Shown here: positions 1 to 64,000 of the stretch, piece after piece
Layout of the letters: every line of letters begins with the position of its first letter
Position numbering within the stretch: the first letter of the stretch is position 1
NCBI RefSeq assembly: GCF_011388195.1
Contig: NZ_CP049990.1
Coordinates: forward strand, 3,100,001 to 3,164,000
Length of the DNA stretch: 64,000 bases
Reading direction: 5' to 3'
From: Pusillimonas sp. DMV24BSW_D
GTDB taxonomy: Bacteria > Pseudomonadota > Gammaproteobacteria > Burkholderiales > Burkholderiaceae_B
Program-made: the position numbers and the translations under genes
Notes under the pieces: generated by a model
Databases searched by the model: none
Told to the model about the DNA's origin: nothing
The model's input: only the letters and a program-made list of their open reading frames with translations

Positions 1-234
1 ACCATTGAGTTGTTGAACCATACAACGCTGCTTTCCATTCTGCCCAAAAAGGTAGCACTGGCTTATGCTGAACTGAATAAGGTAGCCTTGGCGCCCCAGG
101 GTGATCTCGAATCGAATTACCCGGTTGGCATCATGTATCGGGCCGAAGCCCTAAGTAACCCGATCATCAATTTAGTACTGGAAACGGTGCGCGCCATGTC
201 CGGCCCCATTGCGGCCGATCACCCCCCGGCCTAG
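1..234 (+). CDS. LysR-family regulator, C-terminal fragment (cut by window start)
   Basis: The reading frame is open from base 1 and ends at TAG 232-234, so the gene starts outside the window. The visible 77 residues look like the last part of a LysR substrate-binding domain. There is a hydrophobic strand followed by an L-P-K-K turn (the usual position of a G-I-x-L-L-P-type motif), a short strand segment, and a final amphipathic helix (N-P-I-I-N-L-V-L-E-T-V-R) before a disordered proline-rich tail. No DNA-binding domain is visible, so the family call rests on this C-terminal pattern alone. It could be another protein with a periplasmic-binding-type fold. It converges on the ECF sigma gene with only 10 bases between the stop codons. 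Confidence 0.5.
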   Translation, partial: TIELLNHTTLLSILPKKVALAYAELNKVALAPQGDLESNYPVGIMYRAEALSNPIINLVLETVRAMSGPIAADHPPA

Positions 235-244
235 CAGAAGGCCT

Positions 245-1120
245 TCATACTGAAGACAGGTTTATTATGCCGGCCGATAGTTTGTCGGGGTTGCGAACAA
301 TATAAATCGCTGAAATAACATCATCCTCAATCAAGAGCGACGTTGTTTGAACCAGCCCTTGTTCCAGCGACACAAAACTGGGTAATCCATCGATACGGCA
401 ATGCGCCACCAACAGTTGGGAATGAAAGCCTGGCTTGCGATGCAACCCAACAAAAAAACGACTTACCTTATCGCACCCCATAACGGGCCGATACGCCGAG
501 GGTACTTTGCCCCCCCCGTCGGTGTAGGTCACCACATTTTCAGACAATAGTGAGACAAGCGCATTCAGGTCGCCACCGCGCGTTGCGGTAAAAAACGCGT
601 CCACAATAGATTTGCTCTGCTCTGCCGACACGGGAAAACGCGGGCGTGAATTGCGAACGTGGGTGCGCGCCCGGGCGGCAAGCTGCCGACATGCAGCAGC
701 GTCCCGGCCAATTGCGTGCGCAACTTCATTAAATGAGAAACCAAAAACGTCATGCAACAAAAACGCCGCCCGCTCCAGGGGTGATAACCGTTCCATTGCC
801 AGCATTAACGCAAAGGTCACCCCGTCTTCGCCTTCCTCGTGCCAATCGAGAACCGGTTCGGGCAGCCACGGGCCAATATACTGCTCCCGCTGCACGCGAG
901 CCGACTTCAGGAAGTCGAGGCACAACCGTGTAACGATTCGACTCAGAAACGCAACGGGTTCCTGAACGCCGGCGCGATCGGTTCGATGCCAGCGTAAATA
1001 CGCATCTTGCACAATATCCTCCGCATCGGCCATGGTACCCACCATCCGGTAAGCCAGCCGAATCAGGCGGCTTCGGTAGGGGTGAAATGACTCTGCGGCG
1101 CTTGTGTCGTGCGTTTGCAT
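245..1120 (-). CDS. ECF41-family RNA polymerase sigma factor with fused SnoaL-like C-terminal domain
   Basis: This is a 291-residue alternative sigma factor. Region sigma2 spans about residues 10-80 and sigma4 about 105-160. A SnoaL/NTF2-like domain follows from about 165 to the end. The three signature motifs of group ECF41 are all present: WLPEP at 85-89 in the linker, DGGGK at 201-205 and NPDKL at 277-281. In this group the fused C-terminal domain modulates sigma activity in place of a separate anti-sigma factor. The gene lies 18 bases downstream of a carboxymuconolactone decarboxylase-like gene on the same strand, the standard ECF41 partner. A matching promoter precedes that gene, so the pair is probably autoregulated. 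The physiological signal is unknown. Confidence 0.93.
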   Translation of the reverse strand: MQTHDTSAAESFHPYRSRLIRLAYRMVGTMADAEDIVQDAYLRWHRTDRAGVQEPVAFLSRIVTRLCLDFLKSARVQREQYIGPWLPEPVLDWHEEGEDGVTFALMLAMERLSPLERAAFLLHDVFGFSFNEVAHAIGRDAAACRQLAARARTHVRNSRPRFPVSAEQSKSIVDAFFTATRGGDLNALVSLLSENVVTYTDGGGKVPSAYRPVMGCDKVSRFFVGLHRKPGFHSQLLVAHCRIDGLPSFVSLEQGLVQTTSLLIEDDVISAIYIVRNPDKLSAGIINLSSV

Positions 1121-1138
1121 TAACGAAACTCGAACCGG

Positions 1139-1579
1139 TTAAACCGGATGAACAGCGCGGAACCCCACTGCAAAGCGATTCCAGGCGTTAATTGTTGTAA
1201 TAGCCAAAGTAAGTTCAACTTGCTCTTGGGCGGAAAAATGTTCATTCAACAATGCGTAGGCGTCGTCGGGCACCTGCGTTTGGGCAATGAGTGTGAGTGT
1301 TTCCGTCCACTCTAATGCGGCGCGCTCGCGCTTGGAATACAAAGGCGACTCGCGCCAGGCACTTAATAAATATAAGCGCATTTCCGATTCGCCGTGTTTT
1401 CTGGCATCGGTGGTGTGCATATGAATGCAATACGCGCATCCATTCAGTTGCGACGCCCGTATTTTTACCAGCTCCACCAAACCGTGCTCCAAACTTAAGT
1501 TATCTACAGAACGCTGCATGGCCATCATGGCGCGCACGACCTCAGGGGCCGCAGAAAAATAGTCCAGTCTTGGTTCCAT
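1139..1579 (-). CDS. Carboxymuconolactone decarboxylase/AhpD-family protein, ECF41 target
   Basis: A 146-residue all-helical protein of the CMD/AhpD superfamily. The redox motif C-x2-C-x3-H is present as Cys48, Cys51 and His55, which is the AhpD-like peroxidase pattern and not that of a true decarboxylase. A peroxidase or disulfide-reductase role is therefore more likely than decarboxylation. It is the first gene of a two-gene operon with the ECF41 sigma factor, and a TGTCACA-N16-CGTC promoter sits about 35-60 bases upstream of its start codon. COE (carboxymuconolactone decarboxylase, oxidoreductase or epimerase) genes are the usual ECF41 targets, although their substrates are unknown. The ATG is preceded by AGAGAGGATGA, a reasonable ribosome-binding site. 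Confidence 0.9.
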   Translation of the reverse strand: MEPRLDYFSAAPEVVRAMMAMQRSVDNLSLEHGLVELVKIRASQLNGCAYCIHMHTTDARKHGESEMRLYLLSAWRESPLYSKRERAALEWTETLTLIAQTQVPDDAYALLNEHFSAQEQVELTLAITTINAWNRFAVGFRAVHPV

Positions 1580-1612
1580 TTCATCCTCTCTATTTAAATG
1601 ATTCCCTCTATA

Positions 1613-1639
1613 GACGAGTGAAAGACCAGGAATGTGACA
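1613..1639 (-). promoter_or_regulatory. ECF41-type promoter
   Basis: Read on the minus strand, TGTCACA (1639-1633) is followed after exactly 16 bases by CGTC (1616-1613). This matches the -35 and -10 consensus described for ECF41 sigma factors. It lies just upstream of the CMD-like gene, whose operon encodes an ECF41 sigma factor, so positive autoregulation is expected. The site sits between the CMD-like gene and the 3' end of the next LysR gene. Confidence 0.88.
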
Positions 1640-1655
1640 TGTGCCCCTTAAAAAA

Positions 1656-2582
1656 TCATTCGTGCCCCGGTACCGGCACTAACGCATCCAGCGCGGGGCG
1701 AGCCAACAGCGAGGCCAGCGCCTCGGGCATAAACTGCCGTTTAACCGTAATGGCGTAAAAGCTTTCGAACACGTTGGGTAACGGCAAGTATTCCACCAGT
1801 GTGCCTTGTTCAATTTCGTCGCGCACCACCACCGGCGGCAGCACTGACAATGCGCCGCTGTCGCGCGTCAACAAACGCAGCATGGCCATGTCGTCGGCCT
1901 CGGCGCGCACCACGGGATCAAGATTCCACATCGCGCAGAACCCATCAAAGGCGGTGCGAATGTCGCTTGAACGCCCCGGCAATATCCACGCTTTTTCGCG
2001 ATACCCTTCCGGAAACCCCTGATTTGGCTTATCGCGCGCGGGCCCCACAATGGATACCGGTTGGCGCGCCAACAATTGGCTTTGCCAAAGCTGTTGCTGC
2101 GCGGCATCCAAATGATTGTCTGAAACGACGTTCACATTCGACAAAACGAGATCTAACCGATGCTTTGTCATGCCGTCTAGCAGGCTGACCAAATCGGCTG
2201 AATACAGGTTCATTCGCACCGACGTATTCTGCAGCAAAGGGGCGACCAACGCTTTAACGAAGTTGCGTGACATGGTCGACAAAACCCCGATTCGCAAGGT
2301 TTGAATGCTGGGCTCCACACCCCGGCGCAACAACGCTTCAAGCTCTTCGCCTTTTGCGAATATGTCTTGCGCATAGGCCAGAACCCGCTGCCCCGCCTCG
2401 GTTAAGGTCAAACCACGCCCTCGGCGATCAAACAACGTGACCTCCATGCTTTCTTCAAGCTGCCGAATCTGCGCCGACAAAGCCGACTGCGATACATGCA
2501 AGGCCTTCGCCACACGCGTCAGATTGCCGTCAGTGGCCACGCGCCAAAAATAGTAAAGATGATGGTAGTTGAGTCGGCTCAT
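1656..2582 (-). CDS. LysR-family regulator, NhaR-like, divergent from dabBA
   Basis: A 308-residue LysR-type regulator. The N-terminal winged helix-turn-helix covers about residues 1-60 and opens with N-Y-H-H-L-Y-Y-F-W, the hallmark of the NhaR-like branch. A two-lobed substrate-binding domain follows from about residue 95. It is transcribed divergently from dabB across a 108-base AT-rich gap, the classic geometry for a LysR protein that controls the neighbouring operon, so it is the likely regulator of the DAB complex. The effector might be bicarbonate/CO2, pH or Na+; nothing in the sequence decides this. I could not fix a convincing T-N11-A operator in the gap. Confidence 0.85.
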   Translation of the reverse strand: MSRLNYHHLYYFWRVATDGNLTRVAKALHVSQSALSAQIRQLEESMEVTLFDRRGRGLTLTEAGQRVLAYAQDIFAKGEELEALLRRGVEPSIQTLRIGVLSTMSRNFVKALVAPLLQNTSVRMNLYSADLVSLLDGMTKHRLDLVLSNVNVVSDNHLDAAQQQLWQSQLLARQPVSIVGPARDKPNQGFPEGYREKAWILPGRSSDIRTAFDGFCAMWNLDPVVRAEADDMAMLRLLTRDSGALSVLPPVVVRDEIEQGTLVEYLPLPNVFESFYAITVKRQFMPEALASLLARPALDALVPVPGHE

Positions 2583-2690
2583 GTCTTTAATTGTTCTTTA
2601 AAAGTGAACGATTATTTAATATTTATCTATTTTACTTTATGAGTGCCCATTGTCATACTTCCCACACATTGAAAATAAAGGAAAAGTTTC

Positions 2691-4256
2691 ATGTCTTCAC
2701 TTAACTGGGCGGGGTCGATATTAATGATGGCGCTACCGCTGGCGTACTTGTTGGCGGCACTGATTGTAAGTATTCAGCCTACATCGGCTGCGCGACGTTT
2801 AAGCGGCCGTATTGTGTATTTGGCCGGTGCGGCGGGATTTGCCGTTCTGATCTTGCAACTTTTACCCAGTACGGGCGACATCACTTTTGCCTGGCTGTCG
2901 CCGTCGAAGGTGGGCGCCGTCATGCTGGCGCTGGTGGGTTTTATTGGCGTGATTCTGCACCACTTCAGTGAACGCTATCTCGACGGCGAGCCCCGGCGGC
3001 AACATTATGACGTCACCTTGCTGCTTACTTTAACCAGTGTGGCCACGGTGCTCATAAGCGATCACCTTTTGGTTGTCTTGCTGGGTTGGACCGCCATCAG
3101 TTTATGCCTGCACGGTTTATTAACCTTCTACCCCAATCGGCCCCGTGCAGCCTTGGCGGCACATAAGAAATTTCTGTTCGCGCGCGTTGCCGAGCTGGCC
3201 TTGCTGGCGGCGTTCATTATTCTTCGCATCGAGCACGGCACCTGGTCGGTCAGTGAGATTGTTGCGCGCTATCCTGTGGCAGACATGGGTCTGGAGCTAC
3301 ACGTTGCCGCGGTACTCATTGCCTTTGCTGCACTGATTAAATGCGCGCAGTTGCCCACGCACGGCTGGCTCATGCAAGTGGTTGAAGCGCCCACACCGAT
3401 TTCGGCGTTGCTTCATGCCGGCATTGTGAACCTGGGTGGGTATCTGCTCATGCTGTTTGGCCCGGTGTGGCTGCAATCAGGGCCGGCTCAATGGTTGATT
3501 CTGCTGGTTGCGGGCGCCACTGCAGTCATTGCGGCGCTAAGCATGGCAATGCGTGTCAGCGTGAAAGTGAAACTGGCCTGGTCAACCTGCGCGCAAATGG
3601 CACTCATGCTCATTGAATGCGCGCTTGGGCTGTTCGAACTGGCGCTGCTGCATTTGGTAGCCCACTCTTGCTACAAAGCCTATTCCTTCCTCAGCGCAAA
3701 CACTACTACCCAGGTTTGGCGGTGTGTCTGGCTGGCGCCACCGGCCCCCCCCACTCGCACAACGTGGATACTGTCGGCCATCGTGGCCATTGCCATCACC
3801 GGGGTGGCGGCCGTGCTAAGCAACAAGTTAGCCCTTATCAGCCCCTGGCTGTTTATGGCTGCCGCCCTTACGGCTGTTCTGGCCGAGCAAGGCAGTACCC
3901 GCGTGCGTAGTGATATGGCGTTCTTCATTCCTCTGGCCATCGGTATTGTCGCGTTTTATACGGTACTGAAGAGTGGAGCCGGTTACCTGCTTGGCGACAT
4001 GCCAGCCGTAGCGGGGCCGGTTGCCGACATCTGGGTCAGTTTGCTGGTCGTGATGTTGTTTATCGGTCATGTCATGTTGCGCCACGCGCCCGGCAATGCC
4101 ACATCGCGTCGCCTCGCCCGACGCCTTTACGCCGGGTTCTATCTGGATGAATGGGCCACCTACACAACGCTCGCCATCTGGCCACTGCGCTTCCCCACGC
4201 AACGTTATCCCTTCGCAACCGACCATGTCGCCCCCTTTAAGAGTTCCTCATCATGA
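2691..4256 (+). CDS. dabB: DabB: NuoL/MrpA-like membrane subunit of the DAB inorganic-carbon uptake complex
   Basis: A 521-residue polytopic membrane protein of the proton-conducting transporter family (NuoL/MrpA/NDH-1 subunit 5). About a dozen hydrophobic segments are visible. The conserved core includes the helix with K-C-A-Q-L-P-T-H-G-W-L and the following E-A-P-T-P-I-S-A-L-L-H-A-G, which carry the proton-path residues of this family. Its stop codon overlaps the dabA start (ATGA), so the two are translationally coupled. In the DAB (DABs accumulate bicarbonate) system, DabB is thought to couple cation flow to vectorial CO2 hydration by DabA. No other nuo or mrp genes are nearby, which excludes respiratory complex I. 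The start is supported by AAGGAAAAG upstream. Confidence 0.92.
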   Translation: MSSLNWAGSILMMALPLAYLLAALIVSIQPTSAARRLSGRIVYLAGAAGFAVLILQLLPSTGDITFAWLSPSKVGAVMLALVGFIGVILHHFSERYLDGEPRRQHYDVTLLLTLTSVATVLISDHLLVVLLGWTAISLCLHGLLTFYPNRPRAALAAHKKFLFARVAELALLAAFIILRIEHGTWSVSEIVARYPVADMGLELHVAAVLIAFAALIKCAQLPTHGWLMQVVEAPTPISALLHAGIVNLGGYLLMLFGPVWLQSGPAQWLILLVAGATAVIAALSMAMRVSVKVKLAWSTCAQMALMLIECALGLFELALLHLVAHSCYKAYSFLSANTTTQVWRCVWLAPPAPPTRTTWILSAIVAIAITGVAAVLSNKLALISPWLFMAAALTAVLAEQGSTRVRSDMAFFIPLAIGIVAFYTVLKSGAGYLLGDMPAVAGPVADIWVSLLVVMLFIGHVMLRHAPGNATSRRLARRLYAGFYLDEWATYTTLAIWPLRFPTQRYPFATDHVAPFKSSSS

Positions 4257-6670
4257 ATACCATTGTGGATGCCCCTGAATCGCTGAAAGCCGGCACTTAT
4301 CAACAGGCGGTCGCTGACGCCTGTGGTCGGATCGCCCCTAACTGGCCATTGGATCGCCTGATTGCGGTAAACCCCTGGTGGACACTGCGCAACCGCACAA
4401 TGCCCGACACCGCCGCGTTATTGGGCGCGCTGTCGGGCGCGCGCATGCTCATGCCCACCGGCTATTTTGAGGAACGCTGGCAAAAAGAAATTCAAAGCCG
4501 CCATTTACAGCAAGCCGCCCGGTTACTGAGCCTTGACGTTAACGAATCGGACTTGCTCGATCATCTACGGCAAAAAACGTCACCCCGGCGGTGGATGAAC
4601 GTAACGAGCTGGATGGACCGCCTGCAAGGGGTCGCACACCGCATGAGCTGGCAAGATGAAGCCGTGCACCAGATGAGCCAAACCTGCGCCATGGTTTTTC
4701 AAACAGCAGAGCGCAATGTACAGAATCAAGCATCGACGTTTGACCTTTATCACACGTGGCTTGAAACCATTCAGCATGACAACGGCCTGGAAATTCTGAT
4801 GGGTGAACAGGGTTTGCTCGACATCTTCAAAACCCTGCCACGCGATTACAACACCCTCATCGACTTTGCACTACATGACCTTGCAGCCGGCGCCCGGCAC
4901 GTTCCGGAGTATCTGCATGCGTTATTGCTCGACATTAATGGCTGGGCCAGTTGGGTTGCCTACCAGGAGTGGCAGCAACAATTGCAAGGCAACGTCCACT
5001 TTTCCTTGATGCCCCAACTTTTGGCCGTGAGGCTGGCTTGGGAGTGGGTGTTATGGCGCCATTGCGCTCTTAACCATCGGGAACTCCAGCCAAAGCTTCG
5101 CGACTACTGGAGCGAACAATGGCCAACGCTGCCCACTTTAATCGCTGAGCATGCGGAACAACAGCGCCTGCGCTGGTGCTGGCAACTGGCCAACGAACTG
5201 GCTTATGAAGAGTCATTGTGCACACAGCTGCGCAAGACCCCTCCAGCACCCACGCATGCGCCTGTGCAGTTACAAGCGGTATTCTGCATTGATGTTCGGT
5301 CGGAACCCCTGCGCGCGGCGCTGGAGGCGCAAAGTGACGCAATTCAAACAAAAGGATTTGCCGGCTTCTTCGGCTTGCCCATTGCGGTGAATGAGCCGGG
5401 GTCCGACTGTTATGAGCCCAACCTTCCCGGCCTACTGGCACCCCAAATCCAAGTCAGTCACGCGGCGCTCAATGCTGTAAATTTAGGCAGGAAAAGAAAC
5501 CGGCAGGCTCGGTTAAGCACCATGAGCGATGGCCCGGCGTCCACATTCAGCCTGGTTGAGAGCCTGGGTTTGGGTTATGCATTGAAACTGGCCCGCGATA
5601 CGTTCTTCCCCGCACGTGTCAACCACCCAGGACGCCTGCAACCGCCCCGCACCGGTTGGTTGCTGGAGCGCGCCGGCACGCCACTGAGCGCTGAGGATAC
5701 GGCTGAAATGCTCAGTCGAATACTTCGCGCCATCGGCTTGACGAGTCATTTCGCCCCAACTGTTTTACTGGTGGGTCACGGTAGTACGACCCGCAACAAC
5801 GCCCATGCAGCCGGCCTGAACTGTGGCGCGTGCGGTGGCCAATCCGGGCTGACAAATGCCCAAATACTGGCTGATCTGCTCAATACACCGATGCTGCGGG
5901 AACACTTGGCGGAACTGGGTATTGCCATTCCGGAAAACACGCAGTTTGTGGCCGCTTTGCACAACACCGTCACCGACGACATTGATTACCCCAAAAACCT
6001 ATTGCCCGATACACTCAAGACCTGGCTGGCAGAAGCGTGTAAGCTGGCCCGACGGCGCCGCGCACCCGCATTGGGATTGAAGCCCATGGATGACGCCCGA
6101 CTCCATCGTGCCCTGGAGCGACGCGCCCGCGATTGGTCTGAACTCAGGCCCGAATGGGGGCTGGCCAACAATGCCGCCTTCATCGTTGCGCCGCGGTCGG
6201 CCACGCGTCATCTTGATTTGCAAGGAAGAAGTTTTCTGCATGATTACGATTGGCTTGAAGATCCAAACAGTGCGGTGCTGGAACAAATCATGACCGCCCC
6301 CATGGTAGTGACACAATGGATCAACATGCAGTATTACGCGTCGATGGTCGACAATCTTCATTACGGTAGCGGCAATAAAATGCTGCACAACGTTGTGGGG
6401 GGGCACATCGGTGTCTTCGAGGGAAACGGGGGGGATTTGCGTATTGGATTGCCCATGCAATCGCTGCACGACGGGCAAAGCTGGCGACATGAACCACTGA
6501 GGCTTCAGGTGTATATCGCCGCGCCGGAATCGGCCATTTTTGCCATTTACCAGCGTCATGAAGCGATTAAAAATCTGGTCGATAATCAATGGCTTACGCT
6601 ATTCGGCTGGCAACCCGAGAGCGGGCAAATCAGGCAACTGTTTTTAGATCATTGGCGTAATGTAGAATAA
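4253..6670 (+). CDS. dabA: DabA: zinc-dependent beta-carbonic-anhydrase-like subunit of the DAB complex (DUF2309/UPF0753)
   Basis: An 805-residue soluble protein of the DUF2309 family. The four zinc-site residues known from Halothiobacillus DabA are present: Cys345 and Asp347 in C-I-D-V-R-S-E, His509 in V-G-H-G-S, and Cys524 in N-C-G-A-C-G-G. The 15-residue spacing between the His and the last Cys is also kept. The protein is therefore predicted to be active, hydrating CO2 to bicarbonate when bound to DabB at the inner membrane. Length is normal for the family. It forms an overlapping pair with dabB and is probably regulated by the divergent NhaR-like LysR protein. No RuBisCO or carboxysome genes are in the window; bicarbonate might instead supply PEP carboxylase (32.5 kb) and other carboxylases. 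Confidence 0.94.
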   Translation: MNTIVDAPESLKAGTYQQAVADACGRIAPNWPLDRLIAVNPWWTLRNRTMPDTAALLGALSGARMLMPTGYFEERWQKEIQSRHLQQAARLLSLDVNESDLLDHLRQKTSPRRWMNVTSWMDRLQGVAHRMSWQDEAVHQMSQTCAMVFQTAERNVQNQASTFDLYHTWLETIQHDNGLEILMGEQGLLDIFKTLPRDYNTLIDFALHDLAAGARHVPEYLHALLLDINGWASWVAYQEWQQQLQGNVHFSLMPQLLAVRLAWEWVLWRHCALNHRELQPKLRDYWSEQWPTLPTLIAEHAEQQRLRWCWQLANELAYEESLCTQLRKTPPAPTHAPVQLQAVFCIDVRSEPLRAALEAQSDAIQTKGFAGFFGLPIAVNEPGSDCYEPNLPGLLAPQIQVSHAALNAVNLGRKRNRQARLSTMSDGPASTFSLVESLGLGYALKLARDTFFPARVNHPGRLQPPRTGWLLERAGTPLSAEDTAEMLSRILRAIGLTSHFAPTVLLVGHGSTTRNNAHAAGLNCGACGGQSGLTNAQILADLLNTPMLREHLAELGIAIPENTQFVAALHNTVTDDIDYPKNLLPDTLKTWLAEACKLARRRRAPALGLKPMDDARLHRALERRARDWSELRPEWGLANNAAFIVAPRSATRHLDLQGRSFLHDYDWLEDPNSAVLEQIMTAPMVVTQWINMQYYASMVDNLHYGSGNKMLHNVVGGHIGVFEGNGGDLRIGLPMQSLHDGQSWRHEPLRLQVYIAAPESAIFAIYQRHEAIKNLVDNQWLTLFGWQPESGQIRQLFLDHWRNVE

Positions 6671-6672
6671 AC

Positions 6673-6689
6673 TGGTTAAGTCTTAACCA
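6673..6689. promoter_or_regulatory. 17-bp perfect palindrome between dabA and the AraC gene
   Basis: TGGTTAAGTCTTAACCA is an exact inverted repeat with a single central base, beginning 3 bases after the dabA stop codon and 63 bases before the AraC-family start. The one-base centre cannot form a normal hairpin loop and no T-run follows, so an operator for a dimeric regulator is more likely than a terminator. Confidence 0.45.
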
Positions 6690-6751
6690 ACCAAATTATT
6701 CAACCTTACCGCACCAGTTGTATCGGCGCGCCCTGTTCTACGGAGGCTCGC

Positions 6752-7753
6752 ATGGAACCGCTTCAAAAAGAACCCGAACTGGTCGGCCGTCTGGCCGCGC
6801 ATCGCCTGTTTCATTCGTGCGACCTCGATGAAACGCGCGATACTGTCGGGCGTATTTTCAAGCCGCACGAACTCAGCGTGCGCGGCAAACGTCAGAAGCT
6901 GGACGCGGAAATGGACCACATCGCGCTGGGCGGTGCCTCTATCAACCGCCTGCGTTATGGTGCCAACGTCACCATTGAACCGGAATCGCTCGATAATTTC
7001 CTGCTGATTCAAATGCCCATGGCGGGCCAGGCGAATATCCGCTGCGGCAACGAGAAAATCCTTTCCACACCCAGTATGGCTTCGGTGTTAACGCCTTCCT
7101 TGCCGGTTCACATGCAATGGCAAGGTGTATGCGACCAGCTTATTGTAAAAATCGAACGTGCCGTGCTGGAAGCGGCCTGTGCCGCCGCGCTGGGGCACCC
7201 GATTTCCAAACCCATTGAGTTTCAACTGGGTATGAACCTAACTCACGGCGGCGGGTTGGCATGGCAAGAGCTTGTTGCGTTTCTAACCACCAGTCAGTTT
7301 ATTCACGGTGCCGGTCGGCAGAACCTCGTAACCAGCCAACTGGAACAATTGCTGGCCACCACCCTGCTGGAACGACACCCGCACAATTATGCCGAAGCGC
7401 TGTTGAACCCGGCCCCCACGCCGGACCTGCCTTATATTCGCCGGGCCGAGGAGTACATTCTGGCCCACTGCTGCGAACCCATTACCATGCAGGATTTAGC
7501 GCAGCATGCGCATATCAGCACGCGTAGCCTTTATAAAGGGTTCCAAGCCTACCGCGGCATCAGCCCCATGGGGTTCGTGCGCAAGGTCAGGCTGCAAAAA
7601 GTACGTGAAACACTGCTTCAGGCACGCCACGCCGGGCAACCCGTTAGCGTCACCCAAGTGGCGCTTGATTGGGGATTCGGCCACTTGGGTCACTTTACGC
7701 AAGCTTATCGAAAGCAGTTCAATGAGCTGCCTTCACAAACCTTGCGGGGTTAG
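6752..7753 (+). CDS. AraC-family transcriptional regulator
   Basis: A 333-residue regulator. An N-terminal AraC_binding_2-type sensor domain spans about residues 30-200. The C-terminal pair of helix-turn-helix motifs (about 230-330) contains I-T-M-Q-D-L-A-Q-H-A-H-I-S-T-R-S-L and the second-helix signature V-A-L-D-W-G-F-G-H-L-G-H-F. This architecture resembles regulators of aromatic or alkane catabolism such as AndR or FeaR. GGAGG stands 10 bases before the ATG. Its last 35 bases overlap the 3' end of the convergent flavin monooxygenase gene. The monooxygenase-SDR-MaoC gene set is the obvious candidate target; the inducer is unknown. Confidence 0.88.
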   Translation: MEPLQKEPELVGRLAAHRLFHSCDLDETRDTVGRIFKPHELSVRGKRQKLDAEMDHIALGGASINRLRYGANVTIEPESLDNFLLIQMPMAGQANIRCGNEKILSTPSMASVLTPSLPVHMQWQGVCDQLIVKIERAVLEAACAAALGHPISKPIEFQLGMNLTHGGGLAWQELVAFLTTSQFIHGAGRQNLVTSQLEQLLATTLLERHPHNYAEALLNPAPTPDLPYIRRAEEYILAHCCEPITMQDLAQHAHISTRSLYKGFQAYRGISPMGFVRKVRLQKVRETLLQARHAGQPVSVTQVALDWGFGHLGHFTQAYRKQFNELPSQTLRG

Positions 7754-9239
7754 CCTGCGCTTTTTTTTGGCGCTCCAGCAGTTTATGCGTCACCATTCGG
7801 TAGTTGCGCGCGTTCACCGGTAACAGCCACTGTTTGAAACGGGTGAAGGGGCCCACGTTAATGCCAATTTCATCCAGCATTTCATCCACGTTATGCATGG
7901 AGAACGGAATAATGTTGGTCCCACGCGCATGTTTGCCTTCGGTTCGTTCCTCCATCCACTTCAGGCGACGGCGTACATGTTCGTGACGCTCGTCCAATGG
8001 CGGCAGGTTGAGCCCGCCCATCAAATGGGCGGCGATCCACAACGCCGCCACCTCGGCGCTTAGCGGACTATAGAACGAGGAGTTATAGCCGCAGAAATGC
8101 AGGCGTTTTACCGTTAACGGCAGAATCTGGCGATACAACTCGAAGTTCCCCCGCTCGTCGGTGATTTCGTCCTGAACCGACTGCGGTAAAAAAGGTACAA
8201 CCTGCTTGAAGCCGGTACCGCAGACCACCAAGTCGGCTGGTACCGTGCGCCCATCGCTTAGCGTGGCAACCGGCTTACCGTCACGGGCGCCCAAAGAAGT
8301 AATATCACACTCACGAGCCACTTCCGTTTTACCGGCCATAACCTGTTCATAAAGCTCATCAGTTGACAAACTGACCGTGCTTCGGGCAATGCGGTCGAAC
8401 GTACCCTCGGGCACTAAACCCAATTTGTCGAGCTTCAACTGCTTGGTAGCGACTTTCTGCAACGAGCCGATCATGCTGTCGCGCACGCCTCGGCCCGGGC
8501 CATGCAAAAAGCGCTCGAATCCTTTGACTTCAATGTAAGGGAACAAAGCTTCGCCCATACGCGTCAGCATCAAGTACTTGTAGTTCAATACATTCATGAT
8601 TTTGCGCGGCATTTTCCAGAGCAGTTCGCGCGCAATCACTTTGGTTGACGCCGCTACCTCACCGATGGCGGCTGCCACATCACACGATGATTTACCGTAA
8701 CCCACCACCAAGACATTTTTGCCGCGCGCCTCTTCAATATGATTGAATTCCGAAGTGGCACACAACCGCCCGCCGGCCGCCTTAAACTCGTCCACCCCGG
8801 GATACGGAGGAATAAAGGGCTCGGAAAAAATCCCATTAGCCACAACCAGATGTTCAAACTGATAATCCGACTCCAGCCCCGAACGGGTACTACGCGCTTT
8901 AATGTGCCACCCTTTCTCACCTTCAGGCTCGGCCAGCAACACTTCAGTATTCAAATGGATGCGACGCTCCAGATCGAAATGTTTGGCAAAAGCCGCCAAA
9001 TAGCGTTGCACCTGCTCACCCGTAGGCCATTCAGGATACTCGGCGGGCATCGGAAAGTCTGACAAGAAATACGTATCTTTATTGTTTTGCGTACGCAATC
9101 CGGGATACCGGCGCGTGGCGCTCCACACCCCTCCTACATCGGGTGCTTTCTCGAACACGGTCACGTCGTGTCCAAATTGGGTAAGAACTTTCGCTGCTGA
9201 CAAGCCGGCAAAACCGGCACCAATGATCGCTATTTTCAT
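7719..9239 (-). CDS. Flavin-containing monooxygenase (FMO/Baeyer-Villiger-like)
   Basis: A 506-residue flavoprotein. An N-terminal FAD-binding Rossmann motif I-G-A-G-F-A-G-L-S is at about residues 5-13, followed by a GG-W motif (V-G-G-V-W). A second, NADPH-type nucleotide motif V-V-G-Y-G-K-S-S lies near residue 180, and a C-G-T-G-F segment comes late in the protein. The strict FxGxxxHxxxY fingerprint of class B monooxygenases is not evident, so the chemistry (Baeyer-Villiger, N- or S-oxidation, hydroxylation) stays open. It is followed on the same strand by nothing but preceded by an SDR gene (13-base gap) and, further up, a MaoC gene. This suggests an oxidative route for an aliphatic or cyclic ketone or alcohol. 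The 3' end overlaps the AraC gene. Confidence 0.85.
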   Translation of the reverse strand: MKIAIIGAGFAGLSAAKVLTQFGHDVTVFEKAPDVGGVWSATRRYPGLRTQNNKDTYFLSDFPMPAEYPEWPTGEQVQRYLAAFAKHFDLERRIHLNTEVLLAEPEGEKGWHIKARSTRSGLESDYQFEHLVVANGIFSEPFIPPYPGVDEFKAAGGRLCATSEFNHIEEARGKNVLVVGYGKSSCDVAAAIGEVAASTKVIARELLWKMPRKIMNVLNYKYLMLTRMGEALFPYIEVKGFERFLHGPGRGVRDSMIGSLQKVATKQLKLDKLGLVPEGTFDRIARSTVSLSTDELYEQVMAGKTEVARECDITSLGARDGKPVATLSDGRTVPADLVVCGTGFKQVVPFLPQSVQDEITDERGNFELYRQILPLTVKRLHFCGYNSSFYSPLSAEVAALWIAAHLMGGLNLPPLDERHEHVRRRLKWMEERTEGKHARGTNIIPFSMHNVDEMLDEIGINVGPFTRFKQWLLPVNARNYRMVTHKLLERQKKAQANPARFVKAAH

Positions 9240-9252
9240 GGCTTAACTCCGG

Positions 9253-10041
9253 TTATTCACAAAGACGGGGAATGGCGGGAACCGCCTGCTCCGGCCCCAT
9301 GGCGCTATAGCCGCCATCAACGGCCAGGTCGGTTCCGGTGATGAAAGAAGCGTTGGACGAACACAGGAACACGACCCCCTGCGCAATCTCGGCTGGATCC
9401 CCCACTCGACCCAGCAAGTGGAACGGCGCAGCAACGCGATCGGTTTTCGCACGATCACCGCCCGTGAGTTCATCCATAATGCGCGACCATGTCCAACCCG
9501 GGGAAACCGAGTTCACGCGAATTCGGTCTTGAGCCAGATCCATGGCCATATTGCGTGTTAGCTGCGCAATGGCAGCTTTGGTTACGGGGTAAAGCCAACG
9601 CCCTGTTTGCGCGACCTTGGCGCTAATGCTGCTGAAATTTACAATGGCCCCGCCACCGCGCTGGATCATATGCGGGCGGCAGGCCTTCATCATCATGACT
9701 GAACCCACCACATTCACGTCGTAGCTTTGATGCCAATCATCGCGGGTCGCCTCGATGCCATCGTCAACATAACTACACGCCAGGTTCACCAGAAAATCGA
9801 TACCGCCGAATTGGACGACGGCTTCTTTCACGCACGACGCTATTTGAGTGTCGTCGGAAAGATCTGTTTTAACGAACAAGGCACGCGCACCCAGCTTGCC
9901 TGCAACCCGGGCGCCCCCTTCTTCGTCGATATCGGCAATCACCACCGCAGCGCCGCGGTCGTGAAAAGCCTGCGCTACAGCGGCACCAATAAGCGTTGCA
10001 CCGCCGGTGACAATGGCCACCTTCTCTTGCATGTCCTGCAT
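9253..10041 (-). CDS. Short-chain dehydrogenase/reductase
   Basis: A 262-residue classical SDR. The nucleotide-binding motif near the N-terminus reads T-G-G-A-T-L-I-G, with Leu where most families have the second Gly. An acidic residue after the second strand (A-D-I-D) points to NAD(H). The active site has Ser in N-F-S-S-I-S and the Y-P-V-T-K motif. The C-terminus carries the usual T-G-x-D-L-x-V-D-G-G. It precedes the flavin monooxygenase gene by 13 bases and probably shares its transcript. A role oxidising an alcohol to the ketone used by the monooxygenase is inferred from this context only. Confidence 0.88.
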   Translation of the reverse strand: MQDMQEKVAIVTGGATLIGAAVAQAFHDRGAAVVIADIDEEGGARVAGKLGARALFVKTDLSDDTQIASCVKEAVVQFGGIDFLVNLACSYVDDGIEATRDDWHQSYDVNVVGSVMMMKACRPHMIQRGGGAIVNFSSISAKVAQTGRWLYPVTKAAIAQLTRNMAMDLAQDRIRVNSVSPGWTWSRIMDELTGGDRAKTDRVAAPFHLLGRVGDPAEIAQGVVFLCSSNASFITGTDLAVDGGYSAMGPEQAVPAIPRLCE

Positions 10042-10106
10042 GATTTGTCTCCTGTCAATTTTGAATTGCTTTATAGATATTTGACAGAAGCATTATGGGA
10101 ACAGGG

Positions 10107-10135
10107 CTGCACCGCACACTATCCCACAGGTGCAG
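10107..10135. promoter_or_regulatory. Inverted repeat upstream of the SDR-monooxygenase operon
   Basis: CTGCACC (10107-10113) and GGTGCAG (10129-10135) are exact inverted repeats with 15 bases between them, 66-94 bases upstream of the SDR start codon. A second spaced pair, CTGTCAA and TTGACAG, flanks the region nearer the start (about 10052-10087). These fit a regulator-binding region in the 155-base gap between the MaoC gene and the SDR gene; the AraC-family protein is one candidate, but no binding consensus is known. Confidence 0.35.
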
Positions 10136-10196
10136 ACCGTTATCCCGAAAGTGCAATCGCTTGTGTTTGACAGACAGCCGGTTAAACGCAGCCCGC

Positions 10197-10628
10197 TTAT
10201 AAAATGCGCGCCGTAGGCATGACTAACGCATCGCCGTCGATCACCACCTTTCCCTTCACCGTACACACCGTACTAAGCAATACCCGGCGCTTTTCGGGGA
10301 ATAACTCTTTCACCGTGACAGTGGCATGCACGGTTTCTCCGGGCCGCACAGGCGCCTTGAACTGCAAATTTTGATTCAGGTAAATTGTGCCGGGCCCAGG
10401 CATACGCCCGGCAATGGCGGCTGAAATCACGCTGGCCGTAAGCATCCCATGCGCAATACGCCCCTTGAACGGCGTAGTTTGGGCAAACTCTTCATTCAAA
10501 TGCACCGCGTTGTTGTCGCCCGACGCACCGGCAAACAACACGATATCCGCTTCAGTAATGGTTTTTGCAAAAGTGGCCGTATCGCCGATGGAAAGATCTT
10601 CAAAATCATAACCGTTCAGTTCATTCAT
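10197..10628 (-). CDS. MaoC-family (R)-specific enoyl-CoA hydratase-like protein
   Basis: A 143-residue single hot-dog domain protein. The hydratase-2 motif is present with Asp38 and His43 in G-D-N-N-A-V-H-L-N, matching the catalytic Asp/His dyad of PhaJ-type enoyl-CoA hydratases. Length is typical for PhaJ. The product would hydrate 2-enoyl-CoA to (R)-3-hydroxyacyl-CoA. It lies upstream of the SDR and flavin monooxygenase genes on the same strand with a 155-base gap, so it may have its own promoter or form the head of a three-gene catabolic unit. AAAGGG precedes the ATG as the ribosome-binding site. Confidence 0.85.
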   Translation of the reverse strand: MNELNGYDFEDLSIGDTATFAKTITEADIVLFAGASGDNNAVHLNEEFAQTTPFKGRIAHGMLTASVISAAIAGRMPGPGTIYLNQNLQFKAPVRPGETVHATVTVKELFPEKRRVLLSTVCTVKGKVVIDGDALVMPTARIL

Positions 10629-10799
10629 TTTGTGCCCTTTAGTTGAATTACGCCTGCTTGCGTGAAATCAAGCATACGATGGACACGCATCGCCCACAAT
10701 CAGGTTTAAACCCCTACAAGCGGCACCAATGAAGGGTATGCATGCGTTGACACATCCACTCATCCCTTGGAAAATGGCGCAAAAATCCAGGGAACGCTC

Positions 10800-12014
10800 G
10801 TGAAAATTCATACTCATATCTACACCCTTGGCCTTGCCTTATGCTTGCTGTTTTGGTCGGGCCTCAGCACGGCCAAAACAAATAGCACGGCCGTTGACCC
10901 CGACCGCTTGAAAACGGTTTCAGAACAGTTTTTCGACGAGCAAAAACTGGCTTCTTTGCTGGTTCAGGTGCGTGTGAACGGCGAACCGGTTTTTTCCCAC
11001 GCTCAAGGGCAGGCCATGCCGAATGTACCGGCAACGACAGGCGGTCATTTCCGTAACGGTGCAGTAACCATTGCCTATATGGCGGCCACCTTGCTGAAGT
11101 TGGCCGAGCAAGGTCTTATCAACCTCGACACGCCTATTATCAAATGGCTACCGCATTTACCTTATGCCGACAAAGTAACGCCCCGCATGTTGTCGAACAT
11201 GACATCGGGCTATCCCGATTACGTTGCCGATGCAAAATTTATAGAAGCCTTCTACGACGATCCGTTCCGTAACTGGACGAACGCAGAAAGAATCAAAATC
11301 AGTATCGACGCCACTCGCGTGTTCGAGCCAGGTAAAAATTGGGACTACTCGCACGCCGGCTACGTTATTCTGGCCGAGGTAATGGAGGCAGCCACCCACA
11401 AACCATTGAAACAGCTCATTCGGGAAAACATCCTTGAGCCGTTGAAACTCAAGCAAACGCTTTCCATCGACACACCCTATATTCCCGACCCGGTCATCCA
11501 TGCCTACAGTGCGGAACGTGGCATTTATGAAGACGCCACATTCTGGAATCCCTCCTGGACACTTCCGGAAGGCGCGGTGCAAGTGACCACAATCGACGAC
11601 ATGGCGCGCAGCTTCGATACCTTGGTTGGGAAAACCGGCTTCTTAAGCGAGCCGATGCGCCGGCAAATGATTGAACCCACTTTAGTCGGTTTTGGTGCGC
11701 CACTGGAAGGTTGCCGCTCGTGTCACACCATGAGCCGCAATTTTTACTACGGATTGGGGGTTTTTATGTCGCGCGACTGGATATTTCAATCCCCACTTTT
11801 CGGCGGCTACGCTTCCATGGTCGCCACCCTGCCTGCCGACCGCTCGCCCACTGGCGAGCGCATCACCATTGCGGTCGCCACCACAGCTCAGGAAGACGCC
11901 TTTGCCGATTGGACTGAAGACCTGCAAAACCTTGCCGACTCGCTTACCCGTCTGATTGCGCTGGAAATTGTGCCGGACAACGGCCTGGCCCCATCGCGCC
12001 ATGGGTCTGAATAA
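10800..12014 (+). CDS. Exported beta-lactamase/serine-hydrolase-fold protein lacking the catalytic Ser-x-x-Lys
   Basis: An exported protein of the class C beta-lactamase/esterase family (about 404 residues). I prefer the GTG at 10800, preceded by AGGGA, because the protein then begins directly with a signal peptide; an in-frame ATG at 10767 would add 11 residues. The fold is recognisable from F-R-N-G-A-V-T-I-A and from L-x-x-M-T-S-G-Y. However, the family S-V-T-K nucleophile motif reads A-V-T-I, so both catalytic Ser and general-base Lys are missing, and the Y-x-N motif is Y-S-H. It should be a pseudo-enzyme or binding protein unless another chemistry has evolved. Only 23 bases separate it from the TpsB gene, suggesting co-transcription. 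Confidence 0.8.
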   Translation: MKIHTHIYTLGLALCLLFWSGLSTAKTNSTAVDPDRLKTVSEQFFDEQKLASLLVQVRVNGEPVFSHAQGQAMPNVPATTGGHFRNGAVTIAYMAATLLKLAEQGLINLDTPIIKWLPHLPYADKVTPRMLSNMTSGYPDYVADAKFIEAFYDDPFRNWTNAERIKISIDATRVFEPGKNWDYSHAGYVILAEVMEAATHKPLKQLIRENILEPLKLKQTLSIDTPYIPDPVIHAYSAERGIYEDATFWNPSWTLPEGAVQVTTIDDMARSFDTLVGKTGFLSEPMRRQMIEPTLVGFGAPLEGCRSCHTMSRNFYYGLGVFMSRDWIFQSPLFGGYASMVATLPADRSPTGERITIAVATTAQEDAFADWTEDLQNLADSLTRLIALEIVPDNGLAPSRHGSE

Positions 12015-12037
12015 AAACCAAGTCGTTCAATATCGAT

Positions 12038-13768
12038 GTGATGAAGAAACAAAGCAAAATGCAGGGAGCTCCTTTGCCGTTAAGAAAGTACAACATTGCC
12101 GGATTACTGAGCCTGAGTCTTCTTTTGGCAACCGCGCCAACAAGCCCTGCACACGCGCAAACCGGTGCCGCACTCGACCGCACCCTGGCCAACCAGGCTG
12201 AACTGCTGCGCCGGGTTAAGCCCATTCCCAAACAAGGCCAAATCGATATCACCGTTATCGACGAGCGCAAGCAAATACCGGAAGAGGAAGCAGAAGGCAT
12301 TACTTTCACACTACGCTCCCTGGTCGTAGACGGTGCGCAAACGGTTCCCCAAACGCAACTGGCTGCGGCATGGCAAGATAAGCTCGACACCACGATAAGT
12401 CTGGCCGAGCTGTACCGAATCGCGCGTGAAATCGAAGCCATTTACCGGCAAGAAGGCTATTTCTCCGATGTCATCGTCCCCAGCCAGGATTTTGATTCCG
12501 GCCATATCGTAATCAAACTCTACGAAACAGGGTTCGATGAAATCACGATTGAAAGCGATATCCCGAACATTGATACGCGGCTCGCCCCCTACATTGATCG
12601 CCTGCTCGATTTTGCACCTGTTCCCGTCGCTGAAGTCGAACGCATACTCCTGCTTATGAGCGATCTGGGCGGGCTAACCATCGACGGCGTGGCAACCCGC
12701 CCAGACGCCCCCGGAAAAGGCGGGCGCCTGCACCTGCGCGTCACACGTACACCGATGGCCGCCCAGGTGGGCCTCGATAACTTCGGTAGTCGGGAAATCG
12801 GCCGCGCAGAGCTTACCGGCACAATCGACCTGAACGACCAGCTTGGTTTATTTGAAACAACCACCATTGCGGGGGTAACGGTTCCGAATCAACCCAGCGA
12901 ACTGGCCCTTCTTCAACTGTCGCAAGACTACCCCATCGGTTCAAACGGTTTGCATGCCGGCTACACGGTAGCCTACGTTGGATCGAAACCCGGTGGAGCA
13001 CTTGAATCGTTGAATGTGAATGCGCAAACGGTATCGGGCACCCTCTTTGTTCGCTACCCCTTTATCCGCCGTATTTCGCATAGTTTGTTCGGGACGGCGG
13101 AAATTAATTTTGAAAACAGCGACCTGCGTATTGGGGGCAATCATGCCGGTCGAGACCGCTACCGCTGGGCCACCGCGGGCTTAAGCTACGACCAGGAACT
13201 TGAACGAGGTTTTTTCAACATAGAGGGGACATGGGGTATCGGCCTGCGTGGCCTCGGTTATACCACTTCCGACGATCCACTCAGTTCCCGCCCAGGCGTG
13301 CCGGACCATTATCGCTTCACCCAATTAAATGCCTTGCTCCAACATGCGCTTTGGGAAGGCGGCGCCCTGACCCTGCAAGGTACGCTGCAATATTCACCCG
13401 ACCCTTTGCCCCCTTCCTTGCAGCTTGACCTTGGCGGCTCACTCTACGGACGCGGTTTCGACAGCGCCACCGCTAAAGGCGACAGCGGCGTTGCCGTTTC
13501 ACTGGAACTTAATCAAACATTCAACGCGAATCTTCCCCACATCAGTGATACGTCGGCCTTCACCTTCATAGACTACGGCTACGTACGCAACCACGACGTC
13601 AGCGTCGATTATCGCACCCAGGCGCTTGGGTCGGTAGGTGTCGGCGTACGTGCCCGAATTAACGACAACATTCAGGGCCAGGTATACGTTTCCACACCAT
13701 GGAAGGAAGACAACGACTTCAGCGAGACCGGTACACGCATTATGTTCCGCGTCGCCGCGTCGTTCTGA
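12038..13768 (+). CDS. TpsB-type two-partner secretion transporter (ShlB/FhaC/HecB family)
   Basis: A 576-residue outer-membrane protein. A signal peptide (hydrophobic stretch ending in A-H-A-Q) is followed by an acidic/basic linker. Next comes a POTRA_2-type domain starting near F-T-L-R-S-L-V-V-D-G-A, a second POTRA region, and a 16-strand-type beta-barrel from about residue 240. The barrel contains the L6-loop motif L-Y-G-R-G-F and ends with a C-terminal Phe. Such proteins export one large TpsA exoprotein across the outer membrane. No TpsA gene with a TPS domain is present in the window. The upstream neighbour is the catalytically dead hydrolase-fold protein, and the downstream convergent gene is a diguanylate cyclase. 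The first of two adjacent ATG codons is used here. Confidence 0.88.
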   Translation: MMKKQSKMQGAPLPLRKYNIAGLLSLSLLLATAPTSPAHAQTGAALDRTLANQAELLRRVKPIPKQGQIDITVIDERKQIPEEEAEGITFTLRSLVVDGAQTVPQTQLAAAWQDKLDTTISLAELYRIAREIEAIYRQEGYFSDVIVPSQDFDSGHIVIKLYETGFDEITIESDIPNIDTRLAPYIDRLLDFAPVPVAEVERILLLMSDLGGLTIDGVATRPDAPGKGGRLHLRVTRTPMAAQVGLDNFGSREIGRAELTGTIDLNDQLGLFETTTIAGVTVPNQPSELALLQLSQDYPIGSNGLHAGYTVAYVGSKPGGALESLNVNAQTVSGTLFVRYPFIRRISHSLFGTAEINFENSDLRIGGNHAGRDRYRWATAGLSYDQELERGFFNIEGTWGIGLRGLGYTTSDDPLSSRPGVPDHYRFTQLNALLQHALWEGGALTLQGTLQYSPDPLPPSLQLDLGGSLYGRGFDSATAKGDSGVAVSLELNQTFNANLPHISDTSAFTFIDYGYVRNHDVSVDYRTQALGSVGVGVRARINDNIQGQVYVSTPWKEDNDFSETGTRIMFRVAASF

Positions 13769-13791
13769 CAACCAATCAAGGCGCAAGACCG

Positions 13792-15471
13792 CTATGGGGC
13801 CTCCGGCATCACCCGGTTGCGACCGGCCCGCTTGGCCTCATACAACATGGCGTCGGCCTGAATAACCGCCTCATCGGCACTTGCCTGGCCGGCGTGCGCA
13901 ACCGCGACACCGGCACTGATAGAAATTGACCCGACCGGCTCAAGCGCTGCGGCATCCACACGCGCCCGAATTTTTTCGGCAACCCGCAATGCATCACTTA
14001 AAGGCGTTAACGGAAGAACCGCCACGAACTCTTCGCCGCCCATACGCCCGACAAAATCATTTTCCCTGACACTTTCAGCCAGAATACGGCTTACATGCTG
14101 AAGCACCTGATCGCCCACGGCATGGCCGTATGTGTCATTCACTTTCTTGAAGTAGTCAATGTCGAACATCACGATTGAATACGGTTCACGGCCACGCTTC
14201 AGGTTATGGAACTCATGCCCGAGGAACTCGTTGGCGGCCAGCCGGTTAGGCAACCCGGTTAATACATCGCTACGCGCCTGAGCCGCTAATTTGGTATTGG
14301 CCTCAGCCAACTCCTGGGTTCTTTGTTCAACCTTGCTCTCCAACTCACGCGCGGCCGTTTCAAGCTCGTGTTGATTTTGCAACAAACGCGAAGCCATCTC
14401 TTGTAAAGCCTGATTCAATGCGCGCATTTCAGCCGTATGCAGCGTCAGGTTGAACCGGGCCGGCTTGCCCTGTGCAATGGCTTGGGCAATGTGGGTAAGC
14501 TGTTGAATAGGGCGGCCTAATTGGCGGCTCAGCAACCAGGCCAATATCAGGAACAACACCAGCCCCACCCCAAATACAGTGAGGATGGCCTTTTGCAAGC
14601 CACGTGCGTGCTCCAGCACTTTAGATTCAGGTTGCCGCACCATCACCCTCCAGTTCAACGGTACAGTAGAGTCGGGGCTGTTCACCGCGACGGCCGACGT
14701 CAAATAGCGCACATCGCTACCCCACGACGCATATCGCACCGCGTCTCCCTCCTTCACGACCGGAACCAGCAGGGAATCATGCTGTGAAGGTGAATCGGGG
14801 AAAATAATTTCCTCCTCTCCATTCACTATAAAAAACTCAACTTGCTCATCATCCGCGTCTTGCGGTGTTATCAGTTCCAGCAGATCTTCAGACCACCCCC
14901 AGTGAGCATGCACGCCCAACACACCCCGCGGCTGTCCTTGTGCGTTCTCCACTTGAACAGCAAAGTCAATAAAACGTATCGGGCCGACCTGATTCGAAGG
15001 TGACGGCAGCAGATTCGCCAAAAGTTTCGCTTCATGCAGATCACCTACATACACGCCTTTTTTTGCCTCCTGGAACCAAGGCCGCTGTGCAACGCTTTGT
15101 CCTGCCAATAACCCCCCCGTTGCCGCTTGAACCACCCCGTTTATGTCGGTTAGCCCAATCCACGAATAGTAGGGATACGACTGCTGTAAACGTTCCAAAC
15201 TGGCACGAAACTCGGAACTGCTGAAATCGGCATTCACATACAAAGGGCTGCGGGCCAGCAGCTCCACTTCCCGACTACGCTCACGCAGGTTCTCGGAAAT
15301 CGCAATTGCCGCCGTATTGGCCAGGTGATAAAGAATTTGCCCGCGGTCTTCAACCTGCTGCTGGGTGTAGGCGATCGTGACGTACAAAAACATGGGCACC
15401 CCCAACAGGGCAACCAAACCCATCATTGTGGTAACCAGTAAATTGCGATAGCTTCGTGTGACCCAGCTCAT
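13792..15471 (-). CDS. Membrane diguanylate cyclase: periplasmic CACHE sensor, HAMP, GGDEF
   Basis: A 559-residue inner-membrane signalling enzyme. It has a transmembrane helix at about 10-32, a periplasmic double-CACHE-like ligand domain at about 40-275, a second helix at about 290-312 and a HAMP linker. A coiled coil follows at about 360-400, then a GGDEF domain. The active-site motif is G-G-E-E-F and an I-site R-E-N-D lies five residues before it, so it should make c-di-GMP and be product-inhibited. The ligand is unknown; CACHE domains often bind small amino acids or carboxylates. It lies 37 bases after the nucleosidase gene and may be the third gene of a brnQ-led operon. Confidence 0.92.
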   Translation of the reverse strand: MSWVTRSYRNLLVTTMMGLVALLGVPMFLYVTIAYTQQQVEDRGQILYHLANTAAIAISENLRERSREVELLARSPLYVNADFSSSEFRASLERLQQSYPYYSWIGLTDINGVVQAATGGLLAGQSVAQRPWFQEAKKGVYVGDLHEAKLLANLLPSPSNQVGPIRFIDFAVQVENAQGQPRGVLGVHAHWGWSEDLLELITPQDADDEQVEFFIVNGEEEIIFPDSPSQHDSLLVPVVKEGDAVRYASWGSDVRYLTSAVAVNSPDSTVPLNWRVMVRQPESKVLEHARGLQKAILTVFGVGLVLFLILAWLLSRQLGRPIQQLTHIAQAIAQGKPARFNLTLHTAEMRALNQALQEMASRLLQNQHELETAARELESKVEQRTQELAEANTKLAAQARSDVLTGLPNRLAANEFLGHEFHNLKRGREPYSIVMFDIDYFKKVNDTYGHAVGDQVLQHVSRILAESVRENDFVGRMGGEEFVAVLPLTPLSDALRVAEKIRARVDAAALEPVGSISISAGVAVAHAGQASADEAVIQADAMLYEAKRAGRNRVMPEAP

Positions 15472-15508
15472 ATTATGTTGACTGTATGGGGTTCAATCGT
15501 TTCCGTCG

Positions 15509-16063
15509 CTAAAGTGTGGCCAATACATCCAGGAATTGCTGCTGCCCCAAATGCTTGCCCCGCTGCCAGACTTCCACCGCCTTTTCATCGGCGTAATCCG
15601 TGACATATTTATAGGAAAGCCACGGCACCCCATGCTCGTGCGCCACAGCGGCAATCGCAAACAACTCCATATCAACCACTTCAATACCCGACTCCTGAAA
15701 CCAGGGATCGGGGGATGTCACGAAGCTGTCGCCGGTGCCACAGGTGTAGCCGCCGTTTACCGCCGAGGTATAAACCTGCGGTCGGGAACAAAACGGCATG
15801 TGACCCCGTGGCGCCATAGTGGTGATTACATCACGCTGTAGCGCCCGGCGAATGGGTAACAACCCTAGCAAGCCGGGCTGAACACTGCCCGCCGTACCGA
15901 AATTGACGATGAGGGAAGGCGATTGCTCGTGAATGGCCTTCATTGCCGCAATCGTGGCATTCACCTTGCCGATGCCGGAATAATAAATCGCGATGTTCTC
16001 CGGAATATGCACTTGCGCAAGCTCTTCCGGCATGGCGGTAATAATAACGATGCCCTGTCCCAT
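15509..16063 (-). CDS. MTA/SAH nucleosidase-like protein (phosphorylase superfamily)
   Basis: A 184-residue protein of the PNP/UDP phosphorylase superfamily. The nucleoside-site segment V-V-D-M-E-L-F-A supplies the conserved Met-Glu, and the later Y-V-T-D-Y-A-D supplies the catalytic Asp, as in MTA/SAH nucleosidases (MtnN type). It is about 45 residues shorter than E. coli MtnN, so substrate choice is less certain; it could be another purine nucleosidase. It is between brnQ (14-base gap upstream) and the CACHE-GGDEF gene. A link between methionine/branched-chain amino-acid import and S-adenosylmethionine by-product recycling is possible but inferred. Confidence 0.75.
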   Translation of the reverse strand: MGQGIVIITAMPEELAQVHIPENIAIYYSGIGKVNATIAAMKAIHEQSPSLIVNFGTAGSVQPGLLGLLPIRRALQRDVITTMAPRGHMPFCSRPQVYTSAVNGGYTCGTGDSFVTSPDPWFQESGIEVVDMELFAIAAVAHEHGVPWLSYKYVTDYADEKAVEVWQRGKHLGQQQFLDVLATL

Positions 16064-16077
16064 AAATACTTATCCCT

Positions 16078-17391
16078 TCAATGTATGGGTGCCTTTAGCC
16101 AAAATCGATCGAACGCTGCCGCGACAACCATCATGCAAAGTACCGGCAACAACCAGGCAAGGTCGACCGACGCTCCCGGCAACAGTGCCAACCAACCAGG
16201 GGTCAGGAACCCCAACCCCGCTGCCTCGAGGCCGTCGGCCACACCCATGGCGGCCGCCAAGGCCATTGTGGGAATGAAAACGCGTTTAGCCGATACCCAA
16301 AACGGCGACAACAAACTTAACACCACCAACGTCATGGCGACGGGATAAAGCCCAACCAACACCGGTACCGAAAATGAGATCAGGCGCTCCAAGCCCTGAT
16401 TTGCAACAACCAGACTAAACACGCCAAACGTAATGACAATGGTTCGATAAGAAAGCGGCAGCAGGCGGCTGAAATACTCACCGCAGGCAGTCGTTAAACC
16501 GATCGCCGTCGTTAAACAGGCCAGCGTAATGACAACAGCCAACAACACATGACCACCCACGCCGAAGCTGTACTGCATGTATTCCGCCAGAATGACCGCA
16601 CCGGTATCCGCTTCGGGCGCAACACTGTTGCTGGTGGCGCCCAGGTACACCAACGACAAATAAACCAGGGCCAACCCCGTTGCCGCAATAACCGCAGCAA
16701 TTAGCGCGTACCGGGTTTGCAGTGCAGGGTTATCAATCTTGCGATCACGAATCGCATTCACAATAACAATACCGAACACCAATCCGGCCAGCCCATCCAT
16801 GGTTAAGTACCCTTGCAAAAAACCGCGGGACAAAGGTGCGTCCCGGTAAAGTTCATTGCCAAGCCCAACCGCATCGGCCGGAACAAGCACCGCATAACCG
16901 CCAAGAATAAGCAACGCCGCTACAAGCACCGGCGTCATGTATTTACCCACTGTATCAATTAAACGCCCTGGATACAGCGCAATCAGTATCACCAGCGCAA
17001 AATAGATAATGGAGTAAATGAACAGGGCCGCCTGACCATCGCCCAGGAAATAGGCAACGCCTACTTCGAAAGAAACCGTCGTTGTGCGCGGAATCGCAAA
17101 CAGCGGACCAATCGTTAAATAGATAAGGACCCCAAACACCGTACCGGCAACACGACCAATAGGCTGCGTTACCGTAAACAAGTCGCCGCCGGAGCGCACT
17201 AAGGCAATAATAGCGGCCAACGGCAAGCCGACACCGGTTAAAAGAAAGCCCGTAGCGGCCCACCAGAACTGCGCACCCGACTCCTGACCGACAACAGGCG
17301 GAAAAATAATATTGCCGGCGCCCAAAAACAAGGCGAAGGTCATAAAACCCAGGGCGATCAGATCAGCCAGTTTTAGTTTCATGGTGGACAA
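16078..17391 (-). CDS. brnQ: BrnQ: Na+-coupled branched-chain amino acid carrier (LIVCS family)
   Basis: A 437-residue polytopic membrane protein with about 12 hydrophobic segments. The N-terminal family signature G-A-G-N-I-I-F-P-P is at about residues 20-30, followed by G-Q-E-S-G. It matches BrnQ/LIV-II carriers, which import leucine, isoleucine and valine with Na+. Length is normal for the family. It is the first gene of a probable three-gene unit with the nucleosidase and the diguanylate cyclase. The IS3-family element begins 82 bases upstream of its start, leaving a short promoter region. Confidence 0.92.
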   Translation of the reverse strand: MSTMKLKLADLIALGFMTFALFLGAGNIIFPPVVGQESGAQFWWAATGFLLTGVGLPLAAIIALVRSGGDLFTVTQPIGRVAGTVFGVLIYLTIGPLFAIPRTTTVSFEVGVAYFLGDGQAALFIYSIIYFALVILIALYPGRLIDTVGKYMTPVLVAALLILGGYAVLVPADAVGLGNELYRDAPLSRGFLQGYLTMDGLAGLVFGIVIVNAIRDRKIDNPALQTRYALIAAVIAATGLALVYLSLVYLGATSNSVAPEADTGAVILAEYMQYSFGVGGHVLLAVVITLACLTTAIGLTTACGEYFSRLLPLSYRTIVITFGVFSLVVANQGLERLISFSVPVLVGLYPVAMTLVVLSLLSPFWVSAKRVFIPTMALAAAMGVADGLEAAGLGFLTPGWLALLPGASVDLAWLLPVLCMMVVAAAFDRFWLKAPIH

Positions 17392-17470
17392 CGGGCGCAG
17401 TGGTTAGGATTTTTATTGCTTGAACACAGATGTGAAAAAGCATACCACTGCAATAAAAATAAGGCTGCGA

Positions 17471-17473
17471 TAT
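17471..17473. repeat. Left 3-bp target-site duplication (TAT) of the IS
   Basis: TAT precedes the left inverted repeat and is matched by TAT at 18920-18922 after the right end. Three-base duplications are typical of IS3-family insertion. Confidence 0.7.
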
Positions 17474-17524
17474 TGAACTGCACCCCAAAAGTTGGACACC
17501 AATCTAACCTTTGGGGTGTTTTTC

Positions 17525-18049
17525 ATGGCGAAGTACGATGGGCAGTTCAAGCTAAAAGTAGTGCTGGATTATTTGTCGGGGCGAGTTGGCGGCTATGTAC
17601 TTGTCGCCCGTATTCACGGCCTGGATGGTGGGACAGTAAAACAGTGGGTTGATAGCTATCGCTTGCATGGCGCGTTAGGGCTACGGCCCAAGGGAGCCAG
17701 CTACGATGTTGCCTTCAAGCTATCTGTACTGGAGCGGATGCAGCACGGGAGGTTGTCACTGCGAGAGACGGCTGCCTTGTTTGATATTCGGTGTGCTGAC
17801 CACATATCGAAGTGGAAACGCCAGTATGATATGGGGGGTCTGGACGCACTGAAGGACCGACGAGGTCGCCCAAGGAAAATGCCTGCCAAGCCCCCCAAGC
17901 CGGTTGACGAGTCAACCTCAGAAGAACGCACACTTGCGCAACTGCGTGAAGAAAATGAGTATCTGCGTGCGGAGAATGCGTATCTAAAAAAGCTCGATGC
18001 CTTGATCCAGACAAAGCGTGCAGCAACGCTGAAAAAGCGCAAATCGTGA
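17525..18049 (+). CDS. IS3-family transposase OrfA (helix-turn-helix subunit)
   Basis: A 174-residue protein starting at ATG 17525; an in-frame TTG further up lies inside the terminal inverted repeat and is unlikely to be used. Two helix-turn-helix segments cover about residues 5-110 (IS150-like insJ domain). A leucine-zipper coiled coil follows at about 135-160 (L-R-E-E-N-E-Y-L-R-A-E-N-A-Y-L-K-K). OrfA binds the IS ends and regulates transposition. An A6G slippery heptamer near its 3' end allows -1 frameshifting into orfB, making the OrfAB transposase. The stop TGA overlaps the GTG of orfB. Confidence 0.92.
   Translation: MAKYDGQFKLKVVLDYLSGRVGGYVLVARIHGLDGGTVKQWVDSYRLHGALGLRPKGASYDVAFKLSVLERMQHGRLSLRETAALFDIRCADHISKWKRQYDMGGLDALKDRRGRPRKMPAKPPKPVDESTSEERTLAQLREENEYLRAENAYLKKLDALIQTKRAATLKKRKS
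17986..17992 (+). promoter_or_regulatory. A6G programmed -1 ribosomal frameshift site
   Basis: The heptamer A-AAA-AAG lies in the orfA frame exactly as X-XXY-YYZ. After a -1 shift the frame stays open from 17992 through the orfB GTG at 18046 without a stop codon, giving a fused OrfAB transposase as known for IS3-family elements. Confidence 0.85.
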
Positions 18050-18879
18050 CTGGATTGAGGCATGCGCACCCATTGGCGACGCTGCTTAGCATAGCAGGCC
18101 TGTCTCGCAGTACGTTCTACTACCATGTGCGTTCTACTGGGCTGACCGACAAGCACGCCGACTTGAAGACGACGATTATTTCAATTTTTACACAGCACAA
18201 AGGCCGGTATGGCTATCGGCGCATTACGGCCACGCTGCGCCAAATGAATGTGCCCGTCAACCATAAGAGGGTGCAACGGTTGATGGGACTCTTGCAACTG
18301 AAGTCATTAGTACGGGTCAAGAAATACCGTTCCTATAAGGGCACCGTCGGCAAAGTAGCTCCCAACGTCCTGCAACGGCAATTCGACGCGACAAGGCCGA
18401 ACCTGAAGTGGGTGACCGATGTGACCGAGTTTAGGGTAGGTGACGAAAAGCTGTACTTGTCGCCGGTGATGGATTTGTACAACGGCGAAATCGTTGCCTA
18501 CGAAACGGCCAAGCGCCCGGTCTTCAAGATGGTGGGAAAAATGCTGCAAAAAGCACTTCTATGCCTGGGCGAGCATGACAGACCTGTGGTGCATTCGGAC
18601 CAGGGCTGGCAGTATCAAATGTCTTGGTACCGTGATCTACTCGCGAGCAAGTCATTGACTCAAAGTATGTCCAGAAGGGGAAACTGCCTGGATAACGCAG
18701 CGATGGAAAGTTTCTTCGGTACGCTGAAAGCCGAGTTCTTTCACCTGAATAAGTTCGCTAGCATTGAGCAGCTACAAGTAGGACTCAAGCATTACATTCA
18801 TTACTACAATAATGAGCGGATCAAGCTAAAACTAAAAGGACTGAGTCCGGTGCAATACCGAATTCAGTCCTTAGCCTAG
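18046..18879 (+). CDS. IS3-family transposase OrfB (DDE integrase domain)
   Basis: A 277-residue frame with an N-terminal HTH_21 region (about residues 40-95) and an rve-type DDE integrase core. The three acidic residues are seen in W-V-T-D-V-T-E-F, V-H-S-D-Q-G-W-Q-Y and N-A-A-M-E-S-F-F-G. The C-terminus has the common Y-Y-N-N-E-R-I segment. It is most likely made as the frameshifted OrfAB fusion, not from its own GTG. No internal stop or deletion is seen, so the enzyme should be functional. Confidence 0.93.
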   Translation: MTGLRHAHPLATLLSIAGLSRSTFYYHVRSTGLTDKHADLKTTIISIFTQHKGRYGYRRITATLRQMNVPVNHKRVQRLMGLLQLKSLVRVKKYRSYKGTVGKVAPNVLQRQFDATRPNLKWVTDVTEFRVGDEKLYLSPVMDLYNGEIVAYETAKRPVFKMVGKMLQKALLCLGEHDRPVVHSDQGWQYQMSWYRDLLASKSLTQSMSRRGNCLDNAAMESFFGTLKAEFFHLNKFASIEQLQVGLKHYIHYYNNERIKLKLKGLSPVQYRIQSLA

Positions 18880-19004
18880 CTAGTCCAACCTGACCGTCCA
18901 ACTTTATGGGGTCAGTTCATATGTGAACCGCAGCCTTATTTAACTTCGCCCCAAGCAATACCAAAACAATTGTTTGGCGTATCGCCTCAGGCACAACGAC
19001 AGTT

Positions 19005-19166
19005 TTATTCGGTCGCTTTCTCTACGCGATCGCTGAGCTCAGCGGCCGCCTGGTCAATTTCCTTGCCGGCTTTTTCAGCCGGGCCTTCTTTTTCCTGGCA
19101 ACCGGCAAGCGCCATTAGCAAAACAGCGGTAACAGCAGTTGAACCTAAAACGTTCTTGATTTTCAT
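19005..19166 (-). CDS. Small lipoprotein (53 aa), unknown function
   Basis: This is a 53-residue gene. The ATG at 19166 is preceded by a strong AGGGAGGGA ribosome-binding site. The protein has a short basic start, a hydrophobic stretch and a lipobox L-A-G-C around residue 23. A small, highly charged helical tail of about 30 residues rich in Lys, Glu and Ala follows. It resembles the many tiny lipoproteins of proteobacteria with an E-G-P-A-E-K-A-G-x-x-I-D-type tail; I know of no defined function for them. It stands alone, and its terminator downstream is interrupted by the IS3-family insertion. Confidence 0.8.
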   Translation of the reverse strand: MKIKNVLGSTAVTAVLLMALAGCQEKEGPAEKAGKEIDQAAAELSDRVEKATE

Positions 19167-19250
19167 TGTTTCCCTCCCTGTTGAACAATGTCATAAAAAT
19201 TCTACCGTTAAACGCGGCGAAAAGACACGCTTCAAGCGCAACCAAATTTT

Positions 19251-20591
19251 TCAAAAAGTCCGCCGTGCCGAACCGCGCTGACGTTGCCGTTTCACCACAT
19301 ACATATCCTGATCGGCAAAGGCAAGTAATGCGTCGACCTGGGTGGCGTCGTCGGGATAGCACGCCAATCCGATACTCGCATCAGGACTTAAGTTGCCATT
19401 TTCAAAGTCCACCGGCTCAAGCAAAGATACTTGAAGCTTATTAGCCACTTTCCTTGCATCATCTTTGGAACGGATATCTTCAAGCAATACCAGAAACTCA
19501 TCGCCTCCAAGCCGAAAAACCGTATCCCCTTTGCGCAAGCTGTCTTTCAAACGCACTGCAACTTCTCGCAACAATTGATCGCCGACAACGTGGCCGTATG
19601 AATCGTTGACCAATTTGAAATCATCCAGATCGACAAACAACACCGCCAACGAAGCTTGCCTGCGTTCACATCGCGCCAATGCCGAGCGCAAATGCGCACG
19701 CAATGTACGCCGATTAGGCAAACCCGTTAAATCGTCGTACTGCGCCATACGCAACAGTTCTGCGTGCATGCGTTGCCGCTCGACTGCCGTGGCCACCTGC
19801 GCACCAACGAATCGAAGCAACTCAAGATCTGTCTCGCTATACACAACACCGCTTGAACTGCTAATTACCAAAGTTCCCATATAACCGCTTTGTGATTGCA
19901 ATGGAACAAACACCCAAGTGCCGGCGTTCTCTGTGGAGTGCAACTCATTCGACGATAGATCATGTTTCAAAAGCAACGGCTCTTGGCGACTTTTCGAGTC
20001 TGCACAAATCGCCAGCAAACGAGTGGAAAGTGAGGCGTTCCACGGGTGCGCACTATCTTGTCTGAAAACCCAATGTTGTACCTGCGTTTCATGATCGACA
20101 TCGGCAACCACAAACGTTGCAACCGGGACACGCTGCGCCACAATTTCCTGCACTTCCGCCAGCAGTGTATTCACATCCTGCGCCCGATGCGCCGCTTCCG
20201 ACACTGCATAAGTTGCCGCCTGGCGATCCTCAAGGCGCCGTCGCTCGGTGACGTCCCTCGCCACGCCGATCCGACATTGATGTTGTTCCGTCCAGCAAGC
20301 CGACCACATCACCCGAACATAACGCCCGTCCTTACGAATGTAGCGATTTTCGAAGCCAACACGCGGAATGCCCGCCATTACCTTTCTGGCTTCTTCCCGC
20401 GTTCTCTCGCGGTCTTCCGGCGCCACAAGCTCAATCATCGGGTGCCCTATCAACTCTTGTTGCGAATACCCCAACAGACGTTCGCAGGCCGCGCTAACGA
20501 AAACGATACGACCTTCTATGTCGACTACAAACACCGTGTCGAGCATCAGGTTAAGAAAGTCAGGCAAAAGCGCCTGCACATTAAGCTTCAT
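19251..20591 (-). CDS. Cytoplasmic PAS-GAF-GGDEF diguanylate cyclase
   Basis: A soluble signalling protein of about 446 residues from the Met codon at 20591; in-frame starts at 20642 and 20678 would run into the tag leader and lack a clear ribosome-binding site. A PAS domain (about residues 10-125, with a PAC-like R-Y-I-R-K-D-G-R segment) is followed by a GAF domain (about 140-275) and a GGDEF domain. The active site is G-G-D-E-F and the I-site R-K-G-D stands five residues before it, so it should make c-di-GMP with feedback inhibition. No EAL domain is attached. It is divergent from tag. Confidence 0.9.
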   Translation of the reverse strand: MKLNVQALLPDFLNLMLDTVFVVDIEGRIVFVSAACERLLGYSQQELIGHPMIELVAPEDRERTREEARKVMAGIPRVGFENRYIRKDGRYVRVMWSACWTEQHQCRIGVARDVTERRRLEDRQAATYAVSEAAHRAQDVNTLLAEVQEIVAQRVPVATFVVADVDHETQVQHWVFRQDSAHPWNASLSTRLLAICADSKSRQEPLLLKHDLSSNELHSTENAGTWVFVPLQSQSGYMGTLVISSSSGVVYSETDLELLRFVGAQVATAVERQRMHAELLRMAQYDDLTGLPNRRTLRAHLRSALARCERRQASLAVLFVDLDDFKLVNDSYGHVVGDQLLREVAVRLKDSLRKGDTVFRLGGDEFLVLLEDIRSKDDARKVANKLQVSLLEPVDFENGNLSPDASIGLACYPDDATQVDALLAFADQDMYVVKRQRQRGSARRTF

Positions 20592-20667
20592 ATCGGCCAC
20601 ATGGGAAATTGAGCGGACAATCGTTACACTGGATTCCGGCATTTTATTCAAAAAAGGAAGAAAACCA

Positions 20668-21276
20668 ATGTCTAACACTATTCCTGGCCCCGACGGGAAA
20701 CCGCGTTGCGGCTGGTGTGCCGCCGCACCGGAATTCTTTCCCTACCACGATAAAGAATGGGGCTTCCCGGTTGATAACGACCAGCGACTATTCGAAAAAA
20801 TTTGCCTGGAAAGCTTTCAGTCGGGTTTAAGCTGGCGCACAATTCTGGCAAAACGTGAAAACTTCCGACGCGCTTTCGACCATTTCGACTTTCACAAGGT
20901 AGCGCAATACACCGACGCGGATATAGAAAGATTATTAAAAGACGCCGGCATTGTGCGCCATCGGGGCAAAATTGAAGCGGTCGTCAACAACGCGGGAAAG
21001 CTGTTGGAGCTCATTAAGAACGAGGGGTCATTCGCCGCCTATGTTTGGCGCTTCGAACCCAGCGAAAAAGTCTTGACCGCGCCGCAAACCGCATCTCGCT
21101 CCGCTGCCTCAGAAGCCATGTCAAAAGACCTGCGCAAACGTGGCTGGAAATTCGTGGGCCCGACAACGGTGTACGCGTTTATGCAAGCCATGGGATTAAT
21201 TAATGATCATGCCGAGCAATGCGCTCTTCGGCTGTCCGTCGAGAACGCCAGAAAAAAATTCAAACGACCTAAATAA
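20668..21276 (+). CDS. tag: DNA-3-methyladenine glycosylase I
   Basis: A 202-residue base-excision repair enzyme that removes 3-methyladenine from alkylated DNA. The start at 20668 is chosen because AAGGAAG lies just upstream and family homology begins here; the frame is open further upstream but overlaps the divergent GGDEF gene. Conserved features include R-C-G-W near the N-terminus, Y-H-D-K-E-W-G at about 26-32, F-Q-S-G-L-S-W, and near the end the H-x3-C zinc pair in N-D-H-A-E-Q-C. Together with the early Cys/His these form the structural zinc site of Tag. The gene stands alone. Confidence 0.94.
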   Translation: MSNTIPGPDGKPRCGWCAAAPEFFPYHDKEWGFPVDNDQRLFEKICLESFQSGLSWRTILAKRENFRRAFDHFDFHKVAQYTDADIERLLKDAGIVRHRGKIEAVVNNAGKLLELIKNEGSFAAYVWRFEPSEKVLTAPQTASRSAASEAMSKDLRKRGWKFVGPTTVYAFMQAMGLINDHAEQCALRLSVENARKKFKRPK

Positions 21277-21407
21277 AACATCCGGGAAAGATAGGGCCAC
21301 CGAATTTGTAAACATGGCCCGTTTTGCATTGCATGGGGCACGTAACTAAGCGTAAACTGGCCGCTCTTTTTTGAAAATACGACCCCGGAAGACTGTTAAT
21401 TTAACCC

Positions 21408-22472
21408 ATGCTTTATCCTCTCACACTTCGTTCCTCCCCTCGCTTTTTCTCTTTTCTCGTCCTAATCGCGGCCATTTTTCTTGGCGCCAACGCATATGCC
21501 GGCACCGTCTGGCTGAATAACGGCGATCGCATCACCGGCACCATTCAATCGCTGGATGGTGGAAAACTACTGGTTAAAACTGAATACGGCGGTAATATCC
21601 GCGTTGATATTACGCATGTAAAAACACTGGAAAGTGACTCTGAGCTGGTTGTAAAAAATGGTGAGTTCAACAACGACTACCGTGCAAAGCTCGTTGCAGC
21701 CGACGACGGCACAGTAACGTTACAAGGGGTTGAGCGCGCTGACGGTCAAACAACACCGGTTAGTACGTCCGTACCAGTGGCCTCCATTACACGTGTAGTG
21801 CGACCCACTCCGTTTCTCAATGAAGCCACATTCAAAGGGCGTTTCGACTTGGCCGCAACGCGTAAATCGGCATCAACCAAAACACAAGACTACACGCTGA
21901 ATACCTTTAATGAACTGCGTCACGGCATGTGGCGCCATCAACTGGCGGCCGACTACACACGCAACAAAGAAGACAGCACCGACAGCACCTATAACTACGG
22001 CGCGGGCTACACGCTTGATTACTTCATTAGCGAAAAAGCATTTTGGCAGGGCCGAGCCAAGTATCGACGCGACTTCGTGGAAGAACTCAACCGCCAGGTT
22101 GTATATGGTACCGGGCCAGGTTACCAGTTCTGGGACAACGAACTCGGCGCCTTCTCTCTTTCCGCGCTCATGAGCCGGGTGCATTATGGCTATACCGATG
22201 GAAGCAGCGAAAATGCATATGCCGCGTCATTGCGCTGGGATTACGTGCGCTACTTTTACGGTAAAGAGTTCGAACTATATACACGCGGCGAAGTGTTACG
22301 CCCTATTAACAGCGACACTAAGTTCGCGATTAACGGCGAAGTGGGTGCACGCTACAACATGAACAGCTGGATGTCGGTTTATCTGAAGTATGCGCGTAAC
22401 CAGGTCAGTGGCGGCCGCCAAGGCGGCATCAATGAGTCGGTTTACAGCACGGGTATTGGCGTGCGCTGGTAG
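21408..22472 (+). CDS. DUF481-family outer-membrane protein
   Basis: A 354-residue exported protein. The signal peptide ends near A-N-A-Y-A-G. A short soluble domain (about 30-130) carries the pattern V-W-L-N-N-G-D-R-I-T-G-T-I, typical of DUF481 proteins. A beta-barrel of about 200 residues follows, with alternating aromatic strands and a C-terminal Trp, as expected for an outer-membrane protein recognised by the BAM complex. Related proteins are sometimes salt- or pH-induced, but a function cannot be assigned. The amidohydrolase gene starts 47 bases downstream on the same strand, so the two may be co-transcribed. Confidence 0.82.
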   Translation: MLYPLTLRSSPRFFSFLVLIAAIFLGANAYAGTVWLNNGDRITGTIQSLDGGKLLVKTEYGGNIRVDITHVKTLESDSELVVKNGEFNNDYRAKLVAADDGTVTLQGVERADGQTTPVSTSVPVASITRVVRPTPFLNEATFKGRFDLAATRKSASTKTQDYTLNTFNELRHGMWRHQLAADYTRNKEDSTDSTYNYGAGYTLDYFISEKAFWQGRAKYRRDFVEELNRQVVYGTGPGYQFWDNELGAFSLSALMSRVHYGYTDGSSENAYAASLRWDYVRYFYGKEFELYTRGEVLRPINSDTKFAINGEVGARYNMNSWMSVYLKYARNQVSGGRQGGINESVYSTGIGVRW

Positions 22473-22519
22473 GCTTCGGTTTTTCTAACTCACGCCCGCG
22501 GCTAAGGAGACAAAAACAA

Positions 22520-24439
22520 ATGCGCAAGAAGATAGTAATAACAAGACTAGCCGGTCTGATTAGCGGCCTGTGCCTTGCCTTACCGGGCGTGGCACAGGAT
22601 GTTGCCGATCAGATATGGGCGGGAGGCCCAATTATTACCGTGAATGACAAAGCACCACGCGCTGAAGCAATTGCGGTTAAAGACGGAAAAATTCTTGCGG
22701 TCGGCAATCACGACGACATCATGAAATATGAGGGTGCAAAAACCGAAGTCCACGACTTGCAAGGGCGCGCACTGTTACCCGGCTTTGTCGATGCACACGG
22801 GCACGCATTCATGATTGGATTGCAGGCACTATCAGCCAACCTACTGTCTCCACCCGACGGTGAGGTAAAAAATATTGATAGCCTTCAGCAGACCTTAACC
22901 CGATGGGCTAAGGACAACGCCGAGCGGGAGCAGAAAATAGGCATGATCCTGGGGTTTGGCTACGACGATGCCCAGTTGGCGGAACAACGCCACCCAACCC
23001 GCCAAGATCTCGACAAAGTATCAACCGACACGCCGATTCTTATTATTCATCAGTCTGGGCACATGGGCGTCATGAACAGCAAAGCGCTCGAATTAGCAGG
23101 CATTACGGCCGATACGGCAAATCCCGAAGGAGGCGTGATTCGACGCGAGTCCGACGGAAGAACACCTAACGGTGTTGTAGAAGAAGCTGCATTTTTTAAC
23201 GCTCTGGCAAAAAAATTCGGCCAGATCGATGCACAGCAAGCGCAAAGTTTATTTGTGGCAGGCACTGGCTTGTTGGCCAAATATGGTTACACCACCGGCC
23301 AGGAAGGGCGAGCAACGTCGCCTTTGGTCCCGCTAATGCGGGAAGCGGCGGCAAAAGGAATTATCCCCATCGATGTCGTCACCTATGTTGATGTATTGCA
23401 AGACAGAGACTTCATTGCCAAGCATGTTAGCCAAGAATACAAAAACGGCTTCCGTGTTGGAGGGGCCAAGCTCACAATCGACGGGTCGCCGCAAGGCTTT
23501 ACCGCCTATCGCGACCGCCCCTATTACAACCCGCCGGAATCCTATCGAGCCGATTACCGAGGTTACACTGCCGCGACGGCCGATCAAGTATTCGACGCCA
23601 TTAATTGGGCATTCGATAACAACATCCAAATCATTACCCACTCTAACGGCGAAGGCGCTTCCGATATTCTGCTTGCGGCCATTAAAACCGCACAACAGAA
23701 ACACAAAAAGGCCGATCGGCGAACGGTCTTGATTCACGGCCAGTTCCTGCGGGAGGATCAGGTTGATGAAATGAATCAGCTTGATGTTTTTCCTTCACTC
23801 TTCCCCATGCACACCTTTTACTGGGGTGACTGGCACCGGGAACGCACCGTGGGCCCAAAGCTGGCCAACAACATCTCACCCACCGGCTGGGTACGAGATC
23901 GCGGCATGATGTTTTCAACCCATCACGATGCGCCCGTGGCTTTTCCGGATTCAATGCGGGTACTTTCGGCTACTGTTACCCGCCGCTCACGATCAGGAGA
24001 CATTCTTGGTCCGGAACAACGGGTTGATGTAATGACAGCGTTGAAAGCCATGACGATTTGGCCCGCCTACCAGCATTTTGAGGAGGATCAAAAAGGCTCG
24101 CTAGAACCTGGCAAAATAGCCGACTTTGTTATTCTGTCGAATGATCCGACAGCTGTAGATCCCGAGACACTGGACGAATTGAAGGTCACTGAAACGATCA
24201 AGAAAGGTAAATCGATCTTCCGCCTGAAGGACGAAAAAGATAATCCCGAAGCGGCCAATACCGCAGCGGCCGGCGATGTTCTGGGCACCGTATTACGCAA
24301 ATGGGAACGCAACCTGCAACAGCATGCTCATAATGCAGACAATGAACATGAGCACGGGCCCGACCTGCTAATGAGTGTCCTTATGCAGGGAATAACCAAA
24401 AACCAATCGGTCGAATCGCCATCTGTACGCGATTACTAA
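22520..24439 (+). CDS. Exported metal-dependent amidohydrolase (YtcJ/amidohydrolase_3 family)
   Basis: A 639-residue enzyme with a signal peptide (ending A-L-P-G-V-A-Q), hence periplasmic. The amidohydrolase motifs are clear: D-A-H-G-H at about 91-95 for the first metal ligands, the later I-I-T-H-S-N-G-E-G in the core, and a C-terminal composite beta domain (G-K-I-A-D-F-V-I-L-S). About 55 residues beyond the normal end of the family form a charged His/Glu-rich tail. The substrate is unknown; YtcJ relatives act on cyclic amides and N-substituted compounds. AAGGAGAC precedes the ATG. A terminator follows the stop codon. Confidence 0.85.
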   Translation: MRKKIVITRLAGLISGLCLALPGVAQDVADQIWAGGPIITVNDKAPRAEAIAVKDGKILAVGNHDDIMKYEGAKTEVHDLQGRALLPGFVDAHGHAFMIGLQALSANLLSPPDGEVKNIDSLQQTLTRWAKDNAEREQKIGMILGFGYDDAQLAEQRHPTRQDLDKVSTDTPILIIHQSGHMGVMNSKALELAGITADTANPEGGVIRRESDGRTPNGVVEEAAFFNALAKKFGQIDAQQAQSLFVAGTGLLAKYGYTTGQEGRATSPLVPLMREAAAKGIIPIDVVTYVDVLQDRDFIAKHVSQEYKNGFRVGGAKLTIDGSPQGFTAYRDRPYYNPPESYRADYRGYTAATADQVFDAINWAFDNNIQIITHSNGEGASDILLAAIKTAQQKHKKADRRTVLIHGQFLREDQVDEMNQLDVFPSLFPMHTFYWGDWHRERTVGPKLANNISPTGWVRDRGMMFSTHHDAPVAFPDSMRVLSATVTRRSRSGDILGPEQRVDVMTALKAMTIWPAYQHFEEDQKGSLEPGKIADFVILSNDPTAVDPETLDELKVTETIKKGKSIFRLKDEKDNPEAANTAAAGDVLGTVLRKWERNLQQHAHNADNEHEHGPDLLMSVLMQGITKNQSVESPSVRDY

Positions 24440-24471
24440 CCACATAACTCCCTGTCGCGCGATACGAATAC

Positions 24472-24502
24472 ACAGGCCGGCTAAACACCGGCCTGTTCTT
24501 TT
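24472..24502 (+). terminator. Rho-independent terminator after the amidohydrolase gene
   Basis: Stem ACAGGCCGG (24472-24480), loop CTAAACA, stem CCGGCCTGT (24488-24496), then TCTTTT. It ends the amidohydrolase transcript. The loop and right arm also hold the stop codon and last codons of the convergent LysR gene. Confidence 0.82.
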
Positions 24503-25359
24503 AGCCAGCCCCATACCACATCTGCGTCAGAGCCGACACTCAAGGAAAACGGTGCGACCAAATAAAAATCCGTATTGTCATTCACCACTTGTCGTCCCAC
24601 CACCACTAGCCGCCGCTGTTCAACATCGCTTTCAATAAAGCACCGGGCAACCAGCGCCACCCCCTGGCCCGCCACAGCGGCGTCGATCGCCAGACTGGTT
24701 TGATTGAACTGGATTGTTTTTGTTGAAGCCGGCACGCCCGGCATACCGAGCTTTTGAGCAAGCTGTGGCCATAAGTTGTGCGAGTCAACCAACAATCTCT
24801 GCTTCCACAAATCTGCCGACACCCTAATTTTGCGTTTTATGTAGGGGCTGCAAACCGCTATGGCCTCATGACGCAAAAGCAGCGTAGCTTGCAGTTTGCT
24901 GTACGCCGGCGCCTTCATTTGCCTGACAGCCATATCGACACCATCGACGTAAAAATCAGCTAACCCTTCAGAGGCCTGAATCCGCAAATCGATTGCGGGA
25001 TGTTTAGCAGCAAAAAGGGGCAGGCGGGGTAACAGCCACTTTGCAGCAAAGGTGGGCGTCACACTAAGCGTGACCCGGCTTTTTTTTACCACCAGATCGG
25101 CGGTGGCCTGTTCGATCATTTCAAATGCTTCGCGCACCCTTAAGTGATACCGCCGCCCTTTTTCAGTTAATACGAGCCGGCGCGGCTCTCGCTGAAACAG
25201 CAGCACGCCTAACGTAGCCTCAAGCCCGCGTATATGTTGCGCCACGGCACCCTGAGTAACATGCAATTCCTCAGCCGCCAAACGAAAATTCAGATGCCGT
25301 GCGGCGGCTTCAAACGCCCGCAATGACTTCAACGGCGGCAGTGCATTTAGATTCAACAA
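24481..25359 (-). CDS. LysR-family regulator, GcvA-like
   Basis: A 292-residue LysR protein. It opens with [16 protein letters not shown], the hallmark of the GcvA/AmpR branch. The helix-turn-helix continues with [12 protein letters not shown] and the substrate-binding domain spans about 90-290. It is divergent from an SDR gene over about 110 bases, so that gene is the probable target. Its last codons lie inside the terminator of the convergent amidohydrolase gene. The inducer is unknown. Confidence 0.88.
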
Positions 25360-25369
25360 TCGACATACC

Positions 25370-25386
25370 CAGTAGTTTTTCTACTG
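25370..25386. promoter_or_regulatory. Inverted repeat in the LysR/SDR divergent promoter region
   Basis: CAGTAG (25370-25375) and CTACTG (25381-25386) are exact inverted repeats around five T bases, 10 bases upstream of the LysR start codon on its strand. This could be an operator through which the LysR protein represses its own gene; a hairpin in the LysR leader is the alternative. Confidence 0.35.
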
Positions 25387-25467
25387 AATATTAACAATAA
25401 ATATGATTCGACGATCATGAATAACGAAAATATTATCTATTCTTCACTCAATAAGAAAGAGATAGAA

Positions 25468-26184
25468 ATGCAAACTGAAACGATAGAAAAAGTAGCCATC
25501 ATAACGGCGGCCGGCAGCGGTATGGGTGCAGCAAGTGCGCGCACCCTGGCAAACAACGGTTACAAGGTAAGCCTGCTTTCACCCTCGGGCCGGGCCGAAT
25601 CGCTGGCACAAGAGCTCAATGGGATCGGTATGACGGGTTCCAATCAGTCGGTGGACGATCTGGAAAACCTGGTGAAAGCTACCGTTCAAAAGTGGGGACG
25701 TGTCGACGTGCTGCTAAACAGTGCCGGGCATGGTCCGCGAGGCGACATACTCAGCCTGAGCGATGATGATTGGCATACTGGACTGGATGTTTACCTGATG
25801 AACGTGATCCGGGCAACGCGACTGGTCACCCCCATCATGAAAGCGCAAAACTCGGGGGCTATTGTGAATATTTCAACCTTTGCCGCGTTCGAGCCTGACC
25901 CCACCTTTCCAACGTCAGGAGTATTCCGGGCGGGCTTGGCCTCATTCACCAAACTGTTTGCCGATGCCCACGCAAAACACCATATTCGCATGAACAACAT
26001 TCTTCCCGGCTTCATCGACAGCTATCCCGAATCGCCCGAACTTGTCGCCCGCATACCCATGGGCCGCTTCGGAACAACCGACGAGATTGCACAAACCGTT
26101 GCCTTTCTATGCTCGCCCGGCAGCACATATATTACGGGCCAAAATATTCGGGTCGACGGCGGCATCACCCGATACATTTCCTAA
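25468..26184 (+). CDS. SDR-family protein with an altered catalytic motif
   Basis: A 238-residue SDR. I use ATG 25468 (preceded by AAGAAAGAGAT); an in-frame ATG at 25417 would add 17 residues of non-family sequence. The nucleotide fold starts with A-A-G-S-G-M-G, and N-S-A-G-H and [10 protein letters not shown] are intact. At the active site the Ser is seen in N-I-S-T-F, but the expected Y-x-x-x-K aligns with S-G-V-F-R, so both catalytic Tyr and Lys appear replaced. It may be a divergent oxidoreductase or a non-catalytic NAD(P)-binding protein. It is divergent from a GcvA-like LysR gene, its likely regulator. Confidence 0.82.
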
Positions 26185-26271
26185 AGCCTGGCAACCGACA
26201 ACACGACCCGGTTTTCCTGCGGCTGCGAGCATGGTTATGATTCGTCATGAGCCGATCACAGGAAAACCATC

Positions 26272-26949
26272 TTGCGCCCCAGTCTTTCGATTATTATTCC
26301 CACGCTTAACGAGGCATCAGGCATTGCAAACGCACTTACTGCACTTCAACCATTACGGGAACGCGGCGTTCAAATCATTGTTGCCGACGGCGGCAGCACC
26401 GATTACACACTGAAATTAGCCGCCCCGAAAGCCGATATCGTCATTCGCTGTACCCCGGGCCGGGCATCCCAAATGAACGCTGGTGCAACCCACGCCACCG
26501 CGCCAATCCTGCTTTTTCTTCATGCCGATACGATTCTGCCCCCTCTTGCCGACGCGATTGTGTTCGGAGCATTAAACGGCGAGCCCGGTTGGGGACGCTT
26601 CGATGTCCGCATTACAGGCACACACCCCATGCTGAAAGTAGTCGCCATGCTGATGAACGTCCGTTCCCGCCTGACCGCTATCGCAACGGGTGACCAGGCC
26701 ATTTTCATCAGCCGCAGTTTGTTCGACGAAGTAGCAGGGTTTCCAAACCAACCGCTGATGGAAGACATTGAACTATGCAAACGATTACGCCAACTACGGC
26801 GCCCAGTATGTCTTTTCGCTAAAGTGGAAACGTCAGGCAGGCGCTGGGAGACACGCGGCGTATGGAAAACAATTTTGTTAATGTGGCGCTTGCGATGGCG
26901 TTATTGGCGCGGCGTGCCGGCCACCGAACTGACCAAGGAGTATCAATGA
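26272..26949 (+). CDS. Glycosyltransferase of the TIGR04283 (arsenosugar-associated) type
   Basis: A 225-residue GT-A family 2 glycosyltransferase. It begins S-I-I-I-P-T-L-N-E-A-S-G-I and has the D-G-G-S-T-D nucleotide-sugar motif at about 43-48, a D-x-D-like H-A-D-T-I, and a C-terminal E-D-I-E-L-C-K-R-L-R. This matches the TIGR04283 family. The start is a TTG at 26272 with AGGAA eight bases upstream; ATG codons nearby are out of frame. The stop overlaps the next start (ATGA). With its neighbour it forms the glycosyltransferase pair proposed for arsenosugar biosynthesis. No arsenic methyltransferase or radical-SAM partner is present here. Confidence 0.85.
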   Translation: MRPSLSIIIPTLNEASGIANALTALQPLRERGVQIIVADGGSTDYTLKLAAPKADIVIRCTPGRASQMNAGATHATAPILLFLHADTILPPLADAIVFGALNGEPGWGRFDVRITGTHPMLKVVAMLMNVRSRLTAIATGDQAIFISRSLFDEVAGFPNQPLMEDIELCKRLRQLRRPVCLFAKVETSGRRWETRGVWKTILLMWRLRWRYWRGVPATELTKEYQ

Positions 26950-27569
26950 ACCAAAAAACACCGGGCACCATTTTGGTCATTTTCGCAAAAGCCCCGAAAC
27001 CAGGATTCGCCAAAACCCGCCTGATCCCCCAGCTCGGCGCAGACGGCGCCGCACAATTGGCGACGCAACTCCTGCATCACACCGTTTCGGTTGCGTGCTC
27101 AACACACTTCGAGATGATTGACCTGTGCATAACACCCTGCCCTCCCGACCCTTTATTCAAGACGATTTCAAGCGCCGAAAACCTGACCCTAAGCTGCCAG
27201 ACCGACGGCGACCTGGGGCAACGCATGTCGGCCGCTTTCTTTAAACACCTTGAATGCACGCCTAAAGTGCTGTTAATCGGTACCGATGCGCCGAACTTGA
27301 CCGTCGGGATGCTTCATGAGGCATCCCGCCTGCTGGATGCACATGATGCCGTATTCATTCCTGCACTGGACGGGGGCTACACCATGATTGGCCTTCGCAA
27401 GCATCATCCCTCATTATTCAGCAACATCCCGTGGAGTACTGCATCGGTCATGACGGCAACTCGTGCCGCATTAAGAAAAGCGAAGCTTAGCTGGGCGGAA
27501 ATGACACCCCTTCCCGATATTGACGAACCCCAAGACCTGGTTCACCTTCCGGGTGACTGGACGCGATAA
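26946..27569 (+). CDS. DUF2064/TIGR04282-type glycosyltransferase
   Basis: A 207-residue protein starting at ATG 26946, which overlaps the stop of the preceding glycosyltransferase. The N-terminal signature F-A-K-A-P-K-P-G-F-A-K-T-R-L is that of DUF2064 (TIGR04282), a nucleotidyl/glycosyl-transferase fold. L-I-G-T-D-A-P-N-L and A-L-D-G-G-Y-T-M-I-G-L give the metal-binding and substrate parts. This family is habitually paired with TIGR04283. The two are followed after 12 bases by a methylthio-nucleoside phosphorylase gene, giving a compact three-gene operon. Confidence 0.87.
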   Translation: MNQKTPGTILVIFAKAPKPGFAKTRLIPQLGADGAAQLATQLLHHTVSVACSTHFEMIDLCITPCPPDPLFKTISSAENLTLSCQTDGDLGQRMSAAFFKHLECTPKVLLIGTDAPNLTVGMLHEASRLLDAHDAVFIPALDGGYTMIGLRKHHPSLFSNIPWSTASVMTATRAALRKAKLSWAEMTPLPDIDEPQDLVHLPGDWTR

Positions 27570-27581
27570 AGGAGCACTTTT

Positions 27582-28427
27582 ATGTTGGCAATTATGGGCG
27601 GAACCGGTTTGTACGACCTACCTGACCTTACCGTTGTGGAACGCATCCAGGTAGACACCCCTTTTGGCTCACCATCCGGCGATGTCGTTCAAGGACGCTT
27701 TCACGAACACAATGTGCTGTTTCTGGCGCGCCACGGTGCCGGACACCGCCTGTTGCCGCATGAGGTTAACTACCGCGCCAATATCTTTGCCTTAAAGGCA
27801 GCCGGCGCCACGATGTTGCTGGGCTTCTCGGCCGTTGGCAGCTTGGCGCTTGATGTCAAGCCTGGTGATCTCGCCATGCCCGAACAGTATTTTGATTTCA
27901 CGCGCGGGAAACGTGAACACACCTTCTTCGGCAAAGGCGTAGCAGCCCATGTCTCAACCGCTAAGCCGGTTAGCGCGGCATTAGTCGATTGGATTGGCGA
28001 CACCGCACATGAATTAGACGTCTCGTTTCGCCGAAACCTCACCTATGCTTGTGTAGAAGGCCCCCGCCTGGGGACCCAAGCTGAAAGCCATTTCCTGCGC
28101 CAGGCAGGTTGCCACCTAGTTGGAATGACTAACGTACCTGAAGTCTTTCTGGCACGCGAAGCCCAAATGGCATACGCCACAGTGGGCCTGGTGACCGATT
28201 ACGATTGCTGGCTCGACGACCCTACCCAACATGTGAGTGTTGAGCATGTTTTTCAACTCTACGGTGCAACGTTGGTCAAAGCACAGAATGTGCTTAACGC
28301 AGCAATGCAACGGTCGCTGCCGGAACCAGAACCCGAAATAAGGTCGGCGCTAAAAGGGGCTGTCCTGACGCGAGATACCGAATTGACGGAAGCGCAGCGG
28401 CGGTGGCTGGATACCCTCAAGCGTTAG
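27582..28427 (+). CDS. mtnP: S-methyl-5'-thioadenosine/thioinosine phosphorylase
   Basis: A 281-residue enzyme of the MTAP branch of the nucleoside phosphorylases. It opens with I-M-G-G-T-G-L-Y-D-L. The phosphate-site segments R-H-G-A-G-H-R-L-L-P-H-E-V-N-Y-R-A-N-I and the purine-site region with T-D-Y-D-C-W are visible. It would split 5'-methylthioadenosine or methylthioinosine with phosphate to the base and methylthioribose-1-phosphate. Residues separating the adenosine and inosine forms cannot be decided here. It is co-directional with the two glycosyltransferases, which suggests phosphorolysis of a 5'-modified nucleoside as part of their pathway. It converges on the NDH-2-like gene with a 2-base gap. 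Confidence 0.85.
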   Translation: MLAIMGGTGLYDLPDLTVVERIQVDTPFGSPSGDVVQGRFHEHNVLFLARHGAGHRLLPHEVNYRANIFALKAAGATMLLGFSAVGSLALDVKPGDLAMPEQYFDFTRGKREHTFFGKGVAAHVSTAKPVSAALVDWIGDTAHELDVSFRRNLTYACVEGPRLGTQAESHFLRQAGCHLVGMTNVPEVFLAREAQMAYATVGLVTDYDCWLDDPTQHVSVEHVFQLYGATLVKAQNVLNAAMQRSLPEPEPEIRSALKGAVLTRDTELTEAQRRWLDTLKR

Positions 28428-28429
28428 CG

Positions 28430-29665
28430 TCAACCTGAACCGCTACTGCCTACCTGCACCGATGGTGCCGACTGCAAAACGGGCGCGGCATCGGCCAGAA
28501 TATCAGCCCGTACACCCGACAGTGGCGGATAAATACGTTGGCGGTTGATGATTTGCTTGGTGCGTTTTGCATCGTTACGCACGGCAATCACCTCACGATT
28601 CCAACCCTGGGTGTAAACAGCGCCCCATGCACCCAAATCAACGACATTCACATACCGCTCAACCAATAACGGCAGCATAGGAGCATCAAACAGGTCCGCT
28701 ACCACGTTATGGCCCGCATAACGTCCCATTGGGCGCCCATGCTGACACGACATCACGTTGTCATGCCCCGGGCAAATCTCGAACCGCGCGGTGTCACCGG
28801 CCGCAAATACATCAGGTGTTCCGGTGACACGCATGAAATGATCAACACTCACCCGGCCGGCAGCATCGAGCGAAGATGAGATACGCCCACCCAATGAAGG
28901 CGCCCGCATGCCGGCGCACCACACCACCGTAGCGGCCGGTATGAACTCACCACCTTCAAGCTCAACGCCATCCTTGGATACCACCCGCACCAACCGACCA
29001 CACCGCACCTCAATTTTCAGGTCGCTCAATGCTTGTGCAATCACTGCCTGGGCCTCATTGCCCATTGACTGGGCAGCCTGTGTGTTCGCATCAACCAATA
29101 CGACGCGCACAAACTGCGCGCGCGCTGCTCCGGCAAGCTGAAGCAAACGAGCCGGCAATTCGCATGCCAGCTCAATACCCGTTAGCCCCGCTCCGACCAC
29201 CACGACCGTAAATTGGCCGTCGAACGACTCAAGCGCACTTAACCGGCGCAAGTGGCGTTTCATAAGCTCGGCGGCGGGATACGTATCGATATTATGTAGA
29301 TAATCCGCCCCTGGGAGGTTCGGCAGCACAACATGGCTTCCCAATGTATAAACCAGCCTGTCGTAGCTAAGCGCCTGAGGCCCTTGTTCAGTGTGAAGCC
29401 GAACATCACGACTTCCGGTATCGATATCCACAACCTTGGCGCGCACATGCTCAACCCCAATCGGCTCCAACACTTTGCTTAACGGAACCAGCGATGGGGC
29501 AAGATCGTCTTCATAGTTACGCACGCGAATACTGTGGTAATCATTCTGATCAACAACGATCAACCTAACGTCGTTCGTTGTGCCCAGCTCATCAAGCTTG
29601 CGCGCTGCGCCGGCCGCTGCGGCCAACCCCGCGAAACCCGCCCCCGCTATCACCACATTCTTCAT
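28430..29665 (-). CDS. NDH-2-like FAD-dependent pyridine-nucleotide oxidoreductase
   Basis: A 411-residue flavoprotein. The start at 29665 follows GAGAGGAGTT, a strong ribosome-binding site; a start 15 bases further up is less likely. The first Rossmann motif is I-A-G-A-G-F-A-G-L-A at the N-terminus, the second is V-V-V-G-A-G-L-T-G-I-E near residue 165, and the FAD-pyrophosphate motif D-V-F-A-A-G-D-T-A lies near 305. This is the architecture of type II NADH dehydrogenases and related quinone reductases. No transmembrane helix is evident, so membrane contact would be peripheral. It lies 36 bases downstream of the TAXI lipoprotein gene and may share its transcript. Confidence 0.82.
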   Translation of the reverse strand: MKNVVIAGAGFAGLAAAAGAARKLDELGTTNDVRLIVVDQNDYHSIRVRNYEDDLAPSLVPLSKVLEPIGVEHVRAKVVDIDTGSRDVRLHTEQGPQALSYDRLVYTLGSHVVLPNLPGADYLHNIDTYPAAELMKRHLRRLSALESFDGQFTVVVVGAGLTGIELACELPARLLQLAGAARAQFVRVVLVDANTQAAQSMGNEAQAVIAQALSDLKIEVRCGRLVRVVSKDGVELEGGEFIPAATVVWCAGMRAPSLGGRISSSLDAAGRVSVDHFMRVTGTPDVFAAGDTARFEICPGHDNVMSCQHGRPMGRYAGHNVVADLFDAPMLPLLVERYVNVVDLGAWGAVYTQGWNREVIAVRNDAKRTKQIINRQRIYPPLSGVRADILADAAPVLQSAPSVQVGSSGSG

Positions 29666-29701
29666 AAGAACTCCTCTCAAAGCCGGAACTTTTGAACAAG
29701 C

Positions 29702-31234
29702 TCAGGGTGCCTGCTTTTCGGCAACACGATGCTTTTGAATGCTTTCCAGTCCAAGTAAAGCCTCTTGAGCGCCAAGGTGCAAAGGAACGGATAGCCCTCG
29801 TCGGGCGTTCTGAATCGACACCTGAGCTCCCTGCGCGGAACCTTTTTCAAGTAAGTCGTTACTACTTTCATACAGTACTTCGGTAATTCGTTTGGCCTCG
29901 TCTCGCGTCAACTCATCGGTCGACAGCAACAGTGCCGCCATGCCAACGGTTGTGGTCGTTTCTCGCTGCCCAGGATACGTTCCCGACGTAATATTCAAGG
30001 GCATTAAAACCGGATTCGCCTTCACAATTTCCTGAATCGCATCACGCTCCAACGGCAACAGCTTCAATGCAGCTTCGGCCAACGCATCACGCAATACGTT
30101 GGCGGGAACACCAATAATATGAACGGTTGCGTCGATACCTCCGCGGTTCAACACAGGCAGCGACGCGGCAAAAGGCAATTCACTCACTTCATAATCAACA
30201 CCCGCCTTTAAGCCGTGGGCATCCAGAACGGCGGTTAGGGTGGTTCGAATCGCCGAGCCGGGCGGCCCCAACGCCACCTTTTTCCCTTTCAAGTCTGATA
30301 CTTGATTCAGACCTGCGTCGTCGCGCACCACGATATGAACCATCTCAGGGTACAAGCTGCCCAACGCGCGAATTTGCGCAAACTGCCCCTGCGACTCGAA
30401 CGGCCCTTCGGCCTCGTAGGCAAGACGCGCAGTGTCGGCCTGGGCAATCGCCAAAACGGCATCGCCGGAACGCAACAGACGAATATTATCGACACTGCCA
30501 CCGGTCGTCAGCGCCGCAATTCTTACACCATGCTCACGACCGATTTGCCCCAGCGCGCGAGCGAATGCCGCATACTCCCCCTGCTCCGGCCCACTGGCCA
30601 ATGGGTAGCCTTGCTGCATGCGGGTTAACCGGCCATCGATTCGGGCAACCGAGCGCTGCAACTCCTGTTGCAACACACGCTGCGCCGCGGTAGAGCCTGT
30701 ATTCACCACCGATTGCGTAATTTCGTTCAAGGTACCCAGCAGCTGTCGGGCAACGGGTTGAGAAACACCTGACTCATAATTTGGTACGGTTGCCGAAGTC
30801 AGCCCAGGCGGCGTTACAAATACCCAATTTCCACCGTCTTTGCGATAAATGGCGCTGCCGTGAGCTTCGATAACATCGCCGGCCTCGTTGCCACCCGACT
30901 TCACGCCGACGACACCTCTGGACCCTGCACCCAATAATGTCACTAAAGAGGCGACGCCGGGCTGATCCCATCCGCCAAGCTCAACTTCACGCTCAACCTG
31001 TAGCGCAATATCGTAATAAATGACCCGCCGCGTCTGCCCTGCCGGCTCGGTGCTATCTTGTGCCGACCCTTTACGCTGCAAGTCAACAATTTTGAACAGA
31101 TCATCACCATAAGTTTGCGTGAGTTCTGTTTGCAAGTCCGAACGCAGCGCGGCATCGTCGGGCTGGCGGCTGCAGGCAGCCAGCAAAAATAACAATAGAA
31201 CAAAGCTTAAGCGTTTAAGCATGGCCCCTGGCAT
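29702..31234 (-). CDS. TAXI-family substrate-binding lipoprotein with an N-terminal extension
   Basis: A 510-residue lipoprotein. The lipobox L-L-A-A-C is at about residue 21 and the mature protein would be anchored in the periplasm. Residues about 25-200 are an extra domain not found in ordinary TAXI proteins (usually 320-350 residues). From about residue 215 the TAXI solute-binding fold begins (A-L-T-T-G-G-S-V-D-N-I-R-L-L, later D-L-K-G-K-K-V-A-L-G-P-P-G-S-A). TAXI proteins normally feed a TRAP transporter, but no TRAP membrane gene is present. Instead the ATG directly abuts the stop codon of gltS, which suggests that it serves GltS. An alternative start at 31222 would give the same signal peptide. 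Confidence 0.85.
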   Translation of the reverse strand: MPGAMLKRLSFVLLLFLLAACSRQPDDAALRSDLQTELTQTYGDDLFKIVDLQRKGSAQDSTEPAGQTRRVIYYDIALQVEREVELGGWDQPGVASLVTLLGAGSRGVVGVKSGGNEAGDVIEAHGSAIYRKDGGNWVFVTPPGLTSATVPNYESGVSQPVARQLLGTLNEITQSVVNTGSTAAQRVLQQELQRSVARIDGRLTRMQQGYPLASGPEQGEYAAFARALGQIGREHGVRIAALTTGGSVDNIRLLRSGDAVLAIAQADTARLAYEAEGPFESQGQFAQIRALGSLYPEMVHIVVRDDAGLNQVSDLKGKKVALGPPGSAIRTTLTAVLDAHGLKAGVDYEVSELPFAASLPVLNRGGIDATVHIIGVPANVLRDALAEAALKLLPLERDAIQEIVKANPVLMPLNITSGTYPGQRETTTTVGMAALLLSTDELTRDEAKRITEVLYESSNDLLEKGSAQGAQVSIQNARRGLSVPLHLGAQEALLGLESIQKHRVAEKQAP

Positions 31235-32449
31235 CTAGAAGCCCCCCACAAACGGCAACGCGATCATTGAGGTGAGCACAATCACGTTGATAATATCGAC
31301 CAAGAATGCACCTGTAACCGGTACGACGATAAACGACTCAGGAGCCGCACCGTGACGCCGGGTGAGTGCCTGCATATTGGCAATAGCCGTCGCCGTTGCA
31401 CCCATCGAAAAGCCGCAGAAAGCGGCCGACATAACCGCCGCCTCGTAATCCTTTTTAAGTAACCGAAACACCACCCAGCTTGCATAAACCGCAGCAAATA
31501 AGGCTTGTGCCGCCAGAATAATCAGCAAGGGTCCGGCCAGGCGGCTAACGCTCGCCAAATCAAGTGTCATCATCGTGAGCCCCAGAAAAACGGCAAGCGA
31601 AAATGACCCAATAATTTCCGTCACACGATCGTGAAGCCGGACTCCGAGTTTTGGCCCGATATTCCGAATAACCACGCCAATAGCAAGACACCAAAGAAAA
31701 TTCGGCAAACTCACAGGCGCATGCTCCACCCATTTTGCAATCATGGTTCCAAAAACAACGCACACCAATGCCGCGCCAAGCGAGGTAATGACCGCCACAT
31801 AATCAACGGCGGCGCCTTCTTTTGAGGATTCTTCATTAACTTGAACCGCGCCCCCTGCCGACACCGGGCCGCCTTTCGCTTTCAAGGCATGCTTTCGTAT
31901 GAGACGCTCAGCCACCGGCCCGCCAATCACACCGCCCAACACCAGGCCAAATGTTGCTGCCGTCATGGCCAGCACCATCACATCCTGAATATTGTTCACT
32001 TCGGCAAATCGCGTCGCATAGGCTGCACCGGTGCCATGCCCACCAACCAGCGTGATCGTGCCCCCTATTAATCCCATGAGGGGGTGCATATCAAGCAACC
32101 AGGCTATGCCCAGGCCTATGACGTTCTGCAAAATCAAGAATGGCACCAGCGCAAGCAAAAACGCGGCAAGACGCGGCCCCCCGGCAGCCAACAGTTTCAA
32201 GTTCGCGGTTAAGCCGATACAACTGAAAAACAGAAGCAGAAGTGTTGGCTTGATACTGGTGTCAAGCGCAAGCTGAAACCCGCTCCAGTCGGTGATGAAA
32301 AATGCGACAATGGCAAACAGCAAACCCCCGACAATGGGATCTGGAATACTGTAGCGTGACAGCACCCCAACTTTGTTCGTAAGCAGCCGCCCAACAACCA
32401 ATACCAGGCAGCACGCCAACAAAGACTGTTCAATAGAAAGTGACAGCAT
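31235..32449 (-). CDS. gltS: GltS: sodium/glutamate symporter
   Basis: A 404-residue polytopic membrane protein of the ESS family, with two homologous halves of about five helices each. Conserved segments include G-G-L-L-F-A-I near residue 40, the first re-entrant region G-G-H-G-T-G-A-A-Y-A, and the second-half counterpart S-M-G-A-T-A-T-A-I-A. It imports glutamate (or a related dicarboxylate) with Na+. The next gene on the strand, with no gap, encodes a TAXI-type binding lipoprotein, an unusual partner because GltS is normally a stand-alone secondary carrier. It is divergent from ppc over 73 bases. Confidence 0.93.
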   Translation of the reverse strand: MLSLSIEQSLLACCLVLVVGRLLTNKVGVLSRYSIPDPIVGGLLFAIVAFFITDWSGFQLALDTSIKPTLLLLFFSCIGLTANLKLLAAGGPRLAAFLLALVPFLILQNVIGLGIAWLLDMHPLMGLIGGTITLVGGHGTGAAYATRFAEVNNIQDVMVLAMTAATFGLVLGGVIGGPVAERLIRKHALKAKGGPVSAGGAVQVNEESSKEGAAVDYVAVITSLGAALVCVVFGTMIAKWVEHAPVSLPNFLWCLAIGVVIRNIGPKLGVRLHDRVTEIIGSFSLAVFLGLTMMTLDLASVSRLAGPLLIILAAQALFAAVYASWVVFRLLKKDYEAAVMSAAFCGFSMGATATAIANMQALTRRHGAAPESFIVVPVTGAFLVDIINVIVLTSMIALPFVGGF

Positions 32450-32486
32450 CCATCCCTCTTAGCATTTTTTCGGCATTGCTGAAGTT

Positions 32487-32515
32487 TTGCCCTGAAATAA
32501 TTGAACGGATATTAT
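32487..32515 (+). promoter_or_regulatory. Candidate sigma-70 promoter of ppc, possibly leaderless
   Basis: TTGCCC (32487-32492), a 17-base spacer and TATTAT (32510-32515) form a reasonable sigma-70 promoter. Transcription would start about 32522, at the ppc ATG (32523), and no Shine-Dalgarno sequence lies before that ATG. A leaderless mRNA, or an undetected second promoter further upstream, would explain this. Confidence 0.45.
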
Positions 32516-32522
32516 CATTGCC

Positions 32523-35408
32523 ATGAGACCTTCACCTTATTCCGAGACTACGCCTACAACCAACTCATCCTTTTTGCGTGACGACATCAGGCAATTAGGT
32601 CGCACATTAGGGCATGTTATTCGTGAATATGAAGGCGAGTCGATTTTTCTGCTGGTCGAAACGCTGCGACGCACGGCAGTTCAACTGCGGCGCGATGACC
32701 CTGCCCACAACAATAATGCGCTGGCGGAAATCATCAGGAATATTTCGCTGAAAGAGTCGGCGTCGGTCGCCCGCGCTTTCGGCTACTTTCTACAATTGTC
32801 CAATATTGCCGAAGATCGCGATACGAATCGATATCGCCGAACACAGCAACTGAAACAGGCCGAAACGGCAAAAGGCAGCCTGACGGCGGTGTTTGCCAAA
32901 CTTGCCCAACAAGGCATTTCGCACGAGCAAATTGAAAAATTTTTGCAACAAAGCTGCTTCACCCCCGTCCTGACGGCGCATCCCACGGAAGTACAGCGCA
33001 AAAGTACTCTTGACCTGCATCAGGAAATAGCGCAATGCCTGGCGCACCTTAATGCAAACGCCACGCCGGCCGAATACCACGGGCTCATTGCAAAATTAAC
33101 GGGCCTGGTTGCCACGCTCTGGCAAACACGCATGCTTCGTTGGCAAAAACTCACCGTTGTCGATGAAATTGATAACGCATTAGGCTATTACAACCGCACA
33201 TTTCTTTCCGTCATTCCCTCGCTTTACAAAGATATTCGCCAAACCCTGAACCCGTCCGATAACCCGTTTCACGTTAACAACCAGCCACTGCCGCCCTTTT
33301 TAACGATGGGAAGCTGGATTGGCGGCGATCGGGACGGCAACCCGAATGTGGACGCCTTCACACTGGAACAAGCACTCACAAAGCAGTGCACGGTTATTTT
33401 GCGGCACTATCTGAATGAGGTTCATGAACTGGGCAAAGCGCTTTCGCTCTCCGCTTCCCTGGGGCCTGCCAGCAAACCACTGCTCAACCTGGCCCATCAA
33501 AGCCGGGACACATCCGACCATCGCGCCGACGAACCATACCGCCGTGCACTCATTCACATCTATGCTCGCCTGGCTGCAACCGCCGAAACACTTGTCGGCC
33601 AACCCCTGGCACAACGCCCAACCTATTGCGCAGCACCCTATGAAGATGCCGAAACGTTCGGCAACGACCTGTCGGTATTGGCCAAATCACTTGAGCAACA
33701 CCATGGCGCCGTTATTGCTCACCTGCGATTGGCCGAACTGATACAGGCGAGCCGGATTTTCGGGTTCCACCTGGCCAGTGTCGACTTGCGTCAAAGCTCC
33801 GATGTCCACGAACGCGTTCTTGATGAATTATTCAGTCGTGCAAAAGTGTCCTGGCGCGGCAACCCTGTGCATTACACCGAACTGTCGGAAGACGAAAAAA
33901 CGGCGCTTTTGTTGCACGAACTCAACGAAGTTCGCCCATTGACCTCTCCCTGGTTAAGCTATTCCGACGAAACCACTAAAGAACTGGGCGTACTCCAGAT
34001 GGCCGCGCAATGCCGGAAAAAATTCGGCAAGCCCGCAATCCAACAAGCCATTATTTCCCACACTGAAACGCTCAGTGACTTGCTGGAGGTTTTGGTTTTG
34101 CAGAAAGAAGCAGGGCTGGTGCCACCCGGGCAAGTCAAACCATCAAGAAGCGGCAAACAGCAACAACACATAGAAAACGGTTTGATGATTGTTCCGTTGT
34201 TTGAAACCATCCCCGACCTTGAGCGCGCACCGGAAATCATGTCGGGCTGGCTGTCATTGCCCCACATTGCCGCCCGTATCAAACACACGCATCGCGGCGT
34301 GCAGGAAGTCATGCTGGGATACTCCGACAGCAATAAAGACGGCGGCTACCTGACCTCTAACTGGACCTTGTACTTAACCGAGCGCAAACTGCTATCGCTG
34401 TTTAAAGAGCACGGCGTTCGTTTACGCCTGTTTCACGGGCGCGGTGGGTCGGTGGGTCGCGGCGGCGGCTCAACTTACGACGCTATCCTGGCTCAACCCC
34501 CGGGTACCGTGAACGGCCAAATTCGGCTTACCGAACAAGGAGAGGTTATTCAGGGCAAATACAAAGACGCACACGTGGGCCGCTGGCACATGGAGAACTT
34601 TGTTGCCGCGAGCCTCGAAGCCAGTTTACTGAATCAAGCCTTGAACCAAGACGACGAAGACCCACACATGGACCAACTGGGCTACGTGGTAGCCATGCTC
34701 TCCGAGCATGCGCAAACCACGTATCGCGAACTGGTCTATCGCACGCCTGGCTTCCAGGATTATTTCTTTGCTTCCACACCCGTAGGTGAAATTGCCGGCC
34801 TGAACATCGGTTCACGACCTGCATCGCGTAAGGCATCTCAACGTATTGAAGATCTGCGCGCTATACCCTGGAGTTTCGCCTGGGCGCAATGCCGCGTGAT
34901 GCTGCCAGGTTGGTATGGCGTGGGAACCGCGCTTAACCATTATCTGGAAGAGGGCTGCAAACACAGCCCTCGCACCCAATCAGCACGCTTGAAGCAGCTT
35001 CAAAAAATGGCAAAGGAATGGCCGTTCTTCCGGGCCCTGATGTCGAACATGGAACAAGTGTTGGCCAAAGTCGACATGGGTATCGCTCACGAATACGCCG
35101 GGCTGGTGAATGACCCTGAATTGCGCACACGCATTTATAGCCGGATTAAAAAGGAATTTGAGTTGACATGCACTTTATTCACCCAGGTATGTCAACGACA
35201 ACTATTGGCGGAAGACCCCATTTTGCGGGATGCGCTGGCCGAACGCTTTGCTTACATCGATCCACTGAACCACCTTCAGGTCGCCCTATTGAAGCGGCAC
35301 CGTGCCACGCGCCAGCGCGGCAACAAAAACAGTGTAGAGAGCAGCGCGCAACGGTCATTACACATGACCATCAATGGCGTTGCAGCAGGTTTACGAAACA
35401 CAGGGTAA
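32523..35408 (+). CDS. ppc: Phosphoenolpyruvate carboxylase
   Basis: A 961-residue enzyme that carboxylates PEP with bicarbonate to oxaloacetate. The family motifs are complete: L-T-A-H-P-T-E-V-Q-R with the catalytic His at about residue 158, V-M-L-G-Y-S-D-S-N-K-D-G-G-Y, F-H-G-R-G-G-S-V-G-R-G-G-G, and the strictly conserved C-terminal R-N-T-G. The first 20 residues are a variable leader. It consumes bicarbonate, so functionally it may benefit from the DabAB system at 2.7-6.7 kb. It stands alone, divergent from gltS, and ends in a strong bidirectional terminator. No Shine-Dalgarno sequence is seen. Confidence 0.97.
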   Translation: MRPSPYSETTPTTNSSFLRDDIRQLGRTLGHVIREYEGESIFLLVETLRRTAVQLRRDDPAHNNNALAEIIRNISLKESASVARAFGYFLQLSNIAEDRDTNRYRRTQQLKQAETAKGSLTAVFAKLAQQGISHEQIEKFLQQSCFTPVLTAHPTEVQRKSTLDLHQEIAQCLAHLNANATPAEYHGLIAKLTGLVATLWQTRMLRWQKLTVVDEIDNALGYYNRTFLSVIPSLYKDIRQTLNPSDNPFHVNNQPLPPFLTMGSWIGGDRDGNPNVDAFTLEQALTKQCTVILRHYLNEVHELGKALSLSASLGPASKPLLNLAHQSRDTSDHRADEPYRRALIHIYARLAATAETLVGQPLAQRPTYCAAPYEDAETFGNDLSVLAKSLEQHHGAVIAHLRLAELIQASRIFGFHLASVDLRQSSDVHERVLDELFSRAKVSWRGNPVHYTELSEDEKTALLLHELNEVRPLTSPWLSYSDETTKELGVLQMAAQCRKKFGKPAIQQAIISHTETLSDLLEVLVLQKEAGLVPPGQVKPSRSGKQQQHIENGLMIVPLFETIPDLERAPEIMSGWLSLPHIAARIKHTHRGVQEVMLGYSDSNKDGGYLTSNWTLYLTERKLLSLFKEHGVRLRLFHGRGGSVGRGGGSTYDAILAQPPGTVNGQIRLTEQGEVIQGKYKDAHVGRWHMENFVAASLEASLLNQALNQDDEDPHMDQLGYVVAMLSEHAQTTYRELVYRTPGFQDYFFASTPVGEIAGLNIGSRPASRKASQRIEDLRAIPWSFAWAQCRVMLPGWYGVGTALNHYLEEGCKHSPRTQSARLKQLQKMAKEWPFFRALMSNMEQVLAKVDMGIAHEYAGLVNDPELRTRIYSRIKKEFELTCTLFTQVCQRQLLAEDPILRDALAERFAYIDPLNHLQVALLKRHRATRQRGNKNSVESSAQRSLHMTINGVAAGLRNTG

Positions 35409-35409
35409 A

Positions 35410-35447
35410 GATAAGCGCCGACATCACCGACGGCGCTTATCCTGTTT
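35410..35447. terminator. Bidirectional terminator between ppc and the MFS gene
   Basis: GATAAGCGCCG (35410-35420), ten-base loop, CGGCGCTTATC (35431-35441) form an 11-bp perfect stem. CTGTTTT follows on the plus strand and TTTA on the minus strand, so it can end both ppc and the convergent MFS transcript. Confidence 0.85.
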
Positions 35448-36614
35448 TCACGGGCGCAAAAACTTAACGCACAGCCAAACCAGCACCGACATAAACAGAG
35501 CGGCGACAAGATTCGCCGTGGTGCTGATATCAATTGTGGCGCTACCCAACGTCGTGCCCAAGGCAATCCCCACGTAAATGGCTGAAGAATTCAGTGATAC
35601 AACCATTGGCCCGTGACTCGGTGCAACATCGATCAAGCGGGCTTGTTGCGGGGGCGCCTGACACCAACTGGTCCCCCCCCAAAGCACCATAAGAAAGCCC
35701 ACCATGAAGTAGAGCGCCACGCCGGTTGAATTTCCAATGAGCAACATCAAGGCGAACCCCAGTGCCATGAAAGCAAACGCCCAAAGCAAAACGGTACGCG
35801 GATCCCAGCGATCAACGGCCGCGCCACATACAATATTTCCAACCACCGCGCCAATGCCGTACAAAAGCAACATAATCGACATGTGCGATGCACTGATGCC
35901 CAAATCGTCCAAAACAACCAGCACAAACGCATAGGGGACATAACACGCGGCCACGCCCAAAACCGTTACCGGCAAAATAAGCATTATTTTGCGATCTTTC
36001 AATAATGCGAGGCGTCTTTTTAACGGTACGGCGGCCCCACCCGGCATCGGCGGCAAACGAAAGAAGATACCAATGGCCGCCAGTACACCAACCGCCGCCA
36101 CCATAGATAAAGCACCCCGCCAGGAAAGCGCATTGCTGGCCAAATTCCCCAACGGCACGCCAATCGCCGTTGCGATGGTCATACCCCCCACCACGACCGA
36201 CAAAGCGCGCCCTCGTGACTCAAGCGGCGCCAAAGAGGCAGCCATAGCGGCAGCGTTGGGCGTGAAGGATGCAGCCGCTGCGGCCGCAAAAATGCGGCTG
36301 ACCAGCAACATTTCAAAACTCGGCGCCAAAGCCGCTGCAATATCAGTTAAAACAAGCGCAACAATGGCGCTAATAAGTAATTTCCGTCGCTCAAATCGCA
36401 CAGTTAATGTTGCCAATATCGGAGACAGAACCGCATAACTTGCAGCAAAAACCGTTACGGCATATCCTGCATGGGCGACGCTGACACCCAGCTCCGCGGC
36501 CATCTCGGGCAAAAACGCAGAAAGAATAAATGCGTCGGTACCCACAGCAAAGGTACCCAAGGCCAAAATGGCAACAGAACGCGCAACGTCGCTTTGTAAT
36601 CCAGGCAATTTCAT
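35448..36614 (-). CDS. MFS efflux transporter, AraJ/CmlA-like (DHA1 family)
   Basis: A 12-helix major facilitator of 388 residues when started at Met 36614; a longer in-frame start at 36656 would overlap the divergent protease leader. The first helices carry G-T-F-A-V-G-T-D-A-F-I-L-S-A-F-L-P and loop 2-3 has the R-F-E-R-R-K-L motif. A G-x-P-L-G segment in helix 5 (A-I-G-V-P-L-G-N) marks a drug/sugar proton antiporter. The substrate is unknown. It converges on ppc and shares its terminator; upstream it is divergent from the subtilase autotransporter gene. Confidence 0.87.
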   Translation of the reverse strand: MKLPGLQSDVARSVAILALGTFAVGTDAFILSAFLPEMAAELGVSVAHAGYAVTVFAASYAVLSPILATLTVRFERRKLLISAIVALVLTDIAAALAPSFEMLLVSRIFAAAAAASFTPNAAAMAASLAPLESRGRALSVVVGGMTIATAIGVPLGNLASNALSWRGALSMVAAVGVLAAIGIFFRLPPMPGGAAVPLKRRLALLKDRKIMLILPVTVLGVAACYVPYAFVLVVLDDLGISASHMSIMLLLYGIGAVVGNIVCGAAVDRWDPRTVLLWAFAFMALGFALMLLIGNSTGVALYFMVGFLMVLWGGTSWCQAPPQQARLIDVAPSHGPMVVSLNSSAIYVGIALGTTLGSATIDISTTANLVAALFMSVLVWLCVKFLRP

Positions 36615-36680
36615 CAGTAAACCGTGTCTCTTGTGCTTATTCTGATCAGGCGACACTATACAAGAAGAAATAACGAGACA

Positions 36681-39455
36681 ATGAAAAATACCAATAAGCG
36701 GCGCATACCCACGACATTTGCAGCGCTACTCACCCTCATCTCCCTATCAGCAGGCGCGGAGAACTTCGACACGCCGGAATATCGGCAACAGTACGGCCTG
36801 GCCATGATCAACGCCGCACAGGCCTACCAACAAGGGTTCACCGGCCAAGGGGTTCGCGTGGGCGTCATGGACTCAGGCATATTCAGCCTACATCCGGAAT
36901 TCCAGGGGCGTATCGGCGGTGGCTGGGACATCTACAACAACAGGGCGATTACGCAAGACTGGGGCATTGATCTGGAAGGGCACGGTACCCATGTGTCCGG
37001 CATTATTGCCGCCAACCGCAACGGTATCGGCATGCACGGCGTTGCATTTAATTCGCAAATCGTCATGATCCGCAGTGATGACGACGGAGAAGAAGAAACG
37101 GAAGAAAGCTACGAGCAAGAAGATATTGCTTTTGCGCGCGGATGGAATCGGGCGGCCACATTTAACTTACCCATACTGAACGCCAGCCTTGGTTACAACG
37201 GCTGCGACCCGGGTGACAGCGGCTCACTGGCGGAACCATGCAATATCCTGGACTACGGTAACGCCGAGAATATCGAAGAACGGTATCCCCGATCCCTTGA
37301 GGGTCTGCGCGCATTAACCCGCGGCGACACCCTGATGGTGATCTCCACCGGCAACGAACAACAACCCAGCCCGGATATGCTGGCAGGCCTGCCCCATTAC
37401 TTCGACGAATTTGAAGACAATTGGGTTGCTGTTGCAGCACTTGGGGAAGATGGCCAACTGGCGGGCTATTCGAACCTGTGCGGCGTCGCTGCACAGTGGT
37501 GTATTTCCGCCCCCGGCGGCGATTGGGACGAAACACGCGGCATCTATTCAACCAAAACCGGCGGTGGCTACGTGCGCATGTCGGGCACGTCGATGGCGGC
37601 ACCTCATGTTGCGGGTGCCGCTGCTTTGGTAAAGGAGGCATTCCCATTCTTCAAGGCCTACCATTTGCAACAAACGCTTTTGACTACGGCAACTGATATT
37701 GGCGTCACGGGGGTCGACAGCACCTACGGTTGGGGCGCGCTGAATGTCGGCAAAGCCGTAAAAGGCCCAGGCGCCTTTACCGATGATTTCGCCGTCGACA
37801 CGCTGGGATACAACGCGACTTTCTCAAACGATATTGGCGGCAACGGCAAACTCATCAAGCTTGGTCAGGGCTCGATAACCCTTACCGGAACCAACAGCTA
37901 CCAGGGCGGCACGGATATTGTTGGCGGCAAGGTCATCATGAACGGTGTCCAAACCTCAACCACCACCGTTCGATCAGGCGGCACACTGGGCGGCACCGGC
38001 ACGATTCAAGACGTCCAAAACTATGGGGTGGTGGCGCCGGGTAACTCTATTGGCACGTTGAATGTATTTGGTGACTACACAGCCTACCCAGGCTCACGCC
38101 TGGAAATCGAAGTGAATGAAAACAACGCCACCGATGTTCTGCAAGTTACAGGCAACGTTCAACTGGATGGCACGCTGGCACTTGCAGGCGGACCCTTCCG
38201 GCAAGGCGTCGACTACAACTTCCTGGCCGTTAACGGCGGAACGGTCAGTGGAACCTTCGCAGATATTGATACCGACCTCGTGTTTCTTTCACCCAGCTTA
38301 CGCATTAACAACAGCGGCGCCATTTTGGATGTCCAACGCAATGGCGTTGCGTTTTCACGCTACCTGACAACGTCCAACCAGATTTCGGTCGCCAATGCGT
38401 TAGACACACTCTCAAGCAGTCCGCCGGCTGCCATGAGCGCGATTTTTGACGATTTGCTGAATTCAACACAAACCTCGATCGGGGGCATTGCTGACTCACT
38501 TTCCGGAGAGGGCCATGCCAGTGTGCAAAGCGCCCTATTGCAAGCCGCTTATCAAAGAACCAACCGGTTATCTGAGCGGATAGGCGGGGCGCTGGATCTT
38601 GCCGCCTCGTCTTCCACCTACCCGCTATGGGTCACTTTCGACAACCAATGGCAATCGATGAACGGGCGCAACGGCGCCGCTGACACCCGCTACCGTAATC
38701 ATGGGTTTACCTTGGGCGGCGATTTTTCAATTGGATCGGACTGGCGCGCAGGCCTTGCACTGGGTTACAGCGATGGTCGAGTGGAAACCGACGCGCGCCA
38801 AACAAGTACCGACGCCGACAATTACGCCGTATCCCTATATTCCGGCAAAAGCTGGCGCAACGGGAACAGCAGGCTGAATCTGCTATTGGGGGCGAGCCTT
38901 TCGCGTCACAATCTTGATGCACAGCGCACGGTTAGCACAGGCGGAGCGCAAACGCTTACGACCAATTACCACGGTTATGGCCGGCAAATGTTTGCTGAAC
39001 TCGGTTACGCGTTTCAGGTTAGCCCGGCGGGCATGCTTGAGCCCTACGCATCCGTGGCATGGTCATCGTTAAAAACGCGCGGCTTTACCGAATCGGGCGG
39101 CGCTGCGGCACTGACGGCCGAAAGCCGCACCGATAACGTGGGAACCCTGACGCTTGGCCTTCGTGGTTTGACTCATGTATCCATTGCCAAAAAAGAAGCG
39201 CGCTTGCGCGCTGGAATCGGATGGCGCTATGCCGCCGGCGACCTGACACCGACACGCCGTATGCAGTTCGTTGCAGCACCCACGGCAACATACACCGTTG
39301 AAGGCACCGCGCTGGCACGCAATGCCCTGGTCATGGAGTTAGGGGCCGAGGTCGATCTGGGGCGTTACAGCACCCTGGGTTTGGCGTATAACGGCCAATT
39401 CGGCGACGGCACGTCTGACAACGCAGGCTCCGTCAACTTGCGCATCAGGTTCTAG
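36681..39455 (+). CDS. Subtilisin-like (S8) serine protease autotransporter
   Basis: A 924-residue type V-secreted protease; the start at 36681 gives a proper signal peptide ending near S-A-G-A. The S8 domain (about 30-375) has all three catalytic residues: Asp64 in V-M-D-S-G, His101 in G-H-G-T-H-V and Ser304 in S-G-T-S-M-A-A-P-H. An acidic run (D-D-D-G-E-E-E-T-E-E) lies between His and Ser. A beta-helical linker with a PATR-type repeat (S-I-T-L-T-G-T-N-S-Y) follows at about 390-560. The C-terminal barrel (about 650-924) ends in R-I-R-F. This resembles SphB1-type maturation proteases of Bordetella. It carries its own translocator and does not depend on the TpsB protein at 12-13.8 kb. Confidence 0.93.
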   Translation: MKNTNKRRIPTTFAALLTLISLSAGAENFDTPEYRQQYGLAMINAAQAYQQGFTGQGVRVGVMDSGIFSLHPEFQGRIGGGWDIYNNRAITQDWGIDLEGHGTHVSGIIAANRNGIGMHGVAFNSQIVMIRSDDDGEEETEESYEQEDIAFARGWNRAATFNLPILNASLGYNGCDPGDSGSLAEPCNILDYGNAENIEERYPRSLEGLRALTRGDTLMVISTGNEQQPSPDMLAGLPHYFDEFEDNWVAVAALGEDGQLAGYSNLCGVAAQWCISAPGGDWDETRGIYSTKTGGGYVRMSGTSMAAPHVAGAAALVKEAFPFFKAYHLQQTLLTTATDIGVTGVDSTYGWGALNVGKAVKGPGAFTDDFAVDTLGYNATFSNDIGGNGKLIKLGQGSITLTGTNSYQGGTDIVGGKVIMNGVQTSTTTVRSGGTLGGTGTIQDVQNYGVVAPGNSIGTLNVFGDYTAYPGSRLEIEVNENNATDVLQVTGNVQLDGTLALAGGPFRQGVDYNFLAVNGGTVSGTFADIDTDLVFLSPSLRINNSGAILDVQRNGVAFSRYLTTSNQISVANALDTLSSSPPAAMSAIFDDLLNSTQTSIGGIADSLSGEGHASVQSALLQAAYQRTNRLSERIGGALDLAASSSTYPLWVTFDNQWQSMNGRNGAADTRYRNHGFTLGGDFSIGSDWRAGLALGYSDGRVETDARQTSTDADNYAVSLYSGKSWRNGNSRLNLLLGASLSRHNLDAQRTVSTGGAQTLTTNYHGYGRQMFAELGYAFQVSPAGMLEPYASVAWSSLKTRGFTESGGAAALTAESRTDNVGTLTLGLRGLTHVSIAKKEARLRAGIGWRYAAGDLTPTRRMQFVAAPTATYTVEGTALARNALVMELGAEVDLGRYSTLGLAYNGQFGDGTSDNAGSVNLRIRF

Positions 39456-39475
39456 GTCGGAGACCGGCAGTTCAA

Positions 39476-40363
39476 TCACTCGTAATTGAACTGCCGAACC
39501 AGCGTCAGAAACGCATGCAAAATCGGCGAAGTGTCATCACGCCGATACATGCAGCTTAGCTCGATGTCTTTCAGCGTGTTTGAACGCAACGGCCTGTACA
39601 CCACGTTAGGCAAATTCAGGGTTTGAGCCGACTGCGTTGTAATACATACCCCAAAACCGCTTGCCACCATAGCAATACACGTCACGATGTCATCGGTTGC
39701 CTGCTCTACCTTGAATTTCAAACCCTCAGCTCGAAACGCGGCAGCAATCTCTTCGCCCAACCCGTGCATCGGTGCATTCGGATAGACCACCAAGGGCTCG
39801 TTATCGAGATCGGCCAATGTAATATAGGCCCGATCGCATAAAGGGTGCCCCTTGTACAAGCCCACCAAAAAGGGTTCGCGCAAGACAATCTCTACCGCAA
39901 GGTCGTCTTCGTCGGGCACCAGGCGATTAAACCCGATGGTAATGCGTCGGTCACGCAACGCCTCCAACTGTTGGGCTTTCGTCATGTTGTACAGCGCCAC
40001 TTTAACCTTGGGCCGACGTTGGCGAAACTCGCTTAGAATCCGCGGAATCGCGTTCAACACGCCTGAGCTAAAAAACGCGACATCAAGACGCCCGATATAA
40101 CCCTGTTCCGCCAATTGCGCCCGCTCTTCGGCACGACGGCTCAACGCCAATACATTCGGCACCTCTTCAAGCAACGCCCGACCGGCTTCGGTGAGTTCGG
40201 CGCCTTTGGGCGTGCGCGTAAAAAGCGTGACGCCAAGGTCGTCTTCCAAGGCCTTGATATGCCGGGTAAGAGGCGGCTGCGTAATATGTAGTTTGGCTGC
40301 CGCCCGCCCGAAGTTTTGCTCCTGCGCCAACATTAAAAAGTAGCGCATCTGCTTTAGGTCCAT
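39476..40363 (-). CDS. LysR-family regulator, CatR/BenM-like, of the ring-cleavage operon
   Basis: A 295-residue LysR protein. The N-terminus M-D-L-K-Q-M-R-Y-F and the helix-turn-helix Q-N-F-G-R-A-A-A-K-L-H-I-T-Q-P-P-L are those of the CatR/BenM/CbnR branch, which respond to muconate-type ring-cleavage products. The effector-binding domain spans about 90-295. It is divergent from the intradiol dioxygenase gene, and a perfect ATAC-N7-GTAT site lies between them, as in cat and ben systems. It is therefore the likely activator of the whole dioxygenase-to-aldolase operon, perhaps with 2-hydroxymuconate as effector. Confidence 0.9.
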   Translation of the reverse strand: MDLKQMRYFLMLAQEQNFGRAAAKLHITQPPLTRHIKALEDDLGVTLFTRTPKGAELTEAGRALLEEVPNVLALSRRAEERAQLAEQGYIGRLDVAFFSSGVLNAIPRILSEFRQRRPKVKVALYNMTKAQQLEALRDRRITIGFNRLVPDEDDLAVEIVLREPFLVGLYKGHPLCDRAYITLADLDNEPLVVYPNAPMHGLGEEIAAAFRAEGLKFKVEQATDDIVTCIAMVASGFGVCITTQSAQTLNLPNVVYRPLRSNTLKDIELSCMYRRDDTSPILHAFLTLVRQFNYE

Positions 40364-40398
40364 ACCGCCACCCTCATGGTATTCACAACAGCTCCATC

Positions 40399-40413
40399 AT
40401 ACCGAAACGGTAT
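40399..40413. promoter_or_regulatory. CatM/BenM-type LysR operator
   Basis: ATACCGAAACGGTAT is a perfect dyad of the form ATAC-N7-GTAT, the consensus of the CatM/BenM primary site (a T-N11-A element). It lies 36 bases upstream of the LysR start and about 97 bases upstream of the dioxygenase ATG. Confidence 0.75.
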
Positions 40414-40509
40414 CGAATTTTGATAATTTAGTATTGGACGATATGACGCATTCAATGCGAATATTAGAAGTTGGCCTACTTGACATTTATACGCTGTTCC
40501 CCGCGCGCC

Positions 40510-41454
40510 ATGATTATTAAAGACCAAAACGACGTTACCCAAGCCGTATTAGCGGAAATTTCCCGTGCGCCCAACCCGCGTTTCAGGGAAATCATGTCGT
40601 CCGCGGTTCAACACTTGCATGATTTTGCCCGCGACGCACAACTGACCGAAGCTGAGTTTCACCAAATGTGCCAGTACATTGCGCGCTTGGGGCAGCTTAC
40701 GACGCCGTCGCACAACGAAGTGGTGCTGGCATGTGGCTCGCTAGGCTTGTCGTCGCTGGTTTGTCTGTTGAACAACGGCAGTAACGGGCAAACCGAAACA
40801 ACCGCCAATTTAATGGGCCCGTTCTGGCGACTCAACTCGCCGGCCACGGAAAACGGCGGCTCCATTGTGCGCTCGCCTACGCCGGGCGACCCCATTTTCG
40901 TGGAGGCCTGGGTGAAAGACAAGAGCGGAAAGCCGGTTCGCGGTGCCAAAGTCGACGTCTGGCACACCTCTGCCGATGGTTTCTACGAAAACCAGGACCC
41001 CGAACAAGCGGAAATGAATCTGCGCGGCCAATTTACAACCGACGAAAATGGTTATATTGCTTTTCGCAGTGTGAAACCAGCCGGCTACCCCGTTCCTGTC
41101 TCGGGGCCGGTGGGTGAACTGCTTAAAGCGCAAGGGCGCCACAACATGCGCCCCGCACATATTCACTTTATGGTGTTTAAAGAAGGCTATAAAACCCAGT
41201 TTTCGCAAGTTTACTCAAGCGATGACCCCAATATCGAGACCGACGCCCAGTTCGGCGTAACCCAGGCACTTCTTGGAGAATACGTCAAACACAATGGGAA
41301 CGCCCCCAGCGCCGATATCACCGGCACGTGGTATTCACTGCAATGCGAATTTGTCATTGAGCCGGGTGAGGCAAAATTACCCAAACCGCCTATTACGGAA
41401 AAAACCAATGCGCCTCGACCCGACCGGGTCGTACTTGACCGCGTACCCGATTAA
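40510..41454 (+). CDS. Intradiol ring-cleavage dioxygenase (catechol/hydroxyquinol/pyrogallol 1,2-dioxygenase type)
   Basis: A 314-residue Fe(III) enzyme; ATG 40510 is preferred to a TTG 39 bases upstream. An N-terminal helical dimerisation domain (about 1-95) precedes the beta-sandwich catalytic domain. The four iron ligands are visible: Tyr159 in D-G-F-Y-E, Tyr193 in A-G-Y-P-V, and His217 and His219 in P-A-H-I-H-F. The G-P-F-W entrance segment is nearer to hydroxyquinol than to catechol dioxygenases. It is followed by lower meta-pathway genes, so its product should be 2-hydroxymuconate or similar; pyrogallol-type substrates fit best (inference). Regulation is by the divergent CatR/BenM-like protein. 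Confidence 0.92.
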   Translation: MIIKDQNDVTQAVLAEISRAPNPRFREIMSSAVQHLHDFARDAQLTEAEFHQMCQYIARLGQLTTPSHNEVVLACGSLGLSSLVCLLNNGSNGQTETTANLMGPFWRLNSPATENGGSIVRSPTPGDPIFVEAWVKDKSGKPVRGAKVDVWHTSADGFYENQDPEQAEMNLRGQFTTDENGYIAFRSVKPAGYPVPVSGPVGELLKAQGRHNMRPAHIHFMVFKEGYKTQFSQVYSSDDPNIETDAQFGVTQALLGEYVKHNGNAPSADITGTWYSLQCEFVIEPGEAKLPKPPITEKTNAPRPDRVVLDRVPD

Positions 41455-41496
41455 ACTATTTTTTATCTATTTACGTTTATCTGAAAGGACTCTTGG

Positions 41497-42303
41497 ATGA
41501 CGCCTGATCAAATTAAAACCGCCGCTGCCGCATTGCGCCAGGCTGCCGAAACCGGCCAAGCCATTGGCGCCTTGCGCAACGACTACCCGGAACTCACCAT
41601 TGAATCGGCTTACGCCATTCAGCAAATCAATACCGAACACCGGCTTAAACAAGGGCGGCGCCGCATTGGCTGCAAAATCGGCCTCACCTCACCCGCCGTT
41701 CAAAAGCAACTGGGGGTCGACCAACCCGACTTCGGCATGCTGTTCGACGATATGGGTTACGGCGACGGCGAACCGATTCCTTTTTCAGCATTGATGCAGC
41801 CCAAAGTCGAAGCAGAAATTGCTTTCGTGCTGAAGAAAGATCTCGACATGCCCAACCCGACACAAGTTGATGTCATGCAAGCCATCGATTACGCCTTGCC
41901 CGCCATTGAAATTGTAGGCAGCCGCATTGCCAATTGGGACATTCGCATTACCGACACTATTGCCGACAATGCTTCTTCGTCAACTTACGTACTGGGCACC
42001 ACTCCACGCCAACTGAGCGAATTCGACGTGCGTCTGTGCGGCATGGCCATGATGAAAAACGGCGAACCGGTATCAGTCGGCGCCGGCGCCGCCTGCCTGG
42101 GCAATCCAATTAATGCGGTTGTATGGCTCGCCCGAACGCTTTCCCGGCTGGGCACGCCGCTGCAGGCAGGCGAACTTGTTTTATCCGGCGCGCTAGGCCC
42201 CATGGCCCCAGTCAATCCGGGCGAAATTTTTGAAGCCAGAATTAATGGCCTGGGTAATGTCCGGGCAGTTTTTGAGCCAGACACTACGAAGGAAGACAAA
42301 TGA
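41497..42303 (+). CDS. dmpE: 2-hydroxypenta-2,4-dienoate (2-oxopent-4-enoate) hydratase
   Basis: A 268-residue member of the FAH-related hydratase/decarboxylase family (DmpE, XylJ, MhpD). It adds water to 2-hydroxypentadienoate to give 4-hydroxy-2-oxovalerate. The metal-site E-x-E is in K-V-E-A-E-I-A-F, and A-D-N-A-S-S-S near residue 160 is shared by the family. The gene follows the dioxygenase by 42 bases (AAAGGA ribosome-binding site) and overlaps the decarboxylase start by ATGA. DmpE and DmpH form a complex in the known systems, which the coupling fits. It is assigned as hydratase because the next gene matches the decarboxylase better, but the two paralogues could be swapped. Confidence 0.85.
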   Translation: MTPDQIKTAAAALRQAAETGQAIGALRNDYPELTIESAYAIQQINTEHRLKQGRRRIGCKIGLTSPAVQKQLGVDQPDFGMLFDDMGYGDGEPIPFSALMQPKVEAEIAFVLKKDLDMPNPTQVDVMQAIDYALPAIEIVGSRIANWDIRITDTIADNASSSTYVLGTTPRQLSEFDVRLCGMAMMKNGEPVSVGAGAACLGNPINAVVWLARTLSRLGTPLQAGELVLSGALGPMAPVNPGEIFEARINGLGNVRAVFEPDTTKEDK

Positions 42304-43067
42304 AGTCCATAGCTGAATACGCAGAACTTCTAGACGAAGCCGCGCGACTGGGCAACGAAGTGCCCCAGTTCGACACCGAAAACAAGCTCTCGCTGGAAGA
42401 CGCCTACGCCATCCAGAAAGCCTCGATCGACCGTCGCCTTAGCCGAGGCCAGCGTCGTGTGGGTGTAAAAATGGGCTTCACCAGCCGCGCGAAAATGATC
42501 CAAATGGGCCTTTCCGATGTTATTTGGGGCCGTTTAACCGACGCCATGCAAGTAGAGGAAGGCGGCAGCATTGAATTGAAGGGCTATGTACACCCACGCG
42601 CGGAGCCTGAACTGGCCTTTTTGCTTAAGCGCCCCCTGGCAGGCGACGTCACCGGGCCGGAAGCCATGGCGGCAGTCGAGGCGATTGCACCGGCCATTGA
42701 AATTATTGACTCGCGCTACAAAGATTTCAAATTCACGTTACCCGAAGTGATTGCCGACAACGCCTCCTCCAGCAGTTTTGTCATCGGTGCCTGGCACGAC
42801 CCCAGAACTGATTTCAGCAACCTGGGTCTAACCTTAAGTATGAATGGCAAAACCGTTCAAGTAGGTTCAACCGCCGCGCTGCTGGGCAACCCGTTAAGGT
42901 CGCTGGTCGCCGCTGCGCGGGTTTCGGCGCAAGCGGGAGAACCGCTGCAAGCCGGCTGGATCGTTATGGCGGGCGGCGCAACACCGGCAGAATGGATCAA
43001 GCCGGGGCAATACGTTTCGGTTCAAATGGAAGGATTAGGTGAGTGCGGGTTCCACGCCAAAGACTAA
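42300..43067 (+). CDS. dmpH: 4-oxalocrotonate (2-oxo-3-hexenedioate) decarboxylase
   Basis: A 255-residue paralogue of the preceding hydratase (DmpH/XylI type). It decarboxylates 2-oxohex-3-enedioate, the keto form of 2-hydroxymuconate, to 2-hydroxypentadienoate. The metal ligands are in R-A-E-P-E-L-A-F, and K-M-G-F-T-S-R and A-D-N-A-S-S-S are conserved. Its start overlaps the hydratase stop. No 4-oxalocrotonate tautomerase or 2-hydroxymuconic semialdehyde dehydrogenase gene lies in the operon; the substrate would come directly from the intradiol dioxygenase. Confidence 0.87.
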   Translation: MKSIAEYAELLDEAARLGNEVPQFDTENKLSLEDAYAIQKASIDRRLSRGQRRVGVKMGFTSRAKMIQMGLSDVIWGRLTDAMQVEEGGSIELKGYVHPRAEPELAFLLKRPLAGDVTGPEAMAAVEAIAPAIEIIDSRYKDFKFTLPEVIADNASSSSFVIGAWHDPRTDFSNLGLTLSMNGKTVQVGSTAALLGNPLRSLVAAARVSAQAGEPLQAGWIVMAGGATPAEWIKPGQYVSVQMEGLGECGFHAKD

Positions 43068-43145
43068 TGCACCCCACCCTTGCCGGAGCGACACAACGCC
43101 GCACCGGCCCTTGACTCGTTTTTATGACTCCTGCAGGAGCACACA

Positions 43146-44105
43146 ATGACACAGAAAGTAAAAGCCGCCATTATTGGTTCAGGCAATATCGGCACCGACC
43201 TCATGATCAAAGTCATGCGCAACAGCAAAACCCTTGAAATGGGTGCCATGGTAGGGATCGACCCCAAATCCGACGGCCTGGCCCGCGCTGAGCGCATGGG
43301 TGTAGCCACGACCGCAGAAGGCATCGACGGCCTGGTGAAAATGGATGTTTTCAAGGAAATCGATGTGGTGTTCGACGCCACATCGGCTGGCGCCCACGCA
43401 CATCATAACGAGGTACTGCAAAAACACGGTGTGCAGGTTATCGACCTAACCCCGGCCGCCATTGGCCCGTTCGTTATTCCTGCGTTGAACCTGGAAGCGG
43501 AGAACGCCACCAACATGAACATGGTCACGTGCGGTGGCCAGGCCACCATTCCCATTGTGGGAGCCGTGTCGCAAGTGGCCAAAGTGCACTATGCGGAAAT
43601 CGTCGCCTCGATTTCCAGCAAATCGGCCGGGCCGGGTACCCGTGCCAACATCGATGAGTTTACCGAAACCACGCGCGACGCCATCGAAAAACTGGGCGGT
43701 GCCGAACGGGGCAAGGCCATTATTATTCTGAACCCGGCCGAACCGCCGCTGATTATGCGCGACACCGTGTTCGTCCTGTCGGAGCCCGCCGACCAGAAAA
43801 AAGTGGAAGAAAGCATCGAAAGAATGGTAGCCAAGGTGCAGTCGTACGTACCGGGCTATCGCCTGAAGCAGAAAGTGCAGTTCGACGTCATCGATGAATC
43901 GGCCCCCATGAACGTACCGGGCATCGGCCCACGCCACGGTCTGAAAATTGCCGTCTACCTGGAAGTGGAAGGGGCGGCACATTATCTGCCCGCCTATGCC
44001 GGCAACCTCGATATCATGACTTCCGCCGCGCTGGCTTGCGGCGACATGATGGCGCGCCGTCGCCTTGAGGCAGGCATGTCAAGAACACAAAAGGAAGTGG
44101 TGTAA
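43146..44105 (+). CDS. dmpF: Acetaldehyde dehydrogenase (acylating)
   Basis: A 319-residue enzyme (DmpF/MhpF/XylQ family) that converts acetaldehyde, NAD+ and CoA to acetyl-CoA. The NAD site [10 protein letters not shown] is at about 9-18 and the catalytic Cys129 lies in M-V-T-C-G-G-Q-A. Length is normal for the family. It forms a channelling complex with the aldolase encoded immediately downstream; the two genes share one base (TAATG). GCAGGAG precedes the ATG. Confidence 0.96.
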
Positions 44106-45142
44106 TGGATACGCAAAAGAAACTCTATATCTCCGACGTAACCCTGCGTGACGGCAGCCATGCGATTCGGCATCAATACAGTGTCGATAACGTTCGCGCC
44201 ATTGCCAAGGCACTTGATGAAGCCGGGGTGTACAGCATTGAAGTGGCGCACGGCGACGGCCTGGAAGGCTCCAGCTTCAACTACGGCTTTGGGGCACACA
44301 GCGATGTGGAATGGATTACGGCGGCCGCCGAATCGGTTACCAACACCAAAATTGCCACCCTGCTGCTGCCGGGTATCGGCACCATGCACGACCTGCGCCG
44401 CGCCTACGATGCAGGCGCACGCGTAGTCCGTGTTGCCACACATTGCACGGAAGCCGATGTGTCCCGTCAACATATCGACTATGCCAATGAACTGGGTATG
44501 GACGCAGTGGGCTTCCTGATGATGAGCCACATGATTCAACCGGCCCGGTTGGCCGAGCAAGCCAAGCTTATGGAAAGCTACGGCGCCAGTTGCATTTATG
44601 TGGTCGACTCAGGCGGTGCGCTCACCATGAACGACGTGCGCGACCGTTTCCGTGCGCTGAAAGACGTTCTAAAGCCCGAAACCGAAACCGGTATTCACGC
44701 CCACCACAACCTTAGCCTGGGTGTGGCGAATTCCATCGTAGCGGTGGAAGAAGGTTGTGATCGCATCGACGCCAGCCTGGCGGGTATGGGTGCCGGTGCG
44801 GGCAATGCGCCGTTGGAGGTCTTCATTGCCGCAGCCGAACGGCTGGGCTGGAATCACGGTTGCGACCTTTACAAGCTTATGGACGCGGCCGACGACCTGG
44901 TGCGGCCGCTGCAAGACCGCCCGGTTCGGGTCGACCGCGAAACGCTTGCGCTCGGGTACGCCGGGGTTTATTCCAGCTTCCTGCGCCATGCGGAAGCAGC
45001 TGCCGCCAAATACAACCTGAAAACGGTGGATATCCTGGTTGAACTGGGCCGACGCAAAATGGTGGGCGGCCAGGAAGACATGATTGTCGACGTAGCACTT
45101 GACCTACTTGCAAGCCAGGAACAAATGAGCAACAATCAATAA
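44105..45142 (+). CDS. dmpG: 4-hydroxy-2-oxovalerate aldolase
   Basis: A 345-residue class II aldolase of the HMGL-like TIM-barrel family (DmpG/MhpE/XylK). It splits 4-hydroxy-2-oxovalerate to pyruvate and acetaldehyde, the latter passed to DmpF. The active-site segment T-L-R-D-G-S-H holds Arg15, metal ligand Asp16 and catalytic His19; the other metal ligands are His198 and His200 in I-H-A-H-H-N. These match DmpG with a two-residue offset. It is the last enzyme of the operon, and a terminator-like hairpin follows. Confidence 0.96.
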
Positions 45143-45170
45143 CCGTAACATTCAGCACACTTAATCTGAC

Positions 45171-45214
45171 AGGGTTCTGAACAGTTATTGCCTGCTTGGA
45201 ACCCTTTTTGCTTT
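45171..45214 (+). terminator. Probable terminator after the ring-cleavage operon
   Basis: AGGGTTC (45171-45177) and GAACCCT (45199-45205) pair around a 21-base loop and are followed by TTTTTGCTTT. The stem is only seven bases and the loop is long, so it may be partial and allow some read-through into the binding-protein gene. Confidence 0.6.
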
Positions 45215-45271
45215 AGGTGGGCATGCCTTAACGGTATTAGACTCATAACCAAAATTCTCAGGAGACGACTA

Positions 45272-46444
45272 ATGAGAAAATTCGCCAAAATTGCGCTTGC
45301 AGCGGCGTGCTTTGCTTCTGCTGCCGTTGCTCACGCGGCCGAACCGTTCAAAATCGGGTTCATTATCCCCATGACGGGGCCTTTTGCCTCCACCGGTAAA
45401 CAAGCTGTTGCCGGCGCCAAGCTTTACATGCAACAACATGGTGACGAAGTGGCAGGGCGCAAAATCGAACTCATCATTAAAGACGACGGCGGCGTTCAAC
45501 CTGAAACAACGAAGCGTATCGCTCAAGAACTGGTTGTTCAGGACAAGGTAAATGTGCTGGCCGGCTTTGGCCTCACACCGCTGGCATTTGCCGCTGCACC
45601 CATTGCCACCCAGGCTAAAGTTCCCATGGTGGTCACGGCAGCCGGCACCTCATCAATTGTTCAGAAGTCGCCCTACATCGTGCGTACCTCCATGACACTG
45701 CCGCAAACAACTGCGCCTATCGCAGCCTGGGCACGTGACAACAAAGACGTCAAAATCGATACCGCTGTTACGCTGGTAGCCGACTACGGCCCAGGTCACG
45801 ACGCTGAAAAAGTCTTCGTGAAAACCTTTACGGAAAAAGGCGGGAAAGTGCTGGAAAGCATCCGCAGCCCCATGGCAAACCCCGACTTTTCGGCGTTCCT
45901 TCAGCGCGTTCGCGACTTGAAACCCGATGCACTTTTCGTGTTCGTTCCCTCGGGCCAAGGTACCGCTGTATTGAAGCAGTTCAAGGAACGTAATCTTGCT
46001 GCAGAAGGTATCAATCTGATCGGTACCGGCGACATGGTGGAAGACGACTTGATGCCTTCCATGGGCGACGAAGTGCTGGGTATTATCACTTCCCACCATT
46101 ACTCTGCCGCTCACGATTCCGAAACAAACAAGGAATTTGTAAAAGCGTTCGCCGAGGCCAACGACGGGATGCGCGCCAGCTTCATGGGTGTAGGGGCCTA
46201 CGACGGCATGCACCTCATTTACGAAGCGTTGAAGAAAGCCGGTCCAGATGCAACGGGCGACGAACTTCTGGCCGCTATGAAAGGAATGGAATGGGAAAGC
46301 CCTCGTGGCCCGATCCGTATCGATCCTGAAACACGCGACATCGTTCAGAACATCTACATTCGTGAAGCCAAGAAACTGGATAACGGAGAACGTTATAACG
46401 TTGAATTCGACGTCGTGGAAATGTTCAAAGACCCAGGCGTTTAA
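45272..46444 (+). CDS. Periplasmic ABC substrate-binding protein, LivK-like
   Basis: A 390-residue type I periplasmic-binding protein; the start at 45272 follows AGGAGA and gives a signal peptide ending A-V-A-H-A-A. The mature protein begins E-P-F-K-I-G-F-I-I-P-M-T-G-P-F, typical of branched-chain amino-acid or aromatic-acid receptors (Peripla_BP_6). No permease or ATPase genes (LivHMGF) are adjacent. Its place behind the ring-cleavage operon suggests that it captures an aromatic acid for that pathway using transporter subunits encoded elsewhere. A strong terminator follows. Confidence 0.9.
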   Translation: MRKFAKIALAAACFASAAVAHAAEPFKIGFIIPMTGPFASTGKQAVAGAKLYMQQHGDEVAGRKIELIIKDDGGVQPETTKRIAQELVVQDKVNVLAGFGLTPLAFAAAPIATQAKVPMVVTAAGTSSIVQKSPYIVRTSMTLPQTTAPIAAWARDNKDVKIDTAVTLVADYGPGHDAEKVFVKTFTEKGGKVLESIRSPMANPDFSAFLQRVRDLKPDALFVFVPSGQGTAVLKQFKERNLAAEGINLIGTGDMVEDDLMPSMGDEVLGIITSHHYSAAHDSETNKEFVKAFAEANDGMRASFMGVGAYDGMHLIYEALKKAGPDATGDELLAAMKGMEWESPRGPIRIDPETRDIVQNIYIREAKKLDNGERYNVEFDVVEMFKDPGV

Positions 46445-46506
46445 GCAATATATCAACAGTTGGATAAAAAAAACCAACGCACTCAAATTGTTGTAAAACG
46501 CTCTCT

Positions 46507-46540
46507 AAGCCCCTTCTGAACTGAAGGGGCTTTTCTTTTA
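46507..46540 (+). terminator. Rho-independent terminator after the binding-protein gene
   Basis: AAGCCCCTTC (46507-46516), loop TGAACT, GAAGGGGCTT (46523-46532), followed by TTCTTTT. A ten-base perfect stem with a T-rich tail. Confidence 0.92.
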
Positions 46541-46578
46541 GGCCTTCATAAAATTATAAATTTTATATTTTCAATACT

Positions 46579-46595
46579 GTGAGCGCGCAGCTCAC
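46579..46595. promoter_or_regulatory. Inverted repeat upstream of the dual-sensor GGDEF gene
   Basis: GTGAGC (46579-46584) and GCTCAC (46590-46595) are exact inverted repeats around GCGCA, lying 75-91 bases before the GGDEF start and next to an AT-rich stretch. The half-site resembles LacI-type operators, though no LacI-family gene is in the window. Confidence 0.35.
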
Positions 46596-46669
46596 GCAAA
46601 TTCATTAAAATCAGCATCACCATTACAGCTTCAGCATGCGTTTTCACCCAATTCACCGGACTTCACTCT

Positions 46670-48193
46670 ATGCAACTGGGCAATCTCTCAGACAGCCAAC
46701 CAGAAACATGGGGCACCAGCCTGCCCGAGTTCTTCGAAATCATGCCGAACTCTTTATGGCTTGAAGACTATAGCCAGCTCTACGAGCTGTTTGAAAATTG
46801 GCGTTCGCAAGGTATCACCGATTTACGCGACTATTTGGCAGAAGATGCAACGCGTGTTGCCCAATGTTCTGCGTGCATCAAGGTATTACATGTCAATCGC
46901 AAAACGCTCGATATGTTTAATGCCGCCTCGTTCGACGAGCTTTCCTCTCGGCTGAGTGAGGTATTGCGTGATGACATGCTGGAGGCACACATTGAAGAGC
47001 TGGAGCAGCTCTGGGCGGGCAGCGATCGCTTCGAGAGCAAAAGTGTCAATTACACATTAAACGGCGAAAGGCTCGATGTTCTGATCCGTGCCGTTATTTT
47101 GCCGGATCATAAAAAGCGCTGGGATCGTGTGCTGGTGTCACTCGACAACATTACAGAGCTTGAAAATGCCCACCGACGTGTGTTGGCAAGCGAACAATAT
47201 GCACGGGGCATTTTCGAATATGCCCCCGTTTCACTGTGGGTTGAGGATTTTCATCGCATCAAGATCTTGCTGGAAGAGGTGCGTGAACGCGGAATTACCG
47301 ACTTTAGAACGTTTACCGACGTTCACCCCGACTTCGTCGAGCAATGCATGTCGGAAATCAAAGTGCTGGATGTCAATCAATACACCATTGACATGTTTAA
47401 AGCCAAAAACAAACAAGACCTGCTCACCCGGCTGCCCGAAGTGTTCCGCGACGACATGCGGGACCATTTTCGCGAACAACTTATCGACCTGTGGGACGGT
47501 AAGCTGTTCATGCAGCGGGAGGTGCTGAATTACGGGCTGGACGGCAACCCGCTTAATATCCATCTGCAGTTTTCAGTGTTCAACGGCCATGAAAAGCATT
47601 GGGATTTGGTGCTTCTGGCCCTGACTGACATTACCGCACGCAAGAAAGCCGAAGCCTATCTGGAGTATCTGGGCAAACACGATGTGCTGACAAAACTAAA
47701 GAACCGTTCATTCTATGTTGATGAAATCAGCCGCCTGGATCGCAAAGGCCCGTTCCCTGTCACGGTTATCATTATCGATATTAATAACCTGAAAACCATT
47801 AACGACACCCTGGGCCACGCAGCCGGCGACGACCTGCTTCGGCGCGCAGGCGAAATTCTGGGCCAATTGAACAGCAAAGGGGTCACCACCATGCGCATAG
47901 GGGGCGACGAGTTCGCGGTTTTCATGCCCGGCGCAACCGATGAAGCCCGTACAAACCTGCTGGCCAACCTGAAAAAACTCACCGACCTGAACAACCAGTT
48001 CTACAACGGCCCGTTCCTTCAGCTAGCCGCAGGCTGGTCGATTTGCGAAGAAGGCGAACGCCTGGAAGATGCGCTTCGAGAAGCGGATCATTTAATGTAC
48101 GAAGAAAAACGGAAGTTCTATGCTATGCAATCTTCCGATGACGATGCATCCAGGCAGAGTACGCTGATAAACAGCCCAGAACGGCAGTCGTGA
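46670..48193 (+). CDS. Diguanylate cyclase with two tandem homologous PAS-like sensor domains
   Basis: A 507-residue soluble protein. Residues about 25-170 and 185-325 are internal repeats of each other: both have S-L-W-x-E-D, then R-x-x-G-I-T-D, a C-x-x-x-I-K-V-L-x-V-N segment and a R-D-D-M element. They look like PAS-type domains. A GGDEF domain follows (about 340-485) with an intact G-G-D-E-F. The I-site R-x-x-D is absent at the expected place, so product inhibition may be lost. No membrane segment is seen. The 3' end overlaps the convergent MFS gene by 71 bases. Confidence 0.88.
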   Translation: MQLGNLSDSQPETWGTSLPEFFEIMPNSLWLEDYSQLYELFENWRSQGITDLRDYLAEDATRVAQCSACIKVLHVNRKTLDMFNAASFDELSSRLSEVLRDDMLEAHIEELEQLWAGSDRFESKSVNYTLNGERLDVLIRAVILPDHKKRWDRVLVSLDNITELENAHRRVLASEQYARGIFEYAPVSLWVEDFHRIKILLEEVRERGITDFRTFTDVHPDFVEQCMSEIKVLDVNQYTIDMFKAKNKQDLLTRLPEVFRDDMRDHFREQLIDLWDGKLFMQREVLNYGLDGNPLNIHLQFSVFNGHEKHWDLVLLALTDITARKKAEAYLEYLGKHDVLTKLKNRSFYVDEISRLDRKGPFPVTVIIIDINNLKTINDTLGHAAGDDLLRRAGEILGQLNSKGVTTMRIGGDEFAVFMPGATDEARTNLLANLKKLTDLNNQFYNGPFLQLAAGWSICEEGERLEDALREADHLMYEEKRKFYAMQSSDDDASRQSTLINSPERQS

Positions 48194-49337
48194 TAAAACA
48201 AAACGTATAAATAGCGGTGCTCAGACCTACATGATCGGCCAATATTCCCACACCAATAATGGGCACCGTCGCACCGGTATAAGCCGACAGGAAAAAAGTG
48301 GACATATTGGCCGCCCGACGGTGCTCATCGGCATGCAGACCGGCGATCATTGAAGCATAGAGAAAGCCGAACCCCTGACCGATGCCGAAACAAATCATGG
48401 CGACAATAAGAACCACGACGCTATGGGTGTACATCCCGACAGCAAGAAACACGACACTTAGACCAAACGCACTCATGCCGAACGTCAAACCTTTAAAAGG
48501 AGGTAGTTGTGTTTGCGTGATTTGAACCAACGTAGACGCAATGGCCATGAAAATAAACGCCACGCCCACCACAATCGGCCCCTGCCACGGCAAATTCAGC
48601 TCAGGCAAGACCGAAGGCACAAGCGATGCAAACAGGCAGCCGACACCAAAAGTAAAGAACCCACCGGCACAGCCCAAGAGGAATGGCGGCCGATTACCTA
48701 CAACCGGCAGCGCCATTTTGGGCACAATGGACAAAGGTGCCCGAGCACCGGCCGGCCCCTGCAACTGATGTCGAGAAGCAATAATTAACAGTAAAGTCAG
48801 TACGGCGAAGACCAAAATAAATACATAGGGCAATACCAGTGGGTAGACATTCCATTGGGCAATGACCCCGCCAATCACCGGCCCCGCTCCAAAGCTAACC
48901 GTAATGGCACTGGAAGTAACGACAGCCGCTTTGCGGCGGTCTTGCTGCGGATGCGCTTCACCCATCGCCAGGGCAGCCGCTGTAGCAAGGATTCCATTGC
49001 CAAAGCCAATAATGGCGCGGGCTAGAATTAAGGTTCCCACCCCTTGCGCCACCATGGACAGCCCCAGCCCCAACATCAGCATTAATACCGACGCCACAAT
49101 GACTTTAAAGCGCCCGAAAGTATCCGACACCCGTCCAAAACAAAGCAGGGTGGCGAAAACGGCCACCATATAGGACGTAAAAATGTAACTTAAGGAGCTG
49201 GGCGGAATTTGCCAGGCTCGTTCGTATATAGGGTACAGCGGTGTCGGCAAAGAACTGGTTGCAAAACATAAGCAAACCAGTACGGTAACCCCAACAAAGC
49301 CCCCCCAGCGTTTTAACAACTCCATCCCAACAGTCAT
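48123..49337 (-). CDS. MFS transporter (DHA1-like)
   Basis: A 404-residue, 12-helix major facilitator. The N-terminus has F-A-T-S-S-L-P-T-P-L-Y-P-I-Y, loop 2-3 carries the G-R-V-S-D-T-F-G-R motif, and helix 5 has F-G-A-G-P-V-I-G-G. This is the pattern of proton-driven efflux or uptake carriers of unknown substrate. The start could also be Met 49325. Its last 71 bases overlap the GGDEF gene on the other strand. A 16-bp inverted repeat lies 34 bases upstream of the start, likely an operator for a regulator outside the window. Confidence 0.86.
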   Translation of the reverse strand: MTVGMELLKRWGGFVGVTVLVCLCFATSSLPTPLYPIYERAWQIPPSSLSYIFTSYMVAVFATLLCFGRVSDTFGRFKVIVASVLMLMLGLGLSMVAQGVGTLILARAIIGFGNGILATAAALAMGEAHPQQDRRKAAVVTSSAITVSFGAGPVIGGVIAQWNVYPLVLPYVFILVFAVLTLLLIIASRHQLQGPAGARAPLSIVPKMALPVVGNRPPFLLGCAGGFFTFGVGCLFASLVPSVLPELNLPWQGPIVVGVAFIFMAIASTLVQITQTQLPPFKGLTFGMSAFGLSVVFLAVGMYTHSVVVLIVAMICFGIGQGFGFLYASMIAGLHADEHRRAANMSTFFLSAYTGATVPIIGVGILADHVGLSTAIYTFCFITTAVLGCLSAYSAWMHRHRKIA

Positions 49338-49370
49338 ATAACATTCCGCAACAATCGTTGCACCGATTAT

Positions 49371-49386
49371 AGTAAGTCCACTTACT
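49371..49386. promoter_or_regulatory. 16-bp inverted repeat operator candidate between MFS and aldehyde dehydrogenase genes
   Basis: AGTAAGTCCACTTACT is a perfect 7-2-7 dyad in the 136-base divergent intergenic region. Its size and AT-rich arms resemble TetR- or MarR-type operators. No such regulator is encoded nearby. Confidence 0.5.
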
Positions 49387-49473
49387 TTTCCCTAGCGCCA
49401 AAAAGGCTCATAATGGAAAATTAAGACGCACTCGTGTTTATTCCGAATTTTGTAACAAACCTGGAGTCAAGCT

Positions 49474-50925
49474 ATGTCAACTATTTCGATGCTTATTAAC
49501 GGGCAACAAAAGCAAGCCAGCAATGGTAAAACTTTCCAGCGAAAGAACCCGCTTGACGGCAAAGTCGCAACCACCGCCCCGGCCGCAACCGTCGAAGACG
49601 CCATCGAAGCTGTTGAAGCCGCCTCCCGGGCTTTCCCCGAATGGGCCGCGAAAGGCCCGACAGAGCGCCGTGGCCTGCTGTTGAAAGCAGCTGATGCCCT
49701 TGACGCAAAAACCGACGACTTTATCAAAGCCATGGCCGGCGAAACCGGTTCGGCCGCCATGTGGGCCGGCTTCAATGCGCACCTGGCAGCCAATATGCTT
49801 CGCGAAGCCGCATCGCTTACCACACAAATAAACGGCGACCTCATCCCATCCGATGTTCCCGGCAGCCTGGCTATGGGTGTTCGGCAGCCTGCAGGCGTGG
49901 TGCTGGGCATGGCGCCCTGGAATGCACCCATCATCCTGGGCACCCGAGCCGTTGCCGTGCCCCTGGCCTGCGGCAATACCGTTGTAATGAAGGGGTCGGA
50001 AGTGTGTCCGGCCACCCACAGCCTGATTATCGAATCACTTCAGGAAGCCGGCTTACCTAACGGGGTAGTGAATTTCATTACCAACGACCCAGCCGATGCC
50101 GGTCCCATTGTTGAGGCCATGATCGCCCACCCCGCCGTTCGGCGCGTCAATTTTACCGGCTCCACACGGGTTGGCAGAATCATCGCCTCGGTTTGCGCGA
50201 AATACCTGAAACCCTCTATTTTGGAATTGGGCGGCAAAGCGCCGCTGGTCGTTCTCGACGATGCAAATATCGAAGAAGCCGTTAACGGAACCGCTTTTGG
50301 CGCATTCGCAAATTCCGGCCAAATCTGCATGTCAACGGAACGCATTATTGTCGACAATAAAATCGCCGACGCGTTTATTCCCGCGCTCACCGAAAAGGCG
50401 CGCAACTTGCCGCTGGGTGATCCGCGCGAAGGCCCGGTTGTCCTGGGTTCGGTGGTCGACATGTCGACGGTTGAACGTTGCAATGCGCTCATCGACGACG
50501 CGCTGGAAAAAGGCGCCAAGCTACTTTGCGGCGGCAAGGCTGAAAACACCTTAATGCCCGCCACCCTCATCGACCACGTCACGCCGAAAATGAAAATCTA
50601 CAGCGAGGAAACCTTTGCGCCGGTAAAGGCCATTGTCCGTGTTAACGGGGTTGAAGAAGCAATTCAAGTCGCGAATGACAACGACTACGGCCTGTCTGCC
50701 GCGGTATTCGGAAAAGATATCGGGCGGGCGTGGCAAGTTGCTTCGCGTATTGAATCAGGCATTTGCCATATTAATGGGCCCACAGTTCACGATGAGGCAC
50801 AAATGCCGTTTGGCGGCGTAAAAGACAGTGGTTTCGGCCGCTTCGGTGGGCGTGCCGGCATTGAGGCCTTCACAGAATTGCGCTGGATGTCGATTCAAAC
50901 TACCCCCCGTCATTATCCGTTCTAA
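49474..50925 (+). CDS. Aldehyde dehydrogenase, salicylaldehyde/vanillin dehydrogenase-like
   Basis: A 483-residue NAD(P)-dependent aldehyde dehydrogenase. The catalytic features are N-A-P near residue 150, the E-L-G-G-K-A-P-L motif with the general-base Glu at about 252, and the nucleophile Cys in S-G-Q-I-C-M-S-T-E at about 286. The sequence is nearer to aromatic aldehyde dehydrogenases (salicylaldehyde, vanillin, benzaldehyde) than to betaine-aldehyde types, which fits the neighbouring aromatic catabolic operon. It stands alone and ends in a strong terminator. It is not the typical 2-hydroxymuconic semialdehyde dehydrogenase, but that activity cannot be excluded. Confidence 0.88.
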   Translation: MSTISMLINGQQKQASNGKTFQRKNPLDGKVATTAPAATVEDAIEAVEAASRAFPEWAAKGPTERRGLLLKAADALDAKTDDFIKAMAGETGSAAMWAGFNAHLAANMLREAASLTTQINGDLIPSDVPGSLAMGVRQPAGVVLGMAPWNAPIILGTRAVAVPLACGNTVVMKGSEVCPATHSLIIESLQEAGLPNGVVNFITNDPADAGPIVEAMIAHPAVRRVNFTGSTRVGRIIASVCAKYLKPSILELGGKAPLVVLDDANIEEAVNGTAFGAFANSGQICMSTERIIVDNKIADAFIPALTEKARNLPLGDPREGPVVLGSVVDMSTVERCNALIDDALEKGAKLLCGGKAENTLMPATLIDHVTPKMKIYSEETFAPVKAIVRVNGVEEAIQVANDNDYGLSAAVFGKDIGRAWQVASRIESGICHINGPTVHDEAQMPFGGVKDSGFGRFGGRAGIEAFTELRWMSIQTTPRHYPF

Positions 50926-50948
50926 CAAGCAGCGCCTTAAATTGTTAC

Positions 50949-50986
50949 AAAAAACCCGTCGCCCCATTAGGAACGGCGGGTTTTTT
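50949..50986. terminator. Terminator between aldehyde dehydrogenase and OmpA-lipoprotein genes
   Basis: AAAAAACCCGTCG, a loop of about 12 bases and CGGCGGGTTTTTT form a stem with one G-T pair, with A and T runs at both sides. It can end both convergent transcripts. Confidence 0.88.
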
Positions 50987-51006
50987 GAATTCAACACTTT
51001 TAAAAA

Positions 51007-51678
51007 TTATTGTTTAACAGCGTACAAGAACAACTCAACACGACGGTTCAGCGCACGGCCCTGTTCGGTGCTGTTATCACCAATGGGGTTAGCGGAAGCA
51101 CGCCCTTCAGCAGTTAAGCGCCCCATGGAAATACCCTGTCGGGCAATATAGTTTGTAACGGCTTCAGCACGGCTTAACGACAAGCGCTGATTCAGTTCAG
51201 CCGGGCCGGTGCTGTCGGTGTAGCCAATAGCCTTTGCACGCAACTCGGGATGCTGGGCAAGTGCCCGCGACACACTGTCAAGCACGGGTAGTAAACCGGC
51301 TTTTAGATCAGACTTTCCTGTATCGAACGACACATTGCTTGGAATGTGAACTTTAAGGGTTCCGTCGGGCATTTCAACAACAGCCACCCCTAAATCACGG
51401 GCGCCGGATTGCTCAACGTCATTCTTGATGCCTGACCAGTTGTAGCCCATAATGCTGCCGGCAACCGCACCGATCCCCGCGCCAATTAATGCGGCCTCGC
51501 TGCTATCACCTATCAATGCGCCAAGCCCGGCACCTACGGCTGCACCCGCGCCGGCACCGGCTGCTGTGCGACCGCCCTGGCTCATACCACCCATTGTTCG
51601 ATCCACCGTGGCACAACCTCCCATCATTGCCAAGGCAACCACGCTAATCGCAACGCGCTTATTGACTAAAGTGTTCAT
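51007..51678 (-). CDS. OmpA-family lipoprotein with glycine-zipper segment (YiaD-like)
   Basis: A 223-residue lipoprotein. The signal peptide ends at lipobox M-M-G-G-C (Cys22). Residues about 38-80 form a glycine-zipper stretch (repeats of G-A-G-A/G-x-x-x-G), and about 105-223 are an OmpA peptidoglycan-binding domain with Y-T-D-S-T-G-P-A-E-L-N and the R-x-x-R-R-V segment (N-R-R-V-E). It should tether the outer membrane to peptidoglycan. AAGGAGAA precedes the ATG. It stands alone, about 100 bases downstream of the permease pair. Confidence 0.93.
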   Translation of the reverse strand: MNTLVNKRVAISVVALAMMGGCATVDRTMGGMSQGGRTAAGAGAGAAVGAGLGALIGDSSEAALIGAGIGAVAGSIMGYNWSGIKNDVEQSGARDLGVAVVEMPDGTLKVHIPSNVSFDTGKSDLKAGLLPVLDSVSRALAQHPELRAKAIGYTDSTGPAELNQRLSLSRAEAVTNYIARQGISMGRLTAEGRASANPIGDNSTEQGRALNRRVELFLYAVKQ

Positions 51679-51779
51679 ATTCTTCTCCTTCTTGGGTTAC
51701 GGGTTCCAGAACCATAATGAACCCTAAGTGCGCTATCTATCCTATCAGTTGCGTAGCAGCTCAAATGTTACGAATTTAT

Positions 51780-52841
51780 TCAGCCTTGACGCCATTGTCT
51801 TTCAAGCGACTGGCTATACCGGGAAATGGAAAAACATAGAACAAAATAAATAGCCCCAATGAACAAGTAAGCTTCGGTGCTAAACCCTTGCCATTGGGCA
51901 TCGGCCAACGCAGCCTTGGTCGCTTGCATGAGATCGAATACACCAATAACAACCACCAAAGACGTGTCTTTCAGCACAGAGATAAAAATACCAACCAGCG
52001 GCCCGACAATAGCCCTGAGCGCCTGAGGCAGCACAATAAAAAGCGTCTTTTGCCAGTACCCCAGGCCCAATGAGTCTGCCCCTTCGTACTGCCCTTTGGG
52101 GATCGCCTGTAAGCCACCACGAACAGTTTCAGCAATATAGGCGGCCACGAACAAAACAATGGCAATTTGGGCGCGCAACAATTTGTTAATGTTAAGGCCT
52201 TCGGGTAGAAACAACGGTAGCATCACTGAAGCCATAAACAACAAACTGATCAACGGCACACCGCGAATCAATTCGATATAAATCACACACACCGACCGTA
52301 CGGCAGGCAAATCGGAGCGTCGACCCAAAGCCAGCAACACGCCAAGTGGAAACGCCAGCCCCACCCCCACGGTGGCCAGAATCAAGGTAAGGGGTAAGCC
52401 GCCCCACAAGCGGGTTTCAACAAAAGAAAGCCCCAAAACCCCGCCCCACATGAGAACACCCACCAGCGTTAACGCCCCAAACCAGTAAATAGCCAGGGCC
52501 GGCCGCCAGAAGCGACGCCGGCAGCTGAGTACAACAATACCGATAAGCACCACACACGCCAGCAACGGACGCCACTGTTCTGCATAGGGGTACAAGCCAA
52601 ACAAGATAACCCGATGCTTCTGGGCGATAAACGTCCAGCAGGCACCAGTTACTTGCGCACAGGCTTGCGGGCTGTCGCCCCCAAACCGGGCGGACAAAAA
52701 CAGCCACTCCACTGCTGCCGGCAATATCGCAGCCAACAGCCCAACAAGAATCACCGTGACCAAGGCGTTGAACGGCGTATTGACCAATGTGTGATACCAG
52801 CGCACCGGGCGCACACCAACGTATGTTGAAGCGGTTGCCAT
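51780..52841 (-). CDS. Polar amino acid ABC permease, AapM/BztC-like
   Basis: A 353-residue inner-membrane permease of the HAAT/PAAT family. The C-terminal BPD_transp_1 domain (about 150-350) contains the EAA motif, E-G-A-D-S-L-G-L-G-Y-W-Q-K-T-L, that contacts the ATPase. An N-terminal region with an extra periplasmic loop is typical of AapM/BztC. Together with the next gene upstream (2-base gap) it forms the heterodimeric membrane pore for glutamate, aspartate or general L-amino acids. The expected ATPase (aapP) does not follow; the next gene is an unrelated OmpA lipoprotein. Confidence 0.92.
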   Translation of the reverse strand: MATASTYVGVRPVRWYHTLVNTPFNALVTVILVGLLAAILPAAVEWLFLSARFGGDSPQACAQVTGACWTFIAQKHRVILFGLYPYAEQWRPLLACVVLIGIVVLSCRRRFWRPALAIYWFGALTLVGVLMWGGVLGLSFVETRLWGGLPLTLILATVGVGLAFPLGVLLALGRRSDLPAVRSVCVIYIELIRGVPLISLLFMASVMLPLFLPEGLNINKLLRAQIAIVLFVAAYIAETVRGGLQAIPKGQYEGADSLGLGYWQKTLFIVLPQALRAIVGPLVGIFISVLKDTSLVVVIGVFDLMQATKAALADAQWQGFSTEAYLFIGAIYFVLCFSISRYSQSLERQWRQG

Positions 52842-52843
52842 TC

Positions 52844-54028
52844 TTACCGCTCCTTTAGCGCAATACGCCGGTTATACAAATTCATCACGGCCGATATCGA
52901 CAAGCTGACCGTTAAATAGGCGGCCATAATAATCAAAACTCCTTCAATCGCCTGACCCGTTTGATTCAGTGTTGTATTGGCAATTGAGACAATATCGGGA
53001 TAACCAATTGCAACAGCCAGAGAACTGTTTTTGGTTAGGTTCAAATATTGGCTTGTCATCGGCGGCACAATCACCCGTAGCGCCTGAGGAAGAATAATCC
53101 GGAGTAGCACCTGGCCATCGCGTAATCCCAGGGCACGACCAGCCTGCCATTGCCCCGCCCCCACCGACTGAATACCAGACCGCACCACCTCAGCGACAAA
53201 GGCCGCGGTATACAGCACCAGCCCCAACAACAGGGCAGTGAACTCCGGGCTTAGTGTTGCACCTCCGGCAAAATTAAAACCTTTCAATTCGGGCACGCTT
53301 AAATGAAGCCCTGGCGAGAGCGTAATCGTGATTGCGAATGAAACCGCCAAAACAAACAACAGACCCATCAGTGCCCACGCCTTGCCCGGTAGGTAGGCTG
53401 TTTTTGCTTTGCGGCCTAAACACACTGCAACAATTAAATACAATACGACCGCAAACAATGCCAACCAGAAAACTGAACCATTCACTCCCGACAGCCACGG
53501 AACAGTTAAACCCCGGTTAGATAAAAACACACCCGACATCGGCTCCAGTGCCAGCCGGGGTGAAGGTAAGCTTTGCGTAATAAGGGCGTACCAGAAAAAC
53601 AGCTGCAACAACAAAGGGATATTACGCATCACTTCAATATAGGCCGTTGCCACTGCAGCCAGCAGCCGATTGCCCGATAAGCGGGCAATGCCGATAAGAC
53701 TACCCAGCAAAGTCGCCAAAACCACCCCAAGGGCCGCGACTTTCAACGTATTCAGAATGCCAACCCATAACGCACGGGCGTACGAGTCGGCAGGACGATA
53801 AGCGACCGGGCTCTCGCTGATTGCGAAACCCGCCTCCCGCTCCAGAAAACCGAACCCGGTTGAAATGTTGCGGGCGGCCAAATTAACCAGTGTGTTGTCG
53901 ACTAACCAATAAACTAGCAAACCAATCCCCAGCAACATGGCCAACTGGTATATCCAGGCTCGCACCCTGGCGTTGCGCCACGACCAACGGGCAAAATGGG
54001 AAGAGCGTCGATTTGCAGGAAAAGTCAT
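52844..54028 (-). CDS. Polar amino acid ABC permease, AapQ/BztB-like
   Basis: A permease of 394 residues from Met 54028 (an in-frame ATG at 54067 would add 13 residues; neither has a strong ribosome-binding site). It has eight or so helices, a large periplasmic loop at about 190-260 and the EAA motif A-G-R-A-L-G-L-R-D-G-Q-V-L-L-R near the end. It is the usual partner of AapM/BztC. The binding protein (AapJ) normally encoded upstream is missing: ftsE lies there on the other strand. The two permeases must therefore use a binding protein and ATPase from another locus, or be a remnant. Confidence 0.91.
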   Translation of the reverse strand: MTFPANRRSSHFARWSWRNARVRAWIYQLAMLLGIGLLVYWLVDNTLVNLAARNISTGFGFLEREAGFAISESPVAYRPADSYARALWVGILNTLKVAALGVVLATLLGSLIGIARLSGNRLLAAVATAYIEVMRNIPLLLQLFFWYALITQSLPSPRLALEPMSGVFLSNRGLTVPWLSGVNGSVFWLALFAVVLYLIVAVCLGRKAKTAYLPGKAWALMGLLFVLAVSFAITITLSPGLHLSVPELKGFNFAGGATLSPEFTALLLGLVLYTAAFVAEVVRSGIQSVGAGQWQAGRALGLRDGQVLLRIILPQALRVIVPPMTSQYLNLTKNSSLAVAIGYPDIVSIANTTLNQTGQAIEGVLIIMAAYLTVSLSISAVMNLYNRRIALKER

Positions 54029-54112
54029 AGAGATTGACGCGTTAACAGGATAAAGTATCGAAGGCACGATATCATATCCGCCTATGAGCGATTTCTACAG
54101 CCAACGGTCAAC

Positions 54113-54784
54113 ATGATTGAGTTTCAACACGTTTTCAAATCCTATGGCCGGAGCCGAAACATTCTGGCCGACATCAACTTCCGTATTGAAGCGGGGGAAT
54201 TCGTTTTTGTTTCAGGCCCCTCGGGTGCTGGAAAATCCACGCTGCTGAAGCTCATTGGTGGGCTTGAACCCCCCAGCCGCGGCAGTATTACGGTAAACAA
54301 GAACCGCATTGATAAAATGCCGGGCCGCGCAAGACCCTATTTGCGCCGGGCCGTAGGTGTTATCTTGCAAGACACCCATCTGCTGTTTGACCGCAGCGCT
54401 TTTGAAAACGTGCTGTTGCCCCTTACCGTTGTCGGGCTCGAACGGGCTCAAGCCGTTACTCGGGCCCGGGCGGCACTTGATAAGGTGGGTTTAGCAGGCA
54501 AAGAAGACTTGAATCCGGTTGAAATGTCGGGCGGCGAACAACAACGCCTGGCGATTGCGCGCGCCATTGTGAATCGCCCCGCCATTCTGATTGCCGATGA
54601 ACCCACAGCCAATCTGGACCATGAAAGCGCCCGACGCATCATGGATGTGTTTCGTGACTTCAACCGGGTGGGTGTCACCACGCTGATCGCCTCTCACGAT
54701 ACCTCTTTAATGGCTACCTACGCTTCACGCACGCTGCAAATACTCCCTGGCCGCTTCACTGATTTACGCGGGGTGCAGGCATGA
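54113..54784 (+). CDS. ftsE: FtsE: cell-division ABC ATPase
   Basis: A 223-residue ATP-binding subunit. Walker A is G-P-S-G-A-G-K-S-T at about 35-43, the signature motif is M-S-G-G-E-Q-Q-R, and Walker B is L-I-A-D-E-P-T-A-N-L-D. With FtsX it forms the septal complex that activates peptidoglycan amidases during division. The stop overlaps the ftsX start (ATGA), the usual arrangement. It is divergent from the permease genes over about 85 bases, which hold its promoter. Confidence 0.96.
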   Translation: MIEFQHVFKSYGRSRNILADINFRIEAGEFVFVSGPSGAGKSTLLKLIGGLEPPSRGSITVNKNRIDKMPGRARPYLRRAVGVILQDTHLLFDRSAFENVLLPLTVVGLERAQAVTRARAALDKVGLAGKEDLNPVEMSGGEQQRLAIARAIVNRPAILIADEPTANLDHESARRIMDVFRDFNRVGVTTLIASHDTSLMATYASRTLQILPGRFTDLRGVQA

Positions 54785-55689
54785 GACGCTGGATACGCCA
54801 TCACCGTTATGCGTTAGCAATCGCTTTTCGACGCCTGCTGTCGAATCCATTTTCATCATTGGCGAACTTGCTGGTTATTGCCCTGACCTTAACGCTACCC
54901 ATCATCGGCACCGCTTTTCTGGTCGCCGCGCAACCGGTTGTCAAACAAGTTTCCATCACGCCTGAAATTACCTTGTTTATCGACCTCCCACACGATCAGG
55001 AAAAGGCGCAAAGCATCGCTACCCGAATTCGCAACGAACATGAAACCGACGTTGCAAATGTACGCGTTATTCCCAGGGACCAGGCCATGAACAACCTGAA
55101 GGGCAATCCGGCGTGGTCGGATGCGCTGGCCGTACTTCCCGATAATCCCCTTCCCCACGCAGTCGTCATCACGCTTAAGGAAACCGAAGATTTACCTGAG
55201 CGCGTCGCCACCCTGACGAACCTTTGGAAAAATCTGGACGGCGTTGGTACCGTGCAGCACGACGCAGCCTGGGTCCAACGGTTAGCGGCCATTCTGGCGT
55301 TTCTTCGGGTTGGCCTGGGTTTAATGGCCGCAGGTGTCGTGCTGGTTGTTTTAGCCACCGTGTTCAACACAGTACGTATGCAAGCTTTGAGCCAGCGGGA
55401 AGAAATCGCTGTCGCCCGCCTCGTTGGCGCAACAGAGTCGTTTGTTCGACGCCCATTTCTTTATCTGGGTGCCCTTACAGGCGTTCTCGCAAGCATTGCC
55501 GCCATTATTTTCGCAAAACTGGCGCTGATTCCAATGAACGAAAATCTGGCAACGTTAGCCGGTACTTACAACGCCCAACTGGCGCTTAGCCTGCCTAACA
55601 CACACCATCTATTGCTGGCCATATTAACCGTTGCTGTTTTGGCAGCCTTATCGGCGCGTTGGTCTGTTACCCGAAATACCCGCTTTTAA
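54781..55689 (+). CDS. ftsX: FtsX: cell-division membrane protein
   Basis: A 302-residue membrane protein with a cytoplasmic N-terminal segment, a first helix (about 25-50), a periplasmic domain (about 50-165) and three more helices. An R-E-E-I-A-V-A-R-L-V-G-A segment typical of FtsX lies between helices 2 and 3. It anchors FtsE at the septum and passes the ATPase signal to periplasmic murein hydrolase activators. The mutY gene follows after 5 bases. Confidence 0.95.
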   Translation: MRRWIRHHRYALAIAFRRLLSNPFSSLANLLVIALTLTLPIIGTAFLVAAQPVVKQVSITPEITLFIDLPHDQEKAQSIATRIRNEHETDVANVRVIPRDQAMNNLKGNPAWSDALAVLPDNPLPHAVVITLKETEDLPERVATLTNLWKNLDGVGTVQHDAAWVQRLAAILAFLRVGLGLMAAGVVLVVLATVFNTVRMQALSQREEIAVARLVGATESFVRRPFLYLGALTGVLASIAAIIFAKLALIPMNENLATLAGTYNAQLALSLPNTHHLLLAILTVAVLAALSARWSVTRNTRF

Positions 55690-55694
55690 CCGGT

Positions 55695-56804
55695 ATGACC
55701 ATTTCTACAAATACGCCGCCACCAAAAATAGGTGTCGAGACCTTCGCTCAAACTGTATCGAACTGGCAAAAAACAGAAGGTCGCCATCATCTGCCGTGGC
55801 AAAACACCCAGGACCCTTACCGTATTTGGCTATCGGAGATTATGCTGCAGCAAACGCAGGTTGGCACGGTAATCGACTACTATCACCGCTTCCTGAAGCG
55901 ATTCCCCACGTTAGCCGATTTGGCTCGGGCGTCCCAGGCAGACGTACTGGCATACTGGGCCGGCCTGGGTTACTACGCCCGGGCTCGCAACCTTCACCGC
56001 TGCGCGCAAACCGTTATGGAACAATGGGGCGGAAAATTCCCGGAAACACCAGAGCAAATCGCAACACTACCGGGTATTGGGCGCTCTACCGCCGCAGCCA
56101 TTGCAGCATTTTCATTTGGGGGGCGTGCCCCCATTCTGGATGGTAATGTAAAGCGCGTCTTTACCCGGTTTTTTGGTGTATTTGGCTATCCCGGCAAGAA
56201 AGCAGTTGAAACAGAGCTTTGGTCTATTGCACAAGCTATTCTAGACCAAGGTCCCCGGGATCTCGATATGATCTCGTATACCCAGGGTTTAATGGACTTG
56301 GGAGCAACACGGTGTACGCGAACAAAACCCGATTGCACGCACTGCCCTTTAACCACGTCGTGCTACGCCAACCTTAATAATGCCCAGAAAGCGTTGCCCT
56401 CAGCGCGACCACGTAAACTTGTGCCACAGCGGGAATGCCATATGCTGATATTGCTGCACAATGACAATGTGCTGCTGGAAAAACGCCCCCAAACCGGAAT
56501 TTGGGGCGGGCTCTGGTGTTTACCGCAATTCAACGAATTCGACGCCCTGGAAAACGCCTGCGTGAATTGGGGCGTTAAACCCTCGGCGCAAAGCAAAATG
56601 GCAACGCTGCAGCACACGTTCACACACTTCAAATTGCAGATAACGCCCTGGTGGCTGACAGTTAAACGTTTACCACTGGCAGAACCCAACAACGAACATT
56701 GCTGGCAGCCTCTAAACCTGCTGGCCGATACCGGCTTGCCCGCTCCGGTACAAAAAATCCTTCATGGCGTTCGCCAAAGCGTGCTTTCAAACAATAAAGA
56801 CTAA
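55695..56804 (+). CDS. mutY: MutY: A/G-specific adenine DNA glycosylase
   Basis: A 369-residue repair enzyme that removes adenine mispaired with 8-oxoguanine. I use ATG 55695; a longer start at 55659 would run into ftsX. Catalytic Glu48 (W-L-S-E-I-M-L-Q-Q-T) and Asp149 (L-D-G-N-V-K-R-V) are present with the same spacing as in E. coli. The 4Fe-4S ligands follow the C-x6-C-x2-C-x5-C pattern. The C-terminal NUDIX-like domain (about 235-365) recognises 8-oxoG. It converges on rodA with a 4-base overlap. Confidence 0.96.
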   Translation: MTISTNTPPPKIGVETFAQTVSNWQKTEGRHHLPWQNTQDPYRIWLSEIMLQQTQVGTVIDYYHRFLKRFPTLADLARASQADVLAYWAGLGYYARARNLHRCAQTVMEQWGGKFPETPEQIATLPGIGRSTAAAIAAFSFGGRAPILDGNVKRVFTRFFGVFGYPGKKAVETELWSIAQAILDQGPRDLDMISYTQGLMDLGATRCTRTKPDCTHCPLTTSCYANLNNAQKALPSARPRKLVPQRECHMLILLHNDNVLLEKRPQTGIWGGLWCLPQFNEFDALENACVNWGVKPSAQSKMATLQHTFTHFKLQITPWWLTVKRLPLAEPNNEHCWQPLNLLADTGLPAPVQKILHGVRQSVLSNNKD

Positions 56805-57946
56805 CGCGCCTGAGACGGTTGGCGGTAGTGATTAATACTCATTAATAGGCCGCACGCGATGCCCAAGGTTAACAAGGCCGTACCGCCATAACTCATAAAC
56901 GGCAGGGGTACCCCAACCACCGGCAAAATGCCCGTGACCATACCGATATTCACGAACACATAAACGAAAAAGGTCATTGAAAGCGCACCCGCAAGCAAAC
57001 GGCCGAATTGGGTCGTTGCGCGTGCCGAAATAAATAGCCCGCGCACAATAAAAAGCGCAAACAACACCAAAAGCATGACCCCGCCATACAGACCAAACTC
57101 TTCCGCATATACCGCAAAAATAAAATCGGTTGTACGCTCGGGAACAAAATCAAGATGCGCTTGGGTTCCTTCCATATACCCTTTGCCATAAACGCCCCCG
57201 GAACCGATGGCGATCATTGACTGAATCGTGTGAAAACCTTTCCCAAGCGGGTCGGAGCTGGGGTTAAGCAATGTGCAAACTCGATTCTTCTGATATTCAT
57301 GCATTACGACCCAGTCCACCTCAGGTTGGCAAATATCAGTTTCAAAATAAACCATGGTACCCAAGCCAACCGCCATGACCAGCCCCAAGGGCACCAAAAG
57401 CCTGAAGGACAAGCCGGCAAAATAAATAACGAAAAAACCCGACAACAAGACCAATAGTGCGGTACCCAGATCGGGCTGACGCACAATTAAAACAAACGGA
57501 ATAGCCAGCAGAATAATCGCGGCAAGAAGATCCAATAGCCGCATGCGTTTGGTTTCGAGCTGCTGAAAGTACCAGGCCAACATCATCGGCACGGTTAACT
57601 TCAACATTTCAGAGGGCTGAATGCGGATAACACCCAGATCGAGCCAGCGGGTGGCGCCTTTACTGGTTTCACCAAAAAACTCCACGGCGACAAGCAGCAC
57701 AACACCCACCACATAGAGCGCAGGGGCTAGTTTTAACCAATATTTTGGGGGCACTGCCGCAACAAACCACAGTGCAATAAACGCCAGAAAATAATTGCGC
57801 ACTTGACTGGCAAAGCGCCAATCGGTGCCGCCAACCGCAGAGTGCATAATCACCAGACCCAAGCCGGCCATCAAAATCAACAAAGCCAATAAAGGCCAGT
57901 CAAAAACCGTTAAAACTTTCAACACCCATCGAAAATACTGCTTCAT
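56801..57946 (-). CDS. rodA: RodA: SEDS peptidoglycan glycosyltransferase of the elongasome
   Basis: A 381-residue polytopic membrane protein of the SEDS family. Conserved parts include W-L-D-L-G, P-S-E-M-L-K, R-Q-P-D-L-G-T-A-L and, near the end, P-V-V-G-V-P-L-P-F-M-S-Y-G-G-T. The Asp in the large periplasmic loop region needed for polymerase activity is expected in the family. It works with PBP2 to build lateral cell wall. The start overlaps the mrdA stop (ATGA). Confidence 0.96.
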   Translation of the reverse strand: MKQYFRWVLKVLTVFDWPLLALLILMAGLGLVIMHSAVGGTDWRFASQVRNYFLAFIALWFVAAVPPKYWLKLAPALYVVGVVLLVAVEFFGETSKGATRWLDLGVIRIQPSEMLKLTVPMMLAWYFQQLETKRMRLLDLLAAIILLAIPFVLIVRQPDLGTALLVLLSGFFVIYFAGLSFRLLVPLGLVMAVGLGTMVYFETDICQPEVDWVVMHEYQKNRVCTLLNPSSDPLGKGFHTIQSMIAIGSGGVYGKGYMEGTQAHLDFVPERTTDFIFAVYAEEFGLYGGVMLLVLFALFIVRGLFISARATTQFGRLLAGALSMTFFVYVFVNIGMVTGILPVVGVPLPFMSYGGTALLTLGIACGLLMSINHYRQPSQAR

Positions 57947-59817
57947 GGGCGCACCTCAGCAAGCGTCGTATTGGTGTCGGCCTTTAACCAATAATCAAAA
58001 ACCTTGCGCGCAATCGGTGCCGCAACCGTTGACCCCCAACCGCCATTTTCCACGATCAGGGCAACAGCGATGCGCGGCTTGACTGTCGGGGCATAAGCCA
58101 TAAACAACGCATGATCACGCAAACGCTCTTCAAGTTCGCTGGATTTGTATTCCGCCCCGCGCAAGCTAAAAACCTGCGCCGTACCCGTTTTCCCCGCCGC
58201 CTGATATGGGGCTCCATTAAACGCAACTCGGGCGGTTCCCTCATTCACAACTCCCGCGAGCGCATTTTCAATTACCTCGATATTTTCGGGTTTAAGGTCA
58301 ACAACGTGAGAGGGTTCGGTTACCGTTTTCTTCAATAGACCTGTTTGCGAATTTCGCACCAGATTCACCAAGTGCGGTGTCATATAAACGCCTTTGCTAG
58401 CCAATACCGCGGTGGCTTGTGCCAGTTGAAGCAGCGTGAACGAGTTGTAACCTTGCCCCACCGCAACCGACACTGTTTCCCCAGCGTACCATCGCTGCTG
58501 TTCCGGCTTGCGAAATGCTTTCTCTTTCCAATCGGTTGAGGGTAGAATGCCCCGCCGCTCACCATCCAAGTCAATACCCGTATATTGTCCGAACCCGAAC
58601 TGTTTACTGAAGTCATGCAGCGCATTTACGCCAATTTCGGGGCCCAAAGAATAAAAATAGGTATCCGATGACTTCACCAACGCCCGATGCATATCGGTTT
58701 GACCATAAGCGATTGAGCCCGCGTTGCGAAAACGCTGTCGACCCAGCTCGAAATAACCTGGGTCATAAATTTTGGTTTCAGCGTCCCGCACTCCCAACTC
58801 CAGTGCCGCCAGCGCCACGAACGGCTTATAAGTTGACCCAATAGGATAGGTGCCATACAAAGGCCGGTTAATTAAGGGGTGATCCTCCGACTCGTTAAGC
58901 ATGCGCCAATTGTCAACATCGATGCCGTCTATAAACAAATTAGGATCGAACGACGGCGCAGACACAAAAGCCAGAACCTCACCTGTTTCCGGCTCAATTG
59001 CCACCAAAGCACCGCGCTTTCCCTGAAACTCTTTTTCAACAAGCTGTTGCAACCCAAGATCCAGAGAGAGGATTAAATCGGAACCCGGAACTGGGTCCGT
59101 GCGCCGCAATGTTCTCACCGGCCGCCCGGTTGCCGTTACTTCGACCTCCTCGACACCCGTTTGACCATGCAATACATGCTCCCAGGTTTTTTCAATTCCC
59201 TTTTTGCCGATATTATGGGTACCACGGTAATTTCCCAATTGCCCATCACGCTCAAGACGCTCCAGGTCTTGTTCCGAGATACGACCCACGTACCCCAAAA
59301 CATGAGCCGCACTTGAGCCATGCGGATACTCCCTGACCCAACGTGCGTTCAGCGTCACGCCGGGAAATTTATACGCATGTGCTGCAAACCAGGCCGCTTC
59401 GGTTTCATTAAGGTTATTGCGCAACATAACGCGGGCGTATCGACTCGATTGATTCACACGCTGTAAAAATCGTTTCTGGCTCGTTGGGCTGATATAAACC
59501 AATTGTGAAAGGGCATTCAGCATGGCTTTCAAATCAGACACTTCCGCCGGAATAACCTCAAGGGTGTAATCACGATAGTTACGGGCCAACACCACGCCGT
59601 TCCGATCGAGGATTTCACCTCGCCTGGGCGGAATCGGGACCACCGCAATACGATTTTCATCCGCCCGCGCCGCCAACCCTTCGTAACGCTCAACCTGCAA
59701 ATACCACAAGCGACCCACAAGCAGGAAAAAGCAAACGACTACGAAAACGCCGGCCACCCACAAACGCAACCAGACTTTGCGCTTTTGTTCGTGCGAGGTT
59801 TTCTTGAATTCGAACAT
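57943..59817 (-). CDS. mrdA: PBP2: penicillin-binding protein 2, elongation transpeptidase
   Basis: A 624-residue class B penicillin-binding protein. An N-terminal transmembrane helix (about 18-38) is followed by a dimerisation/pedestal domain and a transpeptidase domain from about 265. The active-site motifs are S-T-Y-K (Ser328 to Lys331), S-S-D at 383-385 and K-T-G-T in A-A-G-K-T-G-T-A-Q. It is the partner of RodA in the Rod complex and the target of mecillinam-type beta-lactams. It belongs to the mreBCD-mrdA-rodA operon. Confidence 0.96.
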   Translation of the reverse strand: MFEFKKTSHEQKRKVWLRLWVAGVFVVVCFFLLVGRLWYLQVERYEGLAARADENRIAVVPIPPRRGEILDRNGVVLARNYRDYTLEVIPAEVSDLKAMLNALSQLVYISPTSQKRFLQRVNQSSRYARVMLRNNLNETEAAWFAAHAYKFPGVTLNARWVREYPHGSSAAHVLGYVGRISEQDLERLERDGQLGNYRGTHNIGKKGIEKTWEHVLHGQTGVEEVEVTATGRPVRTLRRTDPVPGSDLILSLDLGLQQLVEKEFQGKRGALVAIEPETGEVLAFVSAPSFDPNLFIDGIDVDNWRMLNESEDHPLINRPLYGTYPIGSTYKPFVALAALELGVRDAETKIYDPGYFELGRQRFRNAGSIAYGQTDMHRALVKSSDTYFYSLGPEIGVNALHDFSKQFGFGQYTGIDLDGERRGILPSTDWKEKAFRKPEQQRWYAGETVSVAVGQGYNSFTLLQLAQATAVLASKGVYMTPHLVNLVRNSQTGLLKKTVTEPSHVVDLKPENIEVIENALAGVVNEGTARVAFNGAPYQAAGKTGTAQVFSLRGAEYKSSELEERLRDHALFMAYAPTVKPRIAVALIVENGGWGSTVAAPIARKVFDYWLKADTNTTLAEVRP

Positions 59818-59834
59818 ACTTGCCGACGTTAAAA

Positions 59835-60395
59835 TTAGGCGTTGCCACCATCGAGCTCTTCATGCAGGCGATGAGGCAAATAATGCAACAAAATATCGGC
59901 AACCGGCCACAAGCCCGCAGTGAACACCGCCGAAACAAGCCATGACCACCCCAGCCAATGCCCTGCCAGCCAGGAACTGATCATGATGTAAATTGTTTGC
60001 ACCAACAGCAAAATGGGCAGGATATGAATGGCCTGTACGACCGAATTAAAACGCTGCAGGCGACGACCCAGTATGACCACTCCGTAAGCAGCCAAACCAT
60101 AAACAAGCGCATGCCCCCCCAACGGACCCGCATCATGAACATCCATCAGCAGACCAAAGGCAAAGGCGGTAAAAAGCCCAACACGCCGCGGCTCATTCAG
60201 GCACCAGAACAAAAGTACCAATAACAATAAGTCAGGCGCATAGGGCCACACCCGCCAGGACGCCAACGAAGCAAGCCACACTATAAAAATAGACCCCCAC
60301 ACCAACAACAAGCTGGATGAGCGACCAAACGAGCGTGTATCAATCGGTGTTAGAGCAGATAGCGATGACTTGGAACCATTTCCACGCGGTGCCAT
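59835..60395 (-). CDS. mreD: MreD: rod-shape-determining membrane protein
   Basis: A 186-residue membrane protein with about five hydrophobic segments and short loops, including the P-D-L-L-L-L-V-L-L-F-W and F-A-F-G-L-L-M-D-V-H segments typical of MreD. It links MreC to the Rod complex. The gene is 3 bases after mreC and 17 bases before mrdA. The N-terminal 25 residues are polar and may be variable. Confidence 0.93.
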   Translation of the reverse strand: MAPRGNGSKSSLSALTPIDTRSFGRSSSLLLVWGSIFIVWLASLASWRVWPYAPDLLLLVLLFWCLNEPRRVGLFTAFAFGLLMDVHDAGPLGGHALVYGLAAYGVVILGRRLQRFNSVVQAIHILPILLLVQTIYIMISSWLAGHWLGWSWLVSAVFTAGLWPVADILLHYLPHRLHEELDGGNA

Positions 60396-60398
60396 AGC

Positions 60399-61262
60399 TT
60401 AGGGCTCCACTTCAGATAAAAGTTCGGACTGTTCCGACAATAGCACTAAAAAATGCCGATATCGTTCAGGATGCGACAGCGGCGTTGCCACCGCCACCGC
60501 GAACCCGCTTACCGCATCGCGGCGGACTTCGTCGACCCGGGCAACCGCCAGACCGGCGGGGAACAAGCCGCCAATACCGCTCGTGACTAAAGTATCGTCC
60601 GTACGCACATCCGCGTTCAATGGCAGATATCGCGCCTCGATTTTTCCGGCAGGATTCCCACCAAAAGCGATTAAACGCAAACCATTGCGCACGACCTGAA
60701 CCGGCACCGACACTTTTTCATCCGTGATCAATGCCGCCTCCGACGTAAAAGGCGTAACCCGCACGACCTGCCCAACAACGCCGCCTTCATCAATAACAGG
60801 CATTCCAGGGGCAATGCCGCTGTCGGAACCTTTATTGAAAATCAGATGGCGGTTGTAAGGATTTGCAGGCTCATAGAGAACCTCGACAGCCACCGACTGC
60901 TGCTCGGCCGGTGCGGTAACGTTCAATAGACGGCGTAATTGCTGATTCTCGGTTGCCAACTGCGCAGCATGGCTGGCAAGTTGTGCCAACTCTATTCTTT
61001 GCCGCTGCAGCGCTTCTTTTTCCTCTTTGGCAACCGTTGCCGCGTTAGCCCAACTGCGCACCCCTTCGATTAAATCCCGAGGGGCCATTGCCGCGCGCTG
61101 AAAAGGATAAATCAGAACTGACACTGCCTGCCGGGCAGGCTCAAACACCTTCCAACGGGCATCGACGACGAGCAATACGAGCGATAGCACCAGAATGACC
61201 AACAAACGGAACTCCGCTGTTGGCCCCCGCCTGAATAATCGAAGAGTCGCATTCTGCTGCAT
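60399..61262 (-). CDS. mreC: MreC: rod-shape-determining periplasmic scaffold
   Basis: A 287-residue protein with one N-terminal transmembrane helix (about 15-35), a coiled coil (about 65-110, rich in Q, E and L) and the periplasmic beta-domain core (V-L-Y-E-P-A-N-P-Y-N-R, G-V-V-G-Q-V, S-G-I-G-G-L-F-P-A-G). It activates PBP2. It starts 25 bases after mreB. Confidence 0.95.
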   Translation of the reverse strand: MQQNATLRLFRRGPTAEFRLLVILVLSLVLLVVDARWKVFEPARQAVSVLIYPFQRAAMAPRDLIEGVRSWANAATVAKEEKEALQRQRIELAQLASHAAQLATENQQLRRLLNVTAPAEQQSVAVEVLYEPANPYNRHLIFNKGSDSGIAPGMPVIDEGGVVGQVVRVTPFTSEAALITDEKVSVPVQVVRNGLRLIAFGGNPAGKIEARYLPLNADVRTDDTLVTSGIGGLFPAGLAVARVDEVRRDAVSGFAVAVATPLSHPERYRHFLVLLSEQSELLSEVEP

Positions 61263-61287
61263 CGTTCAAGGCCGCACCGTCTTGCGC

Positions 61288-62337
<1,050 letters not shown>

Positions 62338-62342
62338 TCAGT

Positions 62343-62356
62343 AATATCTAGATATT
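62343..62356. repeat. 14-bp perfect palindrome upstream of mreB
   Basis: AATATCTAGATATT lies 12 bases upstream of the mreB start codon in its leader. It might be an operator or an mRNA element; no function can be assigned. Confidence 0.4.
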
Positions 62357-62510
62357 GAGAGAAAGCCGGTTAATTTGGCGCTACTATGTGAAGCAACGGC
62401 CCAAGCCAACGCCCGTTCAAGCTTAGGCAAGCTGCGGCTTTGGGCCGAATTTTCCAAGCTTAACACGCGCGCGCAGGCTTAATTAACTGAATTAGCCGTA
62501 AATCATAACT

Positions 62511-62516
62511 TATAAT
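62511..62516 (+). promoter_or_regulatory. Candidate -10 element of the gatCA promoter
   Basis: A perfect TATAAT about 120 bases before the gatC ATG. The -35 region is weak (CTGAAT at about 62487, spacing 18). Confidence 0.45.
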
Positions 62517-62636
62517 TCAGTTTAAACAGGGGCTTCAATGCCCCATTCATTTTTAGTAACGGGTTTTCACTAGCTGGGTCATACTTTTTTACCTGCCCGG
62601 CGCGTCAATACCTAATGATTTTCGCGGATTCTCTGA

Positions 62637-62945
62637 ATGGCAATTACACAAGACGATGTTTCCCGCGTGGCACGGCTCGCCCGCATCGCGTTGTCGGACA
62701 CCGAGCAGGCACGTATGGAAAGTGAACTCAACGGCATTCTGGGCCTCATTGAACAACTTCAGGCTGTCGACACAACGGGTATCGAGCCTATGGCGCACCC
62801 GCTATCGGCACATCAAGACATTCACGCCCGCCTGCGTGAAGACGCCGCCGCCCCAACCCAAACAACGGGCCAGCGCGATCATCTCATGGCCAACGCCCCG
62901 GCCAACGAAGAAGGTCTGTTTCTGGTACCTAAAGTTATTGAATAA
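62637..62945 (+). CDS. gatC: GatC: Asp-tRNA(Asn)/Glu-tRNA(Gln) amidotransferase subunit C
   Basis: A 102-residue small subunit of the GatCAB complex, which amidates mischarged Glu-tRNA(Gln) or Asp-tRNA(Asn). Typical features are [10 protein letters not shown], the helix with [23 protein letters not shown], and the C-terminal F-L-V-P-K-V-I-E. It stabilises GatA. gatA follows after 23 bases and gatB probably lies beyond the window. Confidence 0.96.
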
Positions 62946-62968
62946 GCCCGTTACTGATCACCCTCAAT

Positions 62969-64000
62969 ATGTCTTCTAATTACGAATTCTCCAGTATTGC
63001 AGAACTTGGCACCGCGTTGCGCGAACGCAAAGTCAGCGCGTGCGAGCTTGCACAAGCCTCTTTGAATCTCGCAAAACAGCACACGCATCTGAATGCCTTT
63101 CTGCACATCGACGATCAACTCACGCTCGAACAAGCCAAACACGCTGACGCGTTGCTGGCGCAAGGGAAAGGCGGCCCTTTAACCGGCATTCCCATTGCTC
63201 ACAAAGATATTTTTGTTACCCAAAAGTGGAAAACGACGGCCGCAAGCAAAATGTTGGAGCACTACACCAGCCCATTCGACGCCACCGTTGTACAACGTTT
63301 GAACGACGCGGGGGCCGTATCGGTCGGCAAGCTCAATTGCGACGAATTCGCAATGGGCTCAGGTAATGAAAACTCGGCTTTCGGCGCAACACGCAATCCC
63401 TGGGACCCGGGGTCTGTCCCGGGCGGCTCTTCGGGAGGGTCGGCTGCAGCCGTTGCCGCAGGCATTGTCCCCGCCACAACGGGTACCGATACCGGCGGCT
63501 CAGTGCGACAACCTGCGGCATTGTGTGGCGTGAGCGGTATCAAACCCACCTACGGAACAGTGTCAAGGTTCGGGATGATCGCTTTCGGATCCAGTCTCGA
63601 TCAAGCGGGCCCCATTGCGCGCAGCGCAAACGACCTGGTCGATATACTCGATATTATGGGCGGCTTTGACGAACGCGACTCAACCAGCCTTGAAACGTGC
63701 GACGGAATCGCCAACCAGCCCGGGCGGGTTCGTGAGGCCTACGACACAAAACAAGCACATTTTTCGGGGCAAGGTTCACAACCCTTGAAAGGTTTACGCA
63801 TCGGAGTACCCAAGGAGTACTTCAATGCAAGCCTGGCGCCCGATGTAGCGCAGGCCGTTGAAAAGGCCCTGGCGCAATACGAAAGCCTGGGCGCCGTACG
63901 CGTGGAAATTTCACTTCCTCGCACCCAGTTGGCCATCCCCGCTTATTACGTTATTGCGCCGGCCGAAGCATCCAGCAATCTGTCGCGCTACGACGGCGTT
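62969..64000 (+). CDS. gatA: GatA: amidotransferase glutaminase subunit (cut by window end)
   Basis: The first 344 residues of an amidase-signature protein that releases ammonia from glutamine for GatB. The Ser-cisSer-Lys triad is visible as Lys79 (A-H-K-D), Ser154 (G-G-S-S-G-G) and Ser178 (T-G-G-S-V-R-Q-P), the same numbering as in Staphylococcus GatA. The start is ATG 62969, 23 bases after gatC. The normal length is about 480-500 residues, so roughly 140 residues are outside the window. Confidence 0.96.

Follow-up and report, generated by a model that had tools for sequence, protein, structure and literature searches.

Pyrogallol (1,2,3-trihydroxybenzene) is a triple phenol derived from plants and lignin. 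The resorcinol pathway of Azotobacter vinelandii, as Groseclose and Ribbons reportedly described it in 1981, runs from pyrogallol through 2-hydroxymuconate to pyruvate and acetaldehyde. Both this pathway and pyrogallol 1,2-oxygenase (EC 1.13.11.35) involve the same reaction as the one proposed here for a bacterial operon. The oxygenase was listed in a 2007 survey as a validated orphan activity without a sequence, and ranked 'difficult' (PMC1940265, Table 5). Acdo1p, a catechol 1,2-dioxygenase of the yeast Blastobotrys, has measured activity on pyrogallol, the product assayed being 2-hydroxymuconic acid, so the chemistry leading from pyrogallol to 2-hydroxymuconate is feasible; the enzyme is 33-fold better on catechol (kcat/KM of 3950 versus 119 per mM per s), and the paper does not identify the enzyme of the following step (PMC9204233). 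A catechol 1,2-dioxygenase of Rhodococcus opacus, assayed on 3-methylcatechol, is 'also known as pyrogallol dioxygenase' in the cited excerpt, which states no link to a 2-hydroxymuconate operon (PMC10620931). Like the candidate presented here, it is a bacterial intradiol enzyme, and it already carries the name pyrogallol dioxygenase. A 2019 paper on syringol conversion calls for a dioxygenase able to cleave pyrogallol to a usable product and sets 2-hydroxymuconate with the meta pathway as its target (PMC6628648), and a 2025 paper repeats the idea (PMC12455638).

The window, a stretch of 64,000 nucleotides from the genome of Pusillimonas sp. DMV24BSW_D, harbors an operon (Table 1) that probably works as a catabolic module: its intradiol dioxygenase, which belongs to a distinct clade, would cleave a C3-oxygenated catechol, most likely pyrogallol, to 2-hydroxymuconate for further conversion to pyruvate and acetyl-CoA. 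The dioxygenase, hydratase, decarboxylase-like, acylating acetaldehyde dehydrogenase (AcDH), and aldolase genes share one strand and are closely spaced, with a 42 bp gap, a 4 bp overlap, a 78 bp gap, and a 1 bp overlap in succession. Coordinates, Pfam, and NCBIfam all bear out the original prediction that the dioxygenase gene lies directly ahead of the other four. Pfam detects FAA_hydrolase in both the hydratase and the decarboxylase-like protein, AcetDehyd-dimer in AcDH, and HMGL-like and DmpG_comm in the aldolase. The hydratase barely exceeds the cut-off for 2-keto-4-pentenoate hydratase; among the four family models that the decarboxylase-like protein matches, dmpH (TIGR03218) scores best, yet below its cut-off. 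No gene for 2-hydroxymuconic semialdehyde (HMS) dehydrogenase, a tautomerase, or an extradiol enzyme is present inside the operon according to the open reading frame, Pfam, and NCBIfam annotation, and no pyrogallol-producing enzyme was recognised in the window. The aldehyde dehydrogenase further downstream is rejected as an HMS dehydrogenase (313.2 bits against a cut-off of 693.25); a 70% orthologue immediately follows the aldolase gene in Paraburkholderia acidicola. A 66% orthologue of the periplasmic binding protein follows the dioxygenase, HpaH, and HpaI genes in Noviherbaspirillum humi.

Table 1. Operon genes, flanking genes, and promoter-region box, in window coordinates
Feature	Position	Strand	Evidence or remark
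LysR-family regulator	39476-40363	-	Divergent from operon
Palindrome ATACCGAAACGGTATC (T-N11-A, LysR-type box)	40399-40414	none	Alignment of LysR-dioxygenase gaps
Intradiol Fe(III) dioxygenase, candidate pyrogallol 1,2-dioxygenase	40510-41454	+	Pfam, ligands, clade residues
2-Oxopent-4-enoate (2-hydroxypenta-2,4-dienoate) hydratase, MhpD/DmpE type	41497-42303	+	NCBIfam 354.2 bits, cut-off 350
2-Oxo-3-hexenedioate (4-oxalocrotonate) decarboxylase-like, DmpH type	42300-43067	+	NCBIfam 216.1 bits, cut-off 350.55
Acylating acetaldehyde dehydrogenase (AcDH), DmpF type	43146-44105	+	Over NCBIfam cut-off
4-Hydroxy-2-oxovalerate aldolase, DmpG type with communication domain	44105-45142	+	Over NCBIfam cut-off
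Periplasmic binding protein (Peripla_BP_6), possible uptake partner	45254-46444	+	Pfam; orthologue context
Aldehyde dehydrogenase, possible partner only	49474-50925	+	Orthologue context

The first protein of the operon contains the domains Dioxygenase_C (PF00775, 134.0 bits) and Dioxygenase_N (PF04444, 75.3 bits). Its iron ligands are exactly those predicted, Tyr159, Tyr193, His217, and His219, which align with Y164, Y197, H221, and H223 of 1tmx; the two domains together with the two tyrosines and two histidines class it as an intradiol ring-cleavage dioxygenase. The enzyme belongs to a clade separate from the hydroxyquinol-type enzymes (support 100/99). All 36 clade rows carry Gly76 and Gln247 at the positions of Asp83 and Val251 of 1tmx (chain-sequence numbering), residues retained in 13 of 13 hydroxyquinol-type rows, which comprise two solved structures, two enzymes encoded beside a maleylacetate-reductase(-like) gene, and nine grouped by similarity. 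These positions in the 1tmx active site we take to be specificity residues, and the signature of the clade differs there from both hydroxyquinol and catechol enzymes. Within the order, matches of 60% or better occur in 5 of 399 genomes, the window's own included, and 13 match at E<=1e-60.

We infer that the dioxygenase would cleave pyrogallol between two hydroxylated carbons to yield 2-hydroxymuconate. This would ketonise to 2-oxo-3-hexenedioate, either unaided or with the help of a tautomerase, and the latter diacid would be the substrate that the decarboxylase-like protein decarboxylates. Hydration and cleavage would then release pyruvate and acetaldehyde, and the partner dehydrogenase would convert the latter to acetyl-CoA.

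Twelve further loci, 11 of them from other genera and one (L022) from the same species as the window, keep the order dioxygenase-hydratase-decarboxylase, which hence is not due to chance; full-length AcDH and aldolase genes are also kept in ten of the 12. All except L022 carry a gene of 70-75 residues between the dioxygenase and the hydratase that resembles 4-oxalocrotonate tautomerase, the enzyme expected for 2-hydroxymuconate. Both tautomerase genes scanned in L024 exceed the PF01361 cut-off, and one exceeds an NCBIfam cut-off. Tautomerase, decarboxylase, hydratase, aldolase, and AcDH genes occur together in nine loci (L023, L024, L025, L026, L028, L031, L033, L034, and L045), and the window and L022 lack only the tautomerase from this gene set. 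Since all 11 loci from other genera possess one, the lack of a tautomerase gene in the operon is, for the loci examined, peculiar to Neopusillimonas. HMS dehydrogenase is above the cut-off in four of ten operon genomes and below it in one (565 bits), and the remaining five have no match at E<=1e-150; therefore, a classic HMS route cannot generally be the source. The original prediction of a pathway with neither a dehydrogenase nor a tautomerase gene is partly supported: genes for HMS dehydrogenase and a tautomerase are absent from the window operon, but the loci from other genera carry the tautomerase-like gene. Gene calls in the relatives' loci rely on a composition score by which genes can be missed.

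The enzymes predicted to be missing are indeed absent from the operon but not from the genome. A true HMS dehydrogenase (896.3 bits, over the cut-off) is encoded at 2.80 Mb in a cluster with an adjoining extradiol-like VOC gene and a class II aldolase-like protein. Tautomerase genes also occur elsewhere, including at 1.749 Mb, where the surrounding stretch (L075) has no match to the operon queries. The lower-pathway genes of the window might thus serve the 2.80 Mb cluster, the dioxygenase being a mere neighbour or a second input to 2-hydroxymuconate. Consistent with this reading, the 20 kb stretch around the HMS dehydrogenase has no Dmp-type hydratase, decarboxylase, AcDH, or aldolase gene of its own, nothing else in the genome closely matches the window decarboxylase (the window hydratase follows at 37% and a hydratase-like gene at 274 kb at 34%), and orthologues of the VOC (61-63%) and class II (51-53%) proteins are encoded directly before the dioxygenase in five loci (L040-L044). 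The reading is nevertheless unlikely, given the five operon genomes without an HMS dehydrogenase match and the position of the dioxygenase as the first operon gene behind a linked LysR gene and its box. The LysR gene lies beside the dioxygenase, or one gene away (L028, L034), in 11 of the 12 other operon loci, with 99% identity to the window's regulator in L022 and 52-70% in the ten others; the stretch of the twelfth (L045) begins inside the dioxygenase, so that the regulator falls outside its coverage. The box recurs with variants in an alignment of nine LysR-dioxygenase gaps (the window and eight loci). It has a single mismatch-free occurrence in the whole genome, and a genome search placed no one-mismatch copy near 2.80 Mb. 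An extradiol-like and HMS dehydrogenase set does exist, which would count against the original prediction if it were co-regulated with the operon; the box search gives no sign of such co-regulation. Because the genome encodes an HMS dehydrogenase and no other close decarboxylase, the window decarboxylase may serve two inputs, the dioxygenase route and the HMS-dehydrogenase route.

A scan with short exact peptides of the window protein yielded 29 loci, of which L049 and L050 are outside the clade, leaving 27 clade loci. Of 409 matched plasmid records, 11 among 30 listed were examined, consisting of one window-type operon, nine HpaH/HpaI arrangements, and one with neither. The dioxygenase is followed by HpaH and HpaI in these nine alphaproteobacterial plasmid loci and in N. 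humi among the loci examined, an arrangement compatible with 2-hydroxymuconate as the product here too; if the same C6 diacid were hydrated and then split by the aldolase, pyruvate and malonate semialdehyde would result. A CoA-acylating methylmalonate-semialdehyde-dehydrogenase-like gene (two open reading frames) follows HpaI in Methylobacterium nodulans, the sole case in 43 loci. Together with the relatives' tautomerase-like gene, the five genomes without HMS dehydrogenase, and the active-site signature, the HpaH/HpaI lineage supports 2-hydroxymuconate, the product originally predicted, as the probable product of the window enzyme. A single product for the whole clade is not certain, because 9 of the 27 clade loci have no lower-pathway genes nearby, a decarboxylase-like protein of at least 59% is found in only 3 of 20 genomes or records behind the loci (two being known operon carriers, the rest at 41% or less or without a match), and in Bosea vaviloviae the dioxygenase is followed by SDR and 3-keto-5-aminohexanoate-cleavage-type genes. 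Apart from the window's own, four genomes of the order have a dioxygenase match of at least 60%, and the stretches examined in them contain no lower-pathway gene.

The neighbours of the dioxygenase also include a Gfo/Idh/MocA protein resembling inositol dehydrogenase, the type II dehydroquinase AroQ, a protein resembling shikimate dehydrogenase, and a TIM barrel weakly similar to 3-dehydroshikimate dehydratase. L056 has the order Gfo-AroQ-AroE-dioxygenase, and loci of Shinella and Rhizobium have a similar set. For the QuiC-like TIM barrel, a search of the window's genome gave no match, an empty result that by itself is no proof of absence. By analogy with the conversion of quinate to protocatechuate, a deoxy-inositol (quercitol) could yield pyrogallol through one oxidation and two dehydrations; alternatively, dehydroshikimate could be oxidised to gallate and decarboxylated. 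Pyrogallol would then be cleaved and finished via the DmpHEFG or HpaH/HpaI lower pathway. It is a speculative and rather improbable extension that the clade supplies the sequences so far lacking for bacterial pyrogallol 1,2-dioxygenase and belongs to an undescribed catabolic regulon making pyrogallol from alicyclic plant polyols. Possible supply or repair enzymes are a 2-pyrone-4,6-dicarboxylate hydrolase relative that adjoins the dioxygenase in L028 and lies across the LysR gene in L026, and an N. humi protein closely similar to 5-carboxyvanillate decarboxylases of solved structure (421 bits), whose gene ends 38 bp before the dioxygenase.

The substrate could instead be a different catechol that carries a hydrolysable group at C3, for example 3-methoxycatechol (giving a 2-hydroxymuconate ester or ether) or 3-aminocatechol (giving 2-aminomuconate); for the HpaH/HpaI lineages it could be gallate itself. 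The L034 operon includes an alpha/beta hydrolase gene, HpaI-type aldolases could conceivably take a carboxylated analogue, and the shikimate-type genes beside the dioxygenase could supply gallate. This seems decidedly improbable, as AcDH with its partner aldolase implies acetaldehyde and therefore a C6 diacid without substituents, a search of the other 42 loci gave nothing related to the L034 hydrolase at E<=1e-10, and no deaminase was recognised among those operon neighbours that were annotated.

Least probable is a hydroxyquinol (or catechol) 1,2-dioxygenase whose product goes elsewhere, for although PnpC (3n9t) is the closest solved structure by sequence, three of the next four (1tmx among them) are hydroxyquinol-type, and promiscuity is possible in intradiol enzymes, the replacement of Asp83 and Val251 throughout the clade rejects the hydroxyquinol assignment, a TIGR02439 score of 141.1 bits against a cut-off of 392 rejects CatA, and muconate and maleylacetate are not known to be substrates of the hydratase, decarboxylase, aldolase, and AcDH set. 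Maleylacetate reductase is absent among the identified operon genes, and a maleylacetate-reductase-like query matched only L052 of the 43 loci, within a separate hydroxyquinol-type gene set. The window's genome already contains three other hydroxyquinol-type enzymes, one beside a maleylacetate-reductase-like gene (at 118 kb) and one beside an amidohydrolase read as resorcylate decarboxylase.

Conversion of pyrogallol thus remains the preferred reading, which makes the dioxygenase a candidate for EC 1.13.11.35, and the operon may supply genes for this activity, long described without a sequence. It offers candidate genes for the pyrogallol to 2-hydroxymuconate step in syringol conversion, and orthologues in named Paraburkholderia, Burkholderia, Caballeronia, and rhizobial strains are directly assayable. 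The enzyme shares its fold family, N-terminal domain, and four iron ligands with hydroxyquinol 1,2-dioxygenase (1tmx, PnpC 3n9t), but differs in forming a separate clade, in the changes of Asp83 to Gly and Val251 to Gln, and in adjoining genes for 2-hydroxymuconate rather than maleylacetate. The hydratase and pyruvate aldolase of the homoprotocatechuate lower pathway (HpaH/HpaI) recur in the nine alphaproteobacterial loci and N. humi, where their substrate would be a diacid with one carbon fewer, a putative branch that is not the window's. With the dmp/xyl meta-cleavage lower pathway the operon shares the DmpH, DmpE, DmpF, and DmpG-type steps and, in relatives, 4-oxalocrotonate tautomerase, absent from the window operon. 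It is not a complete meta-cleavage operon, the extradiol-like and HMS dehydrogenase genes being elsewhere in the genome; instead, an intradiol enzyme stands at the entry of the lower half of the meta pathway without HMS dehydrogenase.

Judged from sequence, the intradiol Fe(III) dioxygenase (IDO) of the Pusillimonas window is a strong candidate for a bacterial enzyme dedicated to the 1,2-dioxygenation of pyrogallol. Its gene heads an operon in which the five catabolic genes are separated by 42, -4, 78, and -1 bp, and the downstream genes represent the lower half of the meta-cleavage pathway from 2-hydroxymuconate onward. The original prediction proposed a pyrogallol route that needs no gene for 2-hydroxymuconic semialdehyde (HMS) dehydrogenase or a tautomerase. 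Its four IDO iron-ligand residues match exactly, its observation as a whole is sound, and the pathway is well supported by comparison with other genomes; the genome-level absence that it claimed is corrected below. The window also contains a large ORF that by eye resembles a subtilase autotransporter and an aldehyde dehydrogenase gene, a 70% orthologue of which lies directly behind the aldolase gene in Paraburkholderia acidicola (locus L031).

Coordinates of the features discussed (window numbering unless a genome contig or fetched locus is named; G000:C1 is the contig containing the window)
Feature	Position	Content
Operon locus	39476-46444	LysR gene divergent; then + strand IDO, hydratase, decarboxylase-like, acylating acetaldehyde dehydrogenase (AcDH), hydroxyoxovalerate aldolase, periplasmic binding protein
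IDO gene	40510-41454 (+)	
LysR-type box	40399-40414	
Autotransporter-like ORF	36624-39455	
Aldehyde dehydrogenase gene	49474-50925	
HMS dehydrogenase gene	G000:C1:2,800,300-2,801,742	
HMS dehydrogenase cluster	G000:C1:2799342-2804319 (L073:6342-11319)	HMS dehydrogenase, class II aldolase-like, extradiol-like VOC, alpha/beta hydrolase, GntR-like regulator (by eye)
Stretch with second lower-pathway genes	G000:C1:264001-280000 (L076)	
Stretch with 4-OT-like gene	G000:C1:82001-98000 (L074)	
TIM-barrel gene behind aldolase	L024:15761-16576	
SBP_bac_3-type gene	L024:10945-11685, L051:10476-11156, L054:13702-14430	
Methylobacterium nodulans dehydrogenase	L054:10846-12255	two ORFs
Bosea vaviloviae plasmid locus	L083:7001-13462	clade IDO, SDR, 3-keto-5-aminohexanoate-cleavage-type protein, alcohol dehydrogenase, cupin
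Gfo/Idh/MocA, AroQ, and AroE-like genes beside IDO	L056:15-3312, L036:7495-10945, L051:408-11156, L085:1-10161	TIM-barrel gene in rhizobial loci

The nearest named genome found, that of Neopusillimonas maritima 17-4A (L022), encodes LysR and the five operon proteins with 99-100% identity. The IDO, hydratase, and decarboxylase are kept in 12 loci besides the window (L022 included), namely 11 of the 29 related loci from a short-peptide scan and Caballeronia sp. SBC1 (L053), with identities of 72-99%, 70-99%, and 72-99%, respectively. Full-length AcDH and aldolase genes are present in ten of the 12; both are fragmentary in Caballeronia sordidicola (L032), and SBC1 has neither. Directly behind the aldolase gene, several operons carry a TIM barrel that weakly resembles QuiC, a 3-dehydroshikimate dehydratase (37.6 bits), as well as the structures of Lmo2234 and IolI. 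A short SBP_bac_3-type protein, by eye without an obvious signal peptide, recurs near the IDO in Paraburkholderia and rhizobia.

A tautomerase of the 4-oxalocrotonate tautomerase (4-OT) kind is the enzyme expected for 2-hydroxymuconate. In 11 of the 12 operon loci, L022 being the exception, a gene for a 70-75-residue tautomerase-like protein separates IDO from hydratase; a further such gene precedes AcDH in L024, L026, and L031. Both scanned L024 genes exceed the PF01361 cut-off of 22 (38.3 and 52.2 bits); against NCBIfam, the first falls below all cut-offs and the second exceeds that of TIGR00013 (68.8, cut-off 56.9). The window operon genes include no tautomerase. PF01361 matches in the window genome, a single contig of 3.19 Mb, lie at 89.6 kb (TIGR00013 65.1, cut-off 56.9; NF002524 85.5, cut-off 86) and 1.749 Mb. 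Spontaneous isomerization of 2-hydroxymuconic acid to oxalocrotonate has been described as possible (PMC9204233). The L074 stretch of the same genome harbors a LigB-like dioxygenase, a 3-hydroxyanthranilate-dioxygenase-like protein, a 4-OT-like gene, and a binding protein 51% identical to that of the window, together with isochorismatase-like genes and a TRAP transporter (both by eye).

An operon that only completed an extradiol route would be expected to occur together with HMS dehydrogenase. Among ten operon-bearing genomes, the enzyme exceeds the family cut-off in four (857-901 bits), gives a 565-bit match below the cut-off in one, and has no match at E<=1e-150 in five. The clean negative cases are Burkholderia sp. 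Ac-20379 (L028), P. acidicola, and Robbsia andropogonis (L033); the other two are C. sordidicola, with its fragmentary AcDH and aldolase, and a Caballeronia MAG (L045) that may be incomplete. The window genome itself does encode HMS dehydrogenase (896.3 bits, cut-off 693.25), contrary to the claimed absence. This gene adjoins extradiol-like VOC and class II aldolase-like genes, in a cluster that we take, by analogy, to be perhaps a 2,3-dihydroxybenzoate-type route. In the surrounding 20 kb, a search with the operon proteins detects no lower meta-pathway (Dmp-type) gene for hydratase, decarboxylase, AcDH, or aldolase. A second aldolase (84%), AcDH (64%), and hydratase (50%) occur at 269-275 kb, in a stretch that seemingly also carries a ring-hydroxylating oxygenase and a dihydrodiol dehydrogenase (by eye). 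Searched against its own genome, the window decarboxylase finds, after itself, the window hydratase (37%), a hydratase-like protein at 274 kb (34%), and, very faintly, a site at 665 kb (E 5.5e-4), and is thus the only close one. 2-Hydroxymuconate may therefore reach this decarboxylase by two routes. In L040-L044, from Limnohabitans and MAGs, orthologues of the VOC (61-63%) and class II (51-53%) proteins are encoded directly ahead of the IDO, linking the two routes in these loci.

Co-regulation of the operon with the HMS dehydrogenase cluster was judged through a single box, the palindrome ATACCGAAACGGTATC of the T-N11-A type. The box appears with variants in an alignment of nine LysR-IDO gaps (the window and eight of the 12 operon loci), seven of which are flagged by a stricter palindrome test. 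In the window genome, ATACCGAAACGGTATC matches exactly once, and one-mismatch matches are few, equal in count to those of the reversed control pattern. This genome-wide scan places no exact or one-mismatch match near the 2.80 Mb cluster.

A second lower pathway, of the homoprotocatechuate type (HpaH hydratase and HpaI aldolase), follows the IDO in Noviherbaspirillum humi (L027) and in nine of 11 plasmid loci examined: two Shinella, Bosea vestrisii, M. nodulans, Sinorhizobium fredii, Rhizobium sp., R. tropici, Agrobacterium vitis, and Microvirga. The pair is divergent from the IDO in L040-L042; only its hydratase is seen in L043 and L044, and L037 has a hydratase alone. HpaH would hydrate the C6 diacid and HpaI would cleave the product to pyruvate and malonate semialdehyde. 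In M. nodulans, HpaI is followed by a gene split over two ORFs that match CoA-acylating methylmalonate-semialdehyde dehydrogenase, with scores of 172.6 and 338.9 bits against a whole-protein cut-off of 448.5. Against the other 42 loci, the two pieces find only 30-33% matches, to aldehyde dehydrogenases of L022 and L031; the gene is absent from the PLSDB gene table.

The IDO clade may have more than one outlet, as several results suggest. By gene-cluster table, nine of 27 clade loci from the short-peptide scan have no lower-pathway gene nearby (L029, L030, L035, L036, L038, L039, and L046-L048), although L038 contains an 82-residue hydratase match; likewise, no Dmp-type gene is seen in the examined stretches of four further genomes from the order whose IDO match reaches at least 60% (G002, G052, G097, and G137), one stretch being only 3.7 kb. 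Of 20 loci whose source genomes or records were searched with the window decarboxylase, three have a match of at least 59%, namely the known operon carriers L053 (77%) and L034 (73%), and L039 (59%, away from the IDO); 16 give only matches of at most 41% and one gives none at E<=1e-20. Finally, neither HpaH/HpaI nor Dmp genes lie behind the IDO on the B. vaviloviae plasmid.

In a 60-row tree, the 36 IDO-clade rows fall on one side of a branch (support 100/99) and 13 hydroxyquinol-type rows on another branch (93/88). Gly76 and Gln247 are present in all 36 clade rows. Asp83 and Val251 (1tmx numbering), positions that presumably line the active site, are present in 13/13 hydroxyquinol-type rows, nine of them assigned by similarity and four independent (1tmx, 3n9t, and the L052 and L059 rows, each beside a maleylacetate-reductase(-like) gene). 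Elsewhere in the window genome, PF00775 matches a protocatechuate-dioxygenase-like pair and three genes of the hydroxyquinol type. One of the latter has a neighbor that shares 54% identity with an annotated maleylacetate reductase, and another adjoins an amidohydrolase (Amidohydro_2, no NCBIfam match) that is read as a resorcylate decarboxylase.

Neighboring genes in other loci hint at possible sources of the substrate. In N. humi, the gene ending 38 bp ahead of the IDO encodes a close relative of 5-carboxyvanillate decarboxylases with solved structures (421 bits), and relatives of 2-pyrone-4,6-dicarboxylate hydrolase are neighbors in L026 and L028. Gfo, AroQ, and AroE precede the IDO in L056, in that order, and in L036 (AroE, Gfo, AroQ); the Shinella, S. 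fredii, and Rhizobium loci have Gfo, AroQ, carboxymethyl-hydroxymuconate-isomerase-like, AroE-like, and TIM-barrel genes nearby. This recurrence suggests that the aromatic substrate comes from an alicyclic compound resembling quinate, shikimate, or a cyclitol.

Among the titles and abstracts listed by searches of open-licence PMC papers, none describes the operon or a bacterial pyrogallol-to-2-hydroxymuconate gene set. EC 1.13.11.35 is among the validated orphans of a 2007 survey, ranked 'difficult' (PMC1940265), and the cleavage of pyrogallol to 2-hydroxymuconate is presented as a goal to find or engineer (PMC6628648, PMC12455638). A fungal pyrogallol dioxygenase is mentioned without a gene (PMC6769594), and the reaction is assayed for a yeast enzyme, with 2-hydroxymuconic acid monitored at 296 nm (PMC9204233), the yeast route being reviewed in PMC10512348. 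A Rhodococcus opacus catechol 1,2-dioxygenase is 'also known as pyrogallol dioxygenase' (PMC10620931), and the name is therefore already in use for a catechol-type sequence from a bacterium.
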